Below, piece by piece: positions 1-47,941 of a DNA stretch of 47,941 bases. Under the pieces are notes generated by a model. That model made no database searches. It was not told where the DNA came from and saw only the letters and a program-made list of their open reading frames with translations. A program made the translations under genes and the position numbers. Each line of letters begins with the position of its first letter. Position 1 is the first letter of the stretch. Source of the stretch: Roseburia sp. (GTDB lineage Bacteria > Bacillota > Clostridia > Lachnospirales > Lachnospiraceae); the NCBI GenBank assembly GCA_023667765.1, contig JAMOZS010000016.1, positions 1 to 47,941 on the forward strand, in the 5' to 3' direction.

Positions 1-1
1 T

Positions 2-346
2 TTCTGTAAAGTTTTTGATGAACAGAGAAAATTGTATGGAATGACAGAACAGGCGGTTAAGGAAACAATCCGTATCTGTAAGGACAGGAATATTTTAAAA
101 GAATATCTGATGAGCCGAGAAGTGGAGGTTGTAACAATTATGATGAGTTTATTTGATGATGAGCAGATAATGAAAACATATTGGAAGGATATGGAAAATA
201 CCCTTGCTCATAAGAAAGATAGAGAAACAGCCGAACGGTTGATAAAAAAAGGGAAAATGTCGCTTGAAGATATTGCAGATTGTGTTCCAACATTGTCACT
301 TGATGACTTAAGAAAAATTGAAAACGAGATTATGCAGCTAGCATAA
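2..346 (+). CDS. Rpn-family (PD-(D/E)XK) transposase-like protein, 3' part only
   Basis: The reading frame is open from base 2 and runs off the left edge, so only the last 114 residues are present. The visible part (YGMTEQAVKETIRICKDR, then VVTIMMSLFDDEQIMKTYWK, then a helical tail ending in DLRKIENEIMQLA) looks like the C-terminal half of Rpn recombination-promoting nuclease / putative transposase proteins, which occur in many copies in Lachnospiraceae. The PD-(D/E)XK nuclease core would lie upstream of the window and cannot be judged. The TTG at 32 is an internal codon, not a start. A hairpin terminator follows. The family call is from pattern memory, moderately sure. Confidence 0.6.
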   Translation, partial: FCKVFDEQRKLYGMTEQAVKETIRICKDRNILKEYLMSREVEVVTIMMSLFDDEQIMKTYWKDMENTLAHKKDRETAERLIKKGKMSLEDIADCVPTLSLDDLRKIENEIMQLA

Positions 347-408
347 TCAACAATTCTTGACAATCAAACTACTAATGTTTGATTATATCATTCAAAATAA
401 CAGCGTTA

Positions 409-446
409 GGGTGCATAGAAAGCGCAGAATCTATGCGCCTTTTTGT
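409..446 (+). terminator. Rho-independent terminator after the Rpn-like gene
   Basis: GGTGCATAGA (410-419) pairs with TCTATGCGCC (430-439) over 10 bp with one G-T wobble, followed directly by TTTTTGT. It lies 63 bases after the stop of the upstream gene. Confidence 0.8.
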
Positions 447-592
447 ATGTAAAGGAGCAGAGAATGAAGAAAGCAGACACCACCACATTTTACCTTTCTT
501 AATCACACCATCTATCCGTCCTTCAATACAAAGTAACATTTGTTTTTGCATCGCAACAATTACAGGGAAATCTCAATTGCCTGTAATGCCAG

Positions 593-627
593 TTTGACTT
601 CACGGCGCCGTATGGCTGAATCGTTAC
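593..627 (+). repeat. 35-nt dispersed repeat, left copy
   Basis: The sequence contains GCCGTATGGCTGAATCGTTAC. The reverse complement of 10832-10866 matches it at 28 of 35 positions by eye, and every mismatch is a transition. Shorter relatives of the GGCTGAAC-TGTTAC end occur at 27683-27698 and 30373-30404. Apart from this repeat, the terminator and the promoter, I see nothing coding in 347-792. Confidence 0.6.
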
Positions 628-683
628 TCTGCAACAACTAAGAAAAAACTTACTACATCATAAAATAATGCGTACTTTTATTT

Positions 684-716
684 TTGACGGCTATAGTTTA
701 TACTGAGTATAGACTA
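684..716 (+). promoter_or_regulatory. Promoter with dyad operator before the macrodomain gene
   Basis: TTGACG (684-689) and TATAGA (708-713) are 18 bases apart. The -10 box lies inside an inverted repeat: TAGTTTATAC (694-703), TGA, GTATAGACTA (707-716), with one mismatch between arms. A dyad over the -10 box suggests a repressor site. No regulator gene is next to it in the window. Confidence 0.5.
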
Positions 717-792
717 CAAAAATCAGAAAAGCAAGCAGACAAACGGAAATCGGAAATGTTCTGTGAAAGCAGCAAAGGACGGGGAATTGCAA

Positions 793-1602
793 ATGGAACA
801 GAAGGAAAGAAGAAATTATCTCCTATCAGGCTTGTTAAACGAGCAGCCGCAATATCAATCTATAGAAATACCAAGGGACGTACAGGCGCAGAAAAAGCTA
901 TTGCGCGCATTGTTTAATGTGCGTATGCCAAAGATGGTTTCTGACGAATTCTTAAAAGTGCAGGACGATTATCTGAGAGAGGAACTCTCAAAAAAAGGAA
1001 TTGTAGAAATTTCGGATTTACAGCCGCTGCAAAAGGGCATTTACCTGTGGCAGGGAGATATTACAAGGCTTAAGGCTGATGCAATTGTTAATGCGGCCAA
1101 TAGTGGAATGACAGGATGCTATCAACCCAACCATGCTTGTATTGACAACTGTATCCATACATTTGCAGGCATACAGCTACGACTGGAGTGTGCAAGAATC
1201 ATGGAGGAGCAAGGTTTCCCCGAGCCGACCGGACAGGCAAAAATCACGCCAGGCTACAATCTGCCATGTAAATATGTGCTTCACACAGTGGGACCCATTG
1301 TAAGCTCAACGGCCTTCGGTTCGAAAAGCCCTACTCCCGAACATTGTAAGCTGCTTGCTTCCTGCTATCGTTCCTGCATGGAGCTTGCAGAGAAAAACCA
1401 TTGTAGCAGTATCGCATTCTGTTGTATCGGAACCGGCGTATTCTGCTTTCCAAAGAAGAAGGCCGCCGAAATTGCCGTAAGAACTGTGAAAGAGTACAGG
1501 GAAAAGACTGGAAGTGAAATGGAGGTCATATTTAATGTCTTTACGGATGAGGACCATGAAATCTACCATTCCCTTCTCGAAGGAAATCTTCCCCCTGCAT
1601 GA
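793..1602 (+). CDS. Zinc-type macrodomain protein-ADP-ribose hydrolase
   Basis: This 269-residue protein has an N-terminal helical cap (1-80) and a macrodomain (about 81-260). The ADP-ribose pocket shows as GDI (88-90) and NAANS (100-104). The insert GCYQPNHACID supplies Cys109, His114 and Cys116, the C-H-C zinc ligands of the zinc macrodomain subfamily known from Staphylococcus and Streptococcus, which removes ADP-ribose from proteins. In those species the gene sits with a class M sirtuin, a GcvH-like protein and a lipoate ligase; none of these is here, so the partner modifier is missing or elsewhere. The start at ATG 793 is chosen because GGGGA precedes it; a GTG at 763 in frame is an alternative. 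It is convergent with the Wadjet cassette. Family call firm, substrate unknown. Confidence 0.85.
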   Translation: MEQKERRNYLLSGLLNEQPQYQSIEIPRDVQAQKKLLRALFNVRMPKMVSDEFLKVQDDYLREELSKKGIVEISDLQPLQKGIYLWQGDITRLKADAIVNAANSGMTGCYQPNHACIDNCIHTFAGIQLRLECARIMEEQGFPEPTGQAKITPGYNLPCKYVLHTVGPIVSSTAFGSKSPTPEHCKLLASCYRSCMELAEKNHCSSIAFCCIGTGVFCFPKKKAAEIAVRTVKEYREKTGSEMEVIFNVFTDEDHEIYHSLLEGNLPPA

Positions 1603-1735
1603 ACGGACTGCCTCAGAGAACAGGGAGCCGTTAAGAGAAGAACCGGATACCGCAGATACTATGCTTATATCGGTGAAGCATACCATTTTTTATATCATAG
1701 GAAAACCATATACTTTAACCCTTCACAGTAACACA

Positions 1736-3049
1736 TTATTTCCTATAATATAAAATATCCTGCGCCAATAGCTCCAGTATGTTCTCCTGATAAGCCGACC
1801 TCCCAGTCTGTCTGACACACTCTGCCGTCTCACACAGCAGAGGATGCTCCACACCTCGCAGCTTCTTCATCCTCCATTCCTCTATCTCCTCTTCTGACAA
1901 CGCATCCTGATAATCCTTTACATCCATTCTCCAGATATGGATGTTCCGGGGATACTTTCTCCAAAGTCGGTCTGCGATACCAATCCCCTCCGGATCCATA
2001 TCCCCACTATAATAAATCTTTGTTCCGTTTTCACAAAGCAGGTGAATCAGCCGTTGCGCCGCATAGCTAAGCTGACCGGAGGTACACAGCAAAGTAACCG
2101 GCATTTCCCGACAACATTTCACCAAATAAGAAAACACCATCTCATTCTCCACCACATAAGCGCACTCCCTTTCCGCCCATATGGCTTCCGCACCGGTCAG
2201 ATTGGCAAGGGACAATATTCCGGGTTCCTGCGCCGCACAAAAGGCTTCCAGAATCCCGCTTTCCACCCCCTCCTTACGCATATGAATACGGTAAAACGCT
2301 ACCGTACTTGCAATCTCATCCGTGATAATCCCCGCATCCCGATATGCCTCATGCACTCCTGCAGCATCCCTTGGAAATTCTCTGCCGTCGGCAAAGCAAA
2401 GAACATGTAGCAAAAGCACGGCAGCATTTTGTCCTCTGTCAAAATAATGCGGATTTCCAGACACCTTTGCCGCCAAAACTGCTAACGGAATCCCCGCCTC
2501 TCCTGCGCCGGCTGTCGAAAGATACCCTTGACACACATTGCGCACCATAGTTTCTGCCAGTCTCTCGCTGTTCTTCCAAAGTCCCATCACCGTGCCATAA
2601 CCATATTGCTTATCTGCTTCCATACCCTGAATCCAGGCAAGAGCCGCAACAGCTTCTTTTGTTTCTCCTTTTTCCTCCAACCATGCAGCTATACGGCTCC
2701 AGAATTCCTCTTTCTTCCGTTCTTCCAAAGCCTTCTTTTCCTGATTGGTAACAAGCTCTTCCTCAAAATAATATTCCAGCAGCCTCTCTAATGGCACGCC
2801 CCCAAACCTGGTCTCCTTTAAAGCCTTCTCAAAATCAAAAAACGGAAAAACGATATCCTCATCCCAGTATTTTCTGCTCAGGAAATGTCCTATAGCGTGT
2901 TTCTCTTTCTCAGTGGCAGCTCGGATTTTTATGTTCCCCGCCGCTTTCCCATAGCTTTTCCACTTTTTGCGCATTTCCTGGAAGCATCGGTCAAATCCCT
3001 GCTCTTTCTTAAAGTAGGCTACGCACTCCCTCAACTCGCTACTGCTCAT
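1736..3049 (-). CDS. jetD: Wadjet type II JetD (TIGR02679/DUF2399), Toprim nuclease subunit
   Basis: This is the fourth gene of the cassette. The C-terminal half carries a Toprim fold: a glutamate in VVENEMVFSYL (about residues 300-303) and the DxD motif in YYSGDMDPEG (D350, D352), followed by GIGIADRLW, as in topoisomerase VI A-type domains. In Wadjet systems JetD is the nuclease that cuts circular plasmid DNA after the SMC complex has extruded it. I choose ATG 3049 because AAAGGA lies 6 bases upstream and the start MSSSELRE fits; ATG 3064 is also in frame. The gene overlaps the end of jetC by 11 bases, implying translational coupling. All catalytic residues I can identify are present, so it looks functional. 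Confidence 0.85.
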   Translation of the reverse strand: MSSSELRECVAYFKKEQGFDRCFQEMRKKWKSYGKAAGNIKIRAATEKEKHAIGHFLSRKYWDEDIVFPFFDFEKALKETRFGGVPLERLLEYYFEEELVTNQEKKALEERKKEEFWSRIAAWLEEKGETKEAVAALAWIQGMEADKQYGYGTVMGLWKNSERLAETMVRNVCQGYLSTAGAGEAGIPLAVLAAKVSGNPHYFDRGQNAAVLLLHVLCFADGREFPRDAAGVHEAYRDAGIITDEIASTVAFYRIHMRKEGVESGILEAFCAAQEPGILSLANLTGAEAIWAERECAYVVENEMVFSYLVKCCREMPVTLLCTSGQLSYAAQRLIHLLCENGTKIYYSGDMDPEGIGIADRLWRKYPRNIHIWRMDVKDYQDALSEEEIEEWRMKKLRGVEHPLLCETAECVRQTGRSAYQENILELLAQDILYYRK

Positions 3050-6000
3050 CCAATATCCTTTCATGCCCGTTCCAAGTATAGTGAATCACCGTGATTACCT
3101 GTGAATTCAGCGGGCGCAACAGTTCCGAAATACGCAGCGCCGGAACCGTATCAAAGCAGCCCCATAGTGCCTGCGAATTCATAATATAATCAAAATCCAT
3201 ATCTTCCACCAGCTTGAACATGCTGCTGATATTTTTGTCATCCACTCCCGCAAAGGCCTCGTCCAGCGCTATCATCCGAGGATGGTCTCGATTCTCCGCT
3301 TTCTGGTACTGGGCATTTACCGCAGCGAACAGCGGTACATACATAGCCATAGCTTTCTCACCGCCGCTGAAACGATTAAAGGCGGAATTCGTAAGGTTCT
3401 TCTTTCCCTCAAGATTCCTGTAATAAGACATCTGGAACTCAAACCACTTCCTGTAGTCCAATGCGTCCCGAACCAAATCCATATAATTAATACTTTCCCC
3501 TGCTTCTTCTGCGATTTGCTTCTGGGTCTGAATCTTGCTGCGAAAATGCGCCGCCACCTTTTCGATATCGTCACTGTTCAGAAGTGAATAGTCTCGCAGC
3601 AATATTTTCTCCAACTCCTTTATATCCAGTTCCTGTTCGTTTTCTGCCGTCCTGGGTTTCCAGTCCAGAGAAAAATACAGTCCCATGGATGTCTCCAGCT
3701 TCATCAGGGCCGACATATCTTGTACCCACTTTCTGCTCTCGGCAATACGGTCAGTCAGCTGCTGGCTGATGGTCTTTGATAAAATATCCTCAAAAAGTTC
3801 TCTGTCTTTTTGCTGAATCAACAGCGCCGTCTCATCAATAGTAGTATTCAGCATCTGATAAAACTCTTCCAAATACAGCTTTTTCCCGTTCCATACGGAA
3901 ATAATGCGCAGCCGCTTCCGAAGGGCCCCCGATTCTGCCTCCGCTTCCTCAAAGCACTCTTCAATCGCCGTTCCGTAACTTACAAGGCTGCCGTTATGCG
4001 CTGCGTACACCTGATACAAACCTGTTGTCATGGTGCCCACATCCCTGCCCTCATCGCCCTCCCGCATACGCAGCAAAGCTTCTTTCGCACAGGCTTCCGG
4101 ATTTCCCGCATCCTTCTCAAGAACAAGCCTCAGTTCCAACTCCTCCTCAAAATATCTTTGGCAGAGATTCTCTCTGGCAGTCTTTTGTACATAATCTTCT
4201 CTCAGTTTCCCCTCTTCCTCTAAAATGTGCTTTAACTGGTCTTCTATCACAGCCAGCCTTTTCCCAATGGAGGAAATCTGTTCCCTAATCTCTTCCCTCT
4301 CTTTTTTTAACAGCTCCCTGCGCTGCGCCTTTTCTTTCACCTCCGGCCGATTCAAATATTCCTCATACTGTCTGATTTTCAGCTCCAACTCCGCAATTTT
4401 CCCAAGGGCATCCTTTTTGTCAAGAGCCGCATCATCCATATTGCTTTCTTCCCTCTCTATCAGCTCCTCCTGTGTCCGGATATCGGTTTCCGCCTTTTCA
4501 AGCCGGATGAGCAGTTTGTAAAGTCTTTGCAGATTTTGTTGGTATGCGTCAGCCGCATCCAACACCTCCTCATATTCCTCCGTCGTCCTTCCATAGGGAA
4601 AGATTTTGCAGGCGGCAAGCATTTCCTGATAGCTTTCCTTTTCCTTCTGCCGATATAGGTCAAGCTTCGTTTCTATCACGCGGTAGTTTCTTTCCTCCTG
4701 CTCACAGGCAAGACGGAGCTTCCCCTCCGTTTCCAAAGCGGTATCAATCCTTTCCGTAGCAAAGGACCGGCTGTACTCTGTGTCCAGCGTTGTAATCCGA
4801 TACGCCAAATGCTCCTTTTCCCCGTCAAGAACCTGCAAATCAGCCTGTATCTGTTCCATCTCTTCGGACAGCTGCCGCAGTCTCCTCTCCTTTTTCTGCG
4901 CCCTGGCCAGCACTCCCACATACTCCGCTTCTTCCTTCCAATCCGCTCTGCCGGAAAGGATTCCCTGCTCAAAATATCTTTCCTTTTCCATTCGGACACA
5001 GGCGTCACTCTCCTGACCCTTTTCGGAAATATGGCTCAGAATATTTTCAACAGCCTCCCGAATCCCTTTTTCCAGCGTCTCGTTTACTTTCAGTCCATAG
5101 AATCCACAATTTCCCCTTTCCTGAGGTTTTATGACACAGCCCACAAATTCCGGGAAATCTTCCCTGATTCGCCTGAAATCCTCTTTTGCAACCACCAGTG
5201 CATCCAGCAGTCCCATATCCGCCAGTTGAGATTCGATTCCGGCGCATTCCTCCGGTTCCAGTCCTTCTGCAAACTCTACCGTCCTGAAAAAAGGAACCGC
5301 TTTCACTCCCATCTCCTCCAATCTCTTTCGAGATGCAGCTACCGCCTCCCTCCGCTCCGGTTCTAAATCTTCCTGCATCTGCACCTCGGTACGCTGGGCC
5401 TCCAGTTGTGCCAGTACCCCCTTTTGCTCCTCCAGCTTTTTCTCACATTCCCACATATTAGAAGAAAGCTGTTCCTTGTATTGCTGATAAACATTCTGCA
5501 AAATCTGGTTGATTTTTCTGCCGTCTGCGGCGCTTTGATACTCCTGTAGCTGCTTCTCTGCCTGGAGCAGCAGCTCTTCCGACAATTTCCATTCCCCATT
5601 TTGGCTGTTTGTGGTATAAAAATCCTGGATACAGCCCTCCCTGGAAAGCTCTGTTTCACGCTCCGCCCGGGCTAATGCCGACCTCTTTTCCTCCCAGTCC
5701 CGCTTACGTCCCTCTGCCTCTTCCGAAATCTCATCCAGTTGTTTTTGGTCCCTTCCATGCCTTTCTATACAATCCTTTCCCGCCGCCACTGACTTCCGAT
5801 ATTTCTGCAGTTCCTCCATCAGATTATCTGCTCTCTGTACGTCTCGGGTTCCGGTCAATTCCAACACTCCGAAATGACCCTCCCAACGCAAAATCTCCTG
5901 ACCGCTCTTTAATTCCTCCGTCTCCTCTGCCAGGTCAGACCGGCAGACTTCTCTCTCCCCCTGCAGGATATGTATTTTCCTGTCACATCCCCGAATGCTT

Positions 6001-7088
6001 TCCCTGCTTTTCTGTATTCGCTCTTCTATTCTTTCTTTTCTTTCCTGCTCCTCTTTTTTGTCCAGATGCGCCTTGTCCAGTTTCGCATCCATCTCCTCCA
6101 TATCCGTATCCAATAAGCTTTCCAACTCCGCGGCTGCCAGTCTGTCACGATTTCTTAACGCCGCCTCCGCCTCCTGCTTCTCTCCTTGTTCCTGAGTGAG
6201 ACTCTCTTTATCCAGCATACTTTTGTCCATCTGTGCCTGAGCCTGAAGAGCCTCCTTTTTTGCCGCCAGATATGCCTGCCCTTTCTTCCCCAGCATATAC
6301 CGATTGTACCTCATGTACTCTTTCCGTATGACTGTCACATCTGCCATGGCCCGCTTCAGTTGGTCTAAATTTCCCTGAATGCCATCCATCTTCTCCATGG
6401 CGTCCACCATAGGGCGCAAATCCTCGTCCGTCAGGGTCTGTAAGGAATCGTTAAGAATCTCATATACTTTCGAGGGTTTGAATTCCTTGGACAGCTTTGG
6501 CGCCCGCACTTTGACTAACAGCCTGATGAACTGCTCATATTGCTCCGCCCTGCTAAAGCCAAAGAGATACTTATTTACCAGCTCCTTATATTCTCTGGGC
6601 ACATCTGTAAAAGGCGCCTCCTCTCCCAGAACCTTTTTCAGTTCTCCTTTCTCCAGGGGGATTTTATTGCTTCCCACCTCCCTGTACAGCCAGATATCGC
6701 CTCCTATCCTTCTTCCGTCAAGGATAATAAATCCCCAGAAATCCATGGGTTTCCCTTTTCTGGCCCGCTGCCCGATGCCTATGGTGCGGTATTCTCCGGT
6801 ATTCTTTTTCCGAAATTCCAGATACAGATATCCTGTGGCTTCCTCTTTTCCCTCTTCCCCCAGAAAGTAATATTCCATTCTTCGGTCGCTGGAACCAAAG
6901 GGGTCCAACCGGCTTGGGGTACGGTCTCCGTCCAGAATAAAAGGGATAAAACTCTGTGTAGTAATGGATTTACCGGAACCATTCTGCCCTCTCAGCAGCA
7001 GCTTCCCTTCCTCAAAAGCAAACTCCTCTTCGTCATAAAGCCAGAAATTGACAAAGCCAATGCGATTCATCATCCATCGTTCATTCAT
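3039..7088 (-). CDS. jetC: Wadjet type II JetC (TIGR02680), SMC-like ATPase
   Basis: The protein has 1349 residues, the usual length for TIGR02680. Walker A is RGQNGSGKS (residues 33-41). Long Glu/Lys/Gln/Arg-rich coiled coil fills roughly 250-1000. Near the C-terminus come the ABC signature FSGGEKAMAMY and Walker B MIALDEAFAGVDD. This is the head-coil-hinge-coil-head plan of an SMC/MukB-like motor. In the family it forms the loop-extruding core with JetA (kleisin) and JetB (KITE). Its ATG overlaps the jetB stop by 4 bases (ATGA). No frameshift or premature stop is seen over 4 kb, which argues for selection. Confidence 0.9.
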   Translation of the reverse strand: MNERWMMNRIGFVNFWLYDEEEFAFEEGKLLLRGQNGSGKSITTQSFIPFILDGDRTPSRLDPFGSSDRRMEYYFLGEEGKEEATGYLYLEFRKKNTGEYRTIGIGQRARKGKPMDFWGFIILDGRRIGGDIWLYREVGSNKIPLEKGELKKVLGEEAPFTDVPREYKELVNKYLFGFSRAEQYEQFIRLLVKVRAPKLSKEFKPSKVYEILNDSLQTLTDEDLRPMVDAMEKMDGIQGNLDQLKRAMADVTVIRKEYMRYNRYMLGKKGQAYLAAKKEALQAQAQMDKSMLDKESLTQEQGEKQEAEAALRNRDRLAAAELESLLDTDMEEMDAKLDKAHLDKKEEQERKERIEERIQKSRESIRGCDRKIHILQGEREVCRSDLAEETEELKSGQEILRWEGHFGVLELTGTRDVQRADNLMEELQKYRKSVAAGKDCIERHGRDQKQLDEISEEAEGRKRDWEEKRSALARAERETELSREGCIQDFYTTNSQNGEWKLSEELLLQAEKQLQEYQSAADGRKINQILQNVYQQYKEQLSSNMWECEKKLEEQKGVLAQLEAQRTEVQMQEDLEPERREAVAASRKRLEEMGVKAVPFFRTVEFAEGLEPEECAGIESQLADMGLLDALVVAKEDFRRIREDFPEFVGCVIKPQERGNCGFYGLKVNETLEKGIREAVENILSHISEKGQESDACVRMEKERYFEQGILSGRADWKEEAEYVGVLARAQKKERRLRQLSEEMEQIQADLQVLDGEKEHLAYRITTLDTEYSRSFATERIDTALETEGKLRLACEQEERNYRVIETKLDLYRQKEKESYQEMLAACKIFPYGRTTEEYEEVLDAADAYQQNLQRLYKLLIRLEKAETDIRTQEELIEREESNMDDAALDKKDALGKIAELELKIRQYEEYLNRPEVKEKAQRRELLKKEREEIREQISSIGKRLAVIEDQLKHILEEEGKLREDYVQKTARENLCQRYFEEELELRLVLEKDAGNPEACAKEALLRMREGDEGRDVGTMTTGLYQVYAAHNGSLVSYGTAIEECFEEAEAESGALRKRLRIISVWNGKKLYLEEFYQMLNTTIDETALLIQQKDRELFEDILSKTISQQLTDRIAESRKWVQDMSALMKLETSMGLYFSLDWKPRTAENEQELDIKELEKILLRDYSLLNSDDIEKVAAHFRSKIQTQKQIAEEAGESINYMDLVRDALDYRKWFEFQMSYYRNLEGKKNLTNSAFNRFSGGEKAMAMYVPLFAAVNAQYQKAENRDHPRMIALDEAFAGVDDKNISSMFKLVEDMDFDYIMNSQALWGCFDTVPALRISELLRPLNSQVITVIHYTWNGHERILDEQ

Positions 7089-8230
7089 TGTATCTGTTTC
7101 TCCTCATAATCCCCAGGATAATAGCCGGACAGTTTTCCTACAATGGGAAACAGGCTTATCCGCCCTTCCTCTCTCCGAAACATCATCCATGCCTCCATAT
7201 ACTCCTTAATCTCCTCCACCGCCTTCCCAGGTTCCTTTTCACGAAAGATGGCGCCCCACGCATCCTTCCAGCGGCGGTGACAGTTCCGAATCAGTTCATC
7301 CAGCGCTTCCTCCGACACATAAACACATTCGTCCATCTGTCTGACCCAGACTCCGGATTCTATCCGACTCCTTATCTCGGCGCACACTAACAGCACTGCT
7401 TCCGGCAGTATGGCATCCCGGGGATGCACCTTTCCGTAACAGTCATCTTCCTCCAGCATCCAGAATGCGGCGTTTTTGTGCAGGTCGAGACGGCCTCCTA
7501 TATTCTCCTCCAGATTCTTTACTACCCATTGCCTCTGGTTTTTCAGGTATAAAGAATCTGCGTCTTCCATATTGCTCCAGTACATCATCGGACAAGTCAC
7601 CAACTGCCTGTAGACCCTGTTAATCCTCGTCCTACCTCTCTCAGAATCAATCTCCTGAAGAGCCGTTCTCTCAAAATCCTCCACACTGTGGAATCCGGAA
7701 ATATCCTGTGAAAAGCTGGTAGCAAAATATTTTGAATGTCCTGTATTCTCATAGAGCACCTCGTTACCGGACTCCTGTCCGAAACCTTCACTGTTGCCCT
7801 CATACACCTTGAGCATATTATTCTTTTCCATATACTGTAACACTCTCACCAAAGATTTCCGTTGGGAAAAAGATGTCCAGTCTATTTCTATGCTCTCTTT
7901 CAACCGGGTCTCCACATAACTAATCAGTTCCGATAACAGGAACTGTTCCTGCTCCTCCTTGTCCTCCAGAAAAATCAGAACTGCACAAAGAAAACAATAA
8001 TCCCTGATTTCCGTAAACTCCTGTATCCCCATAAAACTTTCTGCATGAACCGGTATCTTTTCCAATTTTAACAGACGTTCTGTATTAATCAGCTTCCACC
8101 CCAGCATCTCCCTGACAAACCGTTGAAACAGGGGAAGCTCGTGTTTTATTTTATAATATTCATCTTTTTGGGTATCCTTACAAATCCATATGTTTTCCAA
8201 CAGCGACCTGACCCTGTTCAACTTTTGCAT
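7085..8230 (-). CDS. jetB: Wadjet type II JetB (TIGR02678/DUF2398), KITE-like subunit
   Basis: The 381-residue protein lies between jetA and jetC in the order conserved for this cassette. DUF2398 proteins are predicted winged-helix KITE subunits that bridge kleisin and SMC heads. Recognisable parts are the N-terminal LNRVRSLLENIWI helix, a central YRQLVTCPMMYWSNMEDADS segment and a C-terminal region rich in acidic residues. ATG 8230 is preferred because AGGAAGG precedes it closely; ATG 8257 in frame lacks a ribosome site. It is separated from jetA by about 50 bases and overlaps jetC by 4. No enzyme motif is expected or seen. Confidence 0.8.
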   Translation of the reverse strand: MQKLNRVRSLLENIWICKDTQKDEYYKIKHELPLFQRFVREMLGWKLINTERLLKLEKIPVHAESFMGIQEFTEIRDYCFLCAVLIFLEDKEEQEQFLLSELISYVETRLKESIEIDWTSFSQRKSLVRVLQYMEKNNMLKVYEGNSEGFGQESGNEVLYENTGHSKYFATSFSQDISGFHSVEDFERTALQEIDSERGRTRINRVYRQLVTCPMMYWSNMEDADSLYLKNQRQWVVKNLEENIGGRLDLHKNAAFWMLEEDDCYGKVHPRDAILPEAVLLVCAEIRSRIESGVWVRQMDECVYVSEEALDELIRNCHRRWKDAWGAIFREKEPGKAVEEIKEYMEAWMMFRREEGRISLFPIVGKLSGYYPGDYEEKQIQ

Positions 8231-8284
8231 ACCGCCTTCCTGTATAACTGTATCCATTCAAAATAGGAAAATCCCGCTTCTTCC

Positions 8285-9766
8285 TTATTGGCGCTTCGCA
8301 CCAAATTCCAACACATATGCCGGCATGGTTAAGTCCCCGTCCTGACAGTGCAGTACACAGGTCCCTGATTTCCTGATTAGACGAAATTCCTGACCATATT
8401 CCGTCCTTCCGATTTTGTCAGAATTCATATTTGCCTGAGATATCCACTGTAGGAAAGTCATCCTCACTGTATCGGGAAGCACATCTTCAATACCCGCCAG
8501 TTCCAGCCTTCCGTCTCTGATATAGCGCATCACTAATTCTTTCTCGCTATCCAACTGTCTCAAGTGGGCCATTCTCTGTTGTAGCTTTTCCATGGTTTTA
8601 TCTGCAAATCCCGATTGTTTACGCCTTTCCCGATACGCCTTTGTATGGGGTTTCAATGCGTACGCAAAGGGAGCCTCTTCATAGACGCTGCTGTTTATAC
8701 TGTCCGTATCCCGAATTGCATTTTCCTTCAGATGCCGGATATTCTGTATGCCAAAAACATGGGCGGAAATCCTGTGCGCCTCGTCCAAAGTCCCCGCCTC
8801 CAAAAAGAGCTCCAGAAACTTGCGATAGTCATCCTTTCTGCTCATTCCCCAATTTTGCATCTGCAGAATTAATGCTGCATTCTGTATGATATTCCTAATA
8901 ATGTCATTGGTAATAATCAATATTTTATGACTTTCGCACTCATGTTCCGGGCTATCCAAAAACCAGCTTTTCAGGGAATTCCATTTCCCCCAGACATTTT
9001 CCCGAATACCTTTCTCCATGTTCGCCTGTAACTCTGACAATGCACGGGGAATCTCCAGTTCACTCTTTACCACCTTTTCCAGCAGCTGTCCTTCAATCTG
9101 CCCGCTCTTCTGTGTCAACAGTCTTGCAATATATTTGGAATGCTTCTGCATCTCCTTAATAAAGTCATTCAGATACTGAATGAACCGGTCCTTATGTAAA
9201 ATAAATTCCACGGATTTCATCAGCCTGTCCGATTTTCCCGAATAAAACTCCCTCAGATAATCCTGATAGTTTCGGTTCAACCGTTTGAAATCTTCCTGTA
9301 GATTACTCCACCACTCATTAATCTCCTTATAACTTTTTCCCTCAATCTCTTCTGTTTCATCCAGACTGTGCTCCAGCCGCACAAACAGATTCGTGGACAG
9401 ATTCCCTGATTCCACAAAGATATTCTCCAGCCGCACAGTCAGCCTTTCTATTTCCACCGCATATTCCGACATCACATACCTGTATTGCTTATTCTTATAA
9501 TCCGCTATGGTATATACCTTTCCCGGATCCTGAATTGGCGTCAGATTCTTCCAACGAACCAGAGCATCCAAATCCTGCTTCAACTGTTCCATGCTATAAT
9601 CCACAAATGCAGGATTCCTGTGCAGCAGCTCCAGCACATCCTCCTTATACAGTTGAAAGCGCATCTTCTCATATTCCTGATAAAAGATGCGCATAATCGT
9701 CCTATATTGCGGTGCATTTGGCACTGATAAGTATGAAGTCTCGTTGATTACCCCTAAATACTGCAT
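8285..9766 (-). CDS. jetA: Wadjet type II JetA (TIGR02677/DUF2397), kleisin-like subunit
   Basis: This is the first gene of the cassette, 493 residues from ATG 9766, close to the roughly 490-500 of TIGR02677. The N-terminal LSVPNAPQYRTIMRIFYQEY and a helix-rich middle fit the DUF2397 pattern. The C-terminus (DTVRMTFLQWISQANM then EFRLIRK) looks like a winged helix. In Wadjet, JetA links the two SMC heads. GGAGGA lies 10 bases before ATG 9766; a TTG at 9784 with AGGAAA before it is an alternative adding six residues. A TTGACG-N17-TATAAT promoter lies about 160 bases upstream, giving a long leader. Confidence 0.8.
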   Translation of the reverse strand: MQYLGVINETSYLSVPNAPQYRTIMRIFYQEYEKMRFQLYKEDVLELLHRNPAFVDYSMEQLKQDLDALVRWKNLTPIQDPGKVYTIADYKNKQYRYVMSEYAVEIERLTVRLENIFVESGNLSTNLFVRLEHSLDETEEIEGKSYKEINEWWSNLQEDFKRLNRNYQDYLREFYSGKSDRLMKSVEFILHKDRFIQYLNDFIKEMQKHSKYIARLLTQKSGQIEGQLLEKVVKSELEIPRALSELQANMEKGIRENVWGKWNSLKSWFLDSPEHECESHKILIITNDIIRNIIQNAALILQMQNWGMSRKDDYRKFLELFLEAGTLDEAHRISAHVFGIQNIRHLKENAIRDTDSINSSVYEEAPFAYALKPHTKAYRERRKQSGFADKTMEKLQQRMAHLRQLDSEKELVMRYIRDGRLELAGIEDVLPDTVRMTFLQWISQANMNSDKIGRTEYGQEFRLIRKSGTCVLHCQDGDLTMPAYVLEFGAKRQ

Positions 9767-9924
9767 GGCATATACATCCTCCAATGCTTTCCTAATCCTA
9801 CAAATACATTCCGATATACTTTACAATTATCCTGCCTCCCAATATTCCCTGTTCCTATATTTGTCTCAACAAGATACAGGCTTGAAAAACACTTCAAATT
9901 CTCAATCTGATTCTATCCGGTTAT

Positions 9925-9953
9925 ATTATACTGACATAAAGTTCCTGCGTCAA
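9925..9953 (-). promoter_or_regulatory. Sigma-A promoter of the Wadjet operon
   Basis: On the minus strand TTGACG (9953-9948), a 17-base spacer and a perfect TATAAT (9930-9925). Transcription would begin near 9918, leaving a 5' leader of about 150 bases before jetA. The degenerate CRISPR repeat ends 14 bases upstream of the -35 box. Confidence 0.75.
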
Positions 9954-9967
9954 ATAATTATTGATTT

Positions 9968-10065
9968 ATCTGCGGATGTAGAAACTTAATTTTCTTTCTT
10001 AGCGATAGTTACTATAGTTGGGCAGCAAAATCTACAATAGTAGAAATTTATTTTTCTTTCTTAGC
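9968..10065 (-). CRISPR. Relic type V-A (Cas12a-type) mini-array: repeat, 26-nt spacer, degenerate repeat
   Basis: Read on the minus strand, 10065-10030 is a 36-nt repeat starting GCTAAGAAAG and ending AATTTCTACTATTGTAGAT. That ending is the conserved Cas12a crRNA handle, with stem TCTAC/GTAGA around loop TATT. The spacer is 26 nt (10029-10004, starting TTTGCTGCCC). A second 36-nt repeat (10003-9968) matches at 29 of 36 positions. Its changes cluster in the loop and 3' stem (TCTAC faces GCAGA, one mispair), as in a decayed terminal repeat. The AT-rich stretch 10066-10141 would be the leader. No cas gene is in the window. The unit starts 76 bases after the antitoxin-like gene and ends just before the Wadjet promoter. 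Confidence 0.8.
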
Positions 10066-10141
10066 TCGGGGAGCTCGGCAGCGCTTAATGCCAAAAATTG
10101 ATTGGATTTCTTATTTCTTGCGTTTTGTTTCCCGATATATA

Positions 10142-10318
10142 TTATACTTTCTGTAACTTTCTATCTTCCATTTCCTTTAAAAAAGCTCTCCCACCTTCAT
10201 TATAGAAATTAATCTTTTCTTGTGTTGTCATATTCTTGGTCAGTTCATAATGGTATTCTCTGATTTTGTGAATATCCTCAACCGTAAAATCAGGACTAAT
10301 AACAGGCTTTGTAATCAT
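10142..10318 (-). CDS. Small antitoxin-like protein paired with PIN toxin
   Basis: The 58-residue protein begins ITKPVISPDFTVEDIHKIRE and has a charged helical C-terminus (EKINFYNEGGRAFLKEMEDR). Short proteins with a PDFTxEDIHKxRE core are usual partners of PIN-domain genes in Lachnospiraceae, hence the antitoxin guess. GAGGA lies 6 bases before ATG 10318; ATG 10324 overlaps the stop of the PIN gene and is the alternative start. It follows the toxin, the reverse of the common antitoxin-first order. The CRISPR-like unit starts 76 bases after its stop on the same strand. No DNA-binding fold is recognised with certainty. Confidence 0.6.
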   Translation of the reverse strand: MITKPVISPDFTVEDIHKIREYHYELTKNMTTQEKINFYNEGGRAFLKEMEDRKLQKV

Positions 10319-10320
10319 AG

Positions 10321-10797
10321 TCATTCCTCACTCTCTAACAATACAGAAGGATTCCATATCTCAATCATCTTATATCCTTCTAAATTTGTAATTGCCCTTA
10401 CGCCTCTAATCGTTTTCACATTAACAATATGCTTGAAATTCCACGATATAATACAGTCACATTCATTCATAACAGCAGCCCCTATGTGCTGACAATCATC
10501 GAAACTCCTTTGTGTCAATATACCCATATCAATAATCTTTTCTGCCATCGACAGAACGTCGTCCGTAATATCCAATGTTGTGAACTGGATTTCATTCAGG
10601 CAGTCTATAAGTTTTGTTTTCTTCGGCTCATAACACTTTTGTATCTCTCTCAATGTAACTGTGGACAAATATACATCATATTTTCCATCTTTGAACATTT
10701 CCCATAGCTTTCTCGTATCTGCCATCTTCTCAGGTGCATCCTCCTGCAATAAATAGCTGATAACTGATGTATCTAAATATACCTTTAATTTTCGCAT
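10321..10797 (-). CDS. PIN-domain protein, VapC-like toxin
   Basis: The 158-residue protein fits a single PIN domain. The first acidic residue is Asp9 in KVYLDTSVISYLL. Then come Glu51 (TLREIQ), the pair Asp100/Asp101 in RSFDDCQHIGAAVM, and the end motif CIISWNFKHIVN. These match the metal-binding ribonuclease centre of PIN toxins such as VapC, which cut tRNA or rRNA. AGGGAGAGGG precedes ATG 10797. The next gene starts at or within its stop codon, implying one mRNA. Codons are more AT-rich than in the flanking core genes, consistent with acquired DNA. The RNA target cannot be inferred. Confidence 0.75.
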   Translation of the reverse strand: MRKLKVYLDTSVISYLLQEDAPEKMADTRKLWEMFKDGKYDVYLSTVTLREIQKCYEPKKTKLIDCLNEIQFTTLDITDDVLSMAEKIIDMGILTQRSFDDCQHIGAAVMNECDCIISWNFKHIVNVKTIRGVRAITNLEGYKMIEIWNPSVLLESEE

Positions 10798-11126
10798 ACA
10801 CCCTCTCCCTTATATAAGATTATTCTCATTCGTAACAGTTCAACCATACGGCACCGCAAAGTCAAGATTGCGGTTCTATGCAATTTTGCGGGACTTGCAG
10901 GCACAAATTATCTCTACTCCTATATCTATTATATTGTATCTTCTCTACCTTTTCAATGTTTAACCATGCTCTTTCGTCCATATTTTGAGGCCGAATTTCA
11001 TTTTTATTATTTCCTCTTTGCCCGCTTTTATATAAGAGTAATCCATAAGCACCAAAACTCTTTTCTCCTTGTATTTTACCGCAAAATTGACGTTATGTCA
11101 TTTTAGAAACTCATCTTCTCTTTGCA
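10798..11126. other. AT-rich intergenic region of the accessory island
   Basis: This 329-base stretch holds the toxin ribosome site (10801-10810) and the right copy of the 35-nt repeat (10832-10866). A small inverted repeat, CCGCAA / TTGCGG, lies at 10854-10873 just beside it. I see no gene and no convincing promoter. It marks the change from AT-rich island to spmAB. Confidence 0.5.
10832..10866 (-). repeat. 35-nt dispersed repeat, right copy (inverted)
   Basis: The reverse complement contains GCCGTATGGTTGAACTGTTAC and matches 593-627 at 28 of 35 positions, with all seven differences transitions. With the left copy it forms inverted ends around the macrodomain-Wadjet-CRISPR-PIN segment of about 10.2 kb. 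Confidence 0.6.
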
Positions 11127-11654
11127 TTACCCCATCATCCCCGCCAGCACCACGCTTGCCACCGTCCCCGCCAGGGTGGCAAGCAGGGCTCCGGTCAGAG
11201 TGTAACGGGTCTTAGTCACCTTCGCCGCCAGAAAATAAACGCTCATGGTATAAAATACGGTTTCCGTGCAGCTCATTAGAATAGAAGTTATGAAGCCCAC
11301 ATAGGAATCCGGGCCATTGGTCTTAAAAATATCCAGCACCAGCCCCGTAGCCGCCGAGGAGGAAAAAAGCTTCACTACTAATAACGGCAGTATCTGCGCC
11401 GGTAAATGTACCGCCTCTGTCAATGGCGCAAGGATAATCCCCAAAAACGAAAAGAAACCGGAGCTTCGCAGAACTCCTACTCCCACCATCAGACCAATCA
11501 GCGTAGGCATGATATCCACAACGACCTTCAGACCCTCCTTGGCTCCCTTCAAAAAATTCTCATAGGTTTTTACGCCGGACACCATTCCATAACCCACCAC
11601 AAAGAAAATCACCGCAGGGATGATTATATTCGACACCTGTGTCATAATGTTCAT
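11127..11654 (-). CDS. spmB: Spore maturation protein B
   Basis: The 175-residue membrane protein has several hydrophobic segments (IIIPAVIFFVVGYGMV, IMPTLIGLMVGVGVL, LLATLAGTVASVVLAGMMG). It carries the nucleoside-recognition/GATE-type core with SSAATGLVLDIFKTNGPDS, typical of SpmB. SpmA and SpmB are needed for spore core dehydration in Bacillus. Its ATG overlaps the spmA stop by 4 bases, so the two are co-translated. Presence of the pair is the best evidence in the window that the organism makes endospores. Confidence 0.93.
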   Translation of the reverse strand: MNIMTQVSNIIIPAVIFFVVGYGMVSGVKTYENFLKGAKEGLKVVVDIMPTLIGLMVGVGVLRSSGFFSFLGIILAPLTEAVHLPAQILPLLVVKLFSSSAATGLVLDIFKTNGPDSYVGFITSILMSCTETVFYTMSVYFLAAKVTKTRYTLTGALLATLAGTVASVVLAGMMG

Positions 11655-12283
11655 TTGCCCGCCCCCCTGTCCTTATATTTACAATAACAAATTGCCGTCA
11701 GGGTACTGATTGTTGTGGCGGCTATGGCCGGCGCAATTACTGCCGCGGGATTCACGCTGCCGTACTGGCTGCGATAAGCTATCATATTGACCGGAATCAG
11801 CTGCAGAGAGGAAATATTGATAATCAGAAAAATGCACATTTCGTTGCTGGCCCTGCGCTCCCTTCCCTTCCCGGCAGCTTCTTCCTCCGTTTCATAATCC
11901 ATATTGCCTCTCTCCCTCTCCAGCTCTGCCAAAGACTCCATTGCCTTTAAACCCGCCGGTGTACAGGCCCACCCCAAGCCGAGAATATTGGCAATGATAT
12001 TCGTGGCTATGTATCCCAAGGCCGGATGTCCCTTAGGTATCCGGGGAAACAAAAAATCCAGAAGAGGCCGGATGCCCCGTGTCAGCTTCGCTACCAGTCC
12101 TGCCTCCTGGGCAATTTCCATAAGTCCCATCCACAGCGCCATGACCCCTGCCATGGTGATGCACAGAGAAATAGCCTCCCCCGCGCTGTCCAGAGCGCCC
12201 TTCGTCACCGCCTCTAAATTACCGGTAAAAGCTCCATAGATAATTCCCAAAAGAATCATAAAGGCCCAGATATAATTCAGCAT
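11651..12283 (-). CDS. spmA: Spore maturation protein A
   Basis: The 210-residue membrane protein starts MLNYIWAFMILLGIIYGAFTG. It contains AISLCITMAGVMALWMGLME, GYIATNIIANILGLGWACTP and NEMCIFLIINISSLQLIPVN, all standard SpmA landmarks of the GATE-domain family. An acidic hydrophilic insert (about 118-145) separates the two membrane halves. GGAG precedes the ATG. It is first in the spmA-spmB pair, with about 190 bases of non-coding DNA separating it from the transporter cluster upstream. A role in spore dehydration follows from the family. Confidence 0.93.
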   Translation of the reverse strand: MLNYIWAFMILLGIIYGAFTGNLEAVTKGALDSAGEAISLCITMAGVMALWMGLMEIAQEAGLVAKLTRGIRPLLDFLFPRIPKGHPALGYIATNIIANILGLGWACTPAGLKAMESLAELERERGNMDYETEEEAAGKGRERRASNEMCIFLIINISSLQLIPVNMIAYRSQYGSVNPAAVIAPAIAATTISTLTAICYCKYKDRGAGK

Positions 12284-12450
12284 ATAAGATATCAGCTCCT
12301 GCCTGTTACTCTTAGGCTATTTTATTCTTTTTTTGCCTAAATCATGTCAATGTCGGAGCTTCTTATGCATTGATTATGCTTTGCTGCGCCGAGTGTGGCT
12401 GCTTTTGCAGCTTATGTCCGGGTATGGAGGAAAATAAGAAAGATACGAGA

Positions 12451-12494
12451 ACAAAAAGATAGGACGGTCACCCTATTTTGTACGGGTAACCGTC
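12451..12494 (-). terminator. Terminator of the ABC transporter operon
   Basis: On the minus strand GACGGTTACCC pairs with GGGTGACCGTC (11 bp, one mismatch, loop of 10) and is followed within a few bases by ATCTTTTTGT. It overlaps the last codons of the upstream gene. Confidence 0.6.
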
Positions 12495-12886
12495 ACCTCA
12501 GCGCCATCCACAAGTTCACCTGTTGAACTTACAACCACTCTGTCCCGAAAACCGATTCCGGAAACCACTTCCAGCAAGTCCTCCCTTTCCACTCCTGTCA
12601 CCAGCTGCACTTCCCGCACAAAGTCCCGTTCCTCTCCGTTTTTGATATCCTTATACAATACAAATACCGGCTGCTGCGTAAGCTCTCTGGATATGACCAT
12701 CCGGCTTGTGGTGCCCGTCTGGGTTTCCCCGTTTTCATCCACATATTCCATGGGAATCAACGCTTCCCCAAGATACTCCGCAGTAACCTGCGGCAGATTC
12801 CTCTCATGAATGGAACGGGCCGTAAAGGTTAATACCAACATGGCCATATAGAATACAACGCTTATCATCAGCCAGTGTTTCTTCAT
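12473..12886 (-). CDS. Small membrane-anchored protein with adaptor (MFP) C-terminal-like domain
   Basis: The 137-residue protein has one N-terminal membrane segment (LMISVVFYMAMLVLTFTA) and an outer part of about 110 residues. Its end, GFRDRVVVSSTGELVDGAEVTVTRT, resembles the last beta-barrel strands of periplasmic adaptor (HlyD/RND-type) proteins, which use a G-D-xVV-x(4)-L-x-DG-xxV pattern. The lipoyl and hairpin domains are absent, so it is not a complete adaptor. GGAGGG precedes the ATG. It is last in the operon with two sugar-type permeases. I do not recognise a named family; a role in assembling or gating the transporter is a guess. Confidence 0.5.
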   Translation of the reverse strand: MKKHWLMISVVFYMAMLVLTFTARSIHERNLPQVTAEYLGEALIPMEYVDENGETQTGTTSRMVISRELTQQPVFVLYKDIKNGEERDFVREVQLVTGVEREDLLEVVSGIGFRDRVVVSSTGELVDGAEVTVTRTK

Positions 12887-12928
12887 TCTGCACCTTCCCT
12901 CCTTTTGGTCAGAAAATCATCTTCCCTG

Positions 12929-13693
12929 TCAGTCGCTAAGCTTCCCCAGACACAGGCCGTTTTCAAGATACTCATTAAAATACTGATAAAACAGTAAAAC
13001 CGGAATCATAAAGATGACCGACGCCGGAAACAATACATTCCCCACATATTTTTCCGTGGACGCCAGAAAAATAGAAAGCGTCCGGTACTTATCCTCTTTC
13101 AAAAACAGCATGGGCTGCTCCAGCATATTCCAACAATCCGTAAACACAAACAGCACGACTGCAAAAATGCATACTTTTATTTGCGGCACAACAGCCGTCA
13201 GTATGATACGAAGCATGGAGTTTGTCTCAAGGCGGGCAGCCTCAATCATGCCGTTGTCAATCCCTTCCATATATTGGTGCATTACAACAACGCAAAAAGG
13301 CGAGAAGAAAAGGGGCAGAATAATTCCCTGGGGGGTATTCAGTAATCCCATATCCCGCAGCCCTATGTAATTCGGCAGTATGGTTACCTGAAGGGGCATC
13401 ATCATAAGCACAATATATCCCAGATAGAGTATCTTCTTCCCCTTAAACCGTCCCTGAGAAAAGCCAAACGCACAGAGAAGCCCTATGATAAGCTGGCCTG
13501 CGGTAATTGCCAGGCCATAGAACACAGAATTCCAAAACATGGGATAAAAGGTAAAGCAGTCAAACAATAAATCTCCATACCCCCGAAACGAAAAAGCCCC
13601 CTCCTGCCAAAAGGATAAAACCACTGTCGCCCCAATGGGGACAAAAAAGAACAGTCCCAGAAGAGATACCATACCTGTCATAAGCTTTCTCAT
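12929..13693 (-). CDS. ABC transporter permease, carbohydrate type (MalG-like)
   Basis: The 254-residue protein has about six membrane helices and the EAA loop IEAARLETNSMLRIILTAVVPQIK, which contacts the ATPase. The order of segments (FVPIGATVVLSF near the N-terminus, FYGLAITAGQLIIGLLCAFG, VLMMMPLQVTILPNYIGL) matches the CUT1 MalG family. It overlaps the upstream permease by 4 bases. The substrate is unknown; family precedent suggests an oligosaccharide or sugar-phosphate. Confidence 0.85.
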   Translation of the reverse strand: MRKLMTGMVSLLGLFFFVPIGATVVLSFWQEGAFSFRGYGDLLFDCFTFYPMFWNSVFYGLAITAGQLIIGLLCAFGFSQGRFKGKKILYLGYIVLMMMPLQVTILPNYIGLRDMGLLNTPQGIILPLFFSPFCVVVMHQYMEGIDNGMIEAARLETNSMLRIILTAVVPQIKVCIFAVVLFVFTDCWNMLEQPMLFLKEDKYRTLSIFLASTEKYVGNVLFPASVIFMIPVLLFYQYFNEYLENGLCLGKLSD

Positions 13694-14487
13694 TGGCTGT
13701 ACCTCCTCTGCACCTTTAAGCCTACCAACACTATCGCAAGAATAATGAGGGAAGTAAGGACAGCGCCTGTAGAAAGGCTCTGATAGTTCAGCTTCAGAAA
13801 ATGATTGTTCATATAATATTGCAGGGTATAGCTGTGCTCCGGCGGATAATTTGTACGATAAAACAGATAACTCTCCTTATATACCTTAAAGCTGTTTACA
13901 ATGGACAGCAAAACGCAAAACAAAATGGTCGGTGCAATCACAGGTACTGTAATTCCGGTATGTAACCGGAAAAAACCTGCCCCGTCCAGTTTCGCCGCCT
14001 CAAAAATATTACTGTCAATAGAGCCGAACGCCGCTGTCATTAAAATAATGCAAATCCCTATATTTTTCCAGACAAAAAGCAGATATATGGGCAATACCGT
14101 AGACGTGTCCTTAAAAAAAAGCTGCCATATCAGCGCCACGCTCGCCGTAGGAATCACCATGGGCAGGATAAACGCCGTTCTTATGACCTTGCGTTTCTTT
14201 ATGGCAAAGGTCATGGCGATGGCAATCACCAGTGCGCTGATAATCAATACCGGTACGCAGACAGCTATCAACAGTAAACTGTTTTTCAAGGCAAGCATAA
14301 AATATTCATTTTTCAATGTTTTCACATAATTATCAAGTCCAACAAAATTTCTTTTAAACTGATTATCTATCAGGGAATAAAAAAGTACCCGAAAATAAGG
14401 CATTACAAAGAAAACTGCCGTACCTGCCAGACTGGGGAGCATACAAATAATGCACTTTAATCTCCACGTTAATCCCTTACCCTTCAA
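13690..14487 (-). CDS. ABC transporter permease, carbohydrate type (MalF/UgpA-like)
   Basis: The 265-residue protein has six predicted membrane helices and the EAA loop EAAKLDGAGFFRLHTGITVP. The start (CIICMLPSLAGTAVFFVMPY) and the RNFVGLDNYVKTLKN segment are hallmarks of CUT1 MalF-type permeases. It pairs with the following MalG-like permease, with which it overlaps by 4 bases. No ATP-binding subunit is encoded in this operon, so a shared MsmK-type ATPase from elsewhere in the genome is likely. That last point is inference from other Bacillota. Confidence 0.85.
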   Translation of the reverse strand: MKGKGLTWRLKCIICMLPSLAGTAVFFVMPYFRVLFYSLIDNQFKRNFVGLDNYVKTLKNEYFMLALKNSLLLIAVCVPVLIISALVIAIAMTFAIKKRKVIRTAFILPMVIPTASVALIWQLFFKDTSTVLPIYLLFVWKNIGICIILMTAAFGSIDSNIFEAAKLDGAGFFRLHTGITVPVIAPTILFCVLLSIVNSFKVYKESYLFYRTNYPPEHSYTLQYYMNNHFLKLNYQSLSTGAVLTSLIILAIVLVGLKVQRRYSQ

Positions 14488-14533
14488 TCTTATACCTCTT
14501 ATCTCTTATCTTATCTCTTATCTTATCCACCCT

Positions 14534-16540
14534 TTATTCATTTAAATATACCGACATACGGCGGTCAGCTTCTTTAATCATATCCTCAAGGGACAGCTCC
14601 GACGCAAAATATCTCTCTAAATCCAACATATAAATTTCCCCCGGCGCCGAAAAATCAATAACCCCGTCCTTGTATATCTCATAAACCGAAGCGGCAAACT
14701 GACTGTCCGGATATCTGCTTTTGTCGCCGAAAAGGCCGTAATTATCAACCGACAGCATATATTCACACAGAGCAGAAATACAGGCAAGCACCGTGTCCAG
14801 ATTATCCGAAGCCGGATTCACGCAAATATAAGTGCATCTGGCCGAACTGGACGCTCCGTCAAAGGTCGAAAGACTGCATGCTTTTTCCTCATCCGAATGC
14901 ATCAGCTCTTCATAGGCAAGCGCCTCCGATTCCTCAGAGGAAAAGCTGACGCTTCCGGCTCCCGTCAGATAACTCAGAGACGGATTACCGTTTCCCCAGG
15001 GTATTTGTGATGCTTCCTTCATATTGGCTGCAAGGCTGCGAAAGTCTGCCGTATCAAAGGCCGTATGGGTTCTAAGATATACTTCCATATTGCTTTGAAT
15101 GAATGAGGAGGGATTAAACAGGAACTCATACTCCCGGCTTTCCGCACATTTACTGACGCCGGCCAGCAGTTTTTCGGGAGTATCTGCGGAAGCAAAATCC
15201 ACCCCCAATGCTTTACATTTCTCCTCATTATAAATCAATATAGGGATGCTTACATTAACGGGTATCATCCATATATTTCCGTCCTTATCCGTTGCGGCCT
15301 CTTCTATATACGGGAAACAGCTTTCCATATATTCTCTCACATAGGGCACGTCGTTCAGAGGATAATAAACGCCGTTTTCCTTTAAATTTTTTGCCATGCT
15401 CTGATGAGAGCCCATATAAAACACGTCAAAATCCCTGTCATTGGAAAGAACTGCCAGCGACAATTCTTCATCGCTTTTCTCTTCAAAGGTCGTCGTATAT
15501 CCGGCGAAAAACACAAACGCTCCATATACTCCCGAACCTACTATTCGTATTTCCCGGGTATCCTTAATGTAGACGGAATTCTTAAGCCTCTCGATTTTTC
15601 CGTCCATTCCGTTCCAGACATAAGTAAAACCATTCCTGAAAAAAATCCCCGCTCCATCCGGAACCGCCATGTTCGGCATCACATCTGCAACAGTTCCCTC
15701 CTTCAGCACGGAATAAGAAAGGGTATTGAGGTCGGAAATCCGCACGGCATTGGGGCTGTAAAACAGCAGTCCCCTGCCATCATAGGCGAAGCTGCAGATA
15801 CCTTCTATCTGTGTCGGCGTTATGTCAAGAATCTTCATACTTTCCGCATCTATACTTATCAAAACATAACCCTCTTCTTCGTCATAGGCATACAGCATGA
15901 TATTTCCATCCGGCATGTCCGATAACGCAATCGCCTCATTGAGAAACTGCTCCCTTCTCTCCTTTGTATGCATATCTATCACATACAGGCTCTTATTTCC
16001 CCCGTTTTGCATACTGCCCCTCGAAGATGCCGGCGTTGCAATACTATTGCCCAGCAAAAACAGCTTATCCTTGGAAAGGCACATTCTGCTTATTTTAACA
16101 AGGTCGGGAATCTCGCAAAACACCGTACAATCCCCGTTTGACAAATCCAGCTCGTAGATGCATTTTCTGATTTCATTATCCAGGGCAGTAAAATATGCCT
16201 TGTCCTGATAAACCGCAATGACTTCAATAGAGGAACTCATGCGCTCCTCTTCGTCCGTCCACCGATGCACCTCATTCCCCTGATTGTCATACAGAATCAC
16301 TCTGTTCTTCCACATTTCGCCGGATTCCTCCGTACTACATACATAAACGGTTCCGTCGTCATCCACTGTGACGCAGTTAATGTTTCCCTCCGTCTCATAG
16401 GTAAAAAATACAGGCCCCTCCTCCTGTTTACCGCTTGTCTCCTTCCCGCCCCCGCAGGAGGCTCCCAACAAGGTAACACATAACAGCCCTGCCAGCATCA
16501 GTCTCTTTCCTATCGTCTGCCTGTTATTTCCCTCCTTCAC
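14534..16540 (-). CDS. Lipoprotein: beta-propeller fused to ABC solute-binding domain
   Basis: The 668-residue lipoprotein has a signal peptide ending LLGASC (Cys29; Gly at -3 is slightly atypical). Residues about 45-330 contain repeated blade-like units (DDDGTVYVCS, QDKAYFTALD, KDKLFLLGNS, GFTYVWNG). Residues about 355-660 resemble a type 1 extracellular solute-binding protein: DFDVFYMGS, then ENGVYYPLNDVPY, DKDGNIWMIPVNVSIPILIYNEEKCKALGV. Normal solute-binding proteins lack the propeller, so this is a fusion. It precedes the two permeases and overlaps the upstream lipoprotein gene by 17 bases. The propeller may present polysaccharide or peptidoglycan to the binding domain, which is a guess. 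Confidence 0.75.
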   Translation of the reverse strand: MKEGNNRQTIGKRLMLAGLLCVTLLGASCGGGKETSGKQEEGPVFFTYETEGNINCVTVDDDGTVYVCSTEESGEMWKNRVILYDNQGNEVHRWTDEEERMSSSIEVIAVYQDKAYFTALDNEIRKCIYELDLSNGDCTVFCEIPDLVKISRMCLSKDKLFLLGNSIATPASSRGSMQNGGNKSLYVIDMHTKERREQFLNEAIALSDMPDGNIMLYAYDEEEGYVLISIDAESMKILDITPTQIEGICSFAYDGRGLLFYSPNAVRISDLNTLSYSVLKEGTVADVMPNMAVPDGAGIFFRNGFTYVWNGMDGKIERLKNSVYIKDTREIRIVGSGVYGAFVFFAGYTTTFEEKSDEELSLAVLSNDRDFDVFYMGSHQSMAKNLKENGVYYPLNDVPYVREYMESCFPYIEEAATDKDGNIWMIPVNVSIPILIYNEEKCKALGVDFASADTPEKLLAGVSKCAESREYEFLFNPSSFIQSNMEVYLRTHTAFDTADFRSLAANMKEASQIPWGNGNPSLSYLTGAGSVSFSSEESEALAYEELMHSDEEKACSLSTFDGASSSARCTYICVNPASDNLDTVLACISALCEYMLSVDNYGLFGDKSRYPDSQFAASVYEIYKDGVIDFSAPGEIYMLDLERYFASELSLEDMIKEADRRMSVYLNE

Positions 16541-17807
16541 TGATAACCTCCCTGTATTCGCTGTCCAAAGTTATCTGGCCTATCTGACCATCCTCCGGAT
16601 TCGGCGTTATCTTTACAATGCCATTGGTGTGATACTCAAAGGGAATGCCATAACAGGCCAGTCCGTATAAACTCTCTCCGTCTGTGTAAAGTCCTGTATA
16701 TGCGGTTGAATCAAACACAAACTTATCAAAACATCCCTGATTTTCATCATAAGCAAGGATGCCGCTCTGAGATACCGCATAAATTCTGTTATCTATAATT
16801 GCATAGTCCAGGCCGATATTTGTTACCATCATGCCCCCACTAGGCGTATAGGCTGTTGCCGGATACCATTTATGGGTTCCGTCGGCAAGATTGACTGCCG
16901 CCACAGCAGCTGTCCCCTCCTCCGTCCGGGCGGACAGCCATAAAGTGTCACCTATGATGGTATAATGATTATTCCCGAGATAGCTTTCCCTTGTTATCGG
17001 GATATCCTCCTCACCGTCTGTCAACACCAGGCAGCCTATCTTCTCTTCCTCCGAATAAGCGAGCTGATAATCCCCATAAAAAAAGGGCAGCAATCTTCCC
17101 ATCCTCTCCGGCCGGGCGTCTCCAATTTTCATGGAATGCCAATCGCCTCCATATACCTTTTCGTCGCTGCCGACACGCAATTCATCGCAGAAATACATCC
17201 TGCCGTCAGCCACATATAAATTACATACATTCTCATCCAGCACAAGCTCTGTCTCTCCCGAAGCCAAATCATACCGATAAAGCTTCCCCGCCCAGGAGAA
17301 GGCCAGCCAATCCGGCGGCGTCTCGCTCACAAGAAAATAGAGGCTGTCCTCATAAAAATTAATAAAATTACAAATTTTATCCACCAGCAGGCTGCTGACT
17401 CCATCCTTGTAGGCATAGATATAATTGTCCTCATAGGTTCCGTAATTTACATAATATATCGTACCCTGTTCATCCTTGCACACAATAGAGGACATGATGG
17501 CATTCCGAAAATCCGAGGTATTCGCCGCAGTTGTTTCGTATGCTCCCACGCCCTCAAAATCAGCAAAAAAGGCCTCTCCCTCAAACACTTCCACATCCGA
17601 TGTATCGTCTTTTGTACCCTCGACGCTTTCCCCGTCCCCGATGCCCGATTCGACACTCGATTCCATACTCGTTTGTACCGTCTCTTCCCGGGACGTGGGA
17701 ATATGATAGACAGGTTGTTCCTCCGATGCCTGCTCCCCGCTCTTCCCGCAGGAACAGACAAGCCCCAGCGATAACCACAGGCTCATAATCAAAAGCTTTT
17801 TTTTCAT
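16524..17807 (-). CDS. Beta-propeller lipoprotein (DUF5050-like)
   Basis: The 427-residue protein begins with a lipoprotein signal (LWLSLGLVCSC, Cys20). A low-complexity Glu/Ser/Thr/Gly linker (about 25-80) is followed by a propeller-like part. Blade-type repeats include NYGTYEDNYIYAYKDG, NFYEDSLYFLV, YVADGRMYFC, IIDNRIYAVSQSGILAYDEN and YTDGESLYGL. No catalytic motif is seen. It is first in the transporter operon and overlaps the next gene, another lipoprotein with a propeller, so the two may act together at the cell surface. AGAAGGAG precedes the ATG. Confidence 0.7.
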   Translation of the reverse strand: MKKKLLIMSLWLSLGLVCSCGKSGEQASEEQPVYHIPTSREETVQTSMESSVESGIGDGESVEGTKDDTSDVEVFEGEAFFADFEGVGAYETTAANTSDFRNAIMSSIVCKDEQGTIYYVNYGTYEDNYIYAYKDGVSSLLVDKICNFINFYEDSLYFLVSETPPDWLAFSWAGKLYRYDLASGETELVLDENVCNLYVADGRMYFCDELRVGSDEKVYGGDWHSMKIGDARPERMGRLLPFFYGDYQLAYSEEEKIGCLVLTDGEEDIPITRESYLGNNHYTIIGDTLWLSARTEEGTAAVAAVNLADGTHKWYPATAYTPSGGMMVTNIGLDYAIIDNRIYAVSQSGILAYDENQGCFDKFVFDSTAYTGLYTDGESLYGLACYGIPFEYHTNGIVKITPNPEDGQIGQITLDSEYREVISEGGK

Positions 17808-17846
17808 GGGAATCTCCTTCTGTTCTTATCAATGTCCTTATCACGC

Positions 17847-17881
17847 CAAAAAGCCAATAGCCGGTTTATCCGGCCTTGGCT
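17847..17881 (-). terminator. Terminator between the small secreted protein and the ABC operon
   Basis: On the minus strand AGCCAAGGCCGG pairs with CCGGCTATTGGCT around a loop of ATAAA and is followed by TTTTT. It lies 20 bases after the stop at 17901 and about 40 bases before the next ATG, so the ABC operon needs its own promoter or read-through. Confidence 0.75.
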
Positions 17882-17900
17882 CTTCGCTGACATAAAATTA

Positions 17901-18191
17901 TTAATGATTTATGCTATAGGAATCCTGGGTTATGAGATAATTGGAACCATGATATCCGCAATTCTTACATTGGTCAACCACGTTATGAGTTATCGTAATC
18001 ATACGGCTTACCTGATTTCCATTCTCATCTCTCACCGTATGTTCAGATCTTGTGGTCTTGACTACCGCCAGATATTTCTGATAGAATACATGTTGGATGC
18101 ATACCGCCGCATTGACAGGCATGGACATACAGGAGACCATAATAGCTGCCGCCAAAGCTGCGGAAAAGATTCTTACCCTCTTTTTCATCAT
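17901..18191 (-). CDS. Small secreted protein with CxxC knuckle
   Basis: The 96-residue protein has a clear signal peptide (IFSAALAAAIMVSCMSMPVNA, cleavage probably after VNA), leaving about 65 residues. The mature part has Cys and His near its start (AVCIQH) and the pair QCKNCGYHG near its end, which could bind one zinc ion or form a disulfide. Small secreted proteins of this layout are common and uncharacterised in Lachnospiraceae. GGAAGG precedes ATG 18191 and a perfect TATAAT lies at 18227-18222. It has its own terminator. Function unknown. Confidence 0.6.
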   Translation of the reverse strand: MMKKRVRIFSAALAAAIMVSCMSMPVNAAVCIQHVFYQKYLAVVKTTRSEHTVRDENGNQVSRMITITHNVVDQCKNCGYHGSNYLITQDSYSINH

Positions 18192-18221
18192 AAATCACCC
18201 TTCCTTTCTTTTTTACTCCAC

Positions 18222-18227
18222 ATTATA
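18222..18227 (-). promoter_or_regulatory. -10 box of the small secreted protein gene
   Basis: TATAAT on the minus strand about 30 bases upstream of the start codon. No good -35 box at the right distance; a TTGACA lies 25 bases away, which is too far. Weakly supported. Confidence 0.35.
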
Positions 18228-18396
18228 TGAATATATTGCTTTTTTCACGGTCTGTCAACGCCAAGTCGTCGACAGCCTCCGACAAAGGGCAGCTCTGCCG
18301 CTTTCGACGGAGCTGTTACGCCAGAGATAATGTTTCCTCTCTGACTGTTATCGGCAGACCGCACGTTCGGAAGCTCTAATGTGCGTTTCTTCCCTA

Positions 18397-18425
18397 TTGC
18401 ACAAAATCCCTTCTTCCAGTATGAT
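18397..18425 (+). promoter_or_regulatory. Promoter of hflK-hflC
   Basis: TTGCAC (18397-18402), 17 bases, TATGAT (18420-18425). Predicted start near 18432, giving a leader of about 105 bases that contains the palindromic element at 18441-18488. Confidence 0.6.
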
Positions 18426-18440
18426 ACTAGCATAACACAC

Positions 18441-18488
18441 AAACTAAGGAAGGTCTGATTAAAGAAACGCTTTAATCAGCGTTTCCCT
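18441..18488 (+). repeat. Palindromic AAACTAAGGAAG element in the hflK leader
   Basis: CTGATTAAAG (18455-18464) pairs with CTTTAATCAG (18470-18479) over 10 bp with a 5-base loop. An alternative stem, AAACGC with GCGTTT, excludes the first. The start AAACTAAGGAAG recurs at 40814-40825, also in a palindrome. There is no T run, so it is more likely a dispersed palindrome or an RNA switch than a simple terminator. The rest of 18192-18536 shows no gene. Confidence 0.5.
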
Positions 18489-18536
18489 AATAAAAGAAAT
18501 GCTTACTGTGCAAAAACAGCGTAGAAAGGAGACTTT

Positions 18537-19601
18537 ATGCAACATGATTCCGCCCGCAACCGTCGCAATGGCTTTCAGACCATGGATGGGGGCAAAAAAA
18601 CAACAGAACCTGCCCGGGGAGGTAAAATAGTCGGCATCATACTTCTGATAGGGGTTCTGATGATTCTGGCCTTTAACGCCACCTACGAAATCAGGGAGCA
18701 GGAGCAGGCCGTACTGATTACACTGGGAAAAGCCCAGGCAGTCACCTCCCCCGGCCTACATTTCAAAATCCCCTTTATCCAACAGGTCAGGAAAGTAAAT
18801 ACAACCATCCAGGGCTTTTCTATCGGCTACGACTTGAATTCCAACGAAAGCAACGAAGCCGAATCCCTGATGATTACCTCCGACTATAACTTTGTAAATG
18901 TGGATTTCTTCTTGGAATACCGTTTCAGCGACCCTGTGAAGGCTCTGTATGCCTCCCAGAATCCCGTGGAAATCCTGCGCAACATCGGTCAGAGCTGTAT
19001 TCGTACCGTCATAGGCAGCTATCCCGTGGATGATGTGCTGACTACCGGCAAAAACGAAATCCAGGCTGCCATTAAGGAGATGATTATAACGGATTTGGAT
19101 ACACAGGATATTGGTATTCAGCTGGTTAATATCACCATTCAGGATTCCGAACCTCCTACCGCTCAGATTATGGAAGCCTTCAAGGCCGTCGAAACTGCCA
19201 AGCAGGGCAAGGAAACTGCATTAAACAATGCAAACAAATATCGCAATGAACAGCTTCCCTCTGCGCAGGCCAAGGCCGACGGCATCATAAAGGACGCCGA
19301 AGCCCGAAAAACCCAGCGCATAAACGAGGCAACCGCCCAGGTAGCTCGTTTCAACGCCATGTATCAGGAATATGCAAAGAATCCGGTCGTCACCAAAGAG
19401 CGTATGTTTTATGAGACCATGGAGGAAATCCTTCCCGATTTAAAGGTTATTATCGAAAGTCCTGAGGGCGACATGCAGACCATTTATCCTGTGGAACCCT
19501 TTACAGGTGCAAATAACAATAACGCTTCCTCTCCTCTTCCCGACAAAGAGACCCCCTCCTTGACAGAGGATTCCTCCAACGAGGATGCCGCAAATGAATG
19601 A
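18537..19601 (+). CDS. hflK: Membrane protease modulator HflK (SPFH/band 7)
   Basis: The 354-residue protein has a short Arg-rich cytosolic start, one membrane helix (IVGIILLIGVLMILAF) and an SPFH domain (about 50-250: REQEQAVLITLGKAQAV, SPGLHFKIPFIQQV). A long Ala/Glu/Lys helix follows (about 215-290, including AQAKADGIIKDAEARK), then an acidic tail. In proteobacteria HflK and HflC form a large cage around the FtsH protease in the membrane; ftsH is also in this window, about 21 kb away. AAAGGAG precedes the ATG. The C-terminal tail is low complexity. Family call firm; coupling to FtsH here is inferred. Confidence 0.88.
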   Translation: MQHDSARNRRNGFQTMDGGKKTTEPARGGKIVGIILLIGVLMILAFNATYEIREQEQAVLITLGKAQAVTSPGLHFKIPFIQQVRKVNTTIQGFSIGYDLNSNESNEAESLMITSDYNFVNVDFFLEYRFSDPVKALYASQNPVEILRNIGQSCIRTVIGSYPVDDVLTTGKNEIQAAIKEMIITDLDTQDIGIQLVNITIQDSEPPTAQIMEAFKAVETAKQGKETALNNANKYRNEQLPSAQAKADGIIKDAEARKTQRINEATAQVARFNAMYQEYAKNPVVTKERMFYETMEEILPDLKVIIESPEGDMQTIYPVEPFTGANNNNASSPLPDKETPSLTEDSSNEDAANE

Positions 19602-19685
19602 AAGTCCGTGTACATCCTGCGCAAGAGGAGGCATCGTCACAAATCTTGATAACGCACAAATAAACACACAGAAATGAGGTTAAAT

Positions 19686-20555
19686 ATGAAAACTGTAAGA
19701 AGAATCCTTTTGGCCGTGGCAGGAGCAGCCCTCATAATCCTGGGCTCCTCCTGCATCGTCATCACCAACGAAAATGAATACAGTCTGATTCGTCAGTTCG
19801 GCAAAATAGACCATGTGGTAGACAATGCCGGCGTAAGCTTCAAGATACCCTTTGTTCAGAGCGTAGATACCCTGCCTAAGCAGACTCTGCTTTATGACCT
19901 GTCTCCCTCCGATATTATCACCAGCGATAAGAAAACCATGATTTGTGACAGCTATATTTTATGGCGGATTACAGACCCTCTGAAATTTGCTCAGACCCTG
20001 AACAGCTCCGTCACCAATGCGGAAAACCGTCTGAATACGATTGTCTACAACTCTACCAAGAATGTCATCAGCAGTACCACTCAGGATGACGTCATTACCG
20101 GTCGGGACGGCGCTTTGAGCGAAGCAATTATCGCCAATATCGGAAATACGCTGGATCAATATGGGATAGAACTGCTCTCCTTCGAGACCAAACAGCTGGA
20201 TTTACCGGATGACAATAAAGCCGCCGTTTATGAGCGTATGATTTCCGAGCGTGACAATATCGCTGCTACCTACAGAGCTGAGGGAAGCTCTGAGGCTCAG
20301 AAAATTAAGAATACCACGGATAAGGAGATTACTGTATTGCTCTCCGAAGCCGAGAAGGACGCCGAAATTTTGGTTGCCGAGGGCGAAGCCAAATACATGG
20401 AGATTCTCTCCGGGGCCTATAACAGCGAATCCAAACAGGAATTCTACTCTTTTGTGAGAAGCCTGGACGCTTTGAAAAGCTCTATGCAGGGCAGCAATAA
20501 AACTGTCATTCTCTCGCCGGATTCACCCATCGCTCAGATTTTTTACGGCAGATAA
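19686..20555 (+). CDS. hflC: Membrane protease modulator HflC (SPFH/band 7)
   Basis: The 289-residue protein starts MKTVRRILLAVAGAALIILG, a single membrane helix. The SPFH domain follows (NEYSLIRQFGKIDHVV, NAGVSFKIPFVQSVDTLPKQ), with WRITDPLKFAQTL and a helical end rich in Ala/Glu/Lys. These are typical HflC landmarks. The start at ATG 19686 is chosen because GAGG lies 6 bases before it; ATG 19674 has no ribosome site. It lies 84 bases after hflK and is probably in the same operon, ended by the hairpin at 20646. Confidence 0.88.
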   Translation: MKTVRRILLAVAGAALIILGSSCIVITNENEYSLIRQFGKIDHVVDNAGVSFKIPFVQSVDTLPKQTLLYDLSPSDIITSDKKTMICDSYILWRITDPLKFAQTLNSSVTNAENRLNTIVYNSTKNVISSTTQDDVITGRDGALSEAIIANIGNTLDQYGIELLSFETKQLDLPDDNKAAVYERMISERDNIAATYRAEGSSEAQKIKNTTDKEITVLLSEAEKDAEILVAEGEAKYMEILSGAYNSESKQEFYSFVRSLDALKSSMQGSNKTVILSPDSPIAQIFYGR

Positions 20556-20645
20556 AAAAGAGCCCCTAAACAAGACAGGCAATCAAACAAATGGGTACAG
20601 CAGCCAGGTAAAGCAGATACAAAAGACGGATAGAAAAACAGATAC

Positions 20646-20676
20646 AAAGAGAGCGGCCTGAATGGTCGCTCTCTTT
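20646..20676. terminator. Terminator between convergent hflC and mcp
   Basis: AAAGAGAGCGGCC pairs with GGTCGCTCTCTTT (13 bp with one G-T pair, loop of 5). The A-rich start and T-rich end could serve both strands; the T tract is short on each side. Confidence 0.65.
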
Positions 20677-20735
20677 ATGTTTCTCATATCATATTCCTGC
20701 AAGCTTATTTTTTAAACTGATTCTTTCCTTACTCT

Positions 20736-22511
20736 TTAATACTTGCTGAAATCTCCATCCAGGGAGATAATCTGCTCATTATCATTGTAAGAAGAACCGT
20801 AATCCATTCCCATGCTACCGCCCTTTGCCAGCTTATACTGACCGATAAGGTTTCTAAGGGTAACAGCCTGGTTGGAAAGCTCCTCACTGGCAGCGGCACA
20901 CTGTTCGCTGGTAGCAGCATTCGTCTGTACCACGGTAGATACCTGTGAAATAGCCTGATCAATCTGAGAAATAGCAGTTGCCTGGTCATTGGAGGATACC
21001 TTAATATTGCTGATTAAAGCTACAATCTCATCAATAGACTTTACGATTTCATCCAGAGATTTAGCGGTTTCTTCTGCAATCTTCGTACCTCTGGCAACCT
21101 TATGGATGGAATCCTCAATCATCTCAGCTGTTTCACCTGCTGCAGAAGCGCTCTTTGCAGCCAGATTTCTGACTTCCTCTGCCACTACTGCGAAGCCCTT
21201 ACCATGAACGCCTGCTCTTGCTGCCTCAACAGCTGCATTCAGTGCCAGAATATTCGTCTGGAAGGAAATATCGTCAATCGTCTTAATAATCTTGGAAATC
21301 GTCTCAGAGGACTCATTAATGCTGTCCATAGCCTGCATCATAGCCTGCATCTGCTCATTGCCGGCTACTGCCATCTCCTTAATGCTGTTTACCAGATTGC
21401 TGGCCTCTCCGGCCTCCGTTGCATTGTCCTTCGTACGCTGTGTCACTTCATCCATAGACGCTGTTACCTGCTGTATTGCGCTGGCCTGCTCTGTAGAGCC
21501 CTGTGCCAATGCCTGGCTTGCGCTGGCCACCTGCTCGGAACCAACGGTAATCTGGGCGCCGGCCTCCTTGATATTGCTCAGAGTCGCATTTTCATCCTCA
21601 ACCAGCTTTTTCAGAGATCTGCCAAGTACGTCTCTGTCGCCTCGAGGATTTACCTCTATCGTAAAATCACCCTTCGCAATGATATCCGCAATCCTAGTCT
21701 GCTCCTTGATTGCTGCGGCCATCTCTGCGAACTCATCCATTAATTCACCCAAATCATCATCATTAATCTTTGCACAATCCACATCTACATCACCCACAGC
21801 CAGCTTTCTGGCAGCTGCAGACAATTTTGCAACGGGTACGGCAATTGCCTTAATCAACATAATCGCATAAGTGATGGTAATAATGAATGCCAGTGCTGCA
21901 ACGCCAAAAACGATAATTGTTAAGGCGTTCATATCTCTTTCAGCCTTCTTGCTGTTCGTGTTTGCCTCCTGCTCTATTAACTCAAGCAAATGGGTCAAAC
22001 TGGTCTCCGCCTGTTCGGCATTTGCCTTTCCGCTGCCCGTAAGAACATCCGTTGCGGCTGACTGTGCCTGACCGCTCACGGCTAATTCAATATTCTTTGT
22101 AACGCCTGCCATCCAGTTCTCCATAGCATCTTCTACCGTCTGATATTGAGAAGCAATTTCAGGGGAATAAATGTCTATTCTCTTCTCGAAATCATCCGCA
22201 TACCCACGCATAGCTGTGTAATATTTGTTCATATTTGCCTCCTGCTCCTGTAGACCTGCAGGGTCATTATAATACCTGAGCAGAATATCGCGGGTACACA
22301 CCTGAAGCTTGGCGAAATTACTGAAGGCTTCGCTTAAATCAAATTGGCCCATAGCGTAATTATCATACAGATTAGCTCTTTCCTTATTGATGCTCGCAAC
22401 TGAAAACTGGCCAACCCCTGCAATAACTACCATGAGTATCAGCATAACCGCACTGAATGTAGTAATTTTCAGTTTTACTGTCATATTGTTGATAGAAAAT
22501 TTCTTATTCAT
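20736..22511 (-). CDS. Methyl-accepting chemotaxis protein
   Basis: The 591-residue receptor has TM1 (about 16-37), an outer four-helix bundle of about 155 residues, TM2 (about 198-222), a HAMP domain ([20 protein letters not shown]) and a cytoplasmic signalling coiled coil. The hairpin tip [20 protein letters not shown] is intact and binds CheA/CheW. The outer domain looks like 4HB_MCP, which often senses small organic ligands. It is the last gene of the che operon, 17 bases after cheW, and so is probably the receptor made with this chemosensory array. No C-terminal CheR-docking pentapeptide is seen. Confidence 0.92.
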
Positions 22512-22528
22512 AGTGTTGTTCTCCTTTT

Positions 22529-23044
22529 TTATGATTGTTCTTCTTCCACTGCAATTTCTTCGAGTGCCTCTAAAACTTCCTGCTTAATCAGCTTCTCCGG
22601 ATCCAACAAAAGCTTCACCGAATCCCCTGTTCTTGCCAAACCGTAAACATATTTATTCTGTTCATTCTCCTTACGCCCCAGAGTCGGCGGAGGAACAATG
22701 TCATCCTCCATAATGGTATCAACCTCTGCTATCTTTTCTACAATCAAGCCGATTACCGTTGATTTTACATCAATTACGATAATACAGGTTCTGTCTGTAT
22801 AATCCTTCGGCTCCATTTTAAATCTGGTTCGAACATCAATCACAGGAATAATTTTGCCGCGAAGATTAATTAAACCCTTTATGTAATCCTCTGTCTCAGG
22901 TATGGCCGTTATAGGCTGCATGGCAATGATTTCATTGACATAGCTGATACTTATGCCGAAATACTCCTTGCCGGTCTGGAAGGTCATAAATTTCCCTTTT
23001 TGAGCGTCTTCCTCCAGCAGCTCTTCCTTTAATTCCTCTGCCAT
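22529..23044 (-). CDS. cheW: Chemotaxis coupling protein CheW
   Basis: The 171-residue protein has a CheW beta-barrel domain (about 18-160). Landmarks are [38 protein letters not shown] and [11 protein letters not shown], the usual contact region with CheA and receptors. It joins the MCP to the kinase in the array. Its ATG lies 3 bases after the cheA stop. The C-terminal tail ([16 protein letters not shown]) is acidic. Confidence 0.94.
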
Positions 23045-23047
23045 GTA

Positions 23048-25171
23048 CTATCTCCTTTCCTCATCGAGTATTAGTCCGGCAATATCGAGAATTAATGCAA
23101 TGCTGCCGTCTCCCAGTTGCGTGCAACCCGAAATTCCCTTAACCTTCTTGACATAGGGCGGAATCGGTTTTACAACAATCTCCTGTTCCTGAAGCAAGCT
23201 GTCAATCAGAACGCATACCTGGCTTCCTTCATGCTCCAGAACCACCACAATACCGTCTTCTATGTTGCCCCTGCCCTCAGACAGTTCATATTTTTCATTC
23301 AGGCGGATGAACGGAAAGCATTCGCCCCGCAAGACGATATATTCTTCCCCGCTGGGCTCCTGTACCAGAGAATCCTCTCCCATACGAACAAATTCCTTGA
23401 TGGACGCTGTCTCAAGCACAAAGGTGGAACCTCCTACCTGTACGACAATGCCGTTGATAATTGCCAGCGTGAGCGGTATTACCAGGGTCATCTCCGTACC
23501 CTCGCCCTCCACGCTTTCTATATCCAGTCTTCCGCCAATATTCTGGATGTTCTTTACTACCACATCCATACCGACGCCTCGTCCGGAATATTCGGTAACC
23601 TCTTCCTTGGTGGAAAAGCCCGGCAAAGTTATAAACCGGAAAATCTCTTTTTCCTGGAACTCGCTCATGGGCTTATTCTCAATTAAGCCATGTTCCATTG
23701 CCTTCTGATACAGCTTCTCCTTATTCAGGCCCTTACCGTCGTCTTTGACGCTGATATAAACCTTTCCGCCCTCATTTTTGGCTTCCAGTGTAATCTTACC
23801 CTTCGCCGGCTTACCCAAAGCGATACGTTCCTCCGCACTGACCTCAATACCATGATCCAGTGAATTTCTCACCAAATGCATCAACGGGTCGGAAATATTC
23901 TCTATGATATTCTTATCCACCTCGGTATTTTCACCGATTACCTCCAGCTCAATATCCTTATCCAGCTTTCTTGATACATCGAACACAATACGCTTCATTT
24001 TCTGGAACGTATTGGTCAGCGGCATCATACGCATGGACATGATAACCTCTTGCAGCTCCGTGGTATTCTTGGACAGCTGCGCCGCCGCTTTCTGGAAATT
24101 GGTGAGATCCAGCCCCGGCACCTTCAAATCGGGATTCTGTAACACCGTTGCCTCCGCAATGACCAGCTCTCCAATCAAATCCATCAGGCTGTCCATCTTC
24201 TCCACATTTACGCTGATAACGCTTTGCTGCTTGACCTGATGCTTCGCCAGAGTCTTTCCTTTACCGGTCTCCTTGGATTTAACCACATAATCGCCGGGCA
24301 TGGGATCCGGCTTTTTCTCCTTTTCCGGCGCTTTCTCTTCCCCCAAATCAATCACAACAGGAGTTTCTCCCTGCCGGATGGTCACCAGCTCTTTTCCATA
24401 CTCCTGACTGCTGATCTCGTCCAAATCAATTTTTTCCGTCTCGAAGCTGTCTATCAGAGTCAAAACCTCTTCCTTGGATACCTTGGTCTGTAACAGCATC
24501 AAAAAGCCTTCCGCCAAAATCGTATCGCCGCTTGCCTCGTTAGACAGAATATCCTCCGGCAGATAAAGCAAATCCTCCGCCACCTCTTTCAGGGCATAGG
24601 TAGCAGAATAGGCCCTGATATTACTCATCTGCGTATCATTTTTGTAGTGAATGACAATCCTGTAAAAGTGACTGTCCTCCTCCGCCACAGGGGTTATATA
24701 GAACTGAGTGGGCTCCACATTTTTATTCTCCTTGGGAAGCCTGATTCCCTGTTTCTTAATCTCACCCTTGATACGGCCCAGAAACTCATCCAAATCCTTT
24801 ACAATATCACTTTCGTCTCCGTCCGGCGTATTTCCGTCTTTAATCTTATCCAGCTCGCCTGTAATAAAATCTGACACGGCCAGCACCTTCTCCACCAGTT
24901 CCAGATGAGGAACATCCTCCGGATGGGATTCTCTCAGGTAGTAGAACACATCCTCCAACTTATGGGATACTTTGGTAATATTCTCATACATCAAGACCCC
25001 GGATGAACCTTTAATGGTGTGCATGACACGGAAAATTTCATTGATATCGGCATCGTCAAAGCATTCTTCATCTTGTTTCTCTAAAATAATGCCCTCCAGC
25101 TTTTCCAGAAGCTGACTGCTCTCATACAAAAACATGGAAAGCATGCTGTCTGTATTAAATTCCTCTGCCAT
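23048..25171 (-). CDS. cheA: Chemotaxis histidine kinase CheA
   Basis: The 707-residue kinase has domains in order. P1 is an HPt with the phosphorylated His51 in RVMHTIKGSSG. A P2-like docking domain lies at about 150-255. P3 (dimerisation) begins near VEKMDSLMDLIGELVIAEAT. The P4 ATPase shows LMHLVRNSLDHGIE, VKDDGKGLN, TLPGFSTKEEVTEYSGRGVG. P5, CheW-like, covers about 570-700. All phosphotransfer residues are intact. It would phosphorylate CheB and the REC protein encoded just upstream. It lies within the cheR-cheB-REC-cheA-cheW-mcp operon. Confidence 0.95.
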   Translation of the reverse strand: MAEEFNTDSMLSMFLYESSQLLEKLEGIILEKQDEECFDDADINEIFRVMHTIKGSSGVLMYENITKVSHKLEDVFYYLRESHPEDVPHLELVEKVLAVSDFITGELDKIKDGNTPDGDESDIVKDLDEFLGRIKGEIKKQGIRLPKENKNVEPTQFYITPVAEEDSHFYRIVIHYKNDTQMSNIRAYSATYALKEVAEDLLYLPEDILSNEASGDTILAEGFLMLLQTKVSKEEVLTLIDSFETEKIDLDEISSQEYGKELVTIRQGETPVVIDLGEEKAPEKEKKPDPMPGDYVVKSKETGKGKTLAKHQVKQQSVISVNVEKMDSLMDLIGELVIAEATVLQNPDLKVPGLDLTNFQKAAAQLSKNTTELQEVIMSMRMMPLTNTFQKMKRIVFDVSRKLDKDIELEVIGENTEVDKNIIENISDPLMHLVRNSLDHGIEVSAEERIALGKPAKGKITLEAKNEGGKVYISVKDDGKGLNKEKLYQKAMEHGLIENKPMSEFQEKEIFRFITLPGFSTKEEVTEYSGRGVGMDVVVKNIQNIGGRLDIESVEGEGTEMTLVIPLTLAIINGIVVQVGGSTFVLETASIKEFVRMGEDSLVQEPSGEEYIVLRGECFPFIRLNEKYELSEGRGNIEDGIVVVLEHEGSQVCVLIDSLLQEQEIVVKPIPPYVKKVKGISGCTQLGDGSIALILDIAGLILDEERR

Positions 25172-25204
25172 ACTTCCTCCAATCTTCAGAATTTTCTTTC
25201 ACGG

Positions 25205-25597
25205 TTAAATCAGCCCCAGCTTTTTTAACACCTTCTCAAATTTTTCCATATCTATTGGCTTTCCTGCATAGGCTTCGCACCCCATTTCAAATGCCATTTT
25301 CACATTACGCTCGTCATTCAACGCCGTAGTCATTATGACCTTAACGCGTTGTTCCTGGGGAATACCCTTCTGCATCTCTATGTCCCGAATTGCCTTTAAA
25401 ACCTGATACCCGTCCATAACCGGCATCATGACATCCAGACATGCCAAATCGTAAGGCTCCTCATCCTCCAGCGCCATCATAAATGCATCCACAGCTTCTT
25501 CACCATCCACCATCACATCGCATTCGCCGTATTTTGACAATTGCTTATCCATGAATTTCCGGCTGGCGAAATCATCTTCTGCCAATAAAATCTTCAT
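25205..25597 (-). CDS. Single-domain response regulator (CheY-like)
   Basis: The 130-residue protein is one receiver domain with the acidic pocket Glu7-Asp8-Asp9, the phospho-acceptor Asp55 (ACLDVMMPVMDGY), the Thr in IMTTALND and the Lys in AGKPID. There is no output domain, as in CheY. Its place between cheB and cheA suggests it receives phosphate from CheA and either sets the motor or acts as a phosphate sink. The sequence is less like classical CheY than like REC domains of hybrid kinases, so I give no symbol. Confidence 0.88.
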   Translation of the reverse strand: MKILLAEDDFASRKFMDKQLSKYGECDVMVDGEEAVDAFMMALEDEEPYDLACLDVMMPVMDGYQVLKAIRDIEMQKGIPQEQRVKVIMTTALNDERNVKMAFEMGCEAYAGKPIDMEKFEKVLKKLGLI

Positions 25598-25639
25598 TTG
25601 CGCCTTACTCCTTTCCCTGATTATTAATATATAATATAT

Positions 25640-26662
25640 CTAGTTGCTTAACAGGCTGTATACCTTTCCTGCAATAGCCGACAATGTCATGCGGTGCTGC
25701 ACCGCTCCCATATCATAGGCAACCTTTGGCATCCCATATACGACGCAGCTTGCCTCATCCTGTCCAATGGTCTGCGCGCCCGCCTGGCGCATCTCCAAAA
25801 GTCCCTTTGCTCCGTCTCCGCCCATACCTGTCAGAATAACGCCGACTGCATTCTTCCCCGCCGCCTTTGCGACGGAACTAAACAGTACGTCCACGGACGG
25901 ACAGTGGCCGCTGACCCTCTCTGTTCCTCTGCATTCCACCTGATAGGCTCCGCCCACCTTCACAAGGCGCATCTGCCTGTCTCCCGGAGCAATCAGTACC
26001 TGACCCGGAAGAACTCTGTCTCCGGTGGTTGCTTCCCTTACGGCCACCTCGCATTGATTGTTCAGACGATCCGCATACATCTTGGTAAAACCGGGAGGCA
26101 TATGCTGTACAATGACAACACCCGGAATATCTCTTTTGAATTTCCTTACCACCTCAAAAATCGCCTCTGTGCCTCCGGTGGATGCGCCAATCGCAACAAT
26201 GCGGTCCTTATTGGCAGCGCTGATACTTCCCGTCACCGAACCCGTATCCACACGCTTGAGCTTACCCACCTTCGCCGTGGATGCAATCTTTACCTTTGTG
26301 GCCAGCTCCTGGGTCAGAAACTCATTCAGCTGCTCGCGATTCATATTATCAGGCTTGTTCACAAAGTCTACAGCGCCCGCATCCAGAGCGTCAAACACCT
26401 TGTCATTTAAGGCGCTAATCATGACAACGGGAAGGGGATACTGGGGCATGAGCTTTTTCAGAAATTCAATGCCGCTCATCCGGGGCAGTTCCACATCCAG
26501 TGTCATCACATCCGGCCTGTACTTCACAATGGCATCCCTTGCCTCATAGGCATCCTGAGCCTGCGCCACCACTTCAATATTAGGGTCTGCATCCAGCCCC
26601 TTTACCAACAGATTCCGAAACATCATGGAATCGTCCACAACCAATACTCTAATCGGCCTCAT
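25640..26662 (-). CDS. cheB: Protein-glutamate methylesterase CheB
   Basis: The 340-residue enzyme has an N-terminal receiver (Asp10, Asp11, Asp56 in DVMTLDVELPRMSG) and a C-terminal methylesterase domain. The catalytic triad motifs are GASTGGTEA (Ser), VQHMPPGFT (His) and TGMGGDGAKG (Asp). It removes methyl groups, and may deamidate glutamines, on the MCP, giving adaptation when phosphorylated by CheA. Its ATG lies 3 bases after the cheR stop. Confidence 0.95.
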   Translation of the reverse strand: MRPIRVLVVDDSMMFRNLLVKGLDADPNIEVVAQAQDAYEARDAIVKYRPDVMTLDVELPRMSGIEFLKKLMPQYPLPVVMISALNDKVFDALDAGAVDFVNKPDNMNREQLNEFLTQELATKVKIASTAKVGKLKRVDTGSVTGSISAANKDRIVAIGASTGGTEAIFEVVRKFKRDIPGVVIVQHMPPGFTKMYADRLNNQCEVAVREATTGDRVLPGQVLIAPGDRQMRLVKVGGAYQVECRGTERVSGHCPSVDVLFSSVAKAAGKNAVGVILTGMGGDGAKGLLEMRQAGAQTIGQDEASCVVYGMPKVAYDMGAVQHRMTLSAIAGKVYSLLSN

Positions 26663-26665
26663 AAT

Positions 26666-27475
26666 TTATCCCTGCTTTCTATAAATTGATGGCTGAACAT
26701 ACTCAAATTGAATTTTTTTCCTATCCAGGCTTTCCGTGGTGCCAATAAAAAGATAGCCGCCCGGTTCCATATAATCATATATTTTTCTGATTAGCTCATG
26801 CTTTGTATCATCCTGAAAATATATCATTACATTCCGCAGAAAAACAATATGGAACTTTTTCTTAAAGGGAAAGGGACTCATCAGGTTAAACTGCCTGTAT
26901 ATAACCTCCTTCTTCAATTCCTCCCTCACTTCATAGCGTTCCTCATCCAGTCGCTTAAAATAGTGCCGTTTCCAGTTCTCCGGCAGCGGCTCCACCTGCT
27001 CCTTCAAGTATATGCCCTTTGCTGCATGCTCTAAAACCCTGGTGGAAATATCCGTAGCCAAAATTCTGGTATCCCATCCGTTGCGGTCCAGTCCGAAGAA
27101 ATCGTGAATCACCATGGCCAGCGTATACGGCTCCTCTCCCGTAGAGGAGGCCCCGCACCATATGCGCAGGTCCTTTGTTTTGGCTGCTGCCGCCCTGGCC
27201 CATGGCAGCGCTATGCGCCGCATATAATCAAAATGTGCGCTCTCCCTCATAAAATAGGTATGGTTGGTAGTCAACACATTTACTATGTCCGTAGCCTCCT
27301 GGCTGTTGGGATTCTTTTCCACCCTGGACATGTAATCGTCATAACCCGCATAGCCCTTCCGAAGAATATAATTTTCCAGCCTTCCGCTCACCAGAATCCG
27401 CTTCTGGCTCAGGTCAATGCCGTAATTCTTCTTCATATAAGTTACAATACGTTGAAATTCGCTGTCTGTAATCAC
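26666..27475 (-). CDS. cheR: Chemotaxis methyltransferase CheR
   Basis: The 269-residue enzyme has an N-terminal helical CheR domain (about 5-55) and a SAM-binding Rossmann domain with IWCGASSTGEEPYTLAM, RILATDIST and NVMIYFQDD. It adds methyl groups to MCP glutamates. GTG 27475 is used as start, with AGGAGG six bases before it. It is first in the che operon, behind a TTGACA-N17-TAACAT promoter. Confidence 0.94.
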   Translation of the reverse strand: MITDSEFQRIVTYMKKNYGIDLSQKRILVSGRLENYILRKGYAGYDDYMSRVEKNPNSQEATDIVNVLTTNHTYFMRESAHFDYMRRIALPWARAAAAKTKDLRIWCGASSTGEEPYTLAMVIHDFFGLDRNGWDTRILATDISTRVLEHAAKGIYLKEQVEPLPENWKRHYFKRLDEERYEVREELKKEVIYRQFNLMSPFPFKKKFHIVFLRNVMIYFQDDTKHELIRKIYDYMEPGGYLFIGTTESLDRKKIQFEYVQPSIYRKQG

Positions 27476-27536
27476 GTTACGCCTCCTGAGACATCGATAT
27501 TTTCATTTGTCTTTTTCTGTCTGAAAACACAATATT

Positions 27537-27565
27537 ATGTTAAAACTTTTGTACCCCTTTGTCAA
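27537..27565 (-). promoter_or_regulatory. Promoter of the che operon
   Basis: On the minus strand TTGACA (27565-27560), 17 bases, TAACAT (27542-27537). It resembles a sigma-A promoter rather than a sigma-D motility promoter. Start expected near 27530. Confidence 0.6.
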
Positions 27566-27682
27566 TCTTTTCGACATCTTATTTTATGTAAATCATTCCA
27601 TAAGCGGAGCGCCCTCACATGAAACAAAAGATGAGCCGCACAGCGGCGGCGGATGCGAAGCAGACGCTTTTATGAATGCGAG

Positions 27683-27698
27683 GGCTGAACTGTTACCG
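27683..27698 (+). repeat. Short copy of the GGCTGAACTGTTAC repeat
   Basis: GGCTGAACTGTTACCG shares 14 bases with the reverse complement of 30373-30386 and the 3' end of the 35-nt repeats. It ends an imperfect stem: GCCCTCACAT (27612-27621) with ATGCGAGGGC (27676-27685). Confidence 0.5.
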
Positions 27699-27712
27699 TA
27701 AATTACCGGGCC

Positions 27713-28789
27713 TCAACTTCTGATACGCCGCTTAATCTTGTTAAAAACATCCACCAGGTCAGGCTCATAGAAAATACCGCTTCCTTCACTGATTCTCTGA
27801 AATCCTTCCTGGGGCGGGCTTTCGTCCTTCCCCTGCCCCCCGCTTACAAAGCCGTCAAAATCATTTACAAGGGCGGCAATCCTGGCCTCCAGCGGAATCT
27901 CCTTCCCCTTGAGCGCCGGATAGCCCGTACCGTCCCAATTTGCATACTGACATTCTGCAATCCGAAGCGCCATGGACAGAAAGCGGCTCTCATTCAATCC
28001 GGTACAGATTTCCCTCAGTATTTCCACACCCTCCTCTGTGTATTTCCTGATGCTTTCCTTGTCCGGTCCGTCTCTTCTTCCGCCCCGGAACCAGTCCTCT
28101 CCAGTCAATACCAGACTGCCGGCTGCATGCAGCTTTGCCGCCGTCTCTATAGTCTCCACAAATTCATCGGTAATCTCGCTCTCGTACTTCGGTATAAACT
28201 GAAGCCCCTGGGCTAAAAGCCTGCAGTTATAGCCCACGTTTTCCAAATGCCTTTCCATTCCTTCGTCCCGTCTGGCCATAATGTTCGCAAGCGCAAGCAA
28301 AATATTTTTCTGCACCTGCTCCAGCTGCTTCTTTTGGTTCTCCACCAGCTTATGCATTCTTCGATTATAATCCGCCATCTCCTGCTTCATACGATAGCTG
28401 TTCAACTGGTTGTTCACCCGCATGATAACCTCTACCGCCTCAAAGGGCTTGGGGATAAAATCCACGGCTCCCGCCAGAAATGCCTGCTCCTTCTCCTCAC
28501 TGGTGTCCAACACGGAAATCACGATAAACGGAATATCTCTTGTTCCCGGGTCGCTCTTCAGCATTCTGCAGAACTCCAGTCCGTCTACCTCCGGCATAGA
28601 TAAATCCGAGAGAATAAGAGAGGGCTTTGTCGTCTTTATCAGGCTGATTGCTTCCGGCACGCTCAAGGCGCACATGGTCTCATATCCCGCATGCGTAATA
28701 ATATGCTCCAGGATTTCCACATTGATACTGATATCGTCCACTATCAAAATGACGGGAGTCTGCTTATTCTTCATGTGCTCCGTTTCCAT
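27713..28789 (-). CDS. Response regulator with degenerate HD-GYP output domain
   Basis: The 358-residue protein has an intact receiver (Asp18, Asp19, Asp62 in SDLSMPEVDG, Lys114) and a linker coiled coil (about 135-165). The HD-GYP-like domain (about 165-355) keeps the GYP region TGYPALKGKEIPLEARI and the first His (His181 in GMERH). The HD pair has become His221-Ala222 (AAKLHAAGSL), and the HH pair is Cys280-Gln281. HD-GYP enzymes need these residues to bind metals and cut cyclic di-GMP, so it is probably inactive and may bind a ligand or partner. It lies 18 bases after the sensor kinase gene, its likely phosphate donor. Confidence 0.85.
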   Translation of the reverse strand: METEHMKNKQTPVILIVDDISINVEILEHIITHAGYETMCALSVPEAISLIKTTKPSLILSDLSMPEVDGLEFCRMLKSDPGTRDIPFIVISVLDTSEEKEQAFLAGAVDFIPKPFEAVEVIMRVNNQLNSYRMKQEMADYNRRMHKLVENQKKQLEQVQKNILLALANIMARRDEGMERHLENVGYNCRLLAQGLQFIPKYESEITDEFVETIETAAKLHAAGSLVLTGEDWFRGGRRDGPDKESIRKYTEEGVEILREICTGLNESRFLSMALRIAECQYANWDGTGYPALKGKEIPLEARIAALVNDFDGFVSGGQGKDESPPQEGFQRISEGSGIFYEPDLVDVFNKIKRRIRS

Positions 28790-28807
28790 CCTCCGACTCT
28801 CCTTCCA

Positions 28808-30241
28808 TCATCTGTTCATCTGTTCCTCAAGAACCTGTCTCACCTTTCCAAAGGCCTCTATACTCTTCTCATAATTACTCTTTCGAATAGCCATCTCCAT
28901 GCGAAGCACCAGCCTCTTCAGATTCTCGTCCTCTCTTCCCGCTAATGCCTTAACGGTTGAGGCCAGCGTCTCAGCTTTATCCCAGGCTCCCATCTCTATG
29001 GACATCGCAAGCTTATCCAGACGTTTGCTTAATTCCGCCCGGCTGTCTACTTCTTCCTCCCCGGAAATATTTTCCTCACTCCATCTGTTTTCTTCCCTGA
29101 TGAAATCGGCCCATGTCTCATATACCTGACTGTGGAGTTCACCGACATTCTGATTGGTTTTGACCCTCACGGAGAAAGAAAAAGTACTGCCCTTCCCCTT
29201 CTCGCTCTCCACATGGATATCTCCGTGCATGAGCTCCACCAGCTGTTTGGTTATCACAAGACCCAGACCCGTCCCGCCGAAATTTCTGGTAATGGAGGCG
29301 TCCGCCTGGCTAAAGCTCTGAAACAGCTTATCCTGCTCCTTGGGAGAAATGCCGATACCGCTGTCCTTCACCATGAAAAACAACTCTATCTCATCATTCA
29401 CCCGCATGGTCTGACTGACCACAATGCTGACATAGCCCATCAGAGTGAACTTAACGGCGTTGGAAAGCAGATTATTCAATACCTGCACCAGGCGCAGCTC
29501 ATCTCCTATGACGAAACGGGGAATTTTCTCATCCATGCTCACGGAGAGGCGCAGCTCCTTCTTATTTATCTCGGCGCTGTGAGTGGCAATCACTCTGTCC
29601 ATCATTTTGTAGAAATCAAACTCTTCTTCGTCAATAGTAAACTTCCCTGTCTCCAGCTTGGCAAAATCTAAAATATTGTTAATAATTGCGGACATATTAT
29701 CGCAGCAGTAGAGAATCAAATCCAGTGTGTTTCTCTGCTCTGCATTCACATTGCCCTCTATGAGAGTCGTAACATGTCCCTTGATGCCGTTGAGAGGCGT
29801 TCTCAGCTCATGGGTAACATTCGCCGTAAATTCATTTCTTGCTTTCCGGTTCTTCTCCTCATCCTCCCGCAGCTTCCGAATGCGCGCATTGACATCCTTC
29901 TGCCCGGTGACGTCCTCCGCCAGAAGCAGATAAACGCCCTCCTTTGTTCCCGGGAAAATGCGAATTTTAACAGAAAAGCAGGAACTGTTTTTCCTGTATG
30001 CCGCCGTCTCCTCCTTCTCCTCCAGCTTCCCTCGGTCAAAGACCCGGTCGCCTTCCTTCTCCTCTGGAAAATCCTGGCGGAAGATATGGCACATATTACA
30101 TTTTAGCAGTTCCCCGTCTTTATATTCCAGCTTTTCAGCCGCCGTTCGGTTGGCAAAAAGGATTCTGCCCTCTTCGTCAAACACGAAAACCAGCTCTATG
30201 GTTTCCTCTGCAATTTTGGAATTCAGCCAATCAAGCTCCAT
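28808..30241 (-). CDS. Cytosolic PAS sensor histidine kinase with degenerate HPt tail
   Basis: The 477-residue kinase has no membrane segment. A PAS domain (about 10-115, with VFVFDEEGRILFANRTAAEK) leads to HisKA with the H-box NVTHELRTPLNG. The ATPase domain follows (N-box NLLSNAVKFT, VKDSGIGIS, GGTGLGLVITKQLV). A helical tail (about 400-475) has the layout of an HPt domain, but the expected His is Ser (LASTVKALAG where an HPt has AHSLKG.AG). The partner is the next gene, a receiver with a dead HD-GYP. GGAGAG precedes the ATG. Confidence 0.88.
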   Translation of the reverse strand: MELDWLNSKIAEETIELVFVFDEEGRILFANRTAAEKLEYKDGELLKCNMCHIFRQDFPEEKEGDRVFDRGKLEEKEETAAYRKNSSCFSVKIRIFPGTKEGVYLLLAEDVTGQKDVNARIRKLREDEEKNRKARNEFTANVTHELRTPLNGIKGHVTTLIEGNVNAEQRNTLDLILYCCDNMSAIINNILDFAKLETGKFTIDEEEFDFYKMMDRVIATHSAEINKKELRLSVSMDEKIPRFVIGDELRLVQVLNNLLSNAVKFTLMGYVSIVVSQTMRVNDEIELFFMVKDSGIGISPKEQDKLFQSFSQADASITRNFGGTGLGLVITKQLVELMHGDIHVESEKGKGSTFSFSVRVKTNQNVGELHSQVYETWADFIREENRWSEENISGEEEVDSRAELSKRLDKLAMSIEMGAWDKAETLASTVKALAGREDENLKRLVLRMEMAIRKSNYEKSIEAFGKVRQVLEEQMNR

Positions 30242-30264
30242 GATACTCTCTCCGCTTTATTCTC

Positions 30265-30292
30265 ATTTTATTTTCATATATCAATATATCAA
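30265..30292 (-). promoter_or_regulatory. Probable promoter of the PAS kinase-regulator pair
   Basis: On the minus strand TTGATA (30292-30287), 16 bases, TAAAAT (30270-30265). It lies 25 bases before the start codon, which leaves a short leader. Confidence 0.45.
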
Positions 30293-30372
30293 AAAACCGG
30301 GGAACATATCCACTCTGTCTCCTCGGCTTTTTATCTGGCTCCGTTTTCTTATGTAAGCTCAAACATTCCTTA

Positions 30373-30404
30373 CGTAACAGTTCAGCCTTCCACCGAACCG
30401 TTAC
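30373..30404. repeat. GTAACAGTTCAGCC repeat forming a hairpin
   Basis: GTAACAGTTC pairs with GAACCGTTAC (one mismatch, loop of 12). The first 14 bases match the reverse complement of 27683-27698. This is the only structure I see in the 320-base gap 30242-30561 besides the kinase promoter. Confidence 0.5.
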
Positions 30405-30561
30405 CCCTTACGCTATGATGAGGATATCCCCTTTGACAAAACGGAAGCTGCATGCCTGCTTAACATGTTTTATTATACCCGTTTCATGCAAGATTGTCAA
30501 TCCGTTTTGCCCGTCGTTGCGTCGCCGCACCGCTCATTCCCTGCAACGACGTCAGAACCTG

Positions 30562-31413
30562 TCACAGGGTCTGTCTTATAAATCTCACATACGCTTTATG
30601 CTCTACTTCAAGCTCCTCCCCCCGCACAAAGCCCAGCTTTTCGCACAGCCTGACAGAGGCCGCGTTTTCCGGCTCCACCAGAGCCTGTATCCGCCAAAAG
30701 CCCAGAACCTCCCGCCCATAGTTTAACACCGCCCGGCACACCTCAAAGGCCAGCCCCTTCCCCTGCCAGGGCACACCGATAACAAAGCCAAGCTCCGGCT
30801 CCTCAAAGCCCTCCCGGCAGGTCAGACCCGCTCTTCCGATTACCTGCCCGCTCTCCTTGAGCGCCACCGTCCATATACCGAAATCATACAGGGCATAAAC
30901 CTTATCTATATAATCCCGTATATAAGCCCTTTCCTGCTCCGGGTCATCATAAAGATTCTCCATATACCGGGTAATGGCCGGCTCCCTGTAGATTTCATAA
31001 AAGGCCTCCACATCCTCCAGCGTTGTTTCCCGGATAAGACATCTTGCGGTCTCACAGATATCCCGGGGAATCCCTCTGTAACGCCTGTATACCCCCTCCA
31101 GATAAGAAAGCTCCAGCTCCTCTGGCCTCTCGCAGGCAAACCGAACCCAGGAAAACTCAGGCGGCTCCTCCTTTATATCCTCATTGCTCATACAATAAAG
31201 AACCGCCTCTCCCGCCTGCGCCAGCCGTCCGGCACAGACGGCGTCATCCATCAGCCAGAGAACCCCTTCCTCCTTATGTTCCCGACCAATTTCCGTTATC
31301 TGCAGGCACTGACAGACTATCCCGGCCTGCTTTGCTCTTCTTCCCAGCTCTTTGCAGGCGCAGAGGGCTTTTGGATTACGGAATGCGGCAATCAGCTTCT
31401 TCAAATAATTCAT
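30562..31413 (-). CDS. GNAT N-acetyltransferase with N-terminal extension
   Basis: The 283-residue protein has a C-terminal GNAT domain (about 120-283, RimJ/RimL-like). It contains LIRETTLEDVEAFYEIYREP, the acetyl-CoA loop VPWQGKGLAFEVC (Q-x-x-G-x-A type) and VEPENAASVRLCEKLGF. The first 115 residues form a separate domain: WLMDDAVCAGRLAQAGEAVL resembles a degraded HAD-like strand-helix unit. The same two-part layout occurs in other Lachnospiraceae proteins I recall. The substrate is unknown. ATG 31413 is used; a TTG at 31416 is closer to the AGGAG site. Confidence 0.75.
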   Translation of the reverse strand: MNYLKKLIAAFRNPKALCACKELGRRAKQAGIVCQCLQITEIGREHKEEGVLWLMDDAVCAGRLAQAGEAVLYCMSNEDIKEEPPEFSWVRFACERPEELELSYLEGVYRRYRGIPRDICETARCLIRETTLEDVEAFYEIYREPAITRYMENLYDDPEQERAYIRDYIDKVYALYDFGIWTVALKESGQVIGRAGLTCREGFEEPELGFVIGVPWQGKGLAFEVCRAVLNYGREVLGFWRIQALVEPENAASVRLCEKLGFVRGEELEVEHKAYVRFIRQTL

Positions 31414-31526
31414 CAAATATTCACTTCTCCTCTTTACGCGCAGAATAATTTACGCTAAAATAAACCTGAAAACGGCTATATAAAAAGCACTGTCCAAAAT
31501 ATGTCAGATAAGAGAGAGGAAACACT

Positions 31527-32048
31527 ATGGCACAAAATCCGATTGTAACTATCACCATGGAGAGCGGCGATGTGATAAAAGCAGAACTGTATCCCGATAT
31601 TGCTCCCGTCTCCGTAAATAACTTTATCAGCCTCATCAACAAAAAATTCTATGACGGCCTGATTTTTCACCGTGTCATCCGGGGCTTTATGCTGCAGGGC
31701 GGCTGTCCTGAGGGCACGGGCATGGGCGGCCCCGGCTACAGCATCAAGGGAGAATTCGCCCAAAACGGCGTACCAAACGACCTGAAGCATACAAAGGGCG
31801 TTCTCTCCATGGCTCGTACCATGATGCCCAATTCCGCCGGCAGCCAGTTCTTTATCATGCATCATAACGCTCCTCATCTGGACGGCTCCTATGCCGCCTT
31901 CGGAAAAGTCACCGAGGGAATGGATGTAGTAAACAAAATTGCGGAGGTTCCCACCGATTACAATGACAAGCCTCTTGAGAATCAGGTAATGAAAAGCGTT
32001 ACCGTGGAAACCTTCGGCGTGGATTATCCGGAACCGGAAAAGTGCTAA
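31527..32048 (+). CDS. Peptidyl-prolyl cis-trans isomerase, cyclophilin type
   Basis: The 173-residue protein is a single cyclophilin domain with no signal peptide. FHRVIRGFMLQGG holds the catalytic Arg, and GSQFFIMHHNAPHLDG holds the Gln and Phe of the active site. It speeds proline isomerisation during protein folding in the cytosol. GAGAGGAAA precedes the ATG. It is a lone gene; its stop codon sits in the loop of a 10-bp hairpin that may end transcription. Confidence 0.93.
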   Translation: MAQNPIVTITMESGDVIKAELYPDIAPVSVNNFISLINKKFYDGLIFHRVIRGFMLQGGCPEGTGMGGPGYSIKGEFAQNGVPNDLKHTKGVLSMARTMMPNSAGSQFFIMHHNAPHLDGSYAAFGKVTEGMDVVNKIAEVPTDYNDKPLENQVMKSVTVETFGVDYPEPEKC

Positions 32049-32059
32049 GGCACTTTTCC
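32036..32059 (+). terminator. Hairpin spanning the cyclophilin stop codon
   Basis: GGAAAAGTGC (32036-32045) pairs perfectly with GCACTTTTCC (32050-32059). The loop TAAG contains the stop codon. No T run follows, so termination is possible but not assured; it may protect the mRNA end. Confidence 0.45.
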
Positions 32060-32231
32060 AGCTCCGGGCAATTTCTGTTGTTCATATTTTATTAACAATT
32101 CATTCAAACAATTTTCAATTTCCTCTCATGTTTTATACATTTCTTTCCCATATACTATAACTAAAGAAAACAACAACTTCTAAACCAGAAAGCCACAGTT
32201 AATTGTTTAATAAATAACTTTTTCATAATAA

Positions 32232-32259
32232 ATGCCAAGGAACTTGCGTTCCTTGGCAT
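32232..32259 (-). terminator. Terminator of the uvrC-fba gene run
   Basis: ATGCCAAGGAA pairs perfectly with TTCCTTGGCAT over 11 bp with a 6-base loop. On the minus strand it is followed by TTATTATG. It lies 27 bases after the fba stop. Confidence 0.75.
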
Positions 32260-32286
32260 CCTCCCTTTTCGGGGATATTTTTCCTC

Positions 32287-33150
32287 TTAAGCCTGTCCCA
32301 CGGAACCGAACAGCTCCATCTTCTCCTTAACAGTAGCCTTAATTGCCTCAAAGCCGGGCGCCAAAAGCTTGCGGGGGTCAAAGCCCTTTCCTTCCAAATC
32401 CTTACCGGCCTCAATATACTTACGGGTAGCCTCGGCAAATGCCAGCTGGCACTCGGTATTGACATTGATTTTTGCCACGCCCAGGCTGATAGCCTTCTTA
32501 ATCATATCGGCAGGTATGCCCGTGCCGCCGTGAAGCACCAGAGGAAGCTCTCCGGTCAACTGTTGTACGGCGTCCAGAGTCTCAAAGCTTAAGCCCTGCC
32601 AGTTTTCCGGATATTTGCCATGGATATTGCCGATGCCTGCTGCCAGGAAATCAACGCCAAGGTCCGCAATCGCCTTACACTCCTTAGGGTCGGCACACTC
32701 GCCCATACCTACAACACCGTCCTCTTCGCCGCCGATGGAGCCAACCTCGGCCTCGATAGACATTCCCTTTCCATGCGCCTTTGCAACCAGCTCTGTGGTC
32801 TTTGCAATATTCTCGTCCAGGGCGTAATGAGAACCGTCAAACATAATGGAGGAGAAACCTGCCTCAATACATTTATTACAGCCCTCTACCGTACCATGGT
32901 CCAGATGAAGCGCTACGGGCACATCGATATCCAAATCCTTTAACAATCCGTTTACCATACCCACTACTACGTCATAACCGCCCATATACTTGCCTGCGCC
33001 CTCGGATACGCCCAGGATAACCGGCGACTTTAATTCCTTGGCTGTCAGGAGAATCGCCTTGGTCCACTCCAGGTTGTTAATGTTAAATTGGCCGACTGCA
33101 TAATGGCCTGCCTTTGCCTTTTTCAGCATTTCTGTTGCAGATACTAACAT
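32287..33150 (-). CDS. fba: Class II fructose-bisphosphate aldolase
   Basis: The 287-residue enzyme starts MLVSATEMLKKAKAGHYAVG. It carries the class II zinc and substrate motifs: NLEWTKAILL, ALHLDHG (metal His), SIMFDGSHYALDEN, GIGNIHGKYP and LVLHGGTGIP. It splits fructose 1,6-bisphosphate in glycolysis and runs in reverse in gluconeogenesis. ATG 33150 is chosen because GGAGG lies 8 bases before it and the family begins there; the frame stays open a further 16 codons. It lies 62 bases after crh, with a hairpin between, so it may be read both from the long upstream transcript and separately. Confidence 0.94.
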   Translation of the reverse strand: MLVSATEMLKKAKAGHYAVGQFNINNLEWTKAILLTAKELKSPVILGVSEGAGKYMGGYDVVVGMVNGLLKDLDIDVPVALHLDHGTVEGCNKCIEAGFSSIMFDGSHYALDENIAKTTELVAKAHGKGMSIEAEVGSIGGEEDGVVGMGECADPKECKAIADLGVDFLAAGIGNIHGKYPENWQGLSFETLDAVQQLTGELPLVLHGGTGIPADMIKKAISLGVAKINVNTECQLAFAEATRKYIEAGKDLEGKGFDPRKLLAPGFEAIKATVKEKMELFGSVGQA

Positions 33151-33187
33151 GTTGTTTACCTCCGTTTTTTTATTTTTATCATAAATC

Positions 33188-33207
33188 AAGTCTTTCAAAA
33201 AAGACTT
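33188..33207. terminator. Hairpin between crh and fba
   Basis: AAGTCTTT (33188-33195) pairs with AAAGACTT (33200-33207). A T run follows on the plus strand, but on the minus strand, the one being transcribed, the tail is GATTTAT. It could partly end transcription after crh or be a processing site. Confidence 0.35.
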
Positions 33208-33212
33208 TTTTA

Positions 33213-33473
33213 CTAGCTTGCCTGGCCGCTTAAGAATCTTTCCAAACCTTCTACTGCCGCCTGCTCGTCCGTTCCGTCGGCAGTCACCGTAAGCTCCTCG
33301 CCGTTATCCAGTCCCAGACTCATCATGCCCATGATACTCTTGGCGTTCACCCTTTTATCGCCGGACTGAATATAGATAATGCTGTCGTACTTGCTTGCCT
33401 CCTGTACCAGCAGCGCTACCGGTCTTGCCTCCAGACCATTCTCCAATTTGATTTGGACGTTCTTGTTTGTCAT
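33213..33473 (-). CDS. crh: Crh-like HPr homologue (Glu15, Ser46)
   Basis: The 86-residue HPr fold keeps Ser46 (NAKSIMGMMSLGL), the site used by HPr kinase. The phosphocarrier His15 is replaced by Glu15 (NGLEARPVALLVQEASKY). It therefore cannot pass phosphate in the sugar PTS. Like Bacillus subtilis Crh (Gln15), it should act only as a regulator, binding CcpA when Ser46 is phosphorylated. The neighbours fit: whiA and rapZ flank crh in Bacillus too, and hprK is in the same run. ATG 33473 follows AAGGAG; upstream in-frame codons (to 33518) lie inside whiA and are not used. Confidence 0.85.
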   Translation of the reverse strand: MTNKNVQIKLENGLEARPVALLVQEASKYDSIIYIQSGDKRVNAKSIMGMMSLGLDNGEELTVTADGTDEQAAVEGLERFLSGQAS

Positions 33474-33489
33474 AATCTCTCTCCTTCTT

Positions 33490-34356
33490 TTACAATCTGA
33501 TGCTTTCTGCCAGCTCACTCAACCTGCGAAGTCTATGGTTCACACCGGACTTGCCGATAGGCGGCTCCATCAACTCCCCGAGCTCCTTCAACGGCGCGTC
33601 AGGATGCTCCAGACGTACGCATGCCATCTGACACAGACCTTCCGGCAGATTCTTTAACCCGTAATGGTCACGAATGTATTCTATATCCTCTATCTGCCTG
33701 GATGCCGCTGCCACGGTCTTGGTAATATTGGCTGTCTCACAGTTTACACGTCTGTTGACGGAATTACGCATTTCCTTTAAAATACGCAGATTTTCCAGCT
33801 CCATCAGCGCCACATGCGCTTCACAGACATTGAGCAAATCCACGATGCCCGAACCTTCCTTCAAATAGACCACATAATATTTTTTGCGAAGAATAATTCT
33901 GGCCTCTATATCGAATTCCCGGATTACCTCCTGCAGCTGTCTCGCCTTATCCTCCTCCGTACACACAAATTCCATATGATACGCCTTTCTGGGGTCGCTT
34001 ATGGAACCTATGCTTAAGAAAGCTCCTCTGATATAAGCTCTCTGACAACAGGAATTTTTAATCAGCATTTGATTGACAGGTTCTTCTAAATCGCCTATTT
34101 TATACAAAATTCCCTGCATTTCTTCTTGGCTTATCACAGCATCAGTATTTATATTATATGTTTTCTTTAATAATGTAAAGCCTTTTCTTATCACAGCTTC
34201 ATTTTCCGTCTGAAAGCCAATCGTATAATTGCCCTCTTTATCCTTACCATATTGTCCGCAAAAATGCATGATAGCGGCCAGCTCCGCCAGCTGGCAATGT
34301 CTCGCGGGACTGATATGCTTTACCAGCTCGTCCTTTACTTCACTTGAAAATGACAT
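33490..34356 (-). CDS. whiA: WhiA, LAGLIDADG-like/DNA-binding regulator
   Basis: The 288-residue protein begins MSFSSEVKDELVKH, as in Bacillus WhiA. It has an N-terminal LAGLIDADG-type fold (AYIRGAFLSIGSISDP, KAYHMEFVC) and a C-terminal helix-turn-helix. The latter shows NCETANITKTVAAASRQIED and the end LGELMEPPIGKSGVNHRLRR. WhiA affects cell division and chromosome segregation in Bacillota and sporulation genes in Streptomyces. A GTG at 34365 overlapping the rapZ stop is an alternative start. crh follows after 16 bases. Confidence 0.93.
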   Translation of the reverse strand: MSFSSEVKDELVKHISPARHCQLAELAAIMHFCGQYGKDKEGNYTIGFQTENEAVIRKGFTLLKKTYNINTDAVISQEEMQGILYKIGDLEEPVNQMLIKNSCCQRAYIRGAFLSIGSISDPRKAYHMEFVCTEEDKARQLQEVIREFDIEARIILRKKYYVVYLKEGSGIVDLLNVCEAHVALMELENLRILKEMRNSVNRRVNCETANITKTVAAASRQIEDIEYIRDHYGLKNLPEGLCQMACVRLEHPDAPLKELGELMEPPIGKSGVNHRLRRLSELAESIRL

Positions 34357-34361
34357 TCCAA

Positions 34362-35234
34362 TCACATCTTCCCATTATTGATATCCCTGTGCCAGAGCTT
34401 CATTCCATACTGCCGCTCCTCCTTCAGCTTCTCATACAGAGCGTTAGCCAGCGTGATGCTCCTGTGCTTACCTCCGGTACAGCCAATGGCTATCACCAGA
34501 TGATATTTCCCTTCCTTCACATAATTGGGCATCAAAAACTTCACCATATCCGTAAGCTTCTTCAGGAAATCCCCGGCCTCCGGAAAGCCCATCACATAGT
34601 CCTGTACCTCCTTATCATTGCCGGTCTTATTGCGCAGTTCCTCTATATAGAAGGGATTCGGCAGAAAGCGCACATCAAACACCAAATCCGCATCTGCCGG
34701 TATTCCGTTTTTAAAGCCAAAGGACATAATTGTCACCATAAGGCTATTATATTCCTCATTTCTGACAAAAATACGGTCAAGCTCCCCCTTCAATTCCCTT
34801 GTGAGCAGATTGGAGGTATCTATGACATAATCCGCATTTTTGCGAATGTTCTGCAGAACCTTGCGCTCCTTATGCACGCCGTCCTCCACCCGGCCCTTTG
34901 GCGCCAGGGGATGAACGCGCCTGCTCTCCTTATAGCGCTTAATCAATGCAGTCTCATCCGCATCCATAAATAATATTTCAAACTGATAGCCCTTTTTCTT
35001 CAGCTGGTTCAGTATCCTGGTGGCGTCCTCAAAGGACTGGTCTGTCCGCACATCCATCCCCAGAGCCACCTTGCTGATTTCGCTGCCCGGCATGGCAATC
35101 AGCTCCACAAATTTTTCCACCAGAGATACCGGAAGGTTGTCCACACAATAAAAACCGATATCCTCCAGCATTTTCATAACGGTTCTCTTACCGCTGCCGC
35201 TCATTCCTGTCACTACTACAAATCTCACGTTCAT
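34362..35234 (-). CDS. rapZ: RapZ/YvcJ family nucleotide-binding protein
   Basis: The 290-residue protein has the RapZ landmarks FYCVDNLPVSLVEKF, MDVRTDQ, KESRRVHPLAP and, at the C-terminus, IAIGCTGGKHRSITLANAL. In Escherichia coli RapZ controls a small RNA for GlcN6P synthase; in Bacillus YvcJ hydrolyses GTP. Walker A here reads GMSGSGKRT: the residue after Lys16 is Arg17 where family members have Ser or Thr. That residue normally helps hold Mg2+, so catalysis may be weakened. It lies between murB and whiA, 5 bases before the latter. Confidence 0.9.
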   Translation of the reverse strand: MNVRFVVVTGMSGSGKRTVMKMLEDIGFYCVDNLPVSLVEKFVELIAMPGSEISKVALGMDVRTDQSFEDATRILNQLKKKGYQFEILFMDADETALIKRYKESRRVHPLAPKGRVEDGVHKERKVLQNIRKNADYVIDTSNLLTRELKGELDRIFVRNEEYNSLMVTIMSFGFKNGIPADADLVFDVRFLPNPFYIEELRNKTGNDKEVQDYVMGFPEAGDFLKKLTDMVKFLMPNYVKEGKYHLVIAIGCTGGKHRSITLANALYEKLKEERQYGMKLWHRDINNGKM

Positions 35235-35297
35235 ACCCCATGTCCGCTCCGACTAAGCCAAATGCAAAAAACATCCCTGCAGGTTTCCCATACTTCA

Positions 35298-36212
35298 CTA
35301 AAAATTCCCCAAAAACACTATCTCCGGCTCCAGCCATATGTTAAAGACTTCCTTCACGCGCTGCTGCACATGCTCAATCAGCTCCCGGATATCCCCGGCG
35401 GTAGCTCCCCCCGCATTAATAATAAAGCCGCAATGCTTATCCGATACCCGGGCCCCGCCCAGCTGACAGCCCCTAAGCCCCGCCTTCATAATTAACTCTC
35501 CTGCAAAATATCCCTCGGGACGTTTAAAGGTGCTTCCCGCACTGGGAAATTCCAGCGGCTGCTTTTCTCTGCGCTTTATGGCGAGCTCTTCTATACGGGC
35601 CCTGACTGACTCTTTGTCTCCCGGCCGCAGTTCAAATGACACTTCTGTCACAATAAAGGGCTGGTTTCGAATGGTGCTGTGGCGGTAGCCGAATTCCATG
35701 GTATCATTATCCAGCTCCAGAAATTCTCCCTCTCTGTCAAGTACCGTAACGCTCTTTACCACCTGACTCATTTCCCCGTCGTAAGCTCCTGCATTCATCA
35801 CTACGCCGCCTCCCACCGTGCCGGGAATTCCGGCGGCAAATTCCAGACCGGTCAATCCATTCTCCATAGCAGCTATTGCCGCCTGAGAGAGCTTCACTCC
35901 TGCCTGACAGGTAACGCGGCTGCCTTCCACTTCTATTTTGTCCATACGGTTCCCAAGCTGTAATACAATTCCCCGATACCCCTTATCACTCACCAGCAGA
36001 TTACTGCCGTTTCCCAGAATGAAGGTGGGAAGCTCTATTTTGTGCAGATAATTCTGTACCTTCGCCAGCTGCTGCCTATTCTCCAGCTCTATCAGGCAAT
36101 CTGCCGGCCCGCCCACTCGAAAGGTGGTATGACGGGACATCGGCTCCTGTAAATAGATATTATCCTCCGGTACAAATCCCTTTAAAGCCTTTATTACCGC
36201 TTCACTAATCAT
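35298..36212 (-). CDS. murB: UDP-N-acetylenolpyruvoylglucosamine reductase
   Basis: The 304-residue FAD enzyme reduces the enolpyruvyl group to give UDP-MurNAc, the second step of peptidoglycan synthesis. Visible motifs are TTFRVGGPADCLIE and LGNGSNLLVSDKGYRG (FAD binding), AAGIPGTVGGGVVMNAGAYD, the catalytic Ser in FPSAGSTFKRP and the Glu in WLEPEIVFLG. ATG 36212 is chosen: AAAGGGAAG lies before it and the family begins with such a helix; 13 further codons are open upstream. It sits 55 bases after glcK. Confidence 0.94.
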   Translation of the reverse strand: MISEAVIKALKGFVPEDNIYLQEPMSRHTTFRVGGPADCLIELENRQQLAKVQNYLHKIELPTFILGNGSNLLVSDKGYRGIVLQLGNRMDKIEVEGSRVTCQAGVKLSQAAIAAMENGLTGLEFAAGIPGTVGGGVVMNAGAYDGEMSQVVKSVTVLDREGEFLELDNDTMEFGYRHSTIRNQPFIVTEVSFELRPGDKESVRARIEELAIKRREKQPLEFPSAGSTFKRPEGYFAGELIMKAGLRGCQLGGARVSDKHCGFIINAGGATAGDIRELIEHVQQRVKEVFNIWLEPEIVFLGNF

Positions 36213-36267
36213 ACTACAGCTTCCCTTTACTCCTATTATTGTCGTCCACACGGCCGCCCTGCAGCCG

Positions 36268-37206
36268 TTATTTCAAAATCAGCCCCGCAGCGCCATAAAT
36301 TCCCGCATCGTTTCCCAGGGTTGCCAGCTTGAACTTAACGCCCCGACAGGGGGCAAAAACATATTTTAAAAAAGCCGGCTCAATATAGGACAGCAGAATG
36401 TCTCCTGCCTTGGATACGCCTCCGCCAATTACAAATACTTCTGGATTCACTACTGACGCTACTGCCGACAGCCCTTTTCCCAGATAATCCCCGAACTGCT
36501 CCGCAATCTCAATGGCCAGCTCATCTCCTGCCTTCACTCCGTCAAAGACCGCCTTGGCCGACAGCTCTTCTCCTCTCAGCACACTGGGCTTGTCGTCCTT
36601 TTCCAGCCGCCTTCTTGCCAGCCGTACAATACCGGTAGCCGAAGTATACTGCTCCAGACAGCCTCTTTTCTTACAGCCGCATTGCTCCGGCTCACCGTCC
36701 TGGATATGAATATGGCCAATCTCTCCCCCGGCTCCCGTGGCTCCTGTAAGAATTTTCCCGTTTACAATAATACCGCCGCCCACGCCGGTTCCCAGCGTCA
36801 CAGCCACCATATTGGAATAGCCCTTGCCGCCTCCCTGCCACATTTCTCCAAAGGCCGCCGCATTGGCGTCATTCGCCGCTTTTACGGGCACATTCAGATA
36901 AGCGTTTAACACCTGAGGAATATTAAATACTCCCCAGCCGATATTGACTGCGCCTCCCACCAGCGTCCCTTCGTCGTCAATCGCTCCGGGAGCGCCTACG
37001 CCAATCCCGGCAATATCCTCCATGGAAATCGCCTTTTCCTGCATTTTATTCAGAATGCTCTCTGCCACATCCGGCAGAATCGCAGCGCCGTTATTCTCCT
37101 TTATCGTAGGAATCTCCCACTTATCCAGCACGCTGCCCGCTTTATCAAAAAGTCCCATTTTAACGGTAGTCCCGCCGATATCCACTCCAAACGCATAGTT
37201 ATTCAT
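36268..37206 (-). CDS. glcK: ROK-family glucokinase
   Basis: The 312-residue kinase begins MNNYAFGVDIGGTTVKMGLF (phosphate-binding loop) and has the ROK zinc motif CGCKKRGCLEQYTSATGI plus GGEIGHIHI. The catalytic Asp is in AANDANAAAFGE. It phosphorylates glucose with ATP, feeding glycolysis, and its cysteine cluster binds zinc. ATG 37206 starts one base after the hprK stop, with GAGGAAG before it; the frame is open further upstream but inside hprK. Close coupling with HPr kinase fits shared carbon control. Confidence 0.9.
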   Translation of the reverse strand: MNNYAFGVDIGGTTVKMGLFDKAGSVLDKWEIPTIKENNGAAILPDVAESILNKMQEKAISMEDIAGIGVGAPGAIDDEGTLVGGAVNIGWGVFNIPQVLNAYLNVPVKAANDANAAAFGEMWQGGGKGYSNMVAVTLGTGVGGGIIVNGKILTGATGAGGEIGHIHIQDGEPEQCGCKKRGCLEQYTSATGIVRLARRRLEKDDKPSVLRGEELSAKAVFDGVKAGDELAIEIAEQFGDYLGKGLSAVASVVNPEVFVIGGGVSKAGDILLSYIEPAFLKYVFAPCRGVKFKLATLGNDAGIYGAAGLILK

Positions 37207-37207
37207 A

Positions 37208-38152
37208 CTAATCTTCCTCATCCTCTTCCCGCCTTTTTGCCAGAGAATTCTGCACACGGGCATACAGCTCCTGAGCCGCATTGTAGCCCATTTTCTTCTG
37301 ACGATGGTTTACCGCCGCAGACTCGCAGATAATCGCCAAATTCCTCCCGGGACGGATAGGGATATTATGGCACACCACCTTATTGCCCAAATACTCCGTA
37401 TAACTTTCCTCCAGCCCCAGTCTGTCATACTCCTTATCCTTATCCCAATCCTCCAGACGAATCACCAGGTCGATATTCTGGGTATCCTTCACGGAGGATG
37501 CGCCGAACAGAGCCTTCACGTCTACGATACCGATACCTCGAAGCTCGATAAAATGCTTCGTAATATCCGGTGCGGAGCCTATCAGCGTGTCCTCACTTAC
37601 CTTGCGCAGCTCCACCACGTCATCCGTCACAAGACGATGACCTCTTTTAATCAGCTCCAGCGCCGCCTCAGATTTACCGATACCGCTCTCACCCGTAATC
37701 AATACGCCCTCACCGTATACATCCACCAGCACGCCGTGTACGGAAATACAGGGAGCCAGCTTCACATTCAGCCATCTGATAATTTCCGCCATAAATGCGG
37801 AAGTCGCTTTCTTCGTGGAAAACACAGGAATACCATGCTTCAGAGCAATCTCCAAAAAGACCTCGTCCGGCTTCAGCTCCCGGCAGTATACTACACAGGG
37901 AATCTCATAGGACATCAGCCTCTCATAGACCTCCCGTTTTCTTTCCTCATCCAGGCCTTCCATATAAGTATATTCCACAAATCCGATAATTTGCAGGCGG
38001 GTTGCATCAAAATGTTCAAAATATCCGGCCATCTGCAAGGCAGGACGGTTGATATCGGGCTGAGTAATCTTAATTTTACGCACATCTATCTCCGGCGTCA
38101 GATTATCCAGCTTCATCTTATCAATGATACGAGTTAAACTTACACTTGCCAT
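37208..38152 (-). CDS. hprK: HPr kinase/phosphorylase
   Basis: The 314-residue enzyme adds and removes phosphate on Ser46 of HPr and Crh. It shows Walker A GESGIGKS (about 154-161), the conserved His139 in SVHGVLVDVYG, TDDVVELR and the signature IELRGIGIVDVKALFG. The N-terminal domain (about 1-120) is the usual regulatory part. ATG 38152 is preceded by AGGAGG; 12 more codons are open upstream. Its substrate Crh is encoded 4 kb further along the same strand. The acidic tail REEDEED is a small oddity. Confidence 0.94.
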   Translation of the reverse strand: MASVSLTRIIDKMKLDNLTPEIDVRKIKITQPDINRPALQMAGYFEHFDATRLQIIGFVEYTYMEGLDEERKREVYERLMSYEIPCVVYCRELKPDEVFLEIALKHGIPVFSTKKATSAFMAEIIRWLNVKLAPCISVHGVLVDVYGEGVLITGESGIGKSEAALELIKRGHRLVTDDVVELRKVSEDTLIGSAPDITKHFIELRGIGIVDVKALFGASSVKDTQNIDLVIRLEDWDKDKEYDRLGLEESYTEYLGNKVVCHNIPIRPGRNLAIICESAAVNHRQKKMGYNAAQELYARVQNSLAKRREEDEED

Positions 38153-38184
38153 AGAAGCCTCCTGTTCCATTTTTTTCCAGTTTA

Positions 38185-40050
38185 TCACACCTTCTTAAAA
38201 AACGCTACAATTTCCTTAGCGGTGCGCTCATTGAGTTCCGGCACCTCCATCAGCTCCTCCAGCGTGGCATCCCTGATATCCGAAAGGGATTTAAAATGCC
38301 GCATCAGAGCTTTCCTTCGGGCAGGCCCCACTCCGGGTATATCGTCCAGCACAGACTTTACCTGACTCTTGCTGCGCAGAGACCTGTGATACTCAATCGC
38401 AAAGCGATGGGCTTCATCCTGAATACGGGTAATCAGCTTAAAGCCCTCTGAACGGGTATCAATGGGTAATTCTACATTATTATAATATAACCCTCTGGTG
38501 CGATGATTATCATCCTTCACCATACCGCATACCGGTATCTGCATGTGGAGCTCCTCCAGCACGGACAGTGCGATATTCACCTGACCCCGGCCGCCGTCCA
38601 TCAGCAGCAGGTCCGGAAACCTCGTAAAGCTGCCGTACTCCCGGTTCAGCTCCTTCTCCTCCAGCTCCCTGCGCTCCTCCATGCCGTGGGTAAAACGCCG
38701 GGTGAGCACCTCCCGCATACAGGCATAATCATCCGGCCCGGCCACCGTCTTAATACGAAACTTCCGATAGTCGCTGGGCTTGGACTTCCCCTTCTCAAAG
38801 ACCACCATGGAACCCACATTCTCGAAACCGTTAATATTGGAAATATCAAAGGCCTCCATGCGCTCAATATGAGGAAGAGAAAGCAAAGCAGCAATCTCCT
38901 TTACCGCACCGATGGTTCTGCCCTCTTCCCGCTTCAGCTTCTCCCGGTCCTGGTTTAAAATAAGCTTTGCGTTCTGGGCCGCAAGCTCCACCAGCTTTTC
39001 CTTGCTGCCGATTTTCGGCACTCGAAGATACACCCTGCCGCCTTTCCTTTCGCTGAGCCATTTCTCAACCAGCGCCCTGTCCTCTATCTCATATTGCAGC
39101 ATCAGCTCTCTCGGAATAAAGGGCGTGCCCGCATAAAACTGTTTCACAAAATCCTCCAGTATCTGCGCCTTGCCACTCTCTGACACATTTGTCATATAAT
39201 AATGCTCCCGGCCAATTAGCTTGCCGTCCCTGACAAAAAAAACCTGTACTACAGCCTCTCTCTCATCTGCATACAGCGCAATCACATCCTTATCCTCCAA
39301 TGCGCTGTCGGTAATCTTCTGCTTCTGAGCAACCTGCCTGACACTGTTATATAAGTCCCGATATCCCGCCGCCTCCTCAAACCTCATCTCTTCCGCCGCC
39401 GCCTGCATCTTTTGCTCCAGGTCTTTTAAAATCGGACTGTAATTCCCGTTTAAAAACTCCATTGCCCCTGCTACCTGCTGCCGATAGCTCTCCCGGTCCA
39501 CATATCCCTGGCAGGGACCCAGACACTGTTTAATATGATAATTCAGGCAGGGACGCTCCAGCCCAATATCCCTGGGAAGGCTCCGGTTACAGGTACGCAG
39601 CTGATAAAGCTTATTCAACAGCTCTATGGTATCCTTGACTGCCCCTGCGCTGGTAAAAGGGCCGAAATACTTCGATTTATCCTTCTTCATCGTACGGGAA
39701 AACAGAATCCTGGGATACTCCTCTCCCAGTGTTACTTTAATATATGGATACGTCTTATCGTCCTTCAATAAGGTATTATACTTGGGCGAATGCTCTTTAA
39801 TCAGATTATTCTCCAGCACCAGCGCCTCCAGCTCCGAATCGGTAATAATATATTCGAAACGGGCAATCAGGGAAACCATCTGGTCTATGGCGGGACCCCT
39901 TCCTATATTGGTGCGAAAATAAGAGCGCACCCTGTTGTGCAGGTCAATCGCTTTGCCCACATACAAAATGACATCTCTGTCATCTCTCATGATGTAAACC
40001 CCAGGCTTATGGGGGAGCTTTTTCAGTTCTTCCTCAAATTGAAATAACAT
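38185..40050 (-). CDS. uvrC: Excinuclease ABC subunit C
   Basis: The 621-residue nuclease makes both cuts in nucleotide excision repair. An N-terminal GIY-YIG domain ([28 protein letters not shown]), the UVR domain (about 200-235, [18 protein letters not shown]), the RNase H-like endonuclease ([32 protein letters not shown]) and paired helix-hairpin-helix ([18 protein letters not shown]) are all present. ATG 40050 follows GGGAGGGA. It is first in a run that reaches fba and has a near-consensus promoter. Confidence 0.95.
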
Positions 40051-40083
40051 AGCAGAAAATCCCTCCCTCCCCACTTTCCCCTG

Positions 40084-40112
40084 ATTATCCTATGTTTCAA
40101 AGAAAATGTCAA
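40084..40112 (-). promoter_or_regulatory. Promoter of the uvrC-hprK-glcK-murB-rapZ-whiA-crh run
   Basis: On the minus strand TTGACA (40112-40107), 17 bases, GATAAT (40089-40084). Start expected near 40077, about 27 bases before the uvrC ATG. Confidence 0.75.
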
Positions 40113-40186
40113 CTTATGCGGGATACCCATGAACCTTTCACAAAAAACCTCATATCATAAACCAAATGCCCCTACAGAGGTTCAAA

Positions 40187-40789
40187 ATGGCTTTAGGAAA
40201 CAGAGGTATTCTTTTACAATCAGGAGATACGATGCAGATAAATAACGCATTGGTCGAGGAGGTTAATACCTCAAATGATACAACAGGCTATCTATTGGTT
40301 TCTTATGTGAATACCGATGTCGTTTCTTTCACAAACAGCATATCCTCCATCAGTTATCTGCAGCTTAATGTGAACGGAAATACCGCTATTCTCAATCTGA
40401 ACGGAAGCAGCAACTGCCTGTGCGATATACAGGAGGGTATGTGGGTAGACGCTGTTTTTTCTCCCAAACTAACCCGCAGCATCCCGCCTCAGACAACCGC
40501 CTTTTTAATACTGGCCCGCAGAGGAATACCCGCTTCCACTCAGACCAGCACCGCCCAGATTATTTCCGTCGATACGGACCAGGGCTCCCTGCTTACCGGG
40601 AATCCTAACAATATAGACAGTCAGACCCTTTATCATATCACGAACAATACGCTTATAAGAAATCGTTGGGGAATCCCTATCCGTCTTATGGATTTACGCC
40701 CCGGACAAACGGTAAGAATTGTCCACGCCAATTTCCAGACAGCCAGCATTCCTCCCCAGACGACTGCCTTCTATATCCAACTACTCTGA
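40187..40789 (+). CDS. Uncharacterised protein with an internal duplication
   Basis: The 200-residue protein has two similar halves. Each ends with the same phrase: SIPPQTTAFLILARR (about 98-112) and SIPPQTTAFYIQLL (the C-terminus), preceded by beta-rich stretches (MWVDAVFSPKLTR; QTVRIVHANFQTA). No signal peptide or membrane helix is visible. ATG 40187 has GAGG six bases before it; ATG 40232 has an even stronger AGGAG, and ATG 40166 has none, so the start is uncertain. It is a single gene between uvrC (divergent) and ftsH (convergent). I do not recognise the family; the fold is probably a duplicated small beta-barrel. Confidence 0.6.
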   Translation: MALGNRGILLQSGDTMQINNALVEEVNTSNDTTGYLLVSYVNTDVVSFTNSISSISYLQLNVNGNTAILNLNGSSNCLCDIQEGMWVDAVFSPKLTRSIPPQTTAFLILARRGIPASTQTSTAQIISVDTDQGSLLTGNPNNIDSQTLYHITNNTLIRNRWGIPIRLMDLRPGQTVRIVHANFQTASIPPQTTAFYIQLL

Positions 40790-40812
40790 TTAAGCCTCCA
40801 TCCTTGTACGAT

Positions 40813-40855
40813 AAACTAAGGAAGCGCTGAGTAAGTCAGCTCTTCCTTAGAGTTT
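40813..40855. terminator. Palindromic AAACTAAGGAAG element, probable two-way terminator
   Basis: AAACT, AAGGAAG and GCTGA pair with TCAGC, CTTCCTT and AGTTT around loop GTAAG, with small bulges. It lies between the convergent orphan gene and ftsH. The first 12 bases recur at 18441-18452. Confidence 0.55.
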
Positions 40856-40868
40856 CCGACGAATACCT

Positions 40869-43046
40869 CTATTCATCCAGCCGCCTGTTAGAAAACCGCC
40901 CCACCGGCCTGTCGTCCTCAGGGGGATAATTGTTCAGATAGGGAGGTCTTTCAGGCACGGTACCTTGGGATTCGTCCGTAATCGTCACATCTATTTTTTC
41001 ACCGACCCGGGACGTCTCCTCCTCTGCCGGCTTCTCAAGAGGCTTTTCCTCTGTGGTTTCCTTCTCCTGCGTTTCCTTCTCTTCCGTCTGCTGCTCCGGC
41101 TCGGGAAGGCCTTTTTCCTTTCGGAATATTTCCATAAACTCCTTACCGGTAATCGTCTCCTTCTCTATCAGGAAGGCCGCCAGCTTATCCATAATCTCAC
41201 GGTTTTCACGGAGCATGGAAAGCGCCTTTTCATAACTTTCCTTCAGGATATCCACCACCTCGTCATCGATACGAGCCGCCGTTTCCTCGCTGCAGGTCAA
41301 CGCAGACCTTCCTTCCAGATACTGACTCTCCACGGTCGCCAGCCCCACCAGGCCGAACCGCTTGCTCATACCAAAGCGGGTTACCATATTGCGGGCAATG
41401 TCCGTGGCCTTTTCAATATCGTTGGCGGCGCCTGTGGTCACGGTATCGAATACAATCTCCTCCGCCGCCCGGCCGCCTACCAGGCCAACCAGCATATCCC
41501 GAAGCTCCGCCTCGGTATTTAAATACTTTTCTTCCTCGGGCACATGCATCACATAGCCCAAAGCCCCCATGGTACGAGGCACTATCGTAATCTTCTGCAC
41601 CGGCTCGGAATTCTTCTGAAGAGCGCTGATTAACGCATGGCCCACCTCATGATAGGATACAATCTTGCGCTCCTCTTTACTCATGATACGGTCTTTCTTC
41701 TCCTTGCCCACCAGCACCTGCTCCACGGCGGCGAACAAATCCTGCTGATTGACATACTCTCTTTTCTCCTTAACCGCGTTAATGGCCGCCTCGTTTATCA
41801 TATTTGCCAAATCCGAACCCACCGCTCCGCTGGTAGCCAGTGCGATAGCGTCCAAATCCACGCTTTCATCCATCTTTACATCCTTGGAATGTACCTTTAA
41901 TATCTCCACGCGTCCCTTTAAATCCGGCTTATCCACGATAATACGTCTGTCAAAACGCCCGGGACGAAGCAGCGCCTTATCCAGAATCTCCGGGCGGTTG
42001 GTTGCCCCTAAAATCAAAATACCCTTAGAGCTGTCAAAGCCATCCATCTCGGAAAGCAGCTGATTTAATGTCTGCTCCCTCTCCTCATTGCCGCCGCCAT
42101 ACTTGGAATCACGGCTCCTGCCGATAGCGTCAATCTCGTCAATAAAAATAATACAGGGCGCATTCTTCGTGGCTTCCTTAAACAAATCGCGCACACGGCT
42201 GGCGCCTACGCCCACATATAGTTCGATAAAATCCGAACCGGTCAGGGAAAAGAAAGGCACATGAGCCTCACCGGCAACCGCCTTTGCCAGCAGCGTCTTA
42301 CCGGTACCGGGAGGGCCCACCAGCAACGCGCCCTTGGGAAGCCTTGCACCAATCTGAGCATACTTCCCGGGATTGTGCAGGAAATCAACAACCTCCACCA
42401 GAGATTCCTTCGCTTCATCCTCGCCGGCAACATCCTTAAAAGTAACGCCTGTCTCCTTCTGCACATAGACCTTGGCATTGCTCTTTCCCACGCCCATAGG
42501 GCCGCCGCTTCCGCCCATTTTGCGGAAGAAAAATCCTAACAGTACCCAGATTAACACAAGAGGCAATACCACGGTAATCAGGATATCCATCCAGATACTG
42601 GACTGCTGTACATACTCTCCCTTCACGCCATGGGCCTCCAGACGGGAGGTCAGCGTATCCAGACTTTCCATCAGCATGGTGGTATAGGTGGTGGCACTGT
42701 TTTGCTGCAGCTGGGAGAGCAGCGGATTATAGTACTGAGACGGATTCTGCTGGCTCTGCTCCGCCTTTTTCAGGGTGACGGTAAGCAGTCCGCTGTCCGC
42801 CACCTTGACCGCCTCCACCTTATCCGCCTCCAAATCAGCCAGAAATTCCGTATATTCCGTCCGGTTATCCTTGCCGGAACCGCCGAACATAGTATTATAA
42901 AACATAAAAATCAGCAGTACCGTGCTCAGTACTGCCAACGCAAGCATTATCGGGCTTGGCTTCCTGGGCGGACGATTTCCTCCGCCTCCGTTTCCACGAT
43001 TGTTGTAACCGTTTCCATTATCATGTTGATTCATCTGGTTGTCCAT
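40869..43046 (-). CDS. ftsH: ATP-dependent zinc metalloprotease FtsH
   Basis: The 725-residue membrane protease has TM1 (about 32-53), an outer domain, TM2 (about 153-174) and an AAA+ module. The module has Walker A GPPGTGKT (244-251), Walker B FIDEID (301-306) and the arginine fingers RPGRFDRR. The protease part has HEVGH (466-470). It degrades membrane and short-lived cytosolic proteins. The N-terminus is unusually Asn/Gly-rich and the last 85 residues form an acidic Glu/Thr/Pro tail, longer than usual. GGAG precedes ATG 43046. HflK and HflC are its likely partners. Confidence 0.95.
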
Positions 43047-43142
43047 AACAGCTCCATTTCTTTTCTATCTACTATTGTAAACCGTTGTCACGGCCGCTAT
43101 TCATAAAAATGCTGCGACGCCAAACTGCAATCAGCTCATTCT

Positions 43143-43171
43143 ATTATAGATATAACAGAATGATAAATCAA
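43143..43171 (-). promoter_or_regulatory. Promoter of ftsH
   Basis: On the minus strand TTGATT (43171-43166), 17 bases, TATAAT (43148-43143). It gives a leader of about 90 bases. Confidence 0.7.
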
Positions 43172-43236
43172 TAGAGGAAATGTTAAAAATAATTGCCACT
43201 TCTAAAAGTTTTCTTAAATAATTGACCATTTCCCCA

Positions 43237-43265
43237 TTGATTTTAACAATTTTTTTTTGTATGAT
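43237..43265 (+). promoter_or_regulatory. Promoter of the DUF1846 gene
   Basis: TTGATT (43237-43242), 17 bases, TATGAT (43260-43265). A start near 43272 lies downstream of the longest possible start codon of the gene (43222), so a start at 43288 or 43318 must be used. It diverges from the ftsH promoter about 65 bases away. Confidence 0.7.
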
Positions 43266-43317
43266 AAACAAGTATATCGGAATACACATGGATAAAAAGA
43301 GGGAAAGGTTTTATGCT

Positions 43318-44802
43318 ATGGTGAAAACAGGCTTTGACAACGATAAATATCTGCGCATGCAGTCAGAACGGATTCGCGAGCGGATTTCTGCTTTTGGCGG
43401 AAAACTGTATCTGGAGTTCGGCGGAAAGCTGTTTGATGATTATCACGCCTCCCGGGTACTTCCCGGCTTTAAGCCCGACAGCAAAATCAACATGCTGGCG
43501 CAGCTGAAAGACCAGGCCGAAATTGTTATCGTAATCAACGCCGCCGATATCGAAAAAAACAAAGTTCGTTCCGATTTGGGAATCACCTATGACGTGGATG
43601 TGCTTCGTCTGATTGACGCCTTTCGGGGCTATGGCTTATATGTGGGCAGCGTGTGCCTCACTCAGTTCGCAGGGCAGCCCAGCGCCGCCGCTTATCAGAA
43701 AAAGCTGGAATCACTGGGAATGAAGGTTTACAGACATTACCCCATTGCCGGTTATCCCTCCAATATTCCATTGATTGTGAGCGACGAAGGCTACGGCAAA
43801 AATGATTATATCGAGACCAGCCGTTCTCTGGTGGTGATTACCGCCCCGGGGCCTGGCAGCGGCAAGATGGCCACCTGTCTGTCCCAGCTGTATCACGAAT
43901 ACAGAAGAGGGATTCAGGCGGGCTATGCCAAATACGAAACCTTTCCTATCTGGAATATTCCCCTGAAGCATCCGGTAAACCTGGCCTATGAGGCCGCTAC
44001 CGCCGATTTAAATGATGTGAATATGATAGACCCTTTCCATCTGGAGGCCTATGGAGAAACTACCATCAATTATAACCGTGACGTAGAAGTTTTCCCCGTG
44101 CTCCGGGCAATGTTCGAGAAAATCATGGGCGAATGCCCCTATAAATCCCCCACGGATATGGGCGTGAATATGGCGGGTCATGGAATCATGGACGACGATG
44201 CGGTACGCGCCGCATCCAAACAGGAAATCATTCGCAGATATTACAATACCCTGTGCCAGAAGCGCAAGGGCAATGCTGATGACGAGCAGGTTTTGAAACT
44301 GGAGCTTCTGATGAATCAGGCCGGGATTACACCGGCGGACAGACCCGTTATCAGCGCCGCCAAGATAAAGGCGGAGGCCACCGGCAAACCCGCAGCAGCT
44401 ATTGAACTTCCCAACGGACATATTATCACAGGCAAGACCAGCGAGCTTCTGGGCGCTACCTCAGCCATGCTGTTAAATGCCCTGAAGGCCCTGGCCGGCA
44501 TAGAGGACAGCGTACAGCTGATTTCCCCCACGATTATTGAACCGATACAGGAATTAAAGGTATCTCATCTCCACAACAAAAACCCCCGCCTGCACACGGA
44601 CGAGGTATTGATTGCCCTGTCTATCTGTGCGGCCACAGACAGTACCGCCAGACAGGCAGTCGAACAGCTGCAAAAGCTCCATGGCTCAGAGGTTCACTCC
44701 AGCGTGATTCTGTCCCAGGTTGATATGAATGTGCTGCGCAAGCTGGGAATTAACCTGACCTGCGAACCCGATTACGAGTCTCAGAGGCTGTACCATCAGT
44801 AA
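43318..44802 (+). CDS. DUF1846 domain-containing protein
   Basis: The 494-residue cytosolic protein starts MVKTGFDNDKYLRMQSERIR and matches the DUF1846 family in length and motifs. Motifs include FGGKLYLEFGGKLFDDYHA, APGPGSGKMATCLSQLYHE (a P-loop-like glycine-rich turn), NYNRDVEVFPVL and DMGVNMAGHGIMDDDA. A crystal structure of a member exists, but no role is established; the glycine-rich turn suggests nucleotide or phosphate binding. AAAGG lies 9 bases before ATG 43318. It ends at a strong terminator and is a single gene. Confidence 0.9.
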   Translation: MVKTGFDNDKYLRMQSERIRERISAFGGKLYLEFGGKLFDDYHASRVLPGFKPDSKINMLAQLKDQAEIVIVINAADIEKNKVRSDLGITYDVDVLRLIDAFRGYGLYVGSVCLTQFAGQPSAAAYQKKLESLGMKVYRHYPIAGYPSNIPLIVSDEGYGKNDYIETSRSLVVITAPGPGSGKMATCLSQLYHEYRRGIQAGYAKYETFPIWNIPLKHPVNLAYEAATADLNDVNMIDPFHLEAYGETTINYNRDVEVFPVLRAMFEKIMGECPYKSPTDMGVNMAGHGIMDDDAVRAASKQEIIRRYYNTLCQKRKGNADDEQVLKLELLMNQAGITPADRPVISAAKIKAEATGKPAAAIELPNGHIITGKTSELLGATSAMLLNALKALAGIEDSVQLISPTIIEPIQELKVSHLHNKNPRLHTDEVLIALSICAATDSTARQAVEQLQKLHGSEVHSSVILSQVDMNVLRKLGINLTCEPDYESQRLYHQ

Positions 44803-44851
44803 TATTGGCATACATTATACATAGCATACATCATACATAAGGAAACGATAC

Positions 44852-44892
44852 AGAGCGAAGGCGCTCCCTCCGGGGAAGGTCTCGCTCTTTTT
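44852..44892 (+). terminator. Terminator of the DUF1846 gene
   Basis: AGAGCGA (44852-44858) pairs with TCGCTCT (44882-44888), with an inner CCC/GGG stem, followed by TTTT. Just after it, CGCAC TC GTGCG makes a small dyad before pyrG. Confidence 0.75.
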
Positions 44893-44957
44893 AGATGCGC
44901 ACTCGTGCGAATGGAAATATGCAGGAAACTATCCACATAAAATAAGGAGGAGACATT

Positions 44958-46586
44958 ATGGCAGTAAAATATGTATTTGTAACAGGCGGCGTGGTATCCG
45001 GTCTTGGTAAGGGCATTACCGCAGCCTCATTGGGGCGTCTCCTGAAGGCTCGCGGCTATAAGGTGACCATGCAGAAATTTGACCCCTATATCAACATTGA
45101 CCCGGGCACCATGAACCCGATTCAGCATGGCGAAGTATTCGTGACAGACGACGGCGCAGAGACGGATTTGGATTTAGGGCATTATGAGCGCTTCATCGAC
45201 GAAAGTCTGAATAAAAATTCCAATGTAACCACCGGCAAGGTGTACTGGTCCGTCCTGCAGAAGGAGCGCAGAGGCGATTACGGCGGCGGCACCGTTCAGG
45301 TTATCCCCCATATCACCAATGAAATCAAAAGCCGCTTTTACCGCAATCCCGAAGAGGACGAAATGCACATTGCCATTATAGAAGTGGGCGGAACGGTGGG
45401 AGACATCGAAAGCCAGCCCTTCCTGGAGGCTATCCGTCAGTTCCAGCATGAGGTGGGACATGAGAATGCCATCCTGATTCACGTGACCCTGATTCCCTAT
45501 CTGAGCGCCTCCCAGGAGCTGAAAACAAAGCCCACCCAGGCCAGCGTAAAGGATTTACAGGGCATGGGCATCTGGCCGGATATCCTGGTATGCCGGAGCG
45601 AACACCCCCTGAATCAGGGAATCAAGGATAAAATTGCGCTGTTCTGTAATGTGCCAAGCACTCATGTGCTGCAGAATCTGGATGTGGAATATATCTACGA
45701 AGCGCCTCTGGCTATGGAGGAAGAACATCTGGCTCAGGTTGCCTGCGAATGCCTGCATCTGGATTGCCCAAAGCCCGACCTGACCGACTGGGTAAAAATG
45801 GTAAACGATTTAAAGCATCCCACCAATGAGGTGAAAATCGCTCTTGTTGGCAAATATGTATCTCTGCACGACGCCTATATCAGCGTAGTCGAGGCTTTAA
45901 AGCATGGCGGAATCCCCAATCACACCACCGTACATATCAAATGGATTGACTCGGAAACCGTCACCCCCGAAAATGCAGAACAGCTTCTCGGCGACTGTAA
46001 CGGCCTCCTTGTCCCCGGCGGTTTCGGCTCCCGGGGCGTGGAAGGCAAAATTACAGCCATCCACTATGCACGCACAAAAAAAATGCCGTTCCTGGGATTA
46101 TGCCTGGGCATGCAGCTGACGATTGTGGAATATGCCCGCAATGTGCTGGGCTTTCAGGACGCCCATTCCAGCGAGATTTTGCCCGAAACCACACATCCTG
46201 TCATCGACCTGATGCCGGAGCAGAACGGCGTGGAAAATCTCGGAGGCACCTTAAGACTGGGGGCCTATCCCTGCGTGCTGGATAAACAGTCCCTGGCCTA
46301 TCGACTGTACGGAGAAGAAACCATTTATGAGAGACACCGCCATCGTTATGAGGTCAACAATACCTACCGGGAACAGCTTACAGAAAACGGACTGCGGCTG
46401 TCCGGCCTCTCTCCCGACGGACATATCGTGGAAATGTGCGAGCTTGCCGACCATCCCTTTTATATCGCCACACAGGGACACCCGGAATTAAAGTCCCGCC
46501 CCAACAGACCCCACCCGCTGTTTCAGGGCTTCATCACGGCGGCTCTGAAGAATGCTGCAGCCGCGTCCCGACAGGAAGCCGTATAA
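44958..46586 (+). CDS. pyrG: CTP synthase
   Basis: The 542-residue enzyme makes CTP from UTP with ATP and glutamine. The synthetase domain (about 1-270) has [20 protein letters not shown] (P-loop), [15 protein letters not shown] and [17 protein letters not shown]. The glutaminase domain (about 295-540) has [12 protein letters not shown], the nucleophile Cys in FLGLCLGMQ and the His-Glu pair near [19 protein letters not shown] precedes the ATG. The leader is short, with a dyad CGCACTCGTGCG; I see no clear G-start attenuator of the Bacillus pyrG type. Confidence 0.96.
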
Positions 46587-46651
46587 CCAGGCTTCCTTGT
46601 CCCAGGTTTCACACCGGATTATTTTTAGTCCACAACTTGACAGACGAGCAT

Positions 46652-46682
46652 TTAAGGAAACCCTGCTGAAAGGTTTCCTTAA
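46652..46682. repeat. Perfect palindrome between pyrG and trxA
   Basis: TTAAGGAAACC pairs with GGTTTCCTTAA over 11 bp, loop of 9. It includes the trxA stop codon. It lacks T runs but separates two convergent genes, so it may stop or pause transcription from both sides. It resembles the TAAGGAA palindromes at 18441 and 40813. Confidence 0.5.
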
Positions 46683-46999
46683 CCAAGCTCCTGCTCCAAC
46701 CGCGTTTTCAGCTCCTCCGCTTTCATAAAGCCCACATAATTAGCCACCGGCTTACCCGCTTTAAAAAGCTGCAGGTTCGGGATACTGGACACCCGGTATT
46801 TCTCAGCCAAAGGCATATTCTCATCCGTGTCGCACTTCCCCACCTTAAGCCTGCCTGCATATTCTCCGGCAATCTGCTCCAGCACCGGCGCCATCATCTT
46901 ACAGGGGCCGCACCAGTCCGCATAGAAATCCACCAGAACGGGAAGCTCCGCCTGCAATACCTCTTCCTCAAAATTTTCCGTAGTAAATCTGTATTCCAT
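46679..46999 (-). CDS. trxA: Thioredoxin
   Basis: The 106-residue protein is a standard thioredoxin fold with the redox motif WCGPCK ([19 protein letters not shown]) and the cis-Pro in SSIPNLQLF. It reduces disulfides in the cytosol. ATG 46999 follows AGAGGA. The frame is open to 47086, but that part overlaps trmB and is not used. It follows trmB by 77 bases and is probably in the same transcript. Confidence 0.94.
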
Positions 47000-47076
47000 A
47001 TTTTCCTCTTTTCTGCGCTGCTTTAAAATGCCGGACAGATTCGTGAATGCAGCGCCGACACAAATCTGCCTGCCGA

Positions 47077-47721
47077 TTAACGGCATATGATATACTTACA
47101 GATAGGATTACCCATGGCGGAAAACTTTTCCTCATACTCGGTCATAACATTCCCCTGCATCAGGCTTTCGTCATCGTGCAAATCATAGGTAACCGCCTCC
47201 GCCCTCCAGCCGGCGAACTTTAGCTCCTCCACCGCAAAATCAAACAGAGCCCTGTTATCCGTCTTGAACTCAAGTTTCCCGTCCCGCTTCAAAATCACAT
47301 CATAGCGGGCAAGAAATTCCCGGGAGGGCAGACGACGCTTCGCATGCCTGTCCTTGGGCCAGGGGTCGGAGAAATTCAGATAGATTCTGTCTACCTCCCC
47401 CTTTGCAAATACCCCCGTGATATCCTCCGCATCCATGCGGATGAATTTCAGATTGGGCAGCTGATCCTGTTCCATTTTCTGAATGGCCCGAAGCAGCACG
47501 CTGGAATATTTTTCAATCCCCACATAATTGATGGCAGGATGCTCCTTAGCCATAGTATGGATAAACTTTCCCTTTCCCATACCAATTTCAATCTGAATCG
47601 GATTCTGATTCCCGAAAATCTCATGCCAGGTTCCGGGACATTGCTCCAGTATCGCTTCCTGCACCACATAGGCGCTGCCTGCTATCACTTCTCTGGAGCA
47701 GCTTATATTGCGAAGTCTCAC
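47077..47721 (-). CDS. trmB: tRNA (guanine-N7)-methyltransferase
   Basis: The 214-residue SAM enzyme methylates G46 of tRNA. It shows [15 protein letters not shown] (SAM binding), the acidic loop [15 protein letters not shown] and the signature [18 protein letters not shown], then the substrate Thr-Asp in [14 protein letters not shown] 47721 is the start; GGGAGG lies 7 bases upstream. It precedes trxA. Confidence 0.95.
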
Positions 47722-47780
47722 GACAATACCTCCCTGCGTTCTTTTTCCAACCGGAACGTCCCTTCCGGTTTACTGTATCT

Positions 47781-47809
47781 AATTTACTGTATCCGAAGAA
47801 AATTGTCAA
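47781..47809 (-). promoter_or_regulatory. Promoter of trmB-trxA
   Basis: On the minus strand TTGACA (47809-47804), 17 bases, TAAATT (47786-47781). Confidence 0.55.
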
Positions 47810-47938
47810 TTATGACAGGATTCTGATTCCCTAAAAACGGCTTACAGATTTTTTTAATTTTTACTGGGGTTTTATGGCAAAATAGTGTATGATAAAAAAG
47901 TGCATTTTAAACCAAGAAGAAAACAGGAGTTACTATAG

Positions 47939-47941
47939 ATG
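47939..47941 (+). CDS. First codon of a gene cut by the window end
   Basis: The window ends in ATG, with AGGAG nine bases before it and a TATGAT (47888-47893) about 45 bases upstream. These suggest a plus-strand gene starting here. Nothing is known of its product. Confidence 0.4.

Follow-up and report, generated by a model that had tools for sequence, protein, structure and literature searches.

What does a pair of type V-A CRISPR repeats mean when it stands alone directly before another defence operon? In the window, that is, the whole stretch of 47,941 nucleotides analysed here, such a unit occupies positions 9968-10065 of the minus strand and is flanked by a PIN-domain gene upstream and by a type II Wadjet operon downstream on the same strand. 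An earlier note, made from the sequence alone, had reported two 36-nt minus-strand copies separated by 26 nt, and both the arrangement and the coordinates proved to be exact. The first copy, R1 (GCTAAGAAAGAAAAATAAATTTCTACTATTGTAGAT, 10065-10030), is an intact type V-A repeat with a functional-looking Cas12a handle. It is followed by the 26-nt spacer (10029-10004) and by a degenerate repeat, R2 (GCTAAGAAAGAAAATTAAGTTTCTACATCCGCAGAT, 10003-9968), in which the handle is broken and the 5' part is preserved, with 18 of its first 20 bases retained. Compared in register, R1 and R2 are identical at 29 of 36 positions, as the note had counted.

When we folded the 19-nt handle of R1, it formed a 5-bp stem with a 4-nt loop at -4.8 kcal/mol, a value that none of 200 shuffled sequences equalled, and the fold of the whole 36-nt R1 was equalled by 10 of 200 shuffles. 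The handle of R2 gave no fold (0 kcal/mol). Both results agree with the earlier description of a Cas12a handle with a stem in the first copy and of a broken loop and mispaired stem in the second. Hence the 36-nt repeat with handle and stem that characterizes a type V-A array is present in R1 and not in R2, and a spacer of type V-A length (26 nt) lies between the two direct repeats. When all 36-mers of the window, on both strands, were compared with R1, R2 alone exceeded 21/36 and the next best reached 21/36; since the pair matches at 29/36, the likeness of R1 and R2 is not due to chance. With up to three mismatches allowed, the handle was found at one site in the window, where 0.05 were expected, and at one site in the 2.79-Mb assembly of the same genome (G000). 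No third repeat was detected within 500 nt of the unit, the best candidate there reaching 19/36 and being equalled by 284 of 300 shuffles.

We then scanned two conserved parts of the repeat across genome contigs, in a set that may omit near relatives of the window's genome. The scan returned four stretches: two in JAMPEY010000003.1 (G525), one in JAMPEB010000012.1 (G043), and one in a Pedobacter contig, a single match of the repeat pattern that was taken as chance. G525, another species of the genus, carries a complete type V-A locus with cas12a, cas4, cas1, cas2 and an array. Its cas12a encodes 1244 aa and matches the NCBIfam Cas12a model with 1267.5 bits, and its array contains 38 exact repeats that are identical to R1 at 34 of 36 positions. 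The comparison with type V-A repeats proposed in the earlier note therefore came out favourably: R1 agrees over its full length, beyond the handle, with the repeat of a Cas12a locus that is complete and belongs to this genus. Repeat-to-repeat gaps in this array measure 25-27 nt in 35 of 37 cases, the remaining two being interrupted, and the claim that a 26-nt spacer fits type V-A is thus sustained. When the genus was searched with the window locus, 16 of 138 genomes matched, and among the matches listed the repeat part was present only in G000, G525 and G043. The presence of an R1-like repeat in the complete G525 locus, together with this genus search, indicates that R1 belongs to a genuine type V-A repeat family in this genus. 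Handle-like matches were also found in 9 of 99 related genomes, the window's own included, with L003, L004, L005 and L011 lying outside the inspected set; among them are a true array in G006 and the single repeat of G043. Three handle-like single matches (L002, L007 and L010), with two mismatches each, had no repeat structure around them and were discarded.

The earlier note had called for a search of the whole genome for cas12a. With the G525 Cas12a protein as query, three of 138 genus genomes matched (G525, G498 and G006), and no Cas12a was found in the window's own assembly (101 contigs, 93.74% complete), an absence that rests on this query. The cas12a gene that a functional type V-A system requires was thus not found in G000 as assembled. 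A Pfam REC1 search gave no match in this genome either, in a run whose controls matched nowhere. Genome-wide Cas12a and Cas1 searches gave no match on the window's contig, and Pfam detected no cas family among the 26 distinct ORFs scanned, the window having 117 ORFs of at least 80 aa. The claim that the 47.9 kb hold no cas gene therefore stands for these 26 ORFs and for Cas12a and Cas1 on the contig, which amounts to a partial test. G000 does contain a type I-C system (cas3, cas5c, cas8c, cas7c, cas4 and cas1c) with an array of 55 exact repeats, the sequence of which is unlike R1.

The Wadjet operon directly downstream of the unit had been overlooked in the earlier note. Based on Pfam and PADLOC, it is a complete type II operon (1736-9784, minus strand), a neighbour separate from the unit, in which jetA, jetB, jetC and jetD follow in order: JetA (9784-8285; PADLOC JetA2), JetB (8257-7085; JetB2), JetC (7088-3039; JetC2) and JetD (3064-1736; JetD2), all on the minus strand, with Pfam matches to DUF2397, DUF2398, SbcC Walker B and DUF3323/DUF2399. 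JetA matches occurred in 19 of 138 genus genomes, the window's own included. Between R2 and jetA, with a 14-bp gap from R2, lies a promoter-like TTGACG-17-TATAAT (9925-9953, minus strand), which agrees with the consensus at 11 of 12 positions. It is the probable promoter of the jet operon, a call that is only suggestive because seven such sites occur in the region against 5.2 expected.

On the other side of the unit, the gene of a PIN-domain protein (10797-10321, minus strand; PIN_3 in Pfam) is followed by a small ORF (10318-10142, minus strand) with no Pfam match, and the two may form a toxin-antitoxin-like pair. The GC content of the PIN gene is 0.36, that of the small ORF 0.31 and that of the DNA around the unit 0.34, compared with 0.47 for the window, and DNA resembling the small ORF is present in other genomes of the genus. 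Beyond these lie conserved genes (12283-11127) that match 'Gate' in Pfam just below the cut-off and that we take to be SpmA/SpmB. In four relatives, no DNA similarity to the window was found in about 10 kb past these conserved genes, and since similarity stops there in all four, the stretch is variable. Abutting R1 is one half, the left, of a palindromic intergenic element (10064-10085, minus strand), which ends at the first bases of the repeat; a second copy with both halves present is located at G000:C54:14396-14417, so that the element occurs at two places in the genome. The edge between half palindrome and R1 is a breakpoint-like junction. The window flanks showed no similarity beyond chance to the leader or the trailer of the G525 locus. 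A 47-nt match in G517 (84%) that spans the end of R2 consists of AT-rich sequence and was also taken as chance.

Two related genomes suggest how such loci may end. G043 (JAMPEB010000012.1), a third species, has the order RlaP-family gene, one repeat and YunG gene, and the same site in G525 has the RlaP-family gene, a lone repeat, the V-A locus and YunG, with 8.4 kb (an N gap included) from the lone repeat to the last repeat. The flanks of the two genomes agree at 98% over 1077 bp on the RlaP side, repeat included, and at 95% over 496 bp on the YunG side, and the single repeat of G043 (L046, G043:C3, 2500-2535) is identical to the G525 array repeat at 35 of 36 positions, with one change in the loop. 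We infer for G043 a loss, rather than a gain, of nearly the whole V-A locus. The event was no clean repeat-to-repeat deletion, since 50 bp between the repeat and the YunG side are unrelated to G525. In G006, a stretch at the array end (L102 8802-8837), 22 nt past the last intact repeat, still agrees with the repeat at 14 of its first 20 bases but no longer has a handle. The agreement over these 20 bases was equalled by 38 of 2000 shuffles, and that over the full 36 nt by 313 of 2000. The stretch is possibly a degenerate last repeat with a pattern like that of R2. The G525 array has no degenerate terminal repeat.

Based on these observations, we consider the unit to be probably what is left of a type V-A CRISPR-Cas locus formerly present in this region, which is variable and rich in defence genes, and of the two readings offered in the earlier note, the remains of a lost V-A locus are the better supported. 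Through a deletion, the locus would have lost cas12a together with its adaptation genes, its leader and all but the end of its array, so that only the last array unit remained, namely the intact R1, the spacer and R2 as the decayed terminal repeat. We infer both that a full locus occupied precisely this site and the sequence in which the events took place, and the loss would be the same kind of event as in G043. The half palindrome at R1 fits a breakpoint there, and a decay of the last repeat from its 3' side, as in R2, fits the array end of G006. The identity of R1 to the repeat of a complete locus at 34 of 36 positions, the lack of Cas12a in G000, where a single handle and a type I-C system were found, and the one repeat that stands in place of a locus in G043 all argue for the relic, as do the GC content around the unit, which is near that of the G525 V-A locus (0.33) and far from that of the window, and a spacer without a target at the neighbouring promoters. 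Against it, no further V-A piece lies by the unit, be it leader or trailer likeness, a third repeat or a cas family among the 26 ORFs; the G525 array ends without a degenerate repeat; the G043 event was not a clean deletion between repeats; the own assembly is 93.74% complete; and the spacer matches its own genome over an unusual length (contig C35; 12-nt seed, TTTC PAM). Nor was a full V-A locus found at the window site in another genome, in a searched set that may omit near relatives. A further point against the relic is that the handle of R1 is undecayed though the effector seems gone, so that the loss would need to be recent or R1 still useful.

The spacer itself had no exact 20-nt match in viral contigs. 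A 17-nt match in nine contigs of the viral, phage and plasmid searches (18/26 in eight of them and 20/26 in one) was taken as chance, and the comparison with phages and plasmids gave nothing convincing, with two phages at E 3 and one plasmid at E 9. Thus a mobile-element protospacer with a TTTV PAM, as expected of a type V-A array, was not found in these searches. Most spacers have no known match, so the missing protospacer is no argument against a V-A array. The self match lies at G000:C35:74463-74492 (L123 1501-1530), with a 12-nt seed beside a TTTC PAM, 15 of the first 16 positions and 17 of 26 overall; 0.014 such matches were expected for 12 nt, and 0.07 for the initial query of 11 nt. It is located about 670 bp inside an ORF of 623 aa without a Pfam match, away from the ORF start. 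We regard it as a weak lead, and that a true self-target here could explain the loss of cas12a is a guess. The adjoining ORF on C35 resembles, by eye, a polysaccharide flippase.

The position of the unit raises the question of whether it regulates its neighbour. The available text of PMC12737573 describes CreR, for type V-A, as a Cas12a-guided regulator of its own operon, and the window unit resembles that CreR in being an ectopic sense-strand repeat shortly before a promoter-like site of a defence operon. Under a CreR/CreTA/CrePA-like explanation, a crRNA-like guide would repress Wadjet or another gene, and Wadjet would come on when Cas12a fails. The order along the strand, with the unit followed after 14 bp by the promoter-like site and then by jetA, would suit this, and so would the layout, which is similar to that of the single repeats upstream of cas12a in G006 and G525, themselves looking like CreR. 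Repeat degeneration is a feature of creA genes in the part of PMC9458426 available to us; divergence there is greater in the first repeat, here in the second. The self match on C35 could likewise be counted in favour, with its 15/16 and an expectation of 0.014, but it lies deep inside its ORF and not at the start. This reading was examined with a seed test, in which a contiguous seed and the matches in the first 16 nt beside a Cas12a-type PAM were scored against shuffled guides. The lone-repeat guide of G006 was picked out against the cas12a upstream region with a 9-nt seed and a TTTG PAM (2 of 1000 shuffles equal), and that of G525, a weaker case, with a 5-nt seed, 10/16 and a TTCC PAM (9 of 1000). 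In contrast, neither the jet promoter region (965 of 1000 shuffles equal) nor the PIN upstream region (897 of 1000) contained a seed match to the window spacer; against the whole window 55 of 100 shuffles were equal, and 226 of 500 against the jet side with another score and region. No link appeared to the cas12a upstream regions of G525 (974 of 1000) and G006 (418 of 1000) or to the G498 contig (462 of 1000). Since the test picks out the G006 and G525 guides and not the window spacer, it gives no support for the window unit as such a regulator. Neither the promoter seed match with a PAM nor the physical link to the required cas genes that marks CreR, CreTA and CrePA was found here, the former at the jet and PIN upstream regions. 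In addition, G000 lacks Cas12a, and no intact handle occurred at 29 JetA loci of the family (two of them with less than 15 bp of upstream DNA), by an exact handle pattern that would miss broken-stem handles and in a family search that matched 36 of 397 genomes. Neither the handle nor CTAAGAAAG occurred at 14 JetA loci of the genus (of 18 further genus matches), and a conserved association between V-A units and jetA was rejected on these 29 and 14 loci. We thus regard a regulator of this kind as quite unlikely. Its specific form, in which a guide before Wadjet silences the plasmid defence while Cas12a works and frees Wadjet at loss or inhibition of Cas12a, so that Wadjet would be permanently on here with Cas12a lost, is very unlikely; it would have to use a site invisible to the seed test, or a target elsewhere. 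If correct, this form would mean a coupling of two defence systems, with one guarding the other, but the evidence leans against it.

Alternatively, the unit could be an orphan that still supplies a working crRNA to a Cas12a, the gene for which would lie in the missing 6% of the genome or arrive on mobile DNA. The handle of R1 is intact and folds, a member of the genus has Cas12a with a nearly identical repeat, and the assembly is only 93.74% complete; R1 could in principle be processed into one crRNA, were Cas12a to enter the cell. However, the query that matches 3 of 138 genus genomes finds no Cas12a in G000, and the spacer has neither an exact 20-nt viral match nor a convincing phage or plasmid match. 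We therefore hold this explanation to be unlikely, and the earlier note's second reading, a crRNA source for a Cas12a encoded elsewhere, loses ground accordingly. An RNA anti-CRISPR (Racr), a repeat mimic on a mobile element that jams Cas12a, would be in line with the type V-A Racrs reported in the available part of PMC10651486 and with the AT-rich PIN gene, small ORF and intergenic stretch. The unit is a repeat, a spacer and a second repeat, and not the solitary repeat in a virus or plasmid that defines a Racr; its contig holds core-type genes (UvrC, FtsH-like and CTP synthase), the 26 Pfam-scanned ORFs include no phage or integrase family, and the repeat pattern had no match in viral contigs, all of which makes a Racr highly improbable. 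A chance resemblance or a dispersed repeat could appeal to there being only two copies, one of them degenerate. The excess of the pair over the next best 36-mer, the 34/36 identity to a true V-A repeat and the single place of the sequence in its genome, by which the earlier note's reading as something other than a dispersed repeat holds, leave this a negligible chance, and the genus search revealed no copies scattered through genomes without a history of Cas12a.

The preferred reading, the stump of a lost V-A locus, can be placed among known systems. With the G525 V-A locus the unit shares the repeat over 36 nt, the handle and the spacer length, and it differs in having no cas genes found and two repeats in place of 38, and in standing at another chromosomal site. 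As a short array without cas genes and with a degenerate second repeat, the unit also resembles the isolated CRISPR arrays and locus stumps that are familiar as a general kind. It differs from these in having two repeats only and in being of type V-A beside a resident I-C system. It departs from CreR in lacking a promoter seed match and a Cas12a and in preceding Wadjet rather than a cas operon, and from the CreR-like lone repeats of G006 and G525 in having two repeats where these have one each. The neighbouring JetABCD operon is a complete member of Wadjet type II, and sequence gives no functional tie between it and the unit. No description of a V-A unit at a Wadjet operon was found by title in the open-licence literature. 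As a V-A relic, the unit is of a kind already known in general, and this instance is new. It offers a clear example of what remains after a Cas12a immune system is lost, and since the genus also contains an extant relative of that system as well as another locus that was lost, the steps of decay become comparable. The analysis also suggests that two-repeat V-A stumps and Cas12a-guided regulators can be told apart by a simple seed test.

Two further observations concern the other arrays. In G006, the stretch before cas12a, L102 (G006:C1:705000-720000) 4172-4390, carries the lone V-A repeat, with cas12a starting at 4391, and the site of its guide (TAAAGCTGT, TTTG PAM) overlaps, by eye, the -35 box of cas12a (TTTACA-17-TATAAT); from this arrangement, the lone repeat is a probable V-A CreR. 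In G000, the 54 spacers of the type I-C array gave only short matches to the window or the G525 locus, which were taken as chance. This array (L132 11327-14979, G000:C101) contains near-duplicate spacers, some with small differences, for example those at 12463/13473, at 12530/13336/13541 and at 12867/13135.
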